Positions 1 through 64,000 of a DNA stretch of 64,000 bases are shown in pieces (within the stretch, counting starts at the first letter, position 1; every line of letters starts with the position of its first letter). Source of the DNA: Xestospongia bergquistia (taxonomy: Eukaryota > Porifera > Demospongiae > Haplosclerida > Petrosiidae); contig OZ014411.1 in the NCBI GenBank assembly GCA_963965975.1, forward strand, positions 21,108,446 through 21,172,445. The letters are read 5' to 3'. Made by a program: the position numbers and the translations under genes. The notes under the pieces are model-generated. The model was given only the letters and a program-made list of their open reading frames with translations. It did no database searches and was not told the origin of the DNA.

Positions 1-228
1 AATTGCTTTTGAAAGTGGGTTATGAATATTGTCCATTATATCAGCTTCATAAATAGATATTCCCATAGAGGAAATACTATGTAAACTAGTAATGCCCACT
101 GACCTTGTTGCTATGGTATTATATCTACTAACAGTTGGCTATAAAGTTTTAATGACATTGCTTTGTTGACAAACACCCTTGACATCATATGTAACTGTTC
201 CCATGTGTCCAGATTATGGGCTTGAATT
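1..228. other. No gene seen
   Basis: AT-rich sequence upstream of the LRR fragment. I see no splice-bounded exon or repeat here. Earlier exons of the LRR gene could lie outside the window. Confidence 0.4.
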
Positions 229-885
229 ATGTATACGTACAATTTCATTGTAGCCAAAAGTAATGTTTCTTTTTGTGGTAGCTTAGTGAGAATTTATTCA
301 TTTTGTTCCATAATAGGATGTACTCACCGTGTTGTGTGGGGAAGTGACAGTGTTCGTCTTTCTTCGCCCACTATTATAGAATGTGAGGAAGTGATGACTA
401 AATTGATGATGCAAAATCAAACTGAAATACAATGGTGGATTGAGCTCTATACTTTATCATCTGACTGTTTGCTAACAGTATTTACTAAACTCAATGATTG
501 TGTAGTAGTAAGGCTTGATATAAATGACACTCAATTTGATAACCACTGTATCTCTGAATTATGTCAAGTTTTGACCAACAACAAAACTATCGAGGGACTA
601 AGTTTTTGGTCTTCTTCTCTTACTTCTACTGGTTTGGAGCTATTAAGTAATGCTGTCTCTGTTAATAATACACTCAAAGCATTAATTTTAACATCTGACA
701 ATACCATCACAGATGAGGAGACACCTTATATTATTAGCATGCTATCAATGTTGGAAGTTTTACTTATAAATTTTTGTCCAAGCATTACCAATAATGGAAT
801 GCAGCATATCTCACAAGCAGTGACTACCAACACATCACTGGCTCAAGTCTATATTAATGGTTGTGACCTATGTATTTGTTATTAG
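229..885 (+). CDS. Leucine-rich-repeat fragment, NLR-like
   Basis: An open frame of 218 codons. From about residue 90 to the end it shows ribonuclease-inhibitor-type leucine-rich repeats of about 28 residues: LDINDTQFDNHCISELCQVL, LSFWSSSLTSTGLELLSNAV, and a third ending ITNNGMQHISQAV. Such repeats form the sensor region of animal NLR immune proteins, which are numerous in sponges. No NACHT, Death or CARD domain is present. The first ~60 residues look unlike coding sequence, so the printed start is probably intron or upstream DNA and this is more likely one exon or a gene remnant. It ends 116 bp before the PHAX start on the same strand. The LRR fold is well supported; the NLR label is inference. 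Confidence 0.5.
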   Translation: MYTYNFIVAKSNVSFCGSLVRIYSFCSIIGCTHRVVWGSDSVRLSSPTIIECEEVMTKLMMQNQTEIQWWIELYTLSSDCLLTVFTKLNDCVVVRLDINDTQFDNHCISELCQVLTNNKTIEGLSFWSSSLTSTGLELLSNAVSVNNTLKALILTSDNTITDEETPYIISMLSMLEVLLINFCPSITNNGMQHISQAVTTNTSLAQVYINGCDLCICY

Positions 886-1001
886 TATTTTGTGATATGT
901 GTTTGTTATTAGTATTATTATTATAATTATATAATTTCTTATTATTGGGTTCATAATACGTACTATCGTTGGGGGCGTGTTCATTGCGAGATAGATTAAA
1001 G

Positions 1002-3444
1002 ATGGCTCTTCTCTTTGAAGGTGGTAGCAGCGTTTCTGTGAACTTAGACCAGCAGTATACGTCCAGTAACTATTCTACTTGTACATCTCAACATTCAGAA
1101 TTATCTTATAAACAATTGCCAAGTAAAGACAATCACTACAATGCTGCAGACACTGGTGATGGTCCTATATTGAGTACATTAATTCGATCAGATGGTATGA
1201 CAATAAGCCAACAAGATACTTCAGAACTGGGATCAGTCATGACTTTTGATAATGATATGGTAAAGCAATATGATGATAGAGAAGGACATTCCAATTGTAT
1301 TGAAGTAAAGCCAGTAGTATCAAAACATAGAGTATGTTGTACAAAGAACAGTGAAGACTTAAGTGATCTGATATACTGTCGTAAATTACATGGAGTCCAT
1401 TTTAAAAGTCCAGTGGGAAAAGTGTCAAAAGAAATATCTCGTTGTTTACATGAAGTGAGTAAGTGTAAAAATAAGAGAAACTGTAAATTTATAAGAAATG
1501 TTTAGATAGACAAAATATGTTTATATGAAATTATTATAGTTGACTTTCAAAGTTTTAAGAATTAAGGTATAGTATTAATGAACTGTTTTGCCAGCTATCT
1601 AGACACTTAGTACTTAATAATACTATGATTGATAACAAACCATGTCATTATTACATTACAATGTTAACGATGTAGATGAAATAGGAATTATAGAATTAAT
1701 GAAATTATCCATAGCCTCAGATAGTAGAGGTGTCTTAAAAGAAAGCATTTTTACCATTTGAGTCTTTAAGTATCCTCTAGATATCATAGGCTCAATATAA
1801 CAACTTGTTCTCAGTTTAGTTATGATAATACACATTAATTTATAATATCCTTTATTGTATTAGTACAAACGTAACCTCATACATAATGTTACCAGAGTAC
1901 TGGGTGTTAAAGTGACATTGGACCTATTTCACAAAACAGCTAAAATACAATCAAGTGGAGGAGAATTAACATCTGACAATGAAAGAAGGTATTGATAGAT
2001 AGTGTTATAATTAACCCAATGAAAGCACCTGCTTAGTCTGGTATATCTAGCTTTACATTAATTATATAGTATTTTGGATGAGGGGCGTGGTTTTAAGTCA
2101 AACTTCATATTAGCCTTTTTAATAGATTAGCTAGCATCATAGAGGTATTTACATAAGGAATTATCAGCTAATTATGACACTAAGTGACTTATTAATGCAT
2201 ATTGGAAATCTTTAACTTAATTGTCATATAAGAATATTTTGATCACATGATATATGTCACACATTTATCATTTATCTGTTATTTCTAGAATTATGGAAAC
2301 AAAACAATAGTATTTTGTGTTTGTTATTTTGGTTTAGAAAAAGTCCTGGAGGTGTGTTTTTAAGATTAGTAAAAGAGATAGCAACAGAAAAACAAAGTGA
2401 GGCAATCTTTAAAGATGAAAAAGAACGGCACTCTCGTAGGAAAAAGTGTGCACGTCAAAAAAGATTGAAAGAAAGGACACAGAATTCAATGGACATTACC
2501 AAAGAAGACATTAAAGAGGAACTAGAGGATAAAAATAAACAGGTAATATAATTTAGCAGATGAGTAATAAAAATAAAAGTTTGCACACACATCTCATAAT
2601 GAGATTCATAGTCCATATATTTGAATAGGAATGTCTGGTCTATGCAATGTACATAGGCCTCAACCAGGTTAATGTTTGAAAATATAGAACCTGACAGTTT
2701 AAATAGCTACTTCCTTCTTTATAAACAGCAAAGTGGCAGGTTTATACAGACCTGATGATAAGCTTTATCAGTTTTATCATTGTTGACAGATCTATATGCA
2801 TTTAGTTATAAACCTACCACTTGGAGATCTTAACAGGCTATCGCTCAACGGCCATGTGCTATGTTATTGAGTGATAGTGGCAGGTTAGTATAAATCTCAT
2901 AGTAAGCTATATCAGATATATTATGGTTCATTTATCTATATGCATTATATCAACCTGCCTACTTGAGATTTTGTAAAAGATATTGCCTAAAGGCCATACA
3001 CTTAATACATTGATGTACTACCTATCTGTAATCAATGTATGACTTAAATCAATAATAACATACTGTAAAGGTCCAACGATTGCTGGACTGTCATATTTAT
3101 GACTAAACAAGTCCCGTACTACAATTGAGCTATTTTTAAAGGGGATATACTGGACTATAATAGCAACAACTTTATGCCACATTTACATTTGCTGTTACTA
3201 ATGTATATAGAATGATGTGTTCTCATAAGAGTAGTGCATTAATCCACTATTGCTGATAATTAGTAATACCTATAATGCTATTTTATTAGGTCATGTCATC
3301 TCAAGGCCATGTTGTAACTAGTGTTCCTCAAGAGTTGAACTTATATGATCATAATACTATGGAGGAAGAAATGGAAGTTGAACATCATGATCAGGTCAGT
3401 TATGTTAATATGTCTTTCATGTTGTTGTCACTTGAGATACTGTG

Positions 3445-3494
<50 letters not shown>

Positions 3495-3945
3495 CTTATA
3501 AGTAGTAGTAGGTCACTGTATACCATATATTGTATAAATTATTGAATAGCATTTTAAGTAGGTGGACCCAGAACACAAACCTAGTATTCAGTTTATACAT
3601 TGGCCTCTATTTGGACTTGGCAGTTTTCAGTTTGTTATTATTGCTACTTTTCACATTTTCTAATAATTTTATCATTAAAACTAAACATAAATAAAGTTGT
3701 CATCAATATAGCCTCACAGTGTATATATCCAATATAGAGTGATTGCTGATATATAATTACATTGGTATCATTTTGTCTTAATGAGAGCCCTTCAGTTGAG
3801 AAAGTGTATCATTATTTTAATTTCATTATTTTAATTATCTTTATTGTTATAGGTTGATGTTATAGATAAAGTTAATGAAGAATTAGCAGCAGAGTTTGAA
3901 CAAATTGATGAGATTAAGTTAGATTTTGGAATTGACTTTACTTAA
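1002..3945 (+). CDS. PHAX: PHAX, phosphorylated adaptor for snRNA export (5 exons)
   Basis: PHAX bridges capped snRNA and the cap-binding complex to the export receptor CRM1 in the nucleus. Coding exons are 1002-1454, 1864-1988, 2338-2542, 3290-3394 and 3853-3945. All phases join and give 326 residues (human PHAX is about 394). The RNA-binding domain spans the exon 1/2/3 joins: ISRCLHE, then KRNLIHNVTRVLG, then the glycine pair of SSGGEL, then RRKSPGGVFLRLVK, which matches the diagnostic RRRTPGGVFLNLLK of vertebrate PHAX. A basic stretch (ERHSRRKKCARQKR) and an acidic C-terminus follow. I chose ATG 1002; an in-frame TTG lies further upstream. Exon 1 is serine-rich and poorly conserved, as in known PHAX N-termini. 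The basic region first suggested a bZIP, but no leucine zipper follows. Confidence 0.88.
3446..3493. repeat. (TA)n microsatellite in PHAX intron 4
   Basis: About 24 uninterrupted AT dinucleotides, 50 bp after the exon 4 donor. Length is likely to vary between individuals. Confidence 0.9.
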
Positions 3946-4801
3946 GATTGTGCTTAGTTGTTGTACTATATCAGTATCATCATTCAAAGATTTTCAAAAT
4001 AACTTTTTAAGTAGACTTGTATTAGATATTATAATCATATAATAATCTATATATTCAACTATTTAAAAGTTGATAATCAAAAGTAACTGTTATATCAATT
4101 TTAGGTAAAAGACACATGAATGCCTTATGTCTGATATATAGCCTTTAATGCACACTGATCATAATCTTAGATTCACCAAGTTGTAACACTTAAAATGTGT
4201 CTATTAGAAGATACATTGTACATGCATTTTATATATAATGCTCATAAATGTAAAGGTACAATGGAGCATACATCATCAATACAATCTTTTAACAAATACA
4301 TAGATACATAAAGAGACCAAGGACTCCTGACATGTTGATCCATAGTTTAGTGGTGTCTTTGAGCAACATTAAAATATAAATATTAGTATCCCACAGCTAA
4401 ACCAGTTATCTGCCTCTCTGCTATAAGGCTAACAATCTAAAATGTATAGTAGAGAAACTAATCTGCCCATTACCATGCCATAATGTCAAAGTTGCTCCAC
4501 AATTAGTTGAAGCATATAAAGGAGTATAAAAACATTGTAAAAGAATTACATGTTCTTTGGCATGGACATGATGTCATCGTGACATCACTTGCATAGTTTA
4601 ATATGGAATAATGATAGATTAATTGTGCTCATACATATATAACAATAATATTTGAGATACACATGCATAGTGACAAAATATAGTGTATTATCAAATTAGG
4701 AATTTAGTTTTTCATACTTATTATATAATATATAGTCACTTAATTGTAGAAAATTAATGATTAACTTTGAGATATTTCAAGTTTGTTTAGTAAAAATCAA
4801 T
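3946..4801. other. Intergenic, convergent between PHAX and the membrane-protein gene
   Basis: AT-rich DNA between two converging genes. It must hold both 3' UTRs. I see no further gene or repeat. Confidence 0.5.
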
Positions 4802-5407
4802 TCATTTATATCCAATGACTCTAAAACGCATTTTTAAGTTGCCACCAAAAGCTGCCCCATCGTATAATCCTGTGACATACTTTCCATCATAAGGCAGCCA
4901 CATACTTTCAGAGTTATATGACCATGCCCCTTGACCGTATGCATGAACAATAAGTTGAAATTTATACTCAGGATTAGTATAAATTAGAACCCTTCCATTT
5001 GATTCTTTATTACAATCACCAGTTTCAACCTCAGCATTAACATGCACCATTTTAGCTGTATCAGGCACACCAACAGATTCAAGATCAATATTTACTTTTG
5101 TATATGAAGGATCTGTAGATATGGCTGTAAAATCACTTTTAATAGGAGTCCAAGTAAGCAGCTGTACATATGGTAAACAAAGCATAATGTCTATACCTTG
5201 CTATATCATACCTTAGCTTCAAGTTCTGATATCTCTTTTTCTACAAAGTTTTTGAGCTCTTTTATTGATTGTTCAACCTGTCAAATTAAAGATAAATGTC
5301 AAATGAAGAGCATATAAATATAGGGAATTTTGATCAATGATAACCTGTGTCAGTAGATACTGTGCCATGGCTATTAACATAGCCAACCAAACAAGAAACC
5401 AAAACAT
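4802..5407 (-). CDS. Small type II membrane protein with coiled stalk and C-terminal globular domain (3 exons)
   Basis: Exons are 5345-5407, 5212-5277 and 4802-5161, all phase 0, with introns of 67 and 50 bp; the product is 162 residues. Exon 1 is a membrane anchor starting MFWFLVWLAMLIAMAQYLL. Exon 2 is 22 residues, charged and heptad-like (VEQSIKELKNFVEKEISELE), suggesting a short coiled-coil stalk. Exon 3 is 119 residues rich in beta-prone stretches, including LLTWTPIKSDFTAIS and GRVLIYTNPEYKFQLIVHAY. The layout fits a type II protein with an extracellular C-terminal beta domain. I do not recognise the family; TNF or C1q domains were considered but diagnostic motifs are absent. Broken paralogues lie at 9.1, 20.1, 30.4 and 40.8 kb, so this appears to be the intact local member. 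Confidence 0.7.
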
Positions 5408-6019
5408 TTCAATAAATTAATGACCAAACAAATTACTTCAGCCAAAAGTCAATGAGATATTCACAGCTAAGGATGACAATTTTTTCATTGACCTCTGGAT
5501 TTAAGTACTCAGTCAATCTAACTCAGTCAATAGTGTTCAATCTTTATATAAGCTGTTTCCAAGTGAGAAATGCATTATTGTTAACAGTTGTGCAGAGGAA
5601 ACAAAGGTCAAAGGTCAAAGGCACCTTTTCAAGTGGCGTAACAACTTAATTGCAACTGTGTTCTTCATGTTTGTCATTGGCAGTGCCTCAATATGTTTTG
5701 TGAGGTAATCTCCAATCCCTTTTGCATGTCTTTTTGAAGGCTGACCAAATATTTTTTCAGCAAATAACACTATGAACTATTAATTATTAGTTACTAAGTA
5801 TTTAAATAATACACTATGACAAATGGAGAGTGACACTAATGACTTAGAGTATAAATAGGACTGTTTTTCATTCATGCATTTATTATTATGTAGCCACTAA
5901 TGATGACAGTTGATCTAACTGTTGAAACGTTTGGCAAAGAAAATTGTTTTGTTTGGTGAAAGATCAAAAAATGAACATTACTATAAACTTACCCAAACAT
6001 CCAGGCCTCTTTCGGACAA
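5408..6019. other. Upstream region of the membrane-protein gene
   Basis: AT-rich, with no convincing coding exon. It must contain the promoter of the minus-strand membrane-protein gene, but no clear TATA or CpG island marks it. Confidence 0.4.
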
Positions 6020-8830
6020 TCAGTGATTGTTACCAAGTGAAGACAATTATATCCTTCAGTCAATTACACACCTGGACTGTATATGTGTTCAGTTATTCCT
6101 TATTTCACACTTTGTATTTATTATTGTTACATGGAAATGGACCAAAGTGAGACTGAGGAAGTGAAATCTCTTTATGCAAACAACATCAAGTTAGAAACTG
6201 AGTTTTTGGGCTACATGCCTGTGAGCAAAACTCACTTCATATACCACCTGACCACAATTAAAAATGCTATACAAGAATTTATTTATGTAAAAAACTAGCA
6301 TATATTCAATATAATATTTGGTAACATGAAACAATAAATATAAATATGATCATTTTTTGATTACAAATATGCTTGTATGTGGTTAACTCTAGTCTCACAA
6401 TTGTATCCAACAATATAATTGAATGGTGGACATCCATTGCTAAATCATTGGGGTTGGGTTTGACTTGTAAACCAATAATGTACTTAATGATAATCTATGA
6501 CAAAAGTTGCCAGTAATGCTATCATTGACATTTATTATCACTATCATACTGTGTTCTTCAATGGGTAGTTGTAAGTTTTCAACCCCTCTACTTACTGTTA
6601 GCTGTGGCCACTCTTGATCTCAATTTAAGGCCTACACCTATAGATAACTAATAACTAACTGTATAAATGAGAGATAAGTTAAATATGTTGTCATGATGTT
6701 TGTAAGTGAATTGAAACAGACAGACCTGTATAGATAATGTTGGAATCAACAATTGTTTCTGAATATTATAAAGTTCCATTATTGTATATGCAAGTTTGCA
6801 ATCAACTACTGTGGGTTATAAGCAATGCTACATCGTGTGCTCACTTAAATGTACAATCTCAATTGATCCTGTATATTCAGTTTAGATTATGTAAAATAGT
6901 TTAAAGGAGCATATGGCATCCTGTTTTGATTATTTCATGATTTTATTAGTGTCTCTATATTAAGTAAATCTAACAGTATATCCATAATTAATATTATGTT
7001 TATTTGGAGTATAATGTTATGTGTTAAAGCAGATAAATATGTAGAAATGAGATGACAATTAGTGATTATTACCAAGTGAAGACAATTATATCCTTCAGTC
7101 AATTACACACCTGGACTGTATACTCATACGTGTTCAGTTATTCCTTATTTCACACCTTGTATTTGTGATTGTTACATGCAAAAGTGATAAACTGAGGAAG
7201 TGAAATCTCTTTATGCAAACAACATCAAGTTAGAAACTGAGTTTTTGGGCTACATGCCTGTGAGCAAAACTCACTTCATGTACCATCTATGACAAAAGTT
7301 GCCAGTAATGCTATCATTGACATTTATTATCACTATCATACTGTGTTCTTCAATGGGTAGTTGTAAGTTTTCAACCCCTCTACTTACTGTTAGCTGTGGC
7401 CACTCTTGATCTCAATTTAAGGCCTACACCTATAGATAACTAATAACTAACTGTATAAATGAGAGATAAGTTCAATATGTTGTCATGATGTTTGTAAGTG
7501 AATTGAAACAGACAGACCTGTATAGATAATGTTGGAATCAACAATTGTTTCTGAATATTATAAAGTCCCATTATTGTATGTGCAAGTTTGCAATCAACTA
7601 CTGCGGGTTATAAGCAATGCTACATCGTGTGCTCACTTAAATGTACAATCTCAATTGATCCTGTACATTCAGTTTAGATTATGTAAAATAGTTTAAAGGA
7701 GCATATGGCATCCTGTTTTGATTATTTCATGATTTTATTAGTGTCTCTATATTAAGTAAATCTAACAGTATATCCATAATTATGATTATGTTTACTTGGA
7801 GTATAATGTTATGTGTTAAAGCAGATAGATATGTATAAATGAGATGACAATTAGTGATTATTACCAAGTGAAGACAATTATATCCTTCAGTCAGTTATAC
7901 ACCTGGACTATTCTTTATTTCACACCTTGTATTTGTGATTGTTACATGCAAAAGTGATAAACTGAGGAAGTGAAATCTCTTTATGCAAACAACATCAAGT
8001 TAGAAACTGAGTTTTTGGGCTACATGCCTGTGAGTAAAACTCACTTCATGTACCACCAGGCCACAATTAAAAACACTATATAAGAGTTTAAAAAACCAGT
8101 CATAAATTCAATATAATATTTTGTAACATGATACAATAAATATATGATCATTTTTTCATTACAAATATGCTTGCACATGCTTAACTCCAGTCTCACAGTC
8201 GTATCCAACTATATAATTGAATGGTGGATATCCAATTTTATATCATAGGGTTTGAGTTTGGCTAGTAAACTGATATTATAATGTACTTAATGATATTCTA
8301 TGACAAAGTTACCAGTAATGCTATCACCAACGTTTATTATTACTATCATACTGTGTTCTTCCATGGATAGCTCAACGTATGGTTAGCTGTGGCCACTCTT
8401 GATCTCAATTTAAGACCTACACCTTTAGATAATTGTATAATTGTACCTAAAAACTAACTGTATAGATGGGAGATAAGTGCCATGATGTTTGCAAGTGAAT
8501 TGAAACAGACAGACCTGTATAGATAATGTTGGAATCAACAATTGTTTCTGAATACTATAAAGTCCCATTATTGTATGTGCAAGTTTGCAATCAACTACTG
8601 TGGGTTATAAGCAATGCTATATCATGCACTCACATCTGTGTACAATCTCAAGTGATCCTGTATATTCATTCTGTTTGGATTATGTAAAATAGCATAATGG
8701 AGCTTATGGTATCCTGTTTTGATAGTTTGATAATTTTATTAATGTTTCAATATTAAGTAAATCTAACAGTACGTCAGTATCATTATTATTATGTTTATTA
8801 ATATTTTGTGTATAATGTAGCATGCATTGC
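6020..8830. repeat. Three direct copies of a 0.8-1.0 kb non-coding repeat
   Basis: Copies begin near 6023, 7064 and 7853, each with the phrase ACCAAGTGAAGACAATTATA. They share blocks such as GGCCACTCTTGATCTC and GAATTGAAACAGACAGAC. The second and third copies carry internal deletions. Related copies in the same orientation occur at 18.43-19.09, 28.77-29.42 and 39.10-39.76 kb. I found no terminal inverted repeats or coding capacity, so this is a segmental repeat of unknown origin. Short open frames here are incidental. Confidence 0.75.
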
Positions 8831-9056
8831 TGTTAATTATCAACTTAGTTGTTTCCAAGTGTCAAGAGGAAAGTTCTGTTTGCATGCAGTTTGTCTCTAT
8901 ACAGATAAAGTTGTAACTAACAATTGTTTTCAAGTGAAGACAATCATATCCTATAGTCAGTTATGAATGTTGTTACTCCTGGACTCACTTTAGTGGACAC
9001 ATGACTTTGTTTACTGATCATGTGCAGTATTCATTAACAATAATTATACCAATTCT

Positions 9057-9293
9057 TGAATATTGTCTTTGGATCTTTTCTTCTGCCTCTTGTAGCTCTT
9101 TGATTGATTCTGTTCAATTAATGGTGAGATTCTAGGATTAGAAACTTATAATTGAAGAATATATTCCATTAATTGTATACCTTTTTTCAAGATCCAACAG
9201 CTTTTGATGGAATTCATCCAAAGCTGTCTTAATGTAATTTGATAGATAACAAGAGAAAGCAACCACTGCTGCAATAAAGAAAAACCAAAACAT
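9057..9293 (-). pseudogene. Relic of the type II membrane-protein gene (anchor exon plus stalk-like exon)
   Basis: The anchor exon (9181-9293) encodes MFWFFFIAAVVAFSCYLSNY and a helical region ending LLDLEK. It has one A fewer in the terminal A-run than the 20 kb copy (113 against 114 nt), which shifts the frame. About 70 bp further along the minus strand is a stalk-like stretch ESIKELQEAEEKIQRQ, whose frame does not connect. No beta-domain exon follows. This belongs to a truncated direct copy of the array unit. Confidence 0.65.
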
Positions 9294-9599
9294 CTCTAAT
9301 AATTGAGAGAATATTTATATCCTTCAATTCACTGAGACCACTCTATATGATGTAAGAATGCAGACAAGCTCTTTTCTTCTTTAGCTTTTCAGTGTTTTAG
9401 TCTAAAGTCTAACTGTGACAATTTATGACTTATAGTACTTTTTGTAATGTTAGATCTACTTAATAATTAACCTTTCCCTCTATAATTTAACTATTTCTAA
9501 GTGAATACAAGCATGTCCTTCACTCAATTATTAGTGCTATTAGATTAGACTCACCTCATGCAAAGTACACATGTTGGTATTCATTATTTCGCACCTAAA

Positions 9600-10325
9600 A
9601 CAAGGTTGGTAATATTACATAACACCTAATAGATACCATTAAAATATACTAAATGATTCTTTTTAAATTCTGATGTGCACCTTCACAGCATAGTTACTAG
9701 TCATGAGGTTGCTGACAAAATTTCTTTCTTCAAATAGCCACATCAATTATTAGTAAAAACATATTCTGTATAACCACCAGATATACACTACTTTTTGAAA
9801 CTATAAATTATTGAAATGAATACTACTATTTATACTAAAGCTTATTAAAGTATCTGTGAATAGAAATTATGTACATGCACAGACACACTCATACATAAAG
9901 ATATATAGTAATTATTGTTATTTGAAGATTGTCTTCAGCAAGATAATTACATAACAGCAATCAATGTATCATATAGTTTAGCAACAAACACAATGAACTA
10001 CTTAGATAGAGACTATTTCTGATATAATAATAATAAAATTAACAAGTAACTTTCATGATTGTTAGTAATCAGTACCAGCAAAAGAAGACTTCTCTCCTAA
10101 TTCCTCAAGTCCCAAACTCATGTAACCTCCATCAACAGGTAGATCAGTGCCTCTAATAAATGAAGCATCATCTGAGAGAAGAAAACATATAGCAGAGGCA
10201 ACTTCTGATGTTTCACACAAGCGACGTGGCATATGAAAATGTTCCCATATTGGTTCCCACTTTTCACGATCACCTTTAGCAGCTTTAGATACTTCAGGTG
10301 ACCACACCCATGCTGGACTAATGAA
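9600..10325. repeat. Truncated direct copy of array sequence (matches 21.19-21.91 kb)
   Basis: Same orientation as the array units and highly similar to 21.19-21.91 kb. It ends abruptly at about 10,325, beside inverted array sequence, so this is a rearrangement breakpoint. Confidence 0.7.
10062..10325 (-). pseudogene. SDR gene 3' fragment
   Basis: Encodes only the last ~86 residues of the SDR protein, from SPAWVWSPEV through LPVDGGYMSLG to the stop. Similarity stops just before the codons upstream of ISPAW. No Rossmann or catalytic motif is present, so it cannot encode an enzyme. With 14,340-14,700 it forms an inverted pair. Confidence 0.85.
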
Positions 10326-10869
10326 AATTAATATTACTAATAAGTATAGTAGTTTATAGTAGCACATCACAGGTTACCACTACAATTATAATTTTCATTA
10401 TAACAAGGATTGTAATCACATCACTATAGCTTCTGTCAATAGTAATAGACAATTTCAATGTTGAGGTAACTGTAATTGACTTTTTTAAAATGAATTGAAT
10501 AATTTCACATTTTAAAATTAAAGTATAACATTGCTATCACATCTTTTTTCATAACGTTAAAAGCTTTATCAAATTAGCATCAACAGCTAGAGCTTTAACC
10601 TCATGAAAGACAAAAGCAGAATATAGTAAGACTATATTAAATTGTATTAGTAATATATTGATTTTAAGGTAATAGTAGTAATATATTATTATTACATTGC
10701 ATTGTAATTGACCTCATGTTTACTATGCACATACAATAATTTGTTGTGATCATTACTATAGTCATTGAATCACTAACATTAGCTCATGCTTTTAAAAGTA
10801 GGCTAGTTGTTGATAACACATTTCAATAGATGTATATGTACACAATGTGGTAATTCATGCTTGTCATGA

Positions 10870-11035
10870 TTACATAATCTTCACATCTCAATACTCCTTG
10901 TCACAATACTAATTATATTATCAGTATTAATATATTTATTATATCAACAAGACAATGAAGACTGTCCAATACAATCATAAGATAATGGAATAACGAATAC
11001 AGAACTTGTAAATATAATTCACTACAAACAGTAAA
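10870..11035 (+). pseudogene. Micropeptide exon 2 relic
   Basis: Retains the membrane core of the 59-residue micropeptide family (ISILLVTILIILSVLIYLL, then YQQDNEDCPIQS) but then meets TAA where intact genes continue. The ATG before the core is lost and no exon 1 precedes it. Confidence 0.75.
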
Positions 11036-11189
11036 CTTAAAAGGACATGGAACTACATTATATATTTTCATTTTCTAAATGGTACACTTCATACCCAGAC
11101 ATCCTCTTGGAGCACATGTTATGTATGTGTGTGTGTATTTTTTTGCTTTTGCCATCTTTGTTTTTATTTTTCTTTGTTCTCTAGTTTAA

Positions 11190-11275
11190 ATAGTGTCCTG
11201 ATTAACCTACTGTAAAGTGTCTAGGTTTACTTAATGTGAAATGTCCAGGTTGACCTAATGTGAAATATTCTCTTC
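11190..11275. repeat. Short minisatellite tract
   Basis: Three diverged units of a motif built on GTCCAGGTTGACCTAATGT. It is the collapsed equivalent of the long minisatellites at 15.8-16.3 and 51.7-52.2 kb, and matches tracts near 27.0 and 37.3 kb. Confidence 0.65.
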
Positions 11276-11409
11276 ATGATAGCTTAAGCATTATAGAGTT
11301 GTACATAAAATGTAATATAAATATCTAGTATACAATTAGTTATATATTACTCACATGTTGTTCAAAATATCATGACATATTACATTACATGATATGTCTT
11401 GTTAATCTC

Positions 11410-11594
11410 GGGTGGTTCTTGGTGCAACTTCACTCTGATGACATCATCATTAAATGACAGGTAGTGATGTCATCATATATGATGACATAATCTAAATCCA
11501 TCACCTACACCCTAAACCAAACCTTATGACACATAGTGATGTCATCATCATAGTACAAGTTACATCATCATAGAAGTTATACCAAGAAGGATCC
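11410..11594. mobile_element. 185-bp hAT-like MITE, copy 1
   Basis: Flanked by perfect 8-bp direct repeats TTAATCTC (11402-11409 and 11595-11602). The ends are imperfect terminal inverted repeats of about 22 bp (GGGTGGTTCTTGGTG at one end; the reverse complement of the other begins GGATCCTTCTTGG). It is non-coding and rich in ATGATGACATCA-like palindromes. An 8-bp target duplication is typical of hAT transposons. Confidence 0.85.
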
Positions 11595-11627
11595 TTAATC
11601 TCTCTATTATATTGTGTTTACTTGTAG

Positions 11628-12436
11628 GCTCACAAGGTTGTTATGATTGAAGTTACTGATTTTATTGGACACATACCATTTGAGTCTCATCACCATGACG
11701 ACGTGAATACTACATTAGAATGTGCAAAAGAAAGTAAGTAATGACATTAGAACTAACCCATATAAATTTACCACTATAGATAAACCACACCCCTAAACCA
11801 CAACCTCCTCAAAATTAGTTAGTGTGCTATGAAATAAAAATAGAATTATATAATATACTACTTTTTTGTAATAGACACTCATGTTTTAGGATTTACAAAA
11901 GTTTATGGGTGGGGTTTTCTTATTGTCACATCTTAAGTTTATATAAACAATTTGTTTGTTATATAGTGATGCAGAGAGGAGAGGTTTTAAGTGGATATTA
12001 TCAGTTCTTAAACAAATTTGGTGAATATGTCTGGATGCAGTCAAGAGGTGTCATTATATATGATAAACACTCAGGCCACCCATCATATGTAGTATGCGTC
12101 AACTATGTCATAATGTAAGTCACTATCCATTCATATACTTGACACATACCTGTATATACTTGTATCTGGTTATTGTATAAGACCTATTATTCAATTGTAT
12201 TTAATAGTGACTTAAGAATATAGTTCTCTATCACTTCCTCTAGTGATGACTCTAAATTAACTAGTAGTACTATACGAAGAGCACAGGAACCTTTTCCAGT
12301 ACCTTCTCCTTCATCTCCATTATCCTCTAATGTTTTAAGTCATATTGTTGTCTCAGACATATATCAATTAGATAATAACTGTACTGTTAGTCCTACAACT
12401 GATAATACAACAAATATATCAGAAGTAAAGACATAG
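11628..12436 (+). pseudogene. bHLH-PAS 3' cassette (exons 7-9), broken, inverted
   Basis: Matches exons 7, 8 and 9 of the bHLH-PAS gene. Exon 7 reads AGGTTGTTATGATTGAAG where the intact gene has AGGTTGTTAGGATTTGAAG: an in-frame TGA plus a 1-nt deletion. Exon 8 (PAS-B strands, YVWMQSRGVIIYDK) and exon 9 are otherwise well kept. The same lesion is in the cassettes at 25.8 and 36.2 kb, so these three share a parent. Confidence 0.85.
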
Positions 12437-12658
12437 CTATATCTCCTTGCAATATAAAATCTAATTATTACTGTCTTTTTGTTTTTACTTTATTTTGAGG
12501 TTTAACATGTACCTTGTAATGTGTTGAGGACTGAATTGTAATGCAAAGGTGATTATTGTCAAATGACATGTAGACATATTCTTTGTTATTAATTATTTTT
12601 GGTGATTCACAAATGGAATTTAATTTAATCGAGCCACACCCTCGCTAAAGCTATTTAG

Positions 12659-14602
12659 CTGTCTGGCTTGGCTGTTGCCTCTGGAAGGTTCCTTGGAAAA
12701 ACTGCCGTAGTTACAGGTAAATAGGGTGATTATTATACTATATAATATTACACTGAACGACAGCAGAAGCTGATTAAAGTTGCATGCTACTACGAATTCG
12801 AGGATCCTGTGCCCAATATGTATGTCATTTAGGAGGAGCATCTGGTATTGGTAGAGCTACAGTTGAAAGGTTGGCTAATGAAGGCGCTATTGTGGCAATA
12901 TTTGATATTAACAGAGAAGCTGGACAAAAACTAGCAGGTTTGCTTACCATTCAACCAAATCATTCAATGATATATGCACATACATTATGACCACTACACA
13001 GTTCATAGTGTGTTAGGTAATCTTGTGAGCCAGACTCAGTCCTAATGACTGAATGGCAGATAAAGTCTGTGGAACTCTAATAAAGACATATTGATGGTCG
13101 GAACTCAAAACTTTAACTTAAGGTGTTGTAATTTATATAACATAATGTGTTTGTAGAATATATCAAAACAGACATTACAAATGATCAATTAGCTAGTCAT
13201 TAATGTCTAATGTGACATTTTGAGGTCTTTGTTAACAAAAAGTTTTATAATAATAATACATAATGTAAATGTAATTGAATATCCTGTAATTTGATTTGGC
13301 TTTCATGTGATAAGAAGGAATTGTTCTGATAATTTCCTCAGATTCTTTCCATTCATCATTAAGTCATAGATGTTGTGGGTCTGACTGTATGCTAGGTACA
13401 TTTTAGAGATTTCAACAGGATGTGAATTTTGTTTCACATTTCAGAATTTGTCACACAAACACACGTAGACAATTTATCTATCTATCTATGTATATATTGT
13501 ACTAAAAGTTTTACAAGAATTAGATATTTTGGTTTTGTAAATATTAGCTAAAGCTTTAGCTTTAGGATCTAGATATCTTAAGCCCAAGCATTGCCTCCCT
13601 AAATCATTGACAGAATAATGTAGCTGGCAGGCATGTTTGGTGAGTTCTTATAACATGAAGCACAAACAGTAAATCAGACACTAATTTATAGAATGCATTC
13701 AACATTACAAATTGTCTTGAATTTAAAGATATGGTAGGTACCACCTATTTATATCAAGTCTAATATCTATGAATATATTTTAGATAAAAACACAATATGT
13801 ATATGTAGACCTAGAGTTTATAATAAGTACAATGTTGCTAAACTAATGTATGTTTATTCAAAGAGTTTAATATTGTAAACATTTAATAGTCTCTTATAAT
13901 TACCTATTGTCTATTTTCTTTTTTAGTTGATCTATCTAAAGCTGGTTCACCTGTTGATTACTATAATGTTGATATATCTGACAAACAAAGCTGTATAGAA
14001 TCAGTTTTGGCATTCATTCATAAACGAGGCAATTCTCTTAATTATTTAATAAATTGTGCTGCTTATTTCGGATCAAAAGGACTTGCAGCTGACAAAAAAG
14101 ATTGGGACAAAAGTTTCAGTGTAAATGTCACAGGATATGCAAATATGGTTCAAGCATGTTATGATCTTATGAAATCAATTGCTGGGAAATATGGTAAAGC
14201 AGTTGTTAATATTGCTAGTATTTCAGCCTTTTGTGCACAACATATATACACTGGACGTATGCCTCTACTAAAGGTGCTATAGCACAAATGACAAGATGTA
14301 TGGCATTAGACTTGTCTGTTGAAAATATTCGTGTCAATTCCATTAGTCCAGCATGGGTGTGGTCACCTGAAGTATCTAAAGCTGCTAAAGGTGATCGTGA
14401 AAAGTGGGAACCAATATGGGAACATTTTCATATGCCACGTCGCTTGTGTGAAACATCAGAAGTTGCCTCTGCTATATGTTTTCTTCTCTCAGATGATGCT
14501 TCATTTATTAGAGGCACTGATCTACCTGTTGATGGAGGTTACATGAGTTTGGGACTTGAGGAATTAGGAGAGAAGTCTTCTTTTGCTGGTACTGATTACT
14601 AA
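12659..14602 (+). pseudogene. SDR gene copy, inverted, broken
   Basis: All three exons are present (about 12659-12716, 12833-12937, 13927-14602) with normal splice sites. Two lesions disable it. The start ATG is replaced by CTG because an 11-bp stretch ending in it is lost. Exon 3 is 676 nt instead of 674: two bases are gained just after the GCACAAC that follows the catalytic-serine region, shifting the frame before the YASTK motif. Rossmann motif GASGIG is intact. Divergence is modest, so loss was recent. Confidence 0.88.
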
Positions 14603-14982
14603 CAATCATGAAAGTTACTTGTTAATTTTATTATTATTATATCAGAAATAGTCTCTATCTAAGTAGTTCATTGTGTTTGTTGCTAAACTATATGATACAT
14701 TAATGGAAGTTCAATAGATAATTTCACAGTAATAGTGTCTCTTTTTATAGATACAGTTGCCTATTTTAACCACAGGTAATGAGTCTTCGTAAAATTCATT
14801 CTTCACAGCAGATATTTACAATCATACTCATAATAAAATTACACTTAAATGAAATAAGTTTAAAATAATGTATGACATTTGATAATAATAACAAGCATCA
14901 ATCTACAAATCATATGTAGATATCCAATTTATTTAGCTGGTAATGGTACTGTTACATAGTATATTACATACATTTCACTTAC

Positions 14983-15085
14983 CTGATAAGTCCATAACTT
15001 GAGCTGTAATATCACACTGGAGTAGTTGGTCACTTATATAGTAACTGTACTACTAGCTCCACCCTATTAGAAGTTGTTTACATAA
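14983..15085 (-). promoter_or_regulatory. Orphan micropeptide promoter plus exon 1
   Basis: Carries, on the minus strand, the GTAAACAA, GGGTGGAGCT and TATATAAG boxes and the 13-nt exon 1 (14983-14995, ATGGACTTATCAG then GTAAGT). It is nearly identical to the 52.8 kb gene start. The matching exon 2 is missing: similarity ends near 14,700, next to the SDR pseudogene. Confidence 0.75.
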
Positions 15086-15203
15086 CTTCTTTTACCAACT
15101 CTCAAGCATGTTAATTGAATTATTCATTGGACAAGCACACGGCTATCTTATCATTTTAACTTTACAATATTGTCTTGTTTTCTTGAACAGGTTAGACCCT
15201 CAA

Positions 15204-15403
15204 NNNNNNNNNNNNNNNNNNNNNNNNNNNNNNNNNNNNNNNNNNNNNNNNNNNNNNNNNNNNNNNNNNNNNNNNNNNNNNNNNNNNNNNNNNNNNNNNN
15301 NNNNNNNNNNNNNNNNNNNNNNNNNNNNNNNNNNNNNNNNNNNNNNNNNNNNNNNNNNNNNNNNNNNNNNNNNNNNNNNNNNNNNNNNNNNNNNNNNNNN
15401 NNN
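15204..15403. other. Assembly gap, 200 N
   Basis: Exactly 200 N, a conventional scaffold-gap size. The right arm reads straight across the equivalent point (about 52,680) with no extra bases: flanks ACCCTCAA and AGTTAACAGG are adjacent there. Confidence 0.95.
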
Positions 15404-15835
15404 AGTTAACAGGTAGTTATTACATATTATCCCAAAATTTATTTTTATGCTGAAAGTTAGTAAAGGTTGTTGTTAGTGTAACAACAGAGACTAAGAAACA
15501 TTATATGGAACATTTATCATTACACTCATGAAAATGAGCCAAATCATTGGTTGGTGTATGTGTATATAGTAGTTAGACACTGTATACCTTATAAGTGCCC
15601 TGAAACCTGCCTGACTTCCTTTGGGTTGGAAAATAACCCTCAAATATCTCTATCAGTATTATCATTCTTGCTTAGTATTCCACACCATAACAAAGGATAT
15701 ACCTCCTGGGACAGTGCTTATTATTGTTATTTGGGCCTCATTTGGCTAAAAGAAATTGTATTATATTATGAGACCACAAGTATACCTTCATAGTTGAAGT
15801 GATAATCCTATTGTAATTAGTGCACCTGTTATAGA

Positions 15836-16330
15836 CAAGCTAATGTAAACTGGACACTATTCACACTAGACAATCAGCCTCCACACTATTTGCATTAGGC
15901 ATCTGAACACTCTTTACATTAGGCCAACCTGAACACTCTTTACATTTGGTCAGCCTAGACAATTAGTTCAAGATCAACCTGGACACTGGCCAACCTGAAC
16001 ACTCTTTACATTAGGCCAACCTGAACACTCTTTACATTAGGCCAACCTGAACACTCTTTACATTAAGTCAGCCTAGACACTGTTTACATTAGTTCAAGGT
16101 CAGCCTGGACACTGGCCAACCTGAACACTCTTTACATTAGGCCAATCTGAACACTCTTTACATTTGGTCAGCCTAGACACTGTTTACATTAGTTCAAGGT
16201 CAACCTGGACACTTTATGTTAGGTCAACCTGAACATTGTTTACATTAGGTCAACCTGGACATTTTACATTAAGTAAACCTAGACACTTTACAGTAGGTTA
16301 ATCAAGACACTATCTACACTAGAGAACAAA
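15836..16330. repeat. Minisatellite, left arm
   Basis: Many tandem units of about 24-30 bp built on GGCCAACCTGAACACTC followed by TTTACATTA, with higher-order variants (TCAGCCTAGACACTG, AGTTCAAGGTCAACCTGG). Confidence 0.9.
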
Positions 16331-16479
16331 GAAAAATGAAAACAAAGATGGTGAAAGCAAAAAAATACACACACACACATACACACCATGTGCTCCAAGA
16401 GGATATCTGGGTATGCACAGTGTATCATTTAGAAAATGAAAATATATAATGTAGTTCCAGGTCTTTTTAAGTTTACTGT

Positions 16480-16640
16480 TTGTAGTGAATTATATTTACA
16501 AATTCTGTGTTCATTGTTCCATTATCTTGTGATTGTACAGTCTACATTATCTTGTTGATATAGTAAGTATATTAATACTAATAATATAATTAGTATTATG
16601 ACAAGTAATATTGAGATGTGAAGATTATGTAATCATGACA
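16480..16640 (-). pseudogene. Micropeptide exon 2 relic, left arm
   Basis: Encodes the ILLVIILIILLVLIYLL core on the minus strand. A deletion in the CCAATACAATCACAAG region then shifts the frame and leads to a stop. No exon 1 is adjacent. Confidence 0.7.
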
Positions 16641-18429
16641 AGCATGGATTACCACATTGTGTACATGTACATGTAGATTGTGGCTATTGAGATGTGTTAT
16701 CAACAACTAGACTAAAATGTGAGGTAATGTTAGTGATTCAATGACTATAGTAATAACCACAACAATTTATGTGTGTGCACAATAGACATGAGGTCAATTA
16801 CAATACAATATAATAATAATATATTACTACTATTACCTTAAAATCAATATACTTCTGCTAGACAATTTAATATATTCTTACTATATTCTGCTTTTGTCTT
16901 TCATGAGGTTATGATTGCTCTAGCTGTTGATGCTAATTTGATAAAGCTTTTGATGTTATGAAAAGATGTGATAGCAATGTTATACTTTAATTTTAAAATG
17001 TGAAATTATTCAATTCATTTTAAAAAGGTCAATTACAGTTACCTCAACATTGACATTGTCTATTACTATTATTATTGCCCCATGTCTGGTACACAATTTA
17101 AAGTAAATAATTTTGATAACTTGGTACGTGTGTAGCTCAATATGAACAGTTTCAAAAGTTTATATGCAATCAATAGAGGCTCTTGTACTGTATATTATGA
17201 TATTTTATTGACTATAGATATAATACATAACAGCTAGACATCAGTACCACTTGCTACAATGTACATGTAATATAGATCTATTGTAAATGATTTAATGACA
17301 CTCTATATTTGATGACTGGCATCTTCAGCACCTACACTTACAAAGTATAATTTGTAGAGTGTTATTGATTAATTCTTGAAGTATAGTTGTAAATACTCTC
17401 AGAAATTGTTAGACACAGAAATTAATTTTAAATATAGTTTTGATGGTACTAATATAAGTGGTAGTACACTAAAATAATAGAATTTAAGATGAGACACTTG
17501 ACAGAAGCTATAGTGATGTGATTACAATCCTTGTTATTATGAAAATTACAATTGTAATGGTAACCTGTGATGTGCTACTATAAACTACTATACTTATTAG
17601 TAATATTGATAGCTAGACAGTTTATACAAGCTATAGTAATATCACTTGTATGGTTGATACATTATTGTCATAGTTCCTTGTTTGTAATAGTAACATGTGA
17701 TATTGATGTATTACTGTAAATGACTATATTTCGTTAATATTGATAGCTGGACAATTGATAGAAGCTGTTGTTCAACAATAACTCAGTTTATAGTTTATAA
17801 TTAAAGCTTCAATAGAAAGTTGTAACACTAATTAAATTCATTGATTGCCCAGTTGCCTAGTTGAGTGAGCTAGCCCTTTTTCCTTTTGTAATAAGCTGGG
17901 TGTCTATATACATAACACCATAATATTGTTAGGATTACATACCTTACAGGATAGACTTTGTTTGTATTTATCAACTTTGGTATCAACAAAATATCAAATA
18001 AAAATTTAGTGAAGCAGAGACTATATATAGTATTATATAGAACAACAACTAAAATATGTGTAAACATGGCACTGAGATTAATATTCATGAATTTTAAAAG
18101 TGAAGTTTAAACTAACGAATTTTTCCTAATTTATGGTATATTTGTTATTATTATTATTAGAATTAATTTTTTAATTAGAATGAGCAATAACTCAAAATAA
18201 TAAGTGGAAAAATATTTACCTAAAGAATTTTTGTGTGTGTTGTGTCAGTATCATATATGTACATGTATGTATATGTACATATAATATATGTGTATAGGAT
18301 GTCACTGTTGGCCTGTAGTAAACAAGATGATGCCCTCATGGTAACTATGTAGTAAACAAAATTTTTGTGAAAGTGGGAGAGACAAGGACTATCAGGTACA
18401 AACAGTATTATGGCTTTTGAAGATATTGG

Positions 18430-19085
18430 CTGACTCTAGTCTCACAGTCATATCCAACTATATAATTGAATGGTGGATATATCCATGCATTCTTATATCA
18501 TAGTAGTTGGGTTTGGCTTGTAAACTAACTAATTCAGTATTTTTCCACTTGACATGATAATATACTTAATAATATTCGAATTCTATGACAAAGTTGCCAG
18601 TAATGCATGCTATCACCAACATTTATTATCACTATCATACTGTGTTTTTCAATGGAGTAGCTGTAAATCTTCAACCCCTCCTCCATGTATGGTTAGCTGT
18701 GGCCACTCTTGATCTCAATTTAAGACCTATACCTTTAGATAATTCTATAATTGTACTTAATAACTAAGTAAACTGTATAAATGAGAGATAACTTCAATAT
18801 ATTGTCATGATGTTTGCAAGTGAATTGAAACAGACAGACCCCTATAGATAATGTTGGAATCAACAATTGTTTCTGAATACTATAAAGCCCCATTATTATA
18901 TGTGTATGAAATGCAAGTTTGCGATCAACTACTGTGGCAATGTCATAATCATGCACTCACTTCAATGCACATTCTCAATAGATCCTGTATATTCATTCTG
19001 TTCGGATTATGTAAAATAGCATAAAGAAGCTTATGGCATCCTGTTTTGATAATTTTATTATTGTCTCTATATTAATTAATCCATT
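18430..19085. repeat. Dispersed 0.65 kb repeat (unit 1); also 28765-29420 and 39100-39755
   Basis: Same family as the repeats at 6.0-8.8 kb, recognised by TCACAGTCATATCCAACTAT near the start and GAATTGAAACAGACAGAC in the middle. Short open frames on both strands inside it recur only because the repeat recurs. Confidence 0.75.
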
Positions 19086-19087
19086 AT

Positions 19088-20090
19088 ATACGATAGACGT
19101 AAAAAAAACGTCACGTAATAAAGTGCTCGTTAATACGGTAGACGTATTTTTACGTCCAGCAATTTCGCTCTCTTTTCTAACAGAAATCTTATAGCTAGCT
19201 CACTAAAATTTTATATTAAACAAGTATAAGGTATATTAGTATAAAATATACAGTCTATAGTTATTTCTTCCTAGTACTGAACCAGAACGTGCCTTTCAAG
19301 TCGATTCATTTCTACGAACGTCCAAAAGATACAGATATTTTTCTCATTTTCGTACGTTCTAGCAACCTGTAAAGGGTTGTATAGTCTATTATAATTGTGA
19401 AAATACACGTGCAGTGTATGATCAGGTTTAGTGTAAACTGCAACCCTTCCATCCACTGTATTGAAATAAAATGCACTAAAGTGCTTAACCGCGCTGCGGT
19501 CTTATCCATTCAAGTGACGTATCTCACGTGATGCCCAAGATGATTATTGATGACTCAGCATTTCTCTTCAATCAAAAGCTTTGCCTTTTAGTGCGTCTAC
19601 TGGGTACTTTGTACTCTAATTGACAAAAGGTCCAATACTTTCCAACTTCTTAGTAAAAGTTAGTGATTCTCCAATGACAGCTATGGTGCTAGTACTTTTA
19701 GATCACCTTCAATGTATCGACAAAGATAACTGCCAAAAATTAGTAAAACTGTCATCCAAAGAAGTATTTTGGGCAAAATTCTCACTTTAAAAAGTTAGAA
19801 AATGTCATAAACTGTATGCAGGAGGTTTTTATTGAATTTTCGAGTCTTCACTGAAAGCTGTGCTTTTTTTCAAAGGTTTTTCAGACTTTTAAAGCTTTTT
19901 CTTCGTTTCATGCTCCTTTTGGCAGTATTTTTAAGAAGTACAGAAGTTTTGCTACCGTCCACTATAGTTTGGTGGCTACCAGTGCCTTGTTTGCCGAGTT
20001 AAACCAGTTCAAAGCCATTTGCCTGGGTAACAGACACACACTACAGTAACTTCGCTAATCGCCATGCGCCCACGCACAGCGAGGTTAATT
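19088..20090. other. CpG-rich 1 kb block in each array unit (also ~29424-30430 and ~39757-40763)
   Basis: Contains far more CpG than its surroundings (GACGTA, TTTACGTCCAG, CGCGCTGCGG, GCCATGCGCCCACGCAC). Near its left end are two short palindromes, GACGTAAAAAAAACGTC and GACGTATTTTTACGTC. It interrupts the membrane-protein paralogue and is absent from the related copy at 8.8-9.1 kb. A plus-strand 38-codon frame (19674-19790) reads LLDHLQCIDKDNCQKLVKL, then WAKFSL and a stop. It looks protein-like but I cannot assign it. The block could be an unmethylated regulatory or coding region, or a younger insertion. Confidence 0.55.
19271..19500 (-). pseudogene. Beta-domain-like fragment of the type II membrane family (also ~29606-29835 and ~39939-40168)
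   Basis: Minus-strand frame VDGRVAVYTKPDHTLHVYFH resembles NGRVLIYTNPEYKFQLIVHA of the intact 4.8 kb gene, followed by NYNRLYNPLQVARTYENE and a stop after VLVQY. It is not joined in frame to the upstream exons at 20.1-20.4 kb. Similarity is partial, so it may be a different paralogue or a remnant. Confidence 0.45.
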
Positions 20091-20097
20091 ATTGATC

Positions 20098-20379
20098 TCA
20101 AGCACTTTCTTTAGCTGATTTTGCCACACCTAGATCATCAAGATTGACTAGTGATGGTTTATTGGCAGGAGATGTAGATATGTCAGTGAAATCACACTCA
20201 ACAGGAGTCCAAGTAGTCAACTGCAAAATATTTAAAATTGGTTAACAATATTCCATTAATTGTACCTTTTTTTCAAGATCCACCAGCTTTTGGTGGAATT
20301 CATCCAAAGCTGTCTTAATGTAATTTGATAGATAATAAAAGAAAGCAACCACTGCTGCAATAAAGAAAAACCAAAACAT
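20098..20379 (-). pseudogene. Truncated type II membrane-protein paralogue, unit 1
   Basis: Two phase-0 exons, 20266-20379 (anchor and stalk, MFWFFFIAAVVAFFYYLSNY to VDLEKK) and 20098-20220 (LTTWTPVECDFTDIS to KSAKESA, stop). They could make a 78-residue protein with anchor, stalk and only the first third of the beta domain of the 4.8 kb gene. Similarity to that gene ends just before the stop, at the border of the CpG-rich block, which suggests truncation by rearrangement or insertion. Confidence 0.65.
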
Positions 20380-20880
20380 CTCTAATAATTGAGAGAATAT
20401 TTATACCCTTCAATTCACTGAGACCACTCTATATGATGTAAGAATACAGACAAGCTCTTTTCTTCTTTAGCTTTTCAGTATTTTAGTCTAAAGTCTATCT
20501 GTGACAATTTATGATTTATAGTACTTTTTATAATAATATTAGATCTACTTAATAATTAACCTTTCCCTCTATCCAAGTGAATACAAGCATATCATTCTCT
20601 CAATTATTAGTGCTATTAAACTAGACTCACCTCATGCAAAGTACAATGTTGGTATTCCTTATTTCATACCTTAAACATTGTCATTGCTACATGATAATGG
20701 TGATAATAATGAAACTAATTAAGTATATAAGTTTTATTAAATCATTGACCTTGTTTTAATGATATTATGCACTATTTAAATATGTGCATATAATAATTTG
20801 AGGTTGAGCTTTTTTTCTAACCATAATTAATGCTGAGTGCATGAATAACTTGAATGTTCTAATACATCTGGTAAATATGT

Positions 20881-20907
20881 ATGGTCTCAGCCAAAAGCTG
20901 AGACCAT
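20881..20907. repeat. Perfect 11-bp hairpin (also 31218-31244 and 41551-41577)
   Basis: Arms ATGGTCTCAGC and GCTGAGACCAT are perfect complements around a 5-nt CAAAA loop. Present identically in all three units, as expected from the recent duplication. No function is evident. Confidence 0.8.
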
Positions 20908-21655
20908 GAACATACAGTCATTATTAACTAAGAAAAAGAATTCCTTGTGATGTGTAGCCATAGTATATTGGCTTTTAAGTGATTACAACAATATCCTGTT
21001 GACACCTGGAAATGCAATTTGCTTGTATTTCAAAACATTCTTCAATCATGGATCACTTCACATATTTCCATATTGCACCTTGTACATTGGAATTATCATT
21101 ATCATATCTGATTGATTTCATGTTATATTGAATAGTTAAAATACAACTTGTACCATGAAGTTGTGACAAGGTCTTCCAGAAGAATGGTTGGTAATATTAC
21201 ATAACACCTAATAGATACCATTAAAATATACTAAATGATTCTTTTTAAATTCTGATGTGTACCTTCACAGCATAGATACTAGTCATGAGGTTGCTGACAA
21301 AATTTCTCTCTTCAAATAGCCACATCAATTATTAGTAAAAATATTTTCTGTATAACCACCAAATATACACTAGCTTTTGAATATATAAAATTATTAAAAT
21401 GAATTCTACTATTTATACTATAGGTTATTAAAGTATCTGTGAATAGAAATTATGTACATACACAGACACACTCATACTTGATGATATATAGTAATTATTG
21501 TTATTTGAAGATTGTCTTCAGGGACAACATAACAACATCCAATGTATCATATAGTTTAACAACAACTACAACGAACTACTTAGATAGAAACTATTTCTGA
21601 TATAACTGCCATAAAATATAATAATAATAAAATTAACAAGTAACTTTCATGATTG

Positions 21656-23647
21656 TTAGTAATCAGTACCAGCAAAAGAAGACTTCTCTCCTAATCCCTC
21701 AGGTCCCAAACTCATATAACCTCCATCAACAGGTAGATCAGTGCCTGTAATAAATGAAGCATCATCTGAGAGAAGAAAACAAATAGCAGAGGCAACTTCT
21801 GATGTTTCACACAAGCGACGTGGCATATGAAAAGGTCCCCATATTGGTTCCCACTTTTCACGATCACCTTTAGCAGCTTTAGATACTTCAGGCGACCACA
21901 CCCATGCTGGACTAATGGAATTGACACGAATATTTTCAGCAGACAAGTCTAATGCCATACATCTTGTCATTTGTGCTATAGCACCTTTAGTAGAGGCATA
22001 CGTCCAGCGTATAGGTTGTGCACGAAAGGCTGAAATACTAGCAATATTAACAACTGCTTTACCATATTTCCCAGCAATTGATTTCATAGGATCATAACAT
22101 GCTTGAACCATATTTGCATATCCTGTGACATTTACACTGAAACTTTTGTCCCAATCTTTTTTGTTAGCTGCAAGTCCTTTTGATCCGAAATAAGCAGCAC
22201 AATTTATTAAATAATTAAGAGAATTGCCTCGTTTATGAATGAATGCCAAAACTGATTCTATACAGCTTTGTTTGTCAGATATATCAACATTATAATAATC
22301 AACAGGTGAACCAGCTTTAGATAGATCAACTAAAAAAGAAAACAGACAATAGGTAATTATAAGAGACAATTAAATGTTTACAGTATTAAGCTCTTTGAAT
22401 AAATATACATTAGTTTAGTAACATTGTACTTATTATAAACTCTAGGTCTACGTATACATATTGTGTTTTTATCCAAAATATATTCATAGATATTAGACTT
22501 GATATAAATAGGTGGTACCTACCATATCTTTAAATTCAAGACAACGTATAATGTTGAATGCATTCTATAAATTAGTGTCTGATTTGCTAATTGTGCTACA
22601 TGTTATAAGAACTCACCAAACATATTAAATGTCTGTCCGGTACATTATTCCATTAATGATTTAGGGAGGCAATTCTTTGGCTTAAGATATCTAGATCCCA
22701 ATGCTAATGCTAATGTTTTATGTAACTAATGTGTACAAACCAAAACATCTAATTCTTGTAAAAAGTTTAGCATGATACACACACACACACATATATATAT
22801 ATGTATAAATTAACTTTCATTGTCTGCGTGTGTTTGTGTGACAAATTCTGAAATATGAAACAAAATTCACATCCTGTTGAAATCTCTAAAATCTACCTAC
22901 CATAATAGTCAGACCCACAACATCTATGACTTGATGAATGGAAAGAATCTGAGGAACTCTAACAAAACATTTCTTTATATCACATGAAAGACTATAGCCA
23001 AATCAAATTACAGGATATTCAATTACATTTACATTACGTGTTGTTATTATAGAACTTTTTATTAACAAAAAAATCAAAATGTCACATTAGACAATAATGA
23101 CTAGCTAATCGATCATTTGCAATGTCTGTTTTGTTATATTCTACAAACACATTATGTCATATAAATTGCAAACCCTTACGTTAAAGTTTTGAGTTCCGAG
23201 TCTTCCGACCATCATTATGTCTTTATTAGAGTTCCACAAACTTTATCTGTCATTCAGTCGTTAGGGTTGAGTCTGGCTCACAAGATTAACTAACACACTA
23301 TGAACTGTTTAGTGGTCATAATGTATGTGCATATATTATTGAATGATTTAGTTGAATGGTAAACAAACCTGCTACTTTTTGCCCAGCTTCTCTGTTAATA
23401 TCAAATATTGCCACAATAGCGCCTTCATTAGCCAATCTCTCAACTGTAGCTCTACCAATACCAGATGCTCCTCCTAAATGACAGACAAATTGAGGACAGG
23501 ATCTTTGAATTCGTAGTAGTATGCAACTTTAATCAGCTTCAGCTGTCGTTCAGTGTAATATTATGTAGTATAATAATCACCCTACTTACCTGTAACTACG
23601 GCAGTCTTTTTAAGAAACCTTCTAGAGGCAACAGCCAAGCCAGACAT
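21656..23647 (-). CDS. Classical short-chain dehydrogenase/reductase, array copy 1
   Basis: Exons 23590-23647, 23369-23473 and 21656-22329 join in phase 1 to give 278 residues, normal for a classical SDR. These enzymes oxidise or reduce carbonyl and hydroxyl groups with NAD(P). Visible motifs: cofactor loop TGGASGIG at 19-26; acidic D44 at the end of strand 2 (AIFDIN), which favours NAD over NADP; NCAA at 97-100 in place of NNAG; active-site N122 (SVNVTG), S152 (NIAS), Y165 and K169 (YASTK); and the C-terminal LPVDGGYMS typical of the family. No signal peptide is clear. The substrate cannot be told. Its start lies 237 bp beyond the stop of a bHLH-PAS cassette on the same strand. Confidence 0.9.
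22771..22803. repeat. (CA)n(TA)n microsatellite in SDR intron 2
   Basis: Compound dinucleotide run, repeated with small length differences near 33,115 and 43,450. These length differences help tell the units apart. Confidence 0.8.
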
Positions 23648-23883
23648 TTTCTGTCTGCTAAATAGCTTTAGCGAGGGTGTGGCTCGTTTAAATTAAATTC
23701 CATTTGTGAATCACCAAAATTAATAAACAATATGTGTACATGACAACAATCACCTCACTATTATTATTATAATCACTATTATAATTCAGTCCTCAACACA
23801 TTACAAGGTACATGTTAAACCTCAAAATAAAGTAAAAACAAAAAGACAGTAATAATTAGATTTTATATTGCAAGGAGATATAG

Positions 23884-24694
23884 CTATGTCTTTATTTCTG
23901 ATATATTTGTTGTATTATCAGTTGTAGGACTAACAGTACAGTTATTATCTAATTGATATATGTCTGAGACAACAATATGACTTAAAACATTAGAGGATAA
24001 TGGAGATGGAGGAGAAGGTACTGGAAAAGGTTCCTGTGCTCTTCGTATAGTACTACTAGTTAATTTAGAGTCATCACTAGAGGAAGTGATAGAGAACTAT
24101 TATTCTTAAGTCACTATTAAATACAATTGAATAATAGATCTTATACAATAACCAGATACAAGTATATACAGGTATGTTTTATGTATGTAAATGGATAATG
24201 ACTTACATTATGACATAATTGACGCATACTACATATGATGGGTGGCCTGAGTGTTTATCATATATAATGACACCTCTCGACTGCATCCAGACATATTCAC
24301 CAAATTTGTTTAAGAACCGATAATATCCACTTAAACCCTCTCCTCTCTGCATCACTATATAACAAACAAATTGTTTATATAAACTTAAGATGTGACAATA
24401 AGGAAACCCCACCCATGAACTTTTGTAAATCCTAAAACATGAGTGTCTATTACAAAAAAGTATTATATTATATAATTCTATTTTTATTTCATAGCACATT
24501 AACTAATTTTGAGGAGGTTGTGGTTTAGGGGTGTGGTTTATCTATAATGGTAAATTTATATGGGTTAGTTCTAATGTTATTACTTACTTTCTTTTGCACA
24601 TTCTAATGTAGTATTCACGTCGTCATGGTGATGAAACTCAAATGGTACGTGTCCAATAAAATCAGTAGCTTCAAATCCTAACAACCTTGTGAGC
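23884..24694 (-). pseudogene. bHLH-PAS 3' cassette (exons 7-9), frame open, unit 1
   Basis: Copies exons 7, 8 and 9 of the bHLH-PAS gene, with splice sites kept and frame open: LTRLLGFEATDFIGHVPFEF, then GEGLSGYYRFLNKFGEYVW, then a proline/serine-rich tail ending in a stop. It has no bHLH or PAS-A exons of its own, so alone it is a gene fragment. Being on the same strand and downstream of the full gene, it could in principle act as an alternative 3' end. It carries an empty MITE site (GAGATTAA once, near 24,718). Confidence 0.8.
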
Positions 24695-25321
24695 CTACAA
24701 GTAAACACAATATAATAGAGAGATTAACAAGACATATCATGTAATGTAATATGTCATGATATTTTGAACAACATGTGAGTAATATATAACTAATTGTATA
24801 CTAGATATTTATATTCCATTTCATGTACAACTCTATAATGCTTAAGCTATCATAGTTATTATTCCACTCTACATTCCTATTATAACAAACTTGGTCATAT
24901 TCATTAGGTCTTAAGTGTATTGTTCTGAGCCTTTCTATAAAGATTATAACTAATGTTATGTAGTAATAATTATATGATGACCTAACAGTTATTGTCTAAA
25001 GTATCAAAGCAACATGTCCTAATATAAATGTTTACCTAATATAAATAGTGTCCCAGTTCATCTAATGAACTAAAAACCTCATATTAAAATCTATTGGAGC
25101 TATAACAAACTTATAACAATATGTTATAGTTGAGCGAAACACGATTTTGATAATTATTTTCAAAATTTTGAACTCATTTATATATGAATATATTAAGAAG
25201 TAATAAATTGAAAATGAATGCTAGAGTGATTATATGATTCAATAAAGAAAACAACTTTAGTTTATTTAAATTCTTCAATTTGCAACTTTTAAAAAATGAT
25301 TTGGTTGAATGGTAAGCAAAC

Positions 25322-25600
25322 CTGCTAGTTTTTGTCCAGCTTCTCTGTTAATATCAAATATTGCCACAATAGCCCCTTCACTAGCCAACCTCTCAACTGT
25401 AGCTCTACTAATACTAGATGCTCCTCCTAAATGACATACATATTGGGCAAAGGATCCTCGAATTTGTAGTAGTATGCAACTTTAATCAGCTTCTGCTGTC
25501 GTTCAGTGTAATATTATATAGTATAATAATCATCCTATTTACCTGTAACTACGGCAGTCTTTCCAAGGAACCTTCTAGAGGCAACAGCCAAGCCAGACAT
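25322..25600 (-). pseudogene. SDR exon 1-2 fragment, unit 1
   Basis: Contains SDR exon 1 (25543-25600, start codon kept) and exon 2 (25322-25426) but no exon 3. Intron 2 breaks at AATGAT near 25,300 into bHLH-PAS intron sequence. The cofactor loop reads GASSIS instead of GASGIG, so two of the three conserved glycines are serine. It cannot encode a working enzyme by itself. Confidence 0.85.
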
Positions 25601-25832
25601 TTTCTGTCTGCTAAATAGCTTTAGCGAGGGTGTGGCTCGTTTAAATTAAATTCCATTTGTGAATTTCCAAAAATAATTAATAACAAGGAATATATCTATA
25701 TGTTATTTGACAATAATCACCTTTGCATTACACTTCAGTCCTCAACACATTACAAGGTACATGTTAAACCTCAAAATAAAACAAAAACAAAAAGACAGTA
25801 ATAATTAGATTTTATATTGCAAGGAGATATAG

Positions 25833-26641
25833 CTATGTCTTTATTTCTGATATATTTGTTGTATTATCAGTTGTAGGACTAACAGTACAGTTATTATCTA
25901 ATTGATATATGTCTGAGACAACAATATGACTTAAAACATTAGAGGATAATGGAGATGGAGGAGAAGGTACTGGAAAAGGTTCCTGTGCTCTTCGTATAGT
26001 ACTACTAGTTAATTTAGAGTCATCACTAGAGGAAGTGATAGAGAACTATATTCTTAAGTCACTATTAAATACAATTGAATAATAGGTCTTATACAATAAC
26101 CAGATACAAGTATATACAGGTATGTGTCAAGTATATGAATGGATAGTGACTTACATTATGACATAGTTGACGCATACTACATATGATGGGTGGCCTGAGT
26201 GTTTATCATATATAATGACACCTCTTGACTGCATCCAGACATATTCACCAAATTTGTTTAAGAACTGATAATATCCACTTAAAACCTCTCCTCTCTGCAT
26301 CACTATATAACAAACAAATTGTTTATATAAACTTAAGATGTGACAATAAGAAAACCCCACCCATAAACTTTTGTAAATCCTAAAACATGAGTGTCTATTA
26401 CAAAAAAGTAGTATATTATATAATTCTATTTTTATTTCATAGCACACTAACTAATTTTGAGGAGGTTGTGGTTTAGGGGTGTGGTTTATCTATAGTGGTA
26501 AATTTATATGGGTTAGTTCTAATGTCATTACTTACTTTCTTTTGCACATTCTAATGTAGTATTCACGTCGTCATGGTGATGAGACTCAAATGGTACGTGT
26601 CCAATAAAATCAGTAACTTCAATCATAACAACCTTGTGAGC
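25833..26641 (-). pseudogene. bHLH-PAS 3' cassette (exons 7-9), broken, unit 1
   Basis: Exon 7 carries the TGA and 1-nt deletion also seen at 11.6 and 36.9 kb. Exons 8 and 9 remain open. A MITE lies just upstream in its intron. Confidence 0.85.
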
Positions 26642-26674
26642 CTACAAGTAAACACAATATAATAGAGAGATTAA

Positions 26675-26859
26675 GGGTCCTTCTTGGTGTAACTTCTATG
26701 ATGATGTAACTTGTACTATGATGATGACATCACTATGTGTCATAAGGTTTGGTTTAGGGTGTAGGTGATGGATTTAGATTATGTCATCATATATGATGAC
26801 ATCACTACCTGTCATTTAATGATGATGTCATCAGAGTGAAGTTGCACCAAGAACCACCC
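26675..26859. mobile_element. 185-bp hAT-like MITE, copy 2
   Basis: Target duplication GAGATTAA at 26667-26674 and 26860-26867. Left end GGGTCCTTCTTGGTG; the right end reverse-complements to GGGTGGTTCTTGGTG. Exactly the same length as copies 1 and 3. Paralogous cassettes at 24.7, 35.0, 45.4 and 47.3 kb show the unoccupied site. Confidence 0.9.
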
Positions 26860-27004
26860 GAGATTAACAAGACATATCATGTAATGTAATATGTCATGAT
26901 ATTTTGAACAACATGTGAGTAATATATAACTAATTGTATACTAGATATTTATATTACATTTTATGTACAACTCTATAATACTTAAGCTATCATGAAGAGA
27001 ATAT

Positions 27005-27085
27005 TTCACATTAGGTCAACCTGGACATTTCACATTAAGTAAACCTAGACACTTTACAGTAGGTTAATCAGGACACTATTTAAAC
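27005..27085. repeat. Short minisatellite tract (also 37340-37420)
   Basis: Three units based on GGTCAACCTGGACATTT, the reverse-strand equivalent of the tract at 11.2 kb. Confidence 0.6.
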
Positions 27086-27240
27086 TAGAGAACAAAGAAA
27101 AATAAAAACAAAGATGACAAAAGCAAAAAAATACACACATACATACATACATAACATGTGCTCCAAGAGGATGTCTGGGTAAGCATAGTACACCATTTAG
27201 AAAATGAAACTATATAATGTAGTTCCATGTCCTTTTAAGT

Positions 27241-27420
27241 TTACTGTTTGTAGTGAATTATATTTACAAGTTCTGTATTCGTTATTCCATTATCTTGTGA
27301 TTGTATTGGACAGTCTTCATTGTCTTGTTGATATAATAAATATATTAATACTAATAATATAATTAGTATTGTGACAAGGAGTATTGAGATGTGAAGATTA
27401 TGTAATAATGACAAGCATGA
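27241..27420 (-). pseudogene. Micropeptide exon 2 relic, unit 1 (also 37574-37753)
   Basis: Keeps the full membrane core and tail in frame (ILLVTILIILLVLIYLLYQQ, then CPIQSQDNGITNTELV). The normal stop is lost, adding NIIHYKQ. Neither the promoter nor exon 1 is next to it, and the ATG before the core is gone. A frame from an upstream ATG is open for 75 codons but its first 25 residues do not match the family. Confidence 0.65.
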
Positions 27421-30400
27421 ATTACCACATTGTGTACATATACATCTATTGAAATGTGTTATCAACAACTAGCCTACTTTTAAAAGCATGAGCTAATGTT
27501 AGTGATTCAATGACTATAGTAATGACCACAACAAATTATTGTATGTGCATAGTAAACATGAGGTCAATTACAATGCAATGTAATAATAATATATTACTAC
27601 TATTACCTTAAAATCAATATATTACTAATACAATTTAATATAGTCTTACTATATTCTGCTTTTGTCTTTCATGAGGTTATAGCTCTAGCTGTTGATGCTA
27701 ATTTGATAAAGCTTTTAACGTTATGAAAAAAGATGTGATAGCAATGTTATACTTTAATTTTAAAATGTGAAATTATTCAATTCATTTTAAAAAAGTCAAT
27801 TACAGTTACCTCAACATTGAAATTGTCTATTACTATTGACAGAAGCTATAGTGATGTGATTACAATCCTTGTTATAATGAAAATTATAATTGTAGTGGTA
27901 ACCTGTGATGTGCTACTATAAACTACTATACTTATTAGTAATATTAATAGCTGGACAGTTTATAGTAATATCACTTGTATGGTTGTCTAAGATACATTAT
28001 TGTCATAGTTACTTGTTTGTAATAGCAACATGTGATATTGATGTATTACTGTAAATGACTATATTTCGTTAATATTGATAGCTGGACAATTGATAGAAGC
28101 TGTTGTTCAACAATAACTCAGTTTATAGTTTATAATTAAAGCTTCGATAGAAAGTTGTAACACTAATTAAATTCATTGATTGCCCGGTTGCCTAGTTGAG
28201 CGAGCTAGCCCTTTTTCCTTTTGTAATAAGCTGGGTGTCTATATACATAACACCATAATATTGTTAGGATTACATACCTTACAGGATAGACTTTGTTTGT
28301 ATTTATCAACTTTGGTATCAACAAAATATCAAATAAAAATTTAGTGAAGCAGAGACTATATATAGTATTATATAGAACAACAACTAAAATATGTGTAACC
28401 ATGGAAACTGAGATTAATATTCATGAATTTTAAAAGTGAAGTTTAAACTAACAAAATTTTCCTAATTTATGGTATATTTGTTATTATTATTATTAGAATT
28501 AATTTTTTAATTAGAATGAGCAATAACTCAAAATAATAAGTGGAAAAATATTTACCTAAAGAATTTTTGTGTGTGTTGTGTCAGTATCATATATGTACAT
28601 GTATGTATATGTACATATATATATGTGTATAGGATGTCACTGTTAGCCTGTAGTAAACAAGATGATGCCCTCATGGTAACTATGTAGCAAACAAAATTTT
28701 TGTGAAAGTGGGAGAGACAAGGACTATCAGGTACAAACAGTATTATGGCTTTTGAAGATATTGGCTGACTCTAGTCTCACAGTCATATCCAACTATATAA
28801 TTGAATGGTGGATATATCCATGCATTCTTATATCATAGTAGTTGGGTTTGGCTTGTAAACTAACTAATTCAGTATTTTTCCACTTGACATGATAATATAC
28901 TTAATGATATTCGAATTCTATGACAAAGTTGCCAGTAATGCATGCTATCACCAACATTTATTATCACTATCATACTGTGTTTTTCAATGGGGTAGCTGTA
29001 AATCTTCAACCCCTCCTCCATGTATGGTTAGCTGTGGCCACTCTTGATCTCAATTTAAGACCTATACCTTTAGATAATTCTATAATTGTACTTAATAACT
29101 AAGTAAACTGTATAAATGAGAGATAAGTTCAATATATTGTCATGATGTTTGCAAGTGAATTGAAACAGACAGACCCCTATAGATAATGTTGGAATCAACA
29201 ATTGTTTCTGAATACTATAAAGCCCCATTATTATATGTGTATGAAATGCAAGTTTGCGATCAACTACTGTGGCAATGTCATAATCATGCACTCACTTCAA
29301 TGCACATTCTCAATAGATCCTGTATATTCATTCTGTTCGGATTATGTAAAATAGCATAAAGAAGCTTATGGCATCCTGTTTTGATAATTTTATTATTGTC
29401 TCTATATTAATTAATCCATTATATACGATAGACGTAAAAAAAACGTCACGTAATAAAGTGCTCGTTAATACGGTAGACGTATTTTTACGTCCAGCAATTT
29501 CGCTCTCTTTTCTAACAGAAATCTTATAGCTAGCTCACTAAAATTTTATATTAAACAAGTATAAGGTATATTAGTATAAAATATACAGTCTATAGTTATT
29601 TCTTCCTAGTACTGAACCAGAACGTGCCTTTCAAGTCGATTCATTTCTACGAACGTCCAAAAGATACAGATATTTTTCTCATTTTCGTACGTTCTAGCAA
29701 CCTGTAAAGGGTTGTATAGTCTATTATAATTGTGAAAATACACGTGCAGTGTATGATCAGGTTTAGTGTAAACTGCAACCCTTCCATCCACTGTATTGAA
29801 ATAAAATGCACTAAAGTGCTTAACCGCGCTGCGGTCTTATCCCATTCAAGTGACGTATCTCACGTGATGCCCAAGATGATTATTGATGACTCAGCATTTC
29901 TCTTCAATCAAAAGCTTTGCCTTTTAGTGCGTCTACTGGGTACTTTGTACTCTAATTGACAAAAGGTCCAATACTTTCCAACTTCTTAGTAAAAGTTAGT
30001 GATTCTCCAATGACAGCTATGGTGCTAGTACTTTTAGATCACCTTCAATGTATCGACAAAGATAACTGCCAAAAATTAGTAAAACTGTCATCCAAAGAAG
30101 TATTTTGGGCAAAATTCTCACTTTAAAAAGTTAGAAAATGTCATAAACTGTATGCAGGAGGTTTTTATTGAATTTTCGAGTCTTCACTGAAAGCTGTGCT
30201 TTTTTTCAAAGGTTTTTCAGACTTTTAAAGCTTTTTCTTCGTTTCATGCTCCTTTTGGCAGTATTTTTAAGAAGTACAGAAGTTTTGCTACCGTCCACTA
30301 TAGTTTGGTGGCTACCAGTGCCTTGTTTGCCGAGTTAAACCAGTTCAAAGCCATTTGCCTGGGTAACAGACACACACACTACAGTAACTTCGCTAATCGC

Positions 30401-30435
30401 CATGCGCCCACGCACAGCGAGGTTAATTATTGATC

Positions 30436-30717
30436 TCAAGCACTTTCTTTAGCTGATTTTGTCACACCTAGATCATCAAGATTGACTAGTGATGGTTTAT
30501 TGGCAGGAGATGTAGATATGTCAGTGAAATCACACTCAACAGGAGTCCAAGTAGTCAACTGCAAAATATTTAAAATTGGTTAACAATATTCCATTAATTG
30601 TACCTTTTTTTCAAGATCCACCAGCTTTTGGTGGAATTCATCCAAAGCTGTCTTAATATAATTTGATAGATAATAAAAGAAAGCAACCACTGCTGCAATA
30701 AAGAAAAACCAAAACAT
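30436..30717 (-). pseudogene. Truncated type II membrane-protein paralogue, unit 2
   Basis: Same two exons as at 20.1-20.4 kb; one difference changes GVAKSAK to GVTKSAK. Same premature end. Confidence 0.65.
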
Positions 30718-31992
30718 CTCTAATAATTGAGAGAATATTTATACCCTTCAATTCACTGAGACCACTCTATATGATGTAAGAATACAGACAAGCTCTTTTC
30801 TTCTTTAGCTTTTCAGTATTTAGTCTAAAGTCTAACTGTGACAATTTATGACTTATAGTACTTTTTATAATAATATTAGATCTACTTAATAATTAACCTT
30901 TCCCTCTATCCAAGTGAATACAAGCATATCATTCTCTCAATTATTAGTGCTATTAAACTAGACTCACCTCATGCAAAGTACAATGTTGGTATTCCTTATT
31001 TCATACCTTAAACATCGTCATTGCTACATGATAATGGTGATAATAATGAAACTAATTAAGTATATAAGTTTTATTAAATCATTGACCTTGTTTTAATGAT
31101 ATTATGCACTATTTAAATATGTGCATATAATAATTTGAGGTTGAGCTTTTTTTCTAACCATAATTAATGCTGAGTGCATGAATAACTTGAATGTTCTAAT
31201 ACATCTGGTAAATATGTATGGTCTCAGCCAAAAGCTGAGACCATGAACATACAGTCATTATTAACTAAGAAAAAGAATTCCTTGTGATGTGTAGCCATAG
31301 TATATTGGCTTTTAAGTGATTACAACAATATCCTGTTGACACCTGGAAATGCAATTTGCTTGTATTTCAAAACATTCTTCAATCATGGATCACTTCACAT
31401 ATTTCCATATTGCACCTTGTACATTGGAATTATCATTATCATATCTGATTGATTTCATGTTATATTGAATAGTTAAAATACAACTTGTACCATGAAGTTG
31501 TGACAAGGTCTTCCAGAAGAATGGTTGGTAATATTACATAACACCTAATAGATACCATTAAAATATACTAAATGATTCTTTTTAAATTCTGATGTGTACC
31601 TTCACAGCATAGATACTAGTCATGAGGTTGCTGACAAAATTTCTCTCTTCAAATAGCCACATCAATTATTAGTAAAAATATTTTCTGTATAACCACCAAA
31701 TATACACTAGCTTTTGAAACTATAAAATTATTAAAATGAATTCTACTATTTATACTATAGGTTATTAAAGTATCTGTGAATAGAAATTATGTACATACAC
31801 AGACACACTCATACTTGATGATATATAGTAATTATTGTTATTTGAAGATTGTCTTCAGGGACAACATAACAACATCCAATGTATCATATAGTTTAACAAC
31901 AACTACAACGAACTACTTAGATAGAAACTATTTCTGATATAACTGCCATAAAATATAATAATAATAAAATTAACAAGTAACTTTCATGATTG

Positions 31993-33984
31993 TTAGTAAT
32001 CAGTACCAGCAAAAGAAGACTTCTCTCCTAATCCCTCAGGTCCCAAACTCATATAACCTCCATCAACAGGTAGATCAGTGCCTGTAATAAATGAAGCATC
32101 ATCTGAGAGAAGAAAACAAATAGCAGAGGCAACTTCTGATGTTTCACACAAGCGACGTGGCATATGAAAAGGTCCCCATATTGGTTCCCACTTTTCACGA
32201 TCACCTTTAGCAGCTTTAGATACTTCAGGCGACCACACCCATGCTGGACTAATGGAATTGACACGAATATTTTCAGCAGACAAGTCTAATGCCATACATC
32301 TTGTCATTTGTGCTATAGCACCTTTAGTAGAGGCATACGTCCAGCGTATAGGTTGTGCACGAAAGGCTGAAATACTAGCAATATTAACAACTGCTTTACC
32401 ATATTTCCCAGCAATTGATTTCATAGGATCATAACATGCTTGAACCATATTTGCATATCCTGTGACATTTACACTGAAACTTTTGTCCCAATCTTTTTTG
32501 TTAGCTGCAAGTCCTTTTGATCCGAAATAAGCAGCACAATTTATTAAATAATTAAGAGAATTGCCTCGTTTATGAATGAATGCCAAAACTGATTCTATAC
32601 AGCTTTGTTTGTCAGATATATCAACATTATAATAATCAACAGGTGAACCAGCTTTAGATAGATCAACTAAAAAAGAAAACAGACAATAGGTAATTATAAG
32701 AGACAATTAAATGTTTACAGTATTAAGCTCTTTGAATAAATATACATTAGTTTAGTAACATTGTACTTATTATAAACTCTAGGTCTACGTATACATATTG
32801 TGTTTTTATCCAAAATATATTCATAGATATTAGACTTGATATAAATAGGTGGTACCTACCATATCTTTAAATTCAAGACAACGTATAATGTTGAATGCAT
32901 TCTATAAATTAGTGTCTGATTTGCTAATTGTGCTACATGTTATAAGAACTCACCAAACATATTAAATGTCTGTCCGGTACATTATTCCATTAATGATTTA
33001 GGGAGGCAATTCTTTGGCTTAAGATATCTAGATCCCAATGCTAATGCTAATGTTTTATGTAACTAATGTGTACAAACCAAAACATCTAATTCTTGTAAAA
33101 AGTTTAGCATGATACACACACACACACATATATATATATGTATAAATTAACTTTCATTGTCTGCGTGTGTTTGTGTGACAAATTCTGAAATATGAAACAA
33201 AATTCACATCCTGTTGAAATCTCTAAAATCTACCTACCATAATAGTCAGACCCACAACATCTATGACTTGATGAATGGAAAGAATCTGAGGAACTCTAAC
33301 AAAACATTTCTTTATATCACATGAAAGACTATAGCCAAATCAAATTACAGGATATTCAATTACATTTACATTACGTGTTGTTATTATAGAACTTTTTATT
33401 AACAAAAAAATCAAAATGTCACATTAGACAATAATGACTAGCTAATCGATCATTTGCAATGTCTGTTTTGTTATATTCTACAAACACATTATGTCATATA
33501 AATTGCAAACCCTTACGTTAAAGTTTTGAGTTCCGAGTCTTCCGACCATCATTATGTCTTTATTAGAGTTCCACAAACTTTATCTGTCATTCAGTCATTA
33601 GGGTTGAGTCTGGCTCACAAGATTAACTAACACACTATGAACTGTTTAGTGGTCATAATGTATGTGCATATATTATTGAATGATTTAGTTGAATGGTAAA
33701 CAAACTTGCTACTTTTTGCCCAGCTTCTCTGTTAATATCAAATATTGCCACAATAGCGCCTTCATTAGCCAATCTCTCAACTGTAGCTCTACTAATACCA
33801 GATGCTCCTCCTAAATGACATACATATTGGGCAAAGGATCCTCGAATTTGTAGTAGTATGCAACTTTAATCAGCTTCTGCTGTCGTTCAGTGTAATATTA
33901 TATAGTATAATAATCATCCTATTTACCTGTAACTACGGCAGTCTTTCCAAGGAACCTTCTAGAGGCAACAGCCAAGCCAGACAT
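31993..33984 (-). CDS. SDR, array copy 2, with altered cofactor loop
   Basis: Exons 33927-33984, 33706-33810 and 31993-32666; full length, 278 codons. The catalytic N-S-Y-K residues are as in copy 1. The cofactor loop reads TGGASGIS: the last glycine of the TGxxxGxG motif (G26) is serine. Position 55 becomes isoleucine because the last base of exon 2 is A (donor AA then GTTTGT), which also weakens that splice site. Exon 1 reads RRFLGKTAVV like the exon 1-2 fragments, not RRFLKKTAVV like copies 1 and 3. The 5' part looks converted from the fragment paralogue. Activity is doubtful. Confidence 0.8.
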
Positions 33985-34216
33985 TTTCTGTCTGCTAAAT
34001 AGCTTTAGCGAGGGTGTGGCTCGTTTAAATTAAATTCCATTTGTGAATTTCCAAAAATAATTAATAACAAGGAATATATCTATATGTTATTTGACAATAA
34101 TCACCTTTGCATTACACTTCAGTCCTCAACACATTACAAGGTACATGTTAAACCTCAAAATAAAATAAAAACAAAAAGACAGTAATAATTAGATTTTATA
34201 TTGCAAGGAGATATAG

Positions 34217-35027
34217 CTATGTCTTTATTTCTGATATATTTGTTGTATTATCAGTTGTAGGACTAACAGTACAGTTATTATCTAATTGATATATGTCTGA
34301 GACAACAATATGACTTAAAACATTAGAGGATAATGGAGATGGAGGAGAAGGTACTGGAAAAGGTTCCTGTGCTCTTCGTATAGTACTACTAGTTAATTTA
34401 GAGTCATCACTAGAGGAAGTGATAGAGAACTATTATTCTTAAGTCACTATTAAATACAATTGAATAATAGATCTTATACAATAACCAGATACAAGTATAT
34501 ACAGGTATGTTTTATGTATGTAAATGGATAATGACTTACATTATGACATAATTGACGCATACTACATATGATGGGTGGCCTGAGTGTTTATCATATATAA
34601 TGACACCTCTCGACTGCATCCAGACATATTCACCAAATTTGTTTAAGAACCGATAATATCCACTTAAACCCTCTCCTCTCTGCATCACTATATAACAAAC
34701 AAATTGTTTATATAAACTTAAGATGTGACAATAAGGAAACCCCACCCATGAACTTTTGTAAATCCTAAAACATGAGTGTCTATTACAAAAAAGTATTATA
34801 TTATATAATTCTATTTTTATTTCATAGCACATTAACTAATTTTGAGGAGGTTGTGGTTTAGGGGTGTGGTTTATCTATAATGGTAAATTTATATGGGTTA
34901 GTTCTAATGTTATTACTTACTTTCTTTTGCACATTCTAATGTAGTATTCACGTCGTCATGGTGATGAAACTCAAATGGTACGTGTCCAATAAAATCAGTA
35001 GCTTCAAATCCTAACAACCTTGTGAGC
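34217..35027 (-). pseudogene. bHLH-PAS 3' cassette, frame open, unit 2
   Basis: Near-identical to the cassette at 23.9-24.7 kb. Splice sites and reading frame are intact, the MITE site is empty, and there are no bHLH or PAS-A exons of its own. Confidence 0.8.
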
Positions 35028-35654
35028 CTACAAGTAAACACAATATAATAGAGAGATTAACAAGACATATCATGTAATGTAATATGTCATGATATTTTGA
35101 ACAACATGTGAGTAATATATAACTAATTGTATACTAGATATTTATATTCCATTTCATGTACAACTCTATAATGCTTAAGCTATCATAGTTATTATTCCAC
35201 TCTACATTCCTATTATAACAAACTTGGTCATATTCATTAGGTCTTAAGTGTATTGTTCTGAGCCTTTCTATAAAGATTATAACTAATGTTATGTAGTAAT
35301 AATTATATGATGACCTAACAGTTATTGTCTAAAGTATCAAAGCAACATGTCCTAATATAAATGTTTACCTAATATAAATAGTGTCCCAGTTCATCTAATG
35401 AACTAAAAACTTCATATTAAAATCTATTGGAGCTATAACAAACTTATAACAATATGTTATAGTTGAGCGAAACACGATTTTGATAATTATTTTCAAAATT
35501 TTGAACTCATTTATATATGAATATATTAAGAAGTAATAAATTGAAAATGAATGCTAGAGTGATTATATGATTCAATAAAGAAAACAACTTTAGTTTATTT
35601 AAATTCTTCAATTTGCAACTTTTAAAAAATGATTTGGTTGAATGGTAAGCAAAC

Positions 35655-35933
35655 CTGCTAGTTTTTGTCCAGCTTCTCTGTTAATATCAAATATTGCCAC
35701 AATAGCCCCTTCACTAGCCAACCTCTCAACTGTAGCTCTACTAATACTAGATGCTCCTCCTAAATGACATACATATTGGGCAAAGGATCCTCGAATTTGT
35801 AGTAGTATGCAACTTTAATCAGCTTCTGCTGTCGTTCAGTGTAATATTATATAGTATAATAATCATCCTATTTACCTGTAACTACGGCAGTCTTTCCAAG
35901 GAACCTTCTAGAGGCAACAGCCAAGCCAGACAT
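35655..35933 (-). pseudogene. SDR exon 1-2 fragment, unit 2
   Basis: Exons 35876-35933 and 35655-35759, GASSIS loop, no exon 3; same AATGAT junction near 35,630. Confidence 0.85.
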
Positions 35934-36165
35934 TTTCTGTCTGCTAAATAGCTTTAGCGAGGGTGTGGCTCGTTTAAATTAAATTCCATTTGTGAATTTC
36001 CAAAAATAATTAATAACAAGGAATATATCTATATGTTATTTGACAATAATCACCTTTGCATTACACTTCAGTCCTCAACACATTACAAGGTACATGTTAA
36101 ACCTCAAAATAAAACAAAAACAAAAAGACAGTAATAATTAGATTTTATATTGCAAGGAGATATAG

Positions 36166-36974
36166 CTATGTCTTTATTTCTGATATATTTGTTGTATTAT
36201 CAGTTGTAGGACTAACAGTACAGTTATTATCTAATTGATATATGTCTGAGACAACAATATGACTTAAAACATTAGAGGATAATGGAGATGGAGGAGAAGG
36301 TACTGGAAAAGGTTCCTGTGCTCTTCGTATAGTACTACTAGTTAATTTAGAGTCATCACTAGAGGAAGTGATAGAGAACTATATTCTTAAGTCACTATTA
36401 AATACAATTGAATAATAGGTCTTATACAATAACCAGATACAAGTATATACAGGTATGTGTCAAGTATATGAATGGATAGTGACTTACATTATGACATAGT
36501 TGACGCATACTACATATGATGGGTGGCCTGAGTGTTTATCATATATAATGACACCTCTTGACTGCATCCAGACATATTCACCAAATTTGTTTAAGAACTG
36601 ATAATATCCACTTAAAACCTCTCCTCTCTGCATCACTATATAACAAACAAATTGTTTATATAAACTTAAGATGTGACAATAAGAAAACCCCACCCATAAA
36701 CTTTTGTAAATCCTAAAACATGAGTGTCTATTACAAAAAAGTAGTATATTATATAATTCTATTTTTATTTCATAGCACACTAACTAATTTTGAGGAGGTT
36801 GTGGTTTAGGGGTGTGGTTTATCTATAGTGGTAAATTTATATGGGTTAGTTCTAATGTCATTACTTACTTTCTTTTGCACATTCTAATGTAGTATTCACG
36901 TCGTCATGGTGATGAGACTCAAATGGTACGTGTCCAATAAAATCAGTAACTTCAATCATAACAACCTTGTGAGC
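36166..36974 (-). pseudogene. bHLH-PAS 3' cassette, broken, unit 2
   Basis: Carries the same exon 7 TGA plus 1-nt deletion as the unit 1 equivalent. Confidence 0.85.
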
Positions 36975-37007
36975 CTACAAGTAAACACAATATAATAGAG
37001 AGATTAA

Positions 37008-37192
37008 GGGTCCTTCTTGGTGTAACTTCTATGATGATGTAACTTGTACTATGATGATGACATCACTATGTGTCATAAGGTTTGGTTTAGGGTGTAGGTG
37101 ATGGATTTAGATTATGTCATCATATATGATGACATCACTACCTGTCATTTAATGATGATGTCATCAGAGTGAAGTTGCACCAAGAACCACCC
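37008..37192. mobile_element. 185-bp hAT-like MITE, copy 3
   Basis: Target duplication GAGATTAA at 37000-37007 and 37193-37200. Carried along with the unit duplication, not a fresh insertion. Confidence 0.9.
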
Positions 37193-40100
37193 GAGATTAA
37201 CAAGACATATCATGTAATGTAATATGTCATGATATTTTGAACAACATGTGAGTAATATATAACTAATTGTATACTAGATATTTATATTACATTTTATGTA
37301 CAACTCTATAATACTTAAGCTATCATGAAGAGAATATTTCACATTAGGTCAACCTGGACATTTCACATTAAGTAAACCTAGACACTTTACAGTAGGTTAA
37401 TCAGGACACTATTTAAACTAGAGAACAAAGAAAAATAAAAACAAAGATGACAAAAGCAAAAAAATACACACATACATACATACATAACATGTGCTCCAAG
37501 AGGATGTCTGGGTAAGCATAGTACACCATTTAGAAAATGAAACTATATAATGTAGTTCCATGTCCTTTTAAGTTTACTGTTTGTAGTGAATTATATTTAC
37601 AAGTTCTGTATTCGTTATTCCATTATCTTGTGATTGTATTGGACAGTCTTCATTGTCTTGTTGATATAATAAATATATTAATACTAATAATATAATTAGT
37701 ATTGTGACAAGGAGTATTGAGATGTGAAGATTATGTAATAATGACAAGCATGAATTACCACATTGTGTACATATACATCTATTGAAATGTGTTATCAACA
37801 ACTAGCCTACTTTTAAAAGCATGAGCTAATGTTAGTGATTCAATGACTATAGTAATGACCACAACAAATTATTGTATGTGCATAGTAAACATGAGGTCAA
37901 TTACAATGCAATGTAATAATAATATATTACTACTATTACCTTAAAATCAATATATTACTAATACAATTTAATATAGTCTTACTATATTCTGCTTTTGTCT
38001 TTCATGAGGTTATAGCTCTAGCTGTTGATGCTAATTTGATAAAGCTTTTAACGTTATGAAAAAAGATGTGATAGCAATGTTATACTTTAATTTTAAAATG
38101 TGAAATTATTCAATTCATTTTAAAAAAGTCAATTACAGTTACCTCAACATTGAAATTGTCTATTACTATTGACAGAAGCTATAGTGATGTGATTACAATC
38201 CTTGTTATAATGAAAATTATAATTGTAGTGGTAACCTGTGATGTGCTACTATAAACTACTATACTTATTAGTAATATTAATAGCTGGACAGTTTATAGTA
38301 ATATCACTTGTATGGTTGTCTAAGATACATTATTGTCATAGTTACTTGTTTGTAATAGCAACATGTGATATTGATGTATTACTGTAAATGACTATATTTC
38401 GTTAATATTGATAGCTGGACAATTGATAGAAGCTGTTGTTCAACAATAACTCAGTTTATAGTTTATAATTAAAGCTTCGATAGAAAGTTGTAACACTAAT
38501 TAAATTCATTGATTGCCCGGTTGCCTAGTTGAGCGAGCTAGCCCTTTTTCCTTTTGTAATAAGCTGGGTGTCTATATACATAACACCATAATATTGTTAG
38601 GATTACATACCTTACAGGATAGACTTTGTTTGTATTTATCAACTTTGGTATCAACAAAATATCAAATAAAAATTTAGTGAAGCAGAGACTATATATAGTA
38701 TTATATAGAACAACAACTAAAATATGTGTAACCATGGAAACTGAGATTAATATTCATGAATTTTAAAAGTGAAGTTTAAACTAACAAAATTTTCCTAATT
38801 TATGGTATATTTGTTATTATTATTATTAGAATTAATTTTTTAATTAGAATGAGCAATAACTCAAAATAATAAGTGGAAAAATATTTACCTAAAGAATTTT
38901 TGTGTGTGTTATGTCAGTATCATATATGTACATGTATGTATATGTACATATATATATGTGTATAGGATGTCACTGTTAGCCTGTAGTAAACAAGATGATG
39001 CCCTCATGGTAACTATGTAGTAAACAAAATTTTTGTGAAAGTGGGAGAGACAAGGACTATCAGGTACAAACAGTATTATGGCTTTTGAAGATATTGGCTG
39101 ACTCTAGTCTCACAGTCATATCCAACTATATAATTGAATGGTGGATATATCCATGCATTCTTATATCATAGTAGTTGGGTTTGGCTTGTAAACTAACTAA
39201 TTCAGTATTTTTCCACTTGACATGATAATATACTTAATAATATTCGAATTCTATGACAAAGTTGCCAGTAATGCATGCTATCACCAACATTTATTATCAC
39301 TATCATACTGTGTTTTTCAATGGGGTAGCTGTAAATCTTCAACCCCTCCTCCATGTATGGTTAGCTGTGGCCACTCTTGATCTCAATTTAAGACCTATAC
39401 CTTTAGATAATTCTATAATTGTACTTAATAACTAAGTAAACTGTATAAATGAGAGATAAGTTCAATATATTGTCATGATGTTTGCAAGTGAATTGAAACA
39501 GACAGACCCCTATAGATAATGTTGGAATCAACAATTGTTTCTGAATACTATAAAGCCCCATTATTATATGTGTATGAAATGCAAGTTTGCGATCAACTAC
39601 TGTGGCAATGTCATAATCATGCACTCACTTCAATGCACATTCTCAATAGATCCTGTATATTCATTCTGTTCGGATTATGTAAAATAGCATAAAGAAGCTT
39701 ATGGCATCCTGTTTTGATAATTTTATTATTGTCTCTATATTAATTAATCCATTATATACGATAGACGTAAAAAAAACGTCACGTAATAAAGTGCTCGTTA
39801 ATACGGTAGACGTATTTTTACGTCCAGCAATTTCGCTCTCTTTTCTAACAGAAATCTTATAGCTAGCTCACTAAAATTTTATATTAAACAAGTATAAGGT
39901 ATATTAGTATAAAATATACAGTCTATAGTTATTTCTTCCTAGTACTGAACCAGAACGTGCCTTTCAAGTCGATTCATTTCTACGAACGTCCAAAAGATAC
40001 AGATATTTTTCTCATTTTCGTACGTTCTAGCAACCTGTAAAGGGTTGTATAGTCTATTATAATTGTGAAAATACACGTGCAGTGTATGATCAGGTTTAGT

Positions 40101-40768
40101 GTAAACTGCAACCCTTCCATCCACTGTATTGAAATAAAATGCACTAAAGTGCTTAACCGCGCTGCGGTCTTATCCCATTCAAGTGACGTATCTCACGTGA
40201 TGCCCAAGATGATTATTGATGACTCAGCATTTCTCTTCAATCAAAAGCTTTGCCTTTTAGTGCGTCTACTGGGTACTTTGTACTCTAATTGACAAAAGGT
40301 CCAATACTTTCCAACTTCTTAGTAAAAGTTAGTGATTCTCCAATGACAGCTATGGTGCTAGTACTTTTAGATCACCTTCAATGTATCGACAAAGATAACT
40401 GCCAAAAATTAGTAAAACTGTCATCCAAAGAAGTATTTTGGGCAAAATTCTCACTTTAAAAAGTTAGAAAATGTCATAAACTGTATGCAGGAGGTTTTTA
40501 TTGAATTTTCGAGTCTTCACTGAAAGCTGTGCTTTTTTTCAAAGGTTTTTCAGACTTTTAAAGCTTTTTCTTCGTTTCATGCTCCTTTTGGCAGTATTTT
40601 TAAGAAGTACAGAAGTTTTGCTACCGTCCACTATAGTTTGGTGGCTACCAGTGCCTTGTTTGCCGAGTTAAACCAGTTCAAAGCCATTTGCCTGGGTAAC
40701 AGACACACACACTACAGTAACTTCGCTAATCGCCATGCGCCCACGCACAGCGAGGTTAATTATTGATC

Positions 40769-41050
40769 TCAAGCACTTTCTTTAGCTGATTTTGTCACAC
40801 CTAGATCATCAAGATTGACTAGTGATGGTTTATTGGCAGGAGATGTAGATATGTCAGTGAAATCACACTCAACAGGAGTCCAAGTAGTCAACTGCAAAAT
40901 ATTTAAAATTGGTTAACAATATTCCATTAATTGTACCTTTTTTTCAAGATCCACCAGCTTTTGGTGGAATTCATCCAAAGCTGTCTTAATATAATTTGAT
41001 AGATAATAAAAGAAAGCAACCACTGCTGCAATAAAGAAAAACCAAAACAT
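40769..41050 (-). pseudogene. Truncated type II membrane-protein paralogue, unit 3
   Basis: Identical in structure to the unit 2 copy. Confidence 0.65.
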
Positions 41051-42325
41051 CTCTAATAATTGAGAGAATATTTATACCCTTCAATTCACTGAGACCACTC
41101 TATATGATGTAAGAATACAGACAAGCTCTTTTCTTCTTTAGCTTTTCAGTATTTAGTCTAAAGTCTAACTGTGACAATTTATGACTTATAGTACTTTTTA
41201 TAATAATATTAGATCTACTTAATAATTAACCTTTCCCTCTATCCAAGTGAATACAAGCATATCATTCTCTCAATTATTAGTGCTATTAAACTAGACTCAC
41301 CTCATGCAAAGTACAATGTTGGTATTCCTTATTTCATACCTTAAACATCGTCATTGCTACATGATAATGGTGATAATAATGAAACTAATTAAGTATATAA
41401 GTTTTATTAAATCATTGACCTTGTTTTAATGATATTATGCACTATTTAAATATGTGCATATAATAATTTGAGGTTGAGCTTTTTTTCTAACCATAATTAA
41501 TGCTGAGTGCATGAATAACTTGAATGTTCTAATACATCTGGTAAATATGTATGGTCTCAGCCAAAAGCTGAGACCATGAACATACAGTCATTATTAACTA
41601 AGAAAAAGAATTCCTTGTGATGTGTAGCCATAGTATATTGGCTTTTAAGTGATTACAACAATATCCTGTTGACACCTGGAAATGCAATTTGCTTGTATTT
41701 CAAAACATTCTTCAATCATGGATCACTTCACATATTTCCATATTGCACCTTGTACATTGGAATTATCATTATCATATCTGATTGATTTCATGTTATATTG
41801 AATAGTTAAAATACAACTTGTACCATGAAGTTGTGACAAGGTCTTCCAGAAGAATGGTTGGTAATATTACATAACACCTAATAGATACCATTAAAATATA
41901 CTAAATGATTCTTTTTAAATTCTGATGTGTACCTTCACAGCATAGATACTAGTCATGAGGTTGCTGACAAAATTTCTCTCTTCAAATAGCCACATCAATT
42001 ATTAGTAAAAATATTTTCTGTATAACCACCAAATATACACTAGCTTTTGAAACTATAAAATTATTAAAATGAATTCTACTATTTATACTATAGGTTATTA
42101 AAGTATCTGTGAATAGAAATTATGTACATACACAGACACACTCATACTTGATGATATATAGTAATTATTGTTATTTGAAGATTGTCTTCAGGGACAACAT
42201 AACAACATCCAATGTATCATATAGTTTAACAACAACTACAACGAACTACTTAGATAGAAACTATTTCTGATATAACTGCCATAAAATATAATAATAATAA
42301 AATTAACAAGTAACTTTCATGATTG

Positions 42326-44319
42326 TTAGTAATCAGTACCAGCAAAAGAAGACTTCTCTCCTAATCCCTCAGGTCCCAAACTCATATAACCTCCATCAAC
42401 AGGTAGATCAGTGCCTGTAATAAATGAAGCATCATCTGAGAGAAGAAAACAAATAGCAGAGGCAACTTCTGATGTTTCACACAAGCGACGTGGCATATGA
42501 AAAGGTCCCCATATTGGTTCCCACTTTTCACGATCACCTTTAGCAGCTTTAGATACTTCAGGCGACCACACCCATGCTGGACTAATGGAATTGACACGAA
42601 TATTTTCAGCAGACAAGTCTAATGCCATACATCTTGTCATTTGTGCTATAGCACCTTTAGTAGAGGCATACGTCCAGCGTATAGGTTGTGCACGAAAGGC
42701 TGAAATACTAGCAATATTAACAACTGCTTTACCATATTTCCCAGCAATTGATTTCATAGGATCATAACATGCTTGAACCATATTTGCATATCCTGTGACA
42801 TTTACACTGAAACTTTTGTCCCAATCTTTTTTGTTAGCTGCAAGTCCTTTTGATCCGAAATAAGCAGCACAATTTATTAAATAATTAAGAGAATTGCCTC
42901 GTTTATGAATGAATGCCAAAACTGATTCTATACAGCTTTGTTTGTCAGATATATCAACATTATAATAATCAACAGGTGAACCAGCTTTAGATAGATCAAC
43001 TAAAAAAGAAAATAGACAATAGGTAATTATAAGAGACTATTAAATGTTTACAATATTAAACTCTTTGAATAAACATACATTAGTTTAGCAACATTGTACT
43101 TATTATAAACTCTAGGTCTACGTATACATATTGTGTTTTTATCTAAAATATATTCATAGATATTAGCTAGACTTGATATAAATAGGTGGTACCTACCATA
43201 TCTTTAAATTCAAGACAACATATAATGTTGAATGCATTCTATAAATTAGTGTCTGATTTGCTAATTGTGCTACATGTTATAAGAACTCACCAAACATATT
43301 AAATGTCTGTCCGGTACATTATTCCATTAATGATTTAGGGAGGCAATTCTTTGGCTTAAGATATCTAGATCCCAATGCTAATGCTAATGTTTTATGTAAC
43401 TAATGTGTACAAACCAAAACATCTAATTCTTGTAAAAAGTTTAGCATGATACACACACACACATATATATATATGTATAAATTAACTTTCATTGTCTGCG
43501 TGTGTTTGTGTGACAAATTCTGAAATATGAAACAAAATTCACATCCTGTTGAAATCTCTAAAATCTACCTACCATAATAGTCAGACCCACAACATCTATG
43601 ACTTGATGAATGGAAAGAATCTGAGGAACTCTAACAAAACATTTCTTTATATCACATGAAAGACTATAGCCAAATCAAATTACAGGATATTCAATTACAT
43701 TTACATTACGTGTTGTTATTATAGAACTTTTTATTAACAAAAAAATCAAAATGTCACATTAGACAATAATGACTAGCTAATCGATCATTTGCAATGTCTG
43801 TTTTGTTATATTCTACAAACACATTATGTCATATAAATTGCAAACCCTTACGTTAAAGTTTTGAGTTCCGAGTCTTCCGACCATCATTATGTCTTTATTA
43901 GAGTTCCACAAACTTTATCTGTCATTCAGTCATTAGGGTTGAGTCTGGCTCACAAGATTAACTAACACACTATGAACTGTTTAGTGGTCATAATGTATGT
44001 GCATATATTATTGAATGATTTAGTTGAATGGTAAACAAACCTGCTACTTTTTGCCCAGCTTCTCTGTTAATATCAAATATTGCCACAATAGCGCCTTCAT
44101 TAGCCAATCTCTCAACTGTAGCTCTACCAATACCAGATGCTCCTCCTAAATGACAGACAAATTGAGGACAGGATCTTTGAATTCGTAGTAGTATGCAACT
44201 TTAATCAGCTTCAGCTGTCGTTCAGTGTAATATTATGTAGTATAATAATCACCCTACTTACCTGTAACTACGGCAGTCTTTTTAAGAAACCTTCTAGAGG
44301 CAACAGCCAAGCCAGACAT
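42326..44319 (-). CDS. SDR, array copy 3
   Basis: Exons 44262-44319, 44041-44145 and 42326-42999; 278 residues. It matches copy 1 at the informative sites, with intact GASGIG loop, S152 and YASTK. Copies 1 and 3 are the two likely functional genes. Intron 2 has private differences (for example AAAATAGAC after the exon 3 acceptor), so it is not a simple assembly repeat of copy 1. It lies 232 bp past the stop of the neighbouring bHLH-PAS cassette. Confidence 0.88.
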
Positions 44320-44550
44320 TTTCTGTCTGCTAAATAGCTTTAGCGAGGGTGTGGCTCGTTTAAATTAAATTCCATTTGTGAATCACCAAAATTAATAAAC
44401 AATATGTGTACATGACAACAATCACCTCACTATTATTATTATAATCACTATTATAATTCAGTCCTCAACACATTACAAGGTACATGTTAAACCTCAAAAT
44501 AAAAACAAAAAGACAGTAATAATTAGATTTTATATTGCAAGGAGATATAG

Positions 44551-45360
44551 CTATGTCTTTATTTCTGATATATTTGTTGTATTATCAGTTGTAGGACTAA
44601 CAGTACAGTTATTATCTAATTGATATATGTCTGAGACAACAATATGACTTAAAAAATTAGAGGATAATGGAGATGGAGGAGAAGGTACTGGAAAAGGTTC
44701 CTGTGCTCTTCGTATAGTACTACTAGTTAATTTAGAGTCATCACTAGAGGAAGTGATAGAGAACTATATTCTTAAGTCACTATTAAATACAATTGAATAA
44801 TAGGTCTTATACAATAACCAGATACAAGTATATACAGGTATGTGTCAAGTATATGAATGGATAGTGACTTACATTATGACATAGTTGACGCATACTACAT
44901 ATGATGGGTGGCCTGAGTGTTTATCATATATAATGACACCTCTCGACTGCATCCAGACATATTCACCAAATTTGTTTAAGAACCGATAATATCCACTTAA
45001 ACCCTCTCCTCTCTGCATCACTATATAACAAACAAATTGTTTATATAAACTTAAGATGTGACAATAAGGAAACTCCACCCATGAACTTTTGTAAATCCTA
45101 AAACATGAGTGTCTATTACAAAAAAGTATTATATTATATAATTCTATTTTTATTTCATAGCACATTAACTAATTTTGAGGAGGTTGTGGTTTAGGGGTGT
45201 GGTTTATCTATAATGGTAAATTTATATGGGTTAGTTCTAATGTTATTACTTACTTTCTTTTGCACATTCTAATGTAGTATTCACGTCGTCATGGTGATGA
45301 AACTCAAATGGTACGTGTCCAATAAAATCAGTAGCTTCAAATCCTAACAACCTTGTGAGC
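44551..45360 (-). pseudogene. bHLH-PAS 3' cassette, frame open, unit 3
   Basis: Exons 7-9 are open. Between exons 9 and 8 it has variants typical of the broken cassette type (ACTATATTCTTAAG, GTGTCAAGTATATG), then returns to its own type (CCTCTCGACTG). This mosaic suggests gene conversion. Confidence 0.78.
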
Positions 45361-45987
45361 CTACAAGTAAACACAATATAATAGAGAGATTAACAAGACA
45401 TATCATGTAATGTAATATGTCATGATATTTTGAACAACATGTGAGTAATATATAACTAATTGTATACTAGATATTTATATTCCATTTCATGTACAACTCT
45501 ATAATGCTTAAGCTATCATAGTTATTATTCCACTCTACATTCCTATTATAACAAACTTGGTCATATTCATTAGGTCTTAAGTGTATTGTTCTGAGCCTTT
45601 CTATAAAGATTATAACTAATGTTATGTAGTAATAATTATATGATGACCTAACAGTTATTGTCTAAAGTATCAAAGCAACATGTCCTAATATAAATGTTTA
45701 CCTAATATAAATAGTGTCCCAGTTCATCTAATGAACTAAAAACCTCATATTAAAATCTATTGGAGCTATAACAAACTTATAACAATATGTTATAGTTGAG
45801 CGAAACACGATTTTGATAATTATTTTCAAAATTTTGAACTCATTTATATATGAATATATTAAGAAGTAATAAATTGAAAATGAATGCTAGAGTGATTATA
45901 TGATTCAATAAAGAAAACAACTTTAGTTTATTTAAATTCTTCAATTTGCAACTTTTAAAAAATGATTTGGTTGAATGGTAAGCAAAC

Positions 45988-46266
45988 CTGCTAGTTTTTG
46001 TCCAGCTTCTCTGTTAATATCAAATATTGCCACAATAGCCCCTTCACTAGCCAACCTCTCAACTGTAGCTCTACTAATACTAGATGCTCCTCCTAAATGA
46101 CATACATATTGGGCAAAGGATCCTCGAATTTGTAGTAGTATGCAACTTTAATCAGCTTCTGCTGTCGTTCAGTGTAATATTATATAGTATAATAATCATC
46201 CTATTTACCTGTAACTACGGCAGTCTTTCCAAGGAACCTTCTAGAGGCAACAGCCAAGCCAGACAT
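45988..46266 (-). pseudogene. SDR exon 1-2 fragment, unit 3
   Basis: Exons 46209-46266 and 45988-46092 with the GASSIS loop. Its start is 232 bp from the stop of the full bHLH-PAS gene, which keeps the ancestral SDR/bHLH-PAS spacing. Confidence 0.85.
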
Positions 46267-46498
46267 TTTCTGTCTGCTAAATAGCTTTAGCGAGGGTGTG
46301 GCTCGTTTAAATTAAATTCGATTTGTGAATTTCCAAAAATAATTAATAACAAGGAATATATCTATATGTTATTTGACAATAATCACCTTTGCATTACACT
46401 TCAGTCCTCAACACATTACAAGGTACATGTTAAACCTCAAAATAAAATAAAAACAAAAAGACAGTAATAATTAGATTTTATATTGCAAGGAGATATAG

Positions 46499-49400
46499 CT
46501 ATGTCTTTATTTCTGATATATTTGTTGTATTATCAGTTGTAGGACTAACAGTACAGTTATTATCTAATTGATATATGTCTGAGACAACAATATGACTTAA
46601 AACATTAGAGGATAATGGAGATGGAGGAGAAGGTACTGGAAAAGGTTCCTGTGCTCTTCGTATAGTACTACTAGTTAATTCAGAGTCATCACTAGAGGAA
46701 GTGATAGAGAACTATATTCTTAAGTCACTATTAAATACAATTGAATAATAGGTCTTATACAATAACCAGATACAAGTATATACAGGTATGTGTCAAGTAT
46801 ATGAATGGATAGTGACTTACATTATGACATAGTTGACGCATACTACATATGATGGGTGGCCTGAGTGTTTATCATATATAATGACACCTCTTGACTGCAT
46901 CCAGACATATTCACCAAATTTGTTTAAGAATCGATAATATCCACTTAAACCCTCTCCTCTCTGCATCACTATATAACAAACAAATTGTTTATATAAACTT
47001 AAGATGTGACAATAAGGAAACCCCACCCATGAACTTTTGTAAATCCTAAAACATGAGTGTCTATTACAAAAAAAGGAGTATATTATATAATTCTATTTTT
47101 ATTTCATAGCACATTAACTAATTTTGAAGAGGTTGTGGTTTAGGGGTGTGGTTTATCTATAGTGGTAAATTTATATGGGTTAGTTCTAATGTCATTACTT
47201 ACTTTCTTTTGCACATTCTAATGTAGTATTCACGTCGTCATGGTGATGAAACTCAAATGGTACGTGTCCAATAAAATCAGTAGCTTCAAATCCTAACAAC
47301 CTTGTGAGCCTACAAGTAAACATAATGTAATAGAGAGATTAACAAGACATATCAGATATGCCATGATATTTTGAACAACATGTGAGTAATATATAACTAA
47401 CTGTATACTATATATTTATATTCCATTTTATGTATAACTCTATAATGCTTAAGCTATCATAGTTATTATTCCACTCTACATTCCTATTATAACAAACTTG
47501 GTCATATTCATTAGGTCTTAAGTGTATTGTTCTGAGCCTTTCTATAAAGATTATAACTAATGTTATGTAGTAATAATTATATGATGACCTAACAGTTATT
47601 GTCTAAAGTATCAAAGCAACATGTCCTAATATAAATGTTTATTTAATATAAATAGTGTCTCAGTCCATCTAATGAACTAAAAACCTCATATTAAAATCTA
47701 TTGCAGCTATAACAAACTTATAACAAAATGTTATAGTTGAGCTAAACACTATTTTGATAATTTTTTCAACATTTTGAACTCATTTACATAATATTAATAT
47801 ATGAATGTTTAAGAAGTAAGAAATTGAAAATGAATGCTAGAGTGATTATATGATTCAATAAAGAAACAACTTTAGTTTATTTAAACTCTTCAATTTGCAA
47901 CTTTTAAAAAATGATAAAGTAAAACAATAAGTGAAAGATAATTTGTAAGTTGATGTTTTATTTTAATAAGTCTCATTCACTGTCAATCATTGTACATACC
48001 TCATTGGCATTTTAATGATTACAGTAATAGTTACTACACATAGTTTTAGATTACAGCTGCTGTTTGTTCATAAAATTACAATTAGATACAATAACATTCC
48101 TTATAAAGACACATTATGTCTCATCTATTTCTCTCCTCCCTCTTGTTTCTCTCTTGAACTTACTGTTATCTTTCAGGGAAGCTATGTAAACAACTTCTAA
48201 TAGGGTGGAGCTAGTAGTACAGTTACTATATAAGTGATCAACTACTCCATTGTGATATTACACCTCAAGTTATGGACTTATTAGGTAAGTGAAATGTTAT
48301 GTAATATACTATGTAACATTAAAGGATCAGCCTGTTCTGTTATAATGTTATACTTCAAAGAGTAATACCAGATTGGATATCTACATATGATTTGTAGACT
48401 GATGCTTGTTATTACTATCAAATGTTATACATTTAATTTAAACTGATTGATTTAAGTGCAACTCTATTACTACAAATATCTGGAGCGAAAAATAAATTTT
48501 ACAGAGGCTCACTAGCTATGTTTAAAATAGTTAACTGTATTTATAACAGGAGACACTATTACTGCATAATTTTAAATTATTGGTTTGGTCTGCTAAAGAA
48601 GTCTAGATGCTGTATTCCTTAGCTGTCTCCATGAATGGAAGTTCAATATATATACCTCTACTATTAACAGGATCATTACATAATAGGTGCTATATTGCTG
48701 GACTATTCTGTAATTAATAAAGTTTTAAAAACTATTCAATATGTCTATCATTTATAGCATGTATTTATTGTCACTGGATAATTCACATTTCTTTCCATAG
48801 AGTACATCCCCCCAGTCACGATGACTCATTTTCTCATCTCAATACTCCTTGTCACAATACTAATTATATTATTAGTATTAATATATTTATTATATCAACA
48901 AGACAATGAAGACTATCCAATACAATCACAAGATGATGGAATAAAGAACACAGAACTTGTAATATAGACAGTGAAATGAAAAAACTAACAGTCTATTGTA
49001 ACTATATATTGAACATGTAATTACATGTATAATCATTGTATGTAATGAGTGTTTGAGTTATCTATATTTTAAACAAATATTTCAATGCCATATTAATTTA
49101 AATAAATCAGAATGAATTCAGTGAAAACAATTCACAGACAATATTGCTTATACTAGTACATGCATAGTTTGGGTGATTATGACAGATACCTCACAAGTTC
49201 ATTAATGTGTACTACATCATTTTACTACCAATACAAAGAGGATAGAAAGGCTTTCAGTACTAGTAGCTCAACTGTTTGCACTGTCAGTTCATACCAACAA
49301 TTAGACACAGGCACATTGTGAGGAGAGTTAACATAAGCTATATAGGAAAACAGAGGCAAGCACCACGACACAGCAATTGTGAAATAAAAGGTAACTGACA

Positions 49401-52400
49401 TTCTATACATTATTGTAACTTTTAGTTTTAATTTGTTACATTTGGAATTACATTCAACATGACAACTATATATCTTCTATAGAAACCATGTACATAATTT
49501 TAGAGCTACTGAAGCACAAGACCAAAAGCTATGTTGGGAAAGGAAAAATAAAAAATTTTACAGTAAATAAAACAGTGTGAAGAGACTGAGTTAGCCAATG
49601 CCCTCAAAAGCCATAATACTGTTTGTACCTGATAGTCCTTGTCTCTCCCACTTTCACAAAAATTTTGTTTACTACAAGTTACCATGAAGGCATCATCTTG
49701 TTTACTACAGGCCAACAGTGACATCCTATACATATATATTATATGTACATATACATACATGTACATATGTGATACTGACACAACACACACAAAAATTCTT
49801 TAGGTAAATATTTTTCCACTTATTATTTTGAGTTATTGCTCATTCTAATTAAAAAATTAATTCTAATAATAATAATAACAAATATACCATAAATTAGGAA
49901 AATTTCGTTAGTTTAAACTTCACTTTTAAAATTCATGAATATTAATCTCAGTTTCCATGGTTACACATATTTTAGTTGTTGTTCTATATAATACTATATA
50001 TAGTCTCTGCTTCACTAAATTTTTATTTGATATTTTGTTGATACCAAAGTTGATAAATACAAACAAAGTCTATCCTGTAAGGTATGTAATCCTAACAATA
50101 TTATGGTGTTATGTATATAGACACCCAGCTTATTACAAAAGGAAAAAGGGCTAGCTCACTCAACTAGGCAACCGAGCAATCAATGAATTTAATTAGTGTT
50201 ACAACTTTCTATCAAAGCTTTAATTATAAACTATAAACTGAGTTATTGTTGAACAACAGCTTCTATCAATTGTCCAGCTATCAATATTAACGAAATATAG
50301 TCATTTACAGTAATACATCAATATCACACGTTACTATTACAAACAAGGAACTATGACAATAATGTATCTTAGACAACCATACAAGTGATATTACTATAGC
50401 TTGTATAAACTGCCCAGCTATCAATTTTACTAATAAGTATAGTAGTTTATAGTAGTACATCACAAGTTACCACTACAATTGTAATTTTCATTATAACAAG
50501 GATTGTAATCACATCACTATAGCTTCTGTCAAGTGTCCCATTTTAAATGCTATTATTTTAGTATACTACCACTTATATTAGTAACATCAAAACTTTAATT
50601 ATTTAAAATTAATTTCTATGTCTAACAATTTCTGAGAGTATTTACAACTATACTTCAAGAATTAATCAATAACACTCTACAAATTATACTTTGCAAGTGT
50701 AGGTGCTGAAGATGACAGTCATCAAATATAGAGTGTCATTAAAACATTTACAATAGATCTATATTACATGTACATTGTAGCAAGTGGTACTGATGTCTAG
50801 CTGTTATGTATTATACCTATAATTAATAAAACATCATAATATACAGTACAAGAGCCTCTATTGATTGCATATAAACTTTTCAGACTGTTCATATTGAGCT
50901 ACACACGTACCAAGTTATCAAAATTATTTACTTTAAATTGTGTACCAGACATTGAGTAATAATGATAGTAATAGACAATGTCAATGTTGAGGTAACTGTA
51001 ATTGACCTTTTTAAAATGAATTGAATAATTTCACATTTTAAAATTAAAGTATAACATTGCTATCACATCTTTTCATAACATCAAAAGCTTTATCAAATTA
51101 GCATCAACAGCTAGAGCAATCATAACCTCATGAAAGACAAAAGCAGAATATAGTAAGAATATATTAAATTGTCTAGCAGAAGTATATTGATTTTAAGGTA
51201 ATAGTAGTAATATATTATTATTATATTGTATTGTAATTGACCTCATGTCTATTGTGCACACACATAAATTGTTGTGGTTATTACTATAGTCATTGAATCA
51301 CTAACATTACCTCACATTTTAGTCTAGTTGTTGATAACACATCTCAATAGCCACAATCTACATGTACATGTACACAATGTGGTAATCCATGCTTGTCATG
51401 ATTACATAATCTTCACATCTCAATATTACTTGTCATAATACTAATTATATTATTAGTATTAATATACTTACTATATCAACAAGATAATGTAGACTGTACA
51501 ATCACAAGATAATGGAACAATGAACACAGAATTTGTAAATATAATTCACTACAAACAGTAAACTTAAAAAGACCTGGAACTACATTATATATTTTCATTT
51601 TCTAAATGATACACTGTGCATACCCAGATATCCTCTTGGAGCACATGGTGTGTATGTGTGTGTGTGTATTTTTTTGCTTTCACCATCTTTGTTTTCATTT
51701 TTCTTTGTTCTCTAGTGTAGATAGTGTCTTGATTAACCTACTGTAAAGTGTCTAGGTTTACTTAATGTAAAATGTCCAGGTTGACCTAATGTAAACAATG
51801 TCCAGGTTGACCTTGAACTAATGTAAACAGTGTCTAGGCTGACCAAATGTAAAGAGTGTTCAGATTGGCCTAATGTAAAGAGTGTTCAGGTTGGCCAGTG
51901 TCCAGGTTGACCTTGAACTAATGTAAACAGTGTCTAGGCTGACCAAATGTAAAGAGTGTTCAGATTGGCCAGTGTCCAGGCTGACCTTGAACTAATGTAA
52001 ACAGTGTCTAGGCTGACTTAATGTAAAGAGTGTTCAGGTTGGCCTAATGTAAAGAGTGTTCAGGTTGGCCTAATGTAAAGAGTGTTCAGGTTGGCCAGTG
52101 TCCAGGTTGATCTTGAACTAATTGTCTAGGCTGACCAAATGTAAAGAGTGTTCAGGTTGGCCTAATGTAAAGAGTGTTCAGATGCCTAATGCAAATAGTG
52201 TGGAGGCTGATTGTCTAGTGTGAATAGTGTCCAGTTTACATTAGCTTGTCTATAACAGGTGCACTAATTACAATAGGATTATCACTTCAACTATGAAGGT
52301 ATACTTGTGGTCTCATAATATAATACAATTTCTTTTAGCCAAATGAGGCCCAAATAACAATAATAAGCACTGTCCCAGGAGGTATATCCTTTGTTATGGT

Positions 52401-55400
52401 GTGGAATACTAAGCAAGAATGATAATACTGATAGAGATATTTGAGGGTTATTTTCCAACCCAAAGGAAGTCAGGCAGGTTTCAGGGCACTTATAAGGTAT
52501 ACAGTGTCTAACTACTATATACACATACACCAACCAATGATTTGGCTCATTTTCATGAGTGTAATGATAAATGTTCCATATAATGTTTCTTAGTCTCTGT
52601 TGTTACACTAACAACAACCTTTACTAACTTTCAGCATAAAAATAAATTTTGGGATAATATGTAATAACTACCTGTTAACTTTGAGGGTCTAACCTGTTCA
52701 AGAAAACAAGACAATATTGTAAAGTTAAAATGATAAGATAGCCGTGTGCTTGTCCAATGAATAATTCAATTAACATGCTTGAGAGTTGGTAAAAGAAGTT
52801 ATGTAAACAACTTCTAATAGGGTGGAGCTAGTAGTACAGTTACTATATAAGTGACCAACTACTCCAGTGTGATATTACAGCTCAAGTTATGGACTTATCA
52901 GGTAAGTGAAATGTATGTAATATACTATGTAACAGTACCATTACCAGCTAAATAAATTGGATATCTACATATGATTTGTAGATTGATGCTTGTTATTATT
53001 ATCAAATGTCATACATTATTTTAAACTTATTTCATTTAAGTGTAATTTTATTATGAGTATGATTGTAAATATCTGCTGTGAAGAATGAATTTTACGAAGA
53101 CTCATTACCTGTGGTTAAAATAGGCAACTGTATCTATAAAAAGAGACACTATTACAGTGAAATTATCTATTGAACTTCCATTAATGGAGGACAGCTAAGA
53201 ATTACAGTATCTAGACTTCGATAGCAAACCAAACTAATGATTTAAATTTATATGTTTGAATTGCATTCACATTTATGTAGGTATTATAAATCACTCATTT
53301 CATTTCATTCTTTCTCTAGAGGGCCTCCTCCCAGTCATGATGCCTGATCTTCTCATCTCAATACTCCTAGTCACAATACTAATTATATTATTAGTATTAA
53401 TACATTTATTATATCAACAAGACAATGAAAACTGTCCAATACAATCACAAGATAATGGAGTAAAGAACACAGAACTTGTAATATAACTCATTACAAACAG
53501 TGAACATTTAACTCTACATGTCATATTATGTTAAGTGTTTGAGTTAATAATATTATGTAGAAATGTGTCATTGATAGTTACTTTTAACAAAACTACCAAA
53601 GCAGCAATAAATTCATTGAATAGATCATACTATGTACCTATACATATATCTGTAGTCTATTATTGTGAATACACCAGATATTATCCAAAATTCATCTTTT
53701 ACAACTAACAAAAGGATAGAGAACCTTCAATAAAATCAATTATTGGGAGAGAAAAATAAAGCTTACACACTAATGGACTAGCCAGTTCATATGAACAAAG
53801 AAAAGCTAAAAAAACTGAACAAGGAAAGTTTATAGAGACTGGTTGACCAGAGAAGCATACTCCTAGACTGTCTGACACAATCATCATTGTTTGTTCAAAG
53901 TGTATTAAGGAAATTAATGGGTAACTTCGTGTATTAATGAACTACCACACACAAAGTCAAGCTTGTAGTTTTGAAATAATAATTAAACATTACTATTAAC
54001 TAAGAGAGAGTTCTACCATCAATAGTACTAGTAGTAGTAGCAGTAGTTATGTATTACTCAACTCAAGTTGTGTAGTGACACTACTACTACCAACTTGACT
54101 GTAATAATAGTAACTAGCTATGTATTACTTAACCTTTGTTCCAGGCTGAAAAGAACAAGTGTGCTCTGACTATTTTGGTAACTTTATTATCAGCAAAATA
54201 TCAAATAAACAATTATAAGTTGTCCAAATAACACTGTGAAGCATGTCCCAGAGTAGCAGGGACTTTTGTTACTGGAAAGGACGTAATGTAAACACTGCAT
54301 ACATAACCCAGTGTGTTAGGTAGTAATATGTTTGGATCTTGTGTCATGTTTTGTACATGTTTTGTACTTTATTATTGTATTCAGTTAGAGAATGTGACTA
54401 TCAAAACTTCCAAGAAACATTAGCAATTAATGGATTCTTCATGACAAGAGTTTTGTGGCTTTGATTAAAGCTCTACAAGTTAAAAATAATTTGATAGCTG
54501 ACAGCATCATAGCTTTTGTCAACTATCCAGTAATCAAAATTAGAAATAATATGATAGTTTACGTTAACAGAATCAATATCACAATAAAAATAAACTAGAA
54601 AGATTTTTATGATTGATGGCACACATAAAAATTCACAATAGCTTTTTGTTGTTTGGGTTGACATACAACTTTAAGATATCCTGAACTGATGTCAAAGGAG
54701 ACAGACATTGTTTAAACTATATTTCTTAGACATAAATGTCTGCTTTACATAACAAACACTTCATCAAAATTTTGTTTATCAGTATTTTATCATATAAGCA
54801 TATCATCATTTCCATCAAAACAATATTTAAGTGAATTTATTAAACAAAAAGGTAATTATTTAAGTCTCTCCATATAGTAGATATGTTTAGAAATCTCATT
54901 TAACATGCTATGTTCCTTAAATATTCAAAATAGCATAATGAGAAAGTTGTGGTGAATACTATTATGAGCTCCACCCTAGCAGTAGTTGTTTACCTGACCT
55001 CTTTCTGTACCAAAGTCAATGTAATTCCCACATCCTTGTTAAGAACATGAGTATATTTAACATATACTCAACTATCATAATATTATGATAAGTTATGTCA
55101 CTACTCATAAGGCAATGACTAATCTGACCTTTCAATGAATATGATCAAAATTCTATGTCAAAGTGATCATGTAGAGATGCATACTTTTAACATTATGCTA
55201 TTACATGATAACTCCACAAAGCTACTGCAAATACACATGAACCAATACTATGAATTGATTTGTTGCTTCAGGAAGAGTATCTATATTAGGTCATTGCTTT
55301 GTTCTAAAATATTATAACATTATGATAGTGGGTATAACACTATTGTATTGATTATCATATGGGAATTTTGCTTAAGAAAATTAAACTGGAGTTCAAGCAA

Positions 55401-58400
55401 ACAAGTATTACTATGGTGGAACTTATAGTATTATAAGTAAATATAAGTGAGCCACACTATCCAAGGATAAATCTGCTAGTAAAATAACACAACCTTCACA
55501 TATGTTACTATTGCAGTCTCAATTTGTCATTTCAATAGGAAGAAGGGATACTATTAAAAGGTGGCCACTAGTGTAGCCCTAGCCTTTGTCTATATGCCCA
55601 TTAACTTGTTAATATCAACCAATAAATTGTTAAAGTGAAGAGAATGTTGTGTACCTCATAAAAGGTTCCTTTCACATGTCCTGGAATGACAGATGCTTAG
55701 GACAAACAGTACTATTAAGTTCTACTAAAAAATCTGATTATGATCAATTATTACATATTACTATAGTAGAAGCTGAAATAGATAGATGTAATACAATAGA
55801 GTTAAATATTGACATGTGTACATTGTACATGCTCAAGATAACTTACCCAATGTTCTATTATTACAAATTAAAATCTGGATGTATGGAGATGTTTGAGCTA
55901 ACGAAGCCAATGAATTTGGGTATACTAGGCAATAAACAAACCTCTAGTTCAGGTCCTTTGAAATCATAACAATCATAACTAGTGTTTATGTGGCTTTAAA
56001 AATAATCTAGATATTATCAACTAAATGGAGGTTATCTCAGTATCCAAAGACTGACAGTAGTTCATTTGTTTTTGAATTATTTGCTTAATCACTCTTTGAC
56101 TATAAATAGTCACAGTGTACTTCATGGTATATCATATAGGAATTTGCTAAGGCAAGCTAATTTTGAGGTCAGGTAAACAAGTATTACTATAATGGAGCTT
56201 GTAGTAGTATAAGTAAGTATATATGTAAGCCACTATCCAATGATATATTTATTAGTACAATAATACCACCTTCAGTTATGCTACTATTGCAGAGTTATTT
56301 TGTCATTTCAATAGGAACGGGAGGTTAATATCAAAAGGTTGCTACTAGTATAGCTCTTTTACTTGAAGAAATTAAGTACATGCAATTGTCTCAAAAAATG
56401 ACACACAGGTGGACTACCTGCCTGTTTCATGTGTACAGATGTGATGACACTAGTAACATCATATGGTTTAGTAACAGCCCTCAGCTAAATTCTCACAATG
56501 ACATAAAATATGAATTACTTAAGGAAAAGCAAGCTTTGTTATTATATCCTATAGTTTGATAACATCATCCAACAGATGGTCAAGGTAAAGACAATGTATT
56601 GCATCTCATAAAACTTTCACATGTTCTGGAATAACAGATGCTTAGGACAAACATTTCTATTTGATTGTACTACTGGAATAACTTAATGCCATAATTGACA
56701 TACTTTATACACAATGTATCATGAGGCTTTGTTTAATAAACAACCATTGACTTGAATATCACTTATACATGTCCTGAAATGTGAATATAGTGATGTTCAC
56801 ATACACCCAGAGGTAAAATGCACACACCATCACATGTTATACCTCTTTATTCAATAAACAACAATTAACTTGAATATCACTTATACATGTCCTGAAATGT
56901 GAGTATAATGATGTTCACATACACCCAGAGGAAAAATACACACACCATCGCATGTCATACCTCTTTGTTTAATAAACAACCATTGACTTGAATAACACTT
57001 ATACATGTCCTGAAATGTGAGTACAGTGATGTTACCCAGAGGTAAAATACACATACCACAAGATGTTAGCAAGGGATGGTTGGAATCAAATGTAGTTCCT
57101 AGAAATACAGTTACAGTTAGACTATAAATGGACATTAAATGGTATGTATAAGTTTGGATAGGGAAGCTTGAGGTCAAGTAAACAAGTATTGACAGGGTGG
57201 AGCTCATAGTAGAGTATATAAGTAAAGCACTATTCAGCGATACATTAGAGCTGAAGCTATGTACTTATTATCAGGTGAGTGAAGTAAGACTAAATCAGTT
57301 TAGTTTACTGTATGTTATTGTATCAATAATATATATTAGTCATTTAACTAAATGTTAAGTTATTTGTTAATGTTGCTATTGTTTTAATAATTATAATACA
57401 CACATAGTTATAAAACAGTGTTTGTAAAATGTTCTGCTTCATTTCAAATTTGACATATTCAAGTATACTATGTCATAGGTATCATTGTACATGTGAAATG
57501 TAGTATGGTATATTGTAAAATAAAATTCAGGAATTTGCTGGAATCTTATTAATCTAGATTATTGACATGACTATGAATATTATAAACAGAGAGACAAATA
57601 CAATATGACCTTTAGATGTTGTCTCTGTTTTATCAAAAAGTCTAGATGCTGTATATCTGGACTATCTTCCAAATGATGAAAGTTCAATATATAAGCTTAT
57701 TAGAATAGAACTGTAATACTGGATGTTGTGTTTATGAAAGTTTATATGATGTGTTATTGTGCCTACAAGACATTTAATGAAGTTCATATGTATTGCAGCT
57801 CTATGTATATACTGGTCATTATAGCTTCTAAATGCTTGGCTAAATAAAAGTTCATATCATGTTATTATAGCTACTAGATGCTGTGTGTGTCTGGCCTAAA
57901 TAAAAGTGATTATAATTGTAGCTACTAAAGTCTGTTCACATTAACTTTGACTTTTGTTTTCTACCATAACTTCGTCTTTTTCATGACAATTACTCTAATA
58001 TAGCTCTTTCCATTAAATTTGACAGTCTATAGACAGTTGTATTAGTATTAAACATAATATTGTCATAAGGCTACATATAAATTGATGGATTAAAACAAGA
58101 TGAAACCATTAAAGTGATCTACTTGGTAAATAAACTTTAGATGTCATGCAATCTCTTAATTTTATTAATACTTTGATCCCTTGACTACTTATTATATTGA
58201 GCAAGTGATAATTTAGTAATTTCTAAGCTATAAACAATACAATATTGGGTATACAATTTTTTTCTTATAGGATGCTTCTTTATTATGATGCCTCATCTTC
58301 TCATCTCAATACTCCTTGTCATAATACTAATTATATTATTAGTATTAATATATTTATTATATCAACAAGATAATGTAGACTGTCCAATACAATCACAAGA

Positions 58401-61400
58401 TGATGGAATAATGAACACAGAACTTGTAATATAAACAGTGAAATGAAAGAACTATTATATATAATTTATCATTTATTATAACTACATTGAGTATTGTACT
58501 TCATACGTAATAGAAATAACAACATATTATAAGCAAATATAATGTAAAGGATATTTTATTAATAACCAATAACACAATAGACAGGGTCATTTTATAGATA
58601 TGGGTGATGGGTGTGGCTTGGAATAGCTACCAATTAATGAACTATGTGTGGGATATTAATAAAAAAGTATTTTATAAAATAATATTATAACAACTAATTG
58701 AACTTAAATTATTCATAGTTTCTATACTAGCCTGTACAATTACTGAGCCCAAACATGAGACATGTGATCACAAGTTGTAATCATAGTTTTATAAGGAAGA
58801 ATACCTATCTATTTAATACTGAAGAATTATTCTCAAAACCCATAACCACAAAGAAGGGAGCAAGTATGTATGTTGCTCAGTTGACTGACTAAAGGAAAAG
58901 GATTCAACTATAGCAATAATAAGGCTAAGAGATAAGAAAAGGAACTCATTGGCAAGAGGACTTTCTAATTAAATGTTACTAGTGACATGGATTATTGACA
59001 TGTATACATAGACAGGCTCAACAGAGTTACCATTGTGTACCTTTTAATTTTATTGCTTTGTTTATTGTTTTAGTATAAGTATATATTATTGTTGTGAGAT
59101 TAAATAAACAATAATATTGGTAAACAACACTAGAGGATCAACTAGACAACACTAAATGAAAACAACTAAAAAGAACACAAGACTTTGTCTCAAGAAGTAA
59201 AAAAAAATAGATTTAATGTTACTTGTGGCTTTGATCTCTTAGTCTGGTCAGAATAATAGTAAACTTTAGCATTTATAACATATTTTCTTTATACCTAGCT
59301 TTGAACATAGTCTTTGATATTATATACTTCCATACTATTCTAGCCATATTGTACACATCCATTCCATCTGCTATATCAATTGTTTTAAATTCATTTCTGT
59401 GGACATAACTAAACAAGTATTCTAACATAACTGTGGTTTTAGGTTCTATTTAACAATTATTAATTGTTATATTCCTAAATGTGACTAAACCACATAACAT
59501 AATGTATAATTATACTATACAGACATGTATCTATGCATATAAATTTATATAGAAATGAAAGAGAGATTTTATAGCATTGTTTGGATTAGTTGCTCATGCT
59601 AAGGCACTTGGCAAATAGTCATCCTTGTTATAAGAGGTATGTTAAGGTATGTTATGTATCTTCTAGTGACAATAAAAGTAGATAGATACATAATGGATTA
59701 TGAATGTAACATAATTAAGAAAACCTAATTTTACAAACCTTTTAAATATTTATTTATGACCATAATATCATCAACACATCTGAATTAACTAATCAAACTT
59801 ATTAGTGTGATAATTATATTTCAAACGATTACTACTTCCTAATCAATAACCAAAGACTCTCCATTTTTATTCATTAAAACAACAAAACCTTTCCATCCTA
59901 AACAGATCTATAGCAATTGTGTTTCTATATACACTAATTATGTCTTATTAGTGTGACATGAATATCACGCACACATATACAATGAAATGGAATAACAGTA
60001 GTGATGTCATAATAAAGACCAATGAGGATATATGTTACCATAAATATGAAAATGGTACCTAACGCGCAAGCAAATTTTGAAGAAATGCTTGTGTAGAAAC
60101 GGTTGCTACGCATTCATCTTCAACAGGAAATCAATATGGTAATATGGTATATCAAATGGCTGCATACCAACAGTTTATACGCAAGCGTTCATTCAAAATT
60201 TGTTTGCGCGTTAGGTACCATTTTCGCATTTATGGTCACATATGTTACCATGTCATTACCTTCCATCAAAGTAGATACATTTCATTTCCAATGAATAGTG
60301 AGTTACAAAAACATTGTCCTCTGTTTTTATCTCCACAATGGTAGGCGGAGTCACTGGATAAACCACACCCATCAACACTGGTTCATCACATACTTGTTGT
60401 TTGAGATGACCCGACACAAATACAAGCTAAAAGATAAACAGATACTGCACAACATGTACACATGAATCACAATTATCACATATTACACATCAGAAAAGTC
60501 ACATATTACACACCATACATTACACATCATTGATATCACATTATTATGTGATATCACCAATCACTATCTAGTTTGAACTTGATAGTAGTTTCGTGGAATT
60601 TTGATAATGAAAAACATCAACAAATTATGTTGGGCATCGTCCTTGTTATTACTATAAAAGGCATTTTATTTCTTTTCTAAATATTAGTATTCCAACTAGT
60701 GAATACTATTGTGAGTGTCTGTTAATAACATGTAAATTATCTGTGACATCACATCATGATGGAATGTGAAGAACACCAACACTTTATATAGGATTATAGT
60801 TTACTACTTTCCTTAACAGCTTCCTTGACTACTTTCCAGTTTTCATATATTTCAAGTGGAATTACAATATGTATTGAATGGTACAAACCAGTTCTCTCTA
60901 ACTTATTCCTAACTTGAGATGTAACACTGAGTCAGGGGTCAAACTCAAATTGGATAGAGTACATTTTGTTATTAATAAAAATGGATATATACAAGTAAAC
61001 AGCTAAGACGTGTAAACCATATTAGGTAATAATTATATTGTTTACAACATACACTCTATATGTCTTACTCTATAATTATAAGAATATGAAGTTGATTGTG
61101 GTGCCTTATTTCGAGAACATTTCATTCGACAGAAGAAGGAACAATTGACAGAGCCTTAAGAATTTAAAAATTTTAAAAAAGTATTATATAGAAGTGAAAA
61201 GTTTATTGTTAGAACTAAATAAACATTTCTGTACATTTAGGCCACTTTGGAAAATTTATACTTAAAAATACAAGTGTTAAATCAACTGTTCTATAATATA
61301 CTACTGAAACCGTGCATATAAAGTATATATTGCTTACGTTCATGTGACATGTGACCAAGCAGTCTTGCTTCAGCATCACTTAGTACACCTCTAACATTAA

Positions 61401-61496
61401 CTGCATCTTCTTCATGTATAATATCAAATAAAGATAGACCCATATACTCAGACTATAATAGATAATATAGACAATTATAACATATATTATGTATAC

Positions 61497-61545
<49 letters not shown>

Positions 61546-62407
61546 AATTGAGACTAAGTATATAGACTAAACATATTGTATCTTTAATATTGAGAATGTA
61601 TCTGATAGGGTTTAACTATCAGTAAAAGTACATGTACATTTATATGTATATATATGTATATTCATGTGTAATGGATTTATTGTGATAATTAATTACCTGA
61701 AAAAGTCCCAAGTGTTTGTGAACACTCACTGATAAGTAAATTATGAGACCATTAGACTGTGCTACTAGGAGAAACCCATCTAGTGACTAATGAGAGAGGG
61801 AGGAGGATGAAAGGATGGGAGAAACAATACCACAAACAACTATAATTATACTCACTTCACATAACATATCTTGCAGCCTGCCTTTGCTAATAATATCAGT
61901 AGATGACATGGTATATTGATCTAAGGACAAAACATAACAAAGTAAAGGTATTGTTCTTCAATAATTCTTTAAATGTCCTATCCTAAAATGTCTAAATACA
62001 TAATGTTTACTACTGGGTCATTTCCATATTGAGCCCCTATAATTACTTTATTGTTTAGTAAATAGTACTTTGCCAACCTGTGGTTGTAATAGAAACCAAT
62101 GAACCAAAGGAAACAACAATTAAGGAAGGTCAGAGTATCACTATGACATTTAACTTGTAATATTATATTACCTATCATAACCACACTTACCATCAGTGGT
62201 GTGAGGACTGCTAACAAGAGATTTAATACGTATGTAACACAATGCTAGTCTTAGCAATGAATTTTGATCCATTTTATCAATGACATCTTTGGAGAATGGC
62301 AACAAACATGACAGCTCATCTATTAATGATTTAAATGTTGTTCGTCTCTTACAAGCATAATTTCGACACCGCTCTCGTTTTCGTTCTAAGGATTTATCAC
62401 ATTCCAT
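46499..62407 (-). CDS. bHLH-PAS transcription factor, HIF/SIM/AHR-type (9 coding exons)
   Basis: Exons: 62191-62407, 61856-61920, 61697-61786, 61338-61452, 61069-61154, 60260-60426, 47203-47309, 46821-46968, 46499-46691. Every phase matches and the 1,188 nt encode 395 residues. The bHLH (about 8-63) has the basic run RNYACKRR and LLPFSKDVIDKMDQNSLLRL, near AHR LLPFPQDVINKLDK. PAS-A starts at about 95 (SLDGFLLVAQSNGLIIYLS) and continues through SEYMGLSLFDIIHEED and SFFCRMKC. PAS-B (about 230-332) has HYSLEMKCIYFDGRLTRLLG and GYYRFLNKFGEYVW to VCVNYVI, closest to HIF/SIM. Such alpha-class factors dimerise with ARNT in the nucleus. The C-tail is only 64 residues with no LxxLAP hydroxylation motif, so it is not a canonical HIF-alpha. 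Intron 6 is 12.95 kb; the others range from 69 bp to about 640 bp. Confidence 0.85.
48186..48234 (+). promoter_or_regulatory. Promoter of micropeptide gene A
   Basis: GTAAACAA (48186-48193, matching the forkhead-type core), GGGTGGAGCT (48203-48212) and TATATAAG (48227-48234). The TATA lies 45 bp before the ATG, so the 5' UTR would be only about 15 nt. The same boxes with near-identical spacing precede genes B and C. Confidence 0.7.
48272..48967 (+). CDS. 59-residue single-pass membrane micropeptide, gene A
   Basis: Two exons, 48272-48284 (13 nt) and 48801-48967, joined in phase 1. The product begins MDLLEYIPPVTMTHF, has a ~20-residue hydrophobic helix (ISILLVTILIILLVLIYLL) and a polar acidic tail YQQDNEDYPIQSQ ending NTELVI. 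I do not recognise the family. Two paralogues of exactly 59 codons share core and tail while the first 15 residues vary, suggesting selection on the membrane segment and tail. The helix is too C-terminal and the protein too short for a cleaved signal peptide to be likely. Topology is unclear. It lies in bHLH-PAS intron 6 on the opposite strand, just outside the array. Confidence 0.72.
48968..49579. other. Spacer between micropeptide gene A and the right inverted-repeat arm
   Basis: AT-rich, unique within the window as far as I can see. Short minus-strand open frames here show no family features. Confidence 0.4.
51385..51540 (+). pseudogene. Micropeptide exon 2 relic, right arm
   Basis: Mirror copy of the 16.5 kb relic: core ISILLVIILIILLVLIYLL, then a deletion after NVDC that shifts the frame (TITR, stop). 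Confidence 0.7.
51715..52245. repeat. Minisatellite, right arm
   Basis: Units based on TAATGTAAAGAGTGTTCAGG and TTGGCC, with GTCTAGGCTGACC variants; mirror of 15.84-16.33 kb but with a different unit order, so the two arrays have changed since duplication. Confidence 0.9.
52803..52851 (+). promoter_or_regulatory. Promoter of micropeptide gene B
   Basis: GTAAACAA (52803-52810), GGGTGGAGCT (52820-52829) and TATATAAG (52844-52851), 45 bp before the ATG. Spacing is identical to gene A. Confidence 0.7.
52889..53486 (+). CDS. 59-residue single-pass membrane micropeptide, gene B
   Basis: Exons 52889-52901 and 53320-53486, phase 1, intron 418 bp. Begins MDLSEGLLPVMMPDL, core ISILLVTILIILLVLIHLL, tail YQQDNENCPIQSQDNGVKN ending TELVI. 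Same length as A and C. The promoter and exon 1 sit inside the inverted-repeat arm but exon 2 lies outside it, which explains the orphan first exon at 15.0 kb. Confidence 0.72.
53500..54950. other. Gene-poor intron 6 segment
   Basis: AT-rich sequence with no recognisable exon, repeat or element. Open frames of 60-63 codons on the minus strand lack codon or domain support. Confidence 0.4.
54955..55000 (-). promoter_or_regulatory. Relic of the micropeptide promoter, minus strand
   Basis: Read on the minus strand: GGTCAGGTAAACAACTAC, then AGGGTGGAGCTCAT. No TATA box or first exon follows, so it is a remnant. Confidence 0.5.
55350..56660. repeat. Diverged tandem duplication carrying promoter relics
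   Basis: Segments of about 0.4-0.5 kb at 55350-55730 and 56130-56660 share AACAAGTATTACTAT, a GGAACTT or GGAGCTT box, and later CAGATGCTTAGGACAAAC. Both resemble the region upstream of gene C (57.17-57.24 kb). They look like decayed micropeptide gene starts with no surviving exon. Confidence 0.6.
55649..55969 (+). other. Unassigned 106-codon open frame
   Basis: The longest open frame in intron 6. Its middle (LLHITIVEAEIDRCNTIELN) has a protein-like composition, but I see no known domain. The 5' part overlaps the duplicated segment, whose second copy does not keep the frame. It may be a decayed exon or chance. Confidence 0.2.
56728..57060. repeat. Tandem repeat, ~117-bp unit, about 2.8 copies
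   Basis: Units start near 56728, 56845 and 56962 with AATAAACAAC, and share ACATGTCCTGAAATGTGA and ACACCCAGAGG. The long minus-strand open frame across them is a product of the repetition. Confidence 0.8.
57178..57222 (+). promoter_or_regulatory. Promoter of micropeptide gene C
   Basis: GTAAACAA (57178-57185), GGGTGGAGCT (57195-57204) and TATATAAG (57215-57222), 44 bp before the ATG. Sequence between the boxes differs from A and B, so the boxes themselves look conserved. Confidence 0.7.
57259..58434 (+). CDS. 59-residue single-pass membrane micropeptide, gene C
   Basis: Exons 57259-57274 (16 nt) and 58271-58434, phase 1, intron 996 bp. Begins MYLLSGCFFIMMPHL, core ISILLVIILIILLVLIYLL, tail YQQDNVDCPIQSQDDGIMN then TELVI. 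Exon 1 is one codon longer and exon 2 one codon shorter than in A and B, yet the total is again 59 residues. Intron and flanks are the most diverged of the three, so this is the oldest surviving split, and conservation of the protein is the more telling. Confidence 0.72.
58440..60020. other. Gene-poor intron 6 segment
   Basis: AT-rich with no exon or repeat family I can support. Confidence 0.4.
60030..60243. mobile_element. Palindromic MITE-like element beside bHLH-PAS exon 6
   Basis: Two inverted arms of about 85-90 bp share CATAAAT, GAAAATGGTACCTAACGCGC and CAAATTTTGAA, with a central region of about 35 bp. The outer ends read ATATGT and ACATAT. It is more CpG-rich than its surroundings, non-coding, and sits only 17 bp from the exon 6 donor. 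No clear target duplication. Open frames within it are incidental. Confidence 0.75.
61499..61544. repeat. (TA)n microsatellite in bHLH-PAS intron 3
   Basis: About 22 uninterrupted TA dinucleotides, starting some 45 bp upstream of exon 4 (as transcribed, in the intron before it). Confidence 0.9.
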
Positions 62408-62924
62408 TTTTCTACTCAGAGATAAATCTTGTAAAGTCGTAATTCTGAGACTGACTGAATATACTTGCACTAGCAGACTATGAGGACACTGATGAGTACA
62501 ATATATACTGTAAAAGACAAACGTATTATTACATAGGAATACGACAATCAGTGAAAAAACAGTAGAATATGATGACTAACCTGAAACCAAAGACTACAGA
62601 TAGAGATCTTTGCTGAAACACAAAGCGCGAAAATGCGAAAACAACAACAATAACATTATTATTAATCCTTGCATGTACATCTTCTCCTCCCCATCCTGTC
62701 ACGCCCTATTGACCTGACGTTACTAGAGTTACGAGCATGCGCTAGAATCTACGCGAATGCATTAATAAAATATTATTACTAGAGGGGAGTAAAAGCTATC
62801 AATACAGTAGTGAAAAAATACAGTCAGTGAAATTTTACAAAAATAAAGTGGAACAAAGCTATATCCTGACAAGTAAAATATATCATAATATTACAATATA
62901 TAATATATAAGTGCATGAGTAATA
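62408..62924. other. 5' region of the bHLH-PAS gene and intergenic DNA
   Basis: Contains a likely non-coding leader: the frame stays open upstream of ATG 62407 to a GTG at 62470 but has no other ATG. A modest CpG cluster at 62.60-62.76 kb (AAGCGCGAAAATGCG, TGACGTTACT, ACGCGAATGC) probably marks the promoter. Confidence 0.45.
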
Positions 62925-63760
62925 ATGTACTACAATTGTGTGGTGGCTCACAAGCACTGTCCATTTGATTACTGTAACACTTTTATGGTGTCATTCCATG
63001 TTATTAAAGAGTCTGACCTCCAGTGTGAGATCATAAGAGATCAGGTATTCTTTGTGAACAGTGCCAAAAAGGACTTAGTCATGTATTGGCTGGGTTCAAA
63101 CAGTTGTATGATATGTACTAATCAGTTGTTAGTAGCATTCTTTACATTTGCTGGCTTTAGTATTTCTCTTCTTGTTTTTAAATAGTTATGACTGTGTCTG
63201 TAAGACCTATCAGTGGGCTTTTATTTTATGCTAATATAGTCAAATTAAACAAGTCTGTTATATTTACCAATAGTAATATTCCAGTGTTATCTCAGAATAT
63301 TGCATTGCAGAACTTTGGTATTGAGTCTTGTTTTTAATGGACTTTATGGCTACTGGAAAATACGGCTACAGTTTGTGTTTCCTCTATATCTATGGATATC
63401 GAGGTATTATGATACTTGGATCTTATCGCTAAGGAATAATCTCATTTTCGGCAATAATTCTGTACCAGTTTTTGCAATTATCATATTGATGTCCTTTTCT
63501 AAGTTGTTTGCTACATATCATTACCACTGCTCTCATGATGACTAGGCTAAAATGCAAAGCAACACATATACACTAGACTGTTGATGGAAATATCAATTAT
63601 CTCAGTAGAAAAAATATTCCATTATTGATAATGTCACTAGTTTTCTTATGGGATACCCAGTGATAGTGTTTCAAGAGCTCAAGAGATCCAGTAGTTAAAT
63701 CGAAGCCATTTATTGATGTCTATGGTGGTCCCTATAAAAAAACTTATCAAATATTGAATA
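62925..63760 (+). pseudogene. Decayed copy of an expanded sponge multipass membrane-protein family
   Basis: Successive frames match a family I recall from sponge gene sets: HKHCPFDYCN, a degraded cysteine-rich stretch ending CMICTNQLL, a first membrane segment stopped by TAG at 63183, then SGLLFYANIVKLNKS, NFGIESCF and a stop, then in another frame LQFVFPLYLW and NSVPVFAIIILMSFSKLF, and finally FIDVYGGPYK near 63,710. At least two stops and two frame changes make it a pseudogene. It may continue to the window end. The family's function is unknown to me. Confidence 0.7.
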
Positions 63761-64000
63761 GTGCATAAATGAGATTTTTGATAGGGATATATGTTTAATG
63801 GGTTTACCAGTACATGTTTTTTGTAGGAGAGAGTCTCTCATTTACAATATGAATTGAACACTAGATTACTGACCAGTGTGTATTGTTTAGCCATAGTCTT
63901 AAAGATAATTTATCTTGTAATACATGTCTTAATATTGTCTTTACAGCATATATGTTTATCCACAGGTGTTCAAATCATGCTGGATTGTTTTTTGTTAAAA

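Follow-up and report, generated by a model that had tools for sequence, protein, structure and literature searches.

Short candidate membrane-peptide genes in a sponge genome whose tail resembles one unit of receptor-like cytoplasmic repeats

The window (the whole 64-kb stretch of Xestospongia bergquistia DNA analysed here) contains three candidate genes, A, B and C, all on the forward strand. Modelled as two exons with a GT..AG intron, each comes to exactly 59 codons plus a stop, and all introns are in phase 1. Gene A is composed of a first exon at 48272-48284, encoding MDLL plus one nucleotide, and a second at 48801-48967, which encodes a helix and a tail and ends in TAG; the helix has a hydropathy of 3.3 across 19 residues. 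The exons of gene B are located at 52889-52901 and 53320-53486 and those of gene C at 57259-57274 (16 nt) and 58271-58434, with introns of 516 bp in A, 418 bp in B and 996 bp in C. The original prediction, made from the letters of the DNA, had placed three two-exon, 59-residue genes at these same coordinates and had described gene C as length-compensated, as we also find: its exon 1 is 3 nt longer and its exon 2 is 3 nt shorter.

Putative promoter/5′-end regions precede the three first exons at 48178-48271 (A, recognized by its identity to B and C), 52797-52888 (B) and 57178-57258 (C), the latter two delimited by sequence comparison. That of gene A contains GTAAACAA and AGGGTGGAGCT, with a TATATAAG box approximately 40 nt upstream of the ATG, and a TATA box is found just before exon 1 in all three genes. 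The block comprising promoter, exon 1 and splice donor is 96% identical over 118 nt between A and B, and 71% over 111 nt between A and C; A and B diverge immediately upstream of it and across much of the intron. Translation may alternatively begin at a conserved methionine in exon 2 (residue 12 in all three), since the tract of high identity begins near this codon and identity is no higher than 57-76% over the opening 29 nt of the exon; the resulting 48-residue peptides would resemble the 46-residue peptide of subfamily D described below.

The locus is crowded with 10.3 kb tandem repeats and inverted repeats, and broken pieces of the genes are scattered through it. Five are relics of exon 2 only. 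One (10863-11016, forward strand) has an in-frame TAA and a frameshifted end; another (27259-27398, reverse strand) is situated in a 10.3 kb tandem repeat, where a 1-nt insertion shifts the end of the frame, and its like in the next repeat (37592-37731, reverse strand) has the same shifted end. The remaining two, at 16491-16639 (reverse strand) and 51395-51543 (forward strand), are inverted twins with a 5-nt deletion. The five represent two lineages, one 92-95% and the other 84% identical to A, with a frameshift in every copy and a stop additionally in one. BLASTN with the promoter/exon 1 regions of A and C as queries found no such region next to any of them. Conversely, an orphan promoter with an intact B-type exon 1 occurs within an inverted duplicate at 14970-15087 (reverse strand), with no exon 2 copy found near it, and further promoter pieces were identified by sequence comparison at 54959-55001 (reverse strand), 55383-55441 and 56163-56249 (both forward strand). 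The earlier count of at least five relics is thus borne out by five exon-2-only copies, to which four orphan promoter pieces are added.

The genes had also been described as nested in an intron of a transcription-factor gene, which is plausible but half shown. A bHLH exon is indeed present at 62168-62572 (Pfam bHLH_HIF1A, E 9e-7), and A, B and C lie antisense between it and weak PAS_11-like copies, the nearest at 46823-46969, all of which score under the curated cut-off. A search of the window with the PAS family PF00989 gave no match, and exons between the bHLH exon and the PAS_11-like copies were not found, so that a single enclosing intron is no more than plausible.

The helix and tail encoded by exon 2 are kept among A, B and C, as originally stated, but at the DNA level (93-95% identity; dS 0.03-0.07), and this conservation gives no sign of selection on the protein. 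The ratio dN/dS among the three is 1.1-2.3, with one or two synonymous differences per pair, which reveals no protein-level constraint, and one relic lineage is equally similar to A; we therefore do not accept the likeness of the three as a mark of selection and, with it, drop the earlier view that it signals function. Gene conversion rather than selection can lie behind a high identity of exons in adjacent copies. The near-identical second exons look recently copied or converted, judging from the sequence: the A and B introns are only 69% identical, as against one synonymous difference in approximately 31 sites (p=0.0003), which is a mark of recent copying.

These data are also what one would expect if A, B and C were non-functional or nearly so, their helix/tail exons being leftovers that segmental duplications and gene conversion have dispersed, whatever the distant subfamilies may be. 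The promoterless relics, which are as much as 95% identical to A, and the repeat-laden locus point the same way. On the other hand, the promoter, exon 1 and donor block has been kept among the three genes while its surroundings differ between A and B, and all three copies are open, in frame across the two indels of C, and end in the same residue. On balance we regard loss of function as somewhat unlikely, though an alternative to be taken seriously.

Searches of the sponge's own genome revealed 30 places with a single plan, a hydrophobic helix followed by one tail, on four contigs (C1, C2, C3 and C7), and so the three genes are no peculiarity of this locus. A genome-wide search with A as the query recovers B (E 8e-19), C (E 7e-18) and, elsewhere, divergent relatives (E 0.005-0.009), far above chance; the divergent members, found on C1 (1.39-1.48 Mb) and C2, have tails ending in TELVV followed by a stop. 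A peptide of subfamily D in turn matches A, B and C at E 0.001-0.009. No relatives were found in viral contigs or prokaryote genome contigs, by scans sensitive to close relatives only. The polar tail and the hydrophobic-x-hydrophobic C-terminus singled out in the original prediction recur across the short members, [LIM]-V-[VI] preceding the stop in all 23 that were read of the 30 places, in the forms L-V-I, L-V-V, I-V-V and M-V-I.

Two other subfamilies, D and E, share a conserved block upstream, which terminates in ATG/GT (the slash marking the exon border) in 14 of the 15 copies examined, the sequence being ATG/GT[TA]AG in 7/8 D and 7/7 E copies read; the first exon would then supply the start codon alone. 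Sequence comparison places the start codon no more than 16 nt from the predicted splice junction in A, B and C as well as in subfamilies D, E and F. Some members look dead, to judge by their sequences: ATA replaces ATG in one D copy, and the acceptor is lost in one F copy. The D copy L043 has an extra in-frame methionine 18 codons upstream. Among the D pairs dN/dS is 0.32-0.62 in 13 of 15, and among the E pairs 0.20-0.42 in nine of ten. Four D/E pairs, picked after their dN/dS values were known and without a tree, give 28/127.5 synonymous against 40/418.5 nonsynonymous changes when pooled (p=0.0004), three of the four singly having p >0.05. As gauged by these substitution counts, the data show purifying selection on D and E.

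The tail of the short genes has the consensus [PG]-[IV]-[QE]-[AS]-x-D-x-G-L-x-x-T-E-L-V, from which individual members depart in places, and corresponds to one unit of the repeats (AxDxGLxxTELVY) that larger predicted genes have in their tails, so that the peptides do not form an isolated micropeptide family. The pattern [AS]-x-D-x-G-[LIV]-x-x-[ST]-[EQ]-[LIM]-V holds for A, B and C, and a few distant members deviate from it at one or two places. A profile built from 11 short-peptide tails, helix excluded, was run against 1166 ORF pieces; the helix/tail exons of L033, L034, L035 and L036 scored 87.6, 37.2, 17.2 and 17.1, the next-best piece 6.7, and the best of 200 column-shuffled profiles 15.5 (95% at 9.0). 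These four loci had been chosen through weak matches to short peptides, which flatters their E-values. L061, L062 and L063 were first located by a receptor query and not by short peptides; among 92 pieces L062 scored 56.8 and L061 56.3 (E ~1e-17) and two L063 pieces 12.7 and 11.9, with 8.3 as the best of 200 shuffles. The D peptide also matches a receptor-like tail at C2:1788412 (E 2.7e-4, genome-wide).

Ig-like and FN3-like exons are located upstream, on the same strand, in L033, L034 and L036; L035, L021, L061, L062 and L063 are called receptor-like from the likeness of their tails. Single-exon Pfam scans called fn3 in one of eight ectodomain exons (L031), one that is unlinked to any gene with a family tail. 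With L031 included, ectodomain profiles reached 1e-4 (Ig) and 9e-10 (titin). Without it the best Ig match is a weak 0.004 among 24 chains up to E 1, and the titin match 5e-5 among ten chains; we take the 24 to be all of Ig type and the ten to be all chains of proteins with FN3-type domains.

Since Ig/FN3-like exons elsewhere precede a similar helix/tail exon, the short exons might instead belong, as alternative or last exons, to larger receptor genes that have escaped annotation, the upstream ATG blocks being internal exons. The helix exon of receptor-like L033 shares phase 1 with those of A, B and C, and 30 codons are open upstream of the ATG in 4 of the 15 D and E copies. However, with a ceiling of E 0.05 none of the eight ectodomain exon queries hits the window (one of greater divergence might go unnoticed), from which A, B and C appear to be ectodomain-less relatives and not receptors. 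Moreover, the frame ahead of the ATG is interrupted by stops at a distance of 0 (L044) and 5 codons (L041) in subfamily D and of 8 codons in the E copies L027_6820 and L029, and A, B and C each carry a TATA box directly ahead of exon 1. We consider this explanation improbable.

Our preferred reading, to which we would give an even chance, is that A, B and C are part of a family of receptor stubs, dispersed through the genome and devoid of an ectodomain, whose surmised role is to dock a common cytoplasmic partner or to compete for it. Each short gene is predicted to encode one membrane helix and a single cytoplasmic tail unit. With the start codon within 16 nt of the splice junction, the role of signal anchor would fall to the helix, which, if it behaves like that of the receptors, would cross the membrane and leave the tail on the cytoplasmic side. 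This tail may bind the cytoplasmic partner that the receptor repeats bind and, lacking a tyrosine after TELV, would either compete in receptor signalling as a decoy or provide it with a constitutive dock; its free C-terminus, [LIM]-V-[VI], could in addition make a PDZ-type contact. The lineage in the window would be turning over, exon 2 having been copied or converted among loci, so that three candidate genes remain along with nine broken pieces. A broader proposal, which we advance tentatively and with considerable doubt, is that the genome keeps dispersed genes of several subfamilies, each an anchor plus one tyrosine-less unit of an Ig/FN3 receptor tail, as a decoy or docking layer in which the start codon may by itself make up the first coding exon. 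If true, this would be a gene class that annotation easily misses, tied to a receptor system of this sponge; it would offer a testable idea for receptor tuning in early animals, single tyrosine-less units against multi-unit tyrosine tails, and suggest a route by which micropeptide genes and receptor exons interconvert.

The original prediction knew of no described family of this kind, in agreement with Pfam, in which no family exceeds the curated cut-off for A or C, or for one D and one E peptide. The best E is 0.0075, and the matches, all below cut-off and covering mostly the helix, were rejected. We recognized no such family in the available parts of the leading results of literature searches on sponge micropeptides and small ORFs, Ig/FN3 and ITIM-type receptors, decoys, PDZ ligands and start-codon exons.

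Phospholamban, sarcolipin and the regulins are micropeptides that regulate SERCA, and the sponge peptides are likewise short with one helix. They could be stand-alone membrane micropeptides of this sort, whose helix regulates a pump or a channel, with the likeness to receptor tails incidental; their size, lone helix and tail, which is short and acidic, are consistent with this. No Pfam family is reached by the four peptides scanned, however, the most specific common part of the short genes is the tail, and the tail without the helix suffices to find the receptor tails, which makes this reading highly improbable.

Vertebrate immune receptors work with short transmembrane adaptors, among them DAP12, DAP10 and FcR gamma, whose tails carry an ITAM or YxxM tyrosine motif. 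The stubs share with them a tiny ectodomain, one helix and a short tail, and would, as proposed here, likewise work beside larger receptors; unlike them, they have no ITAM or YxxM motif in the short-gene tails read, and an acidic residue occurs within the helix in some D members only. The Ig/FN3 receptor-like genes (L033, L034, L036 and the C2/C3 tails) have in common with the short genes a helix followed by a PIQAxDxGLxxTELV unit, but differ in their ectodomain exons (seen in three), in having mostly several tail units, and in the residue after TELV, mostly Tyr and sometimes Phe or Cys, where the short genes have Val or Ile and then a stop. Class II PDZ ligands are defined by a C-terminal hydrophobic-x-hydrophobic pattern, to which the ends of the short members read conform in sequence; the same core is also internal in the receptor-like tails, and it would thus be more than a putative PDZ ligand.

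The window (C1:21108446-21172445, on one of the 21 contigs of this 146.5 Mb genome) contains three 10.3 kb tandem units at about 18-47 kb (18000-47700), which are near-identical over long stretches and contain inner duplications. Large inverted repeats connect parts of the window. The tandem units reflect either recent amplification or a matter of assembly. Each carries one reading frame of 236-237 amino acids, presumably resembling an SDR-type dehydrogenase, and further direct and inverted copies are found at 9-17 kb.

Three forward-strand genes, A, B and C (starts 48272, 52889 and 57259), are present as originally predicted, each of 59 codons with a GT..AG intron. The first exons measure 13, 13 and 16 nt, respectively, and the introns, all in phase 1, 516, 418 and 996 bp. 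A TATATAAG box lies approximately 40 nt upstream of the ATG in all three genes, and residues 17-35 form the most hydrophobic stretch of each product (mean hydropathy 3.2-3.6). The helix-coding DNA includes an AT-rich near-perfect palindrome, AATACTAATTATATTATTAGTATT (48856-48879, with equivalents in B and C), which could promote breakage and gene conversion. At least five relics had been expected; five broken copies consisting of exon 2 only, belonging to two lineages, are found in the window, together with four orphan promoter pieces. No promoter was detected by BLASTN beside the exon-2-only relics. A degenerate tandem array (51723-52201; period about 26, unit CTAATGTAAAGAGTGTTCAGGTTGGC, higher-order periods 74 and 100) adjoins gene B, and a stretch of bases that are masked or unknown, at about 15200-15416, falls within an inverted duplicate of the 5′ end of this gene.

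From near the internal ATG to the stop codon, exon 2 is 93-95% identical among A, B and C. Identity falls to 57-76% over its first 29 nt and to 42-69% in the aligned introns, the global alignment having misplaced the C promoter, so that values for C are understated; local alignment gives 71% for the promoter and exon 1 of A and C. Conservation had been taken as a sign of function, which the substitution counts do not bear out: the 48 shared codons display 1, 1 and 2 synonymous and 8, 6 and 8 nonsynonymous differences (A-B, A-C and B-C), and the dN/dS values of 2.3, 1.7 and 1.1 reveal no selection on the three proteins. That A, B and C in particular are dying or non-functional is a serious rival explanation, if in our judgement a somewhat unlikely one. 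The block comprising promoter, exon 1 and donor, in which A and B agree at 96% of 118 nt, does look to be under constraint, with conversion as a possible alternative cause. At intron divergence about 9-10 synonymous changes would be expected between A and B, where one is observed (p=0.0003). Because synonymous changes are this few and the relics are similarly close to A (95% and 92% identity for one of the two lineages, 84% for the second), we surmise that exon 2 was probably copied or converted recently.

A bHLH exon is located on the minus strand at 62168-62572 (Pfam bHLH_HIF1A, 29.5 bits; cut-off 27). A PAS_11-like half domain occurs seven times, always below cut-off: at 11966-12112 on the plus strand and, on the minus strand, at positions starting 24209, 26157, 34542, 36490, 44875 and 46823; PF00989 has no match anywhere in the window. 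The predicted location within a transcription-factor intron holds insofar as A, B and C are flanked, on the opposite strand, by pieces of what is probably a bHLH-PAS gene; they may occupy one of its introns or several. Since, going by the title of one paper (PMC5800844), the HIF pathway was absent from the last common ancestor of animals, the identity of this gene deserves a closer look.

When used as a query against its own genome, A also yields weak matches elsewhere that share the tail ending, and re-searching with these resolved further subfamilies of short genes encoding a hydrophobic helix and one tail unit. Subfamily D occupies at least eight places on C1, C2 and C3, E at least 11 full-length places at C1:1.40-1.52 Mb, and F at least five full-length places, of which C2 has four and C7 one. 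A further type is located at C1:1413190, and two more C1 places at 1384298 and 1457284. With A, B and C the family totals at least 30 places, these counts being lower bounds because the search ranks the best candidates only. Twenty-three were read (three in the window, eight D, seven of 11 E, four of five F and one other) and the remaining seven counted on the match alone. All 23 terminate in [LIM]-V-[VI]-stop, a C-terminus that may contact PDZ domains. The whole analysis covers one genome, at the level of sequence.

Most pairs in D and E bear signs of purifying selection. For D, dN/dS is 0.32-0.62 in 13 of 15 pairs, the other two having no synonymous change; for E it is 0.20-0.42 in nine of 10, one near-identical pair giving 0.87, and in both subfamilies many pairs share branches. 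Pooling four D/E pairs, taken as independent after the table was seen and without a tree, gives changes at 28 of 127.5 synonymous versus 40 of 418.5 nonsynonymous sites (p=0.0004; individually 0.057, 0.31, 0.0018 and 0.14).

The start codon of the short genes lies at or near a splice junction. In D, a shared block 450-640 nt upstream of the helix exon ends ATG/GTTAGT or ATG/GTAAGT in seven of eight copies, the eighth having ATA for ATG. All seven E copies read have ATG/GTAAG, 1.17-1.19 kb upstream of the match in the four measured. As the helix exon is preceded by a phase-0 acceptor in the copies displayed, exon 1 would supply Met alone. An in-frame stop occurs 0-8 codons upstream of the ATG in four of the 15 D/E copies (two of each) and 18-28 codons upstream in seven, with none within 30 codons in four; the stretch read holds no second in-frame Met in 14, and one D copy (L043) has an extra Met 18 codons before the ATG. 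In F the acceptor is 2 nt upstream of the ATG in three of four copies, those that retain it. The E genes possess an additional helix-like exon ahead of the main one, seen at C1:1.40-1.52 Mb (L025, L027, L028 and L029), making a two-helix product possible; these copies differ in length by 12 nt, in frame.

The weak matches of A include helix/tail exons at three receptor-like loci, L033, L034 and L036. These three have open exons of Ig-like and FN3-like type preceding the helix/tail exon on its strand; none was observed at L035. By profile, the L033 tail comprises six repeat units (e.g., YCQPIQAIHHGLYHTELVYNNYTGGYPVQVEND), while seven are present at L061 (e.g., VDNDDLYCCAIECIDQGLHTELVYSTYKYIPHIN). 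The tails of 11 short peptides, taken without the helix, were made into a profile; run on 1166 ORF pieces, it scored 87.6, 37.2, 17.2 and 17.1 for L033 to L036, against 6.7 for the next piece and at most 15.5 for any of 200 shuffled profiles. These four loci are not independent of the profile, having originally been found by a short-peptide query. For that reason L061, L062 and L063, found by receptor query only, were tested as well; L061 scored 56.3, L062 56.8 and two pieces of L063 12.7 and 11.9 (best shuffle 8.3). These three, of which 0.8-1.4 kb was read, were classed as receptor-like by their tails. A cluster of receptor-like tails at C3:9.454-9.487 Mb (L061, L062 and L021) has up to seven similar 35-residue units, TELVY occurring in most and unit number varying between places.

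The short and receptor-like genes thus have a common helix/tail exon plan and a common tail unit, and the tyrosine that usually follows this unit in receptor-like tails is absent from the short products. The latter would lie in the membrane, their tails perhaps sharing a cytoplasmic partner with the receptor-like tails and acting in competition or docking. As a whole, the reading of the short genes as ectodomain-less receptor stubs, an anchor with one tail unit lacking tyrosine, stands in our estimate at even chances. Compared with the PDB, the Ig-like exon profile weakly matches 24 chains at E up to 1, the best at 0.004, which we take without exception to be Ig-type, and one FN3-like exon matches titin (E 5e-5); upon addition of the Ig/FN3 pair of L031, the tail of which is unread, the Ig match improves to 1e-4 and that to titin to 9e-10.
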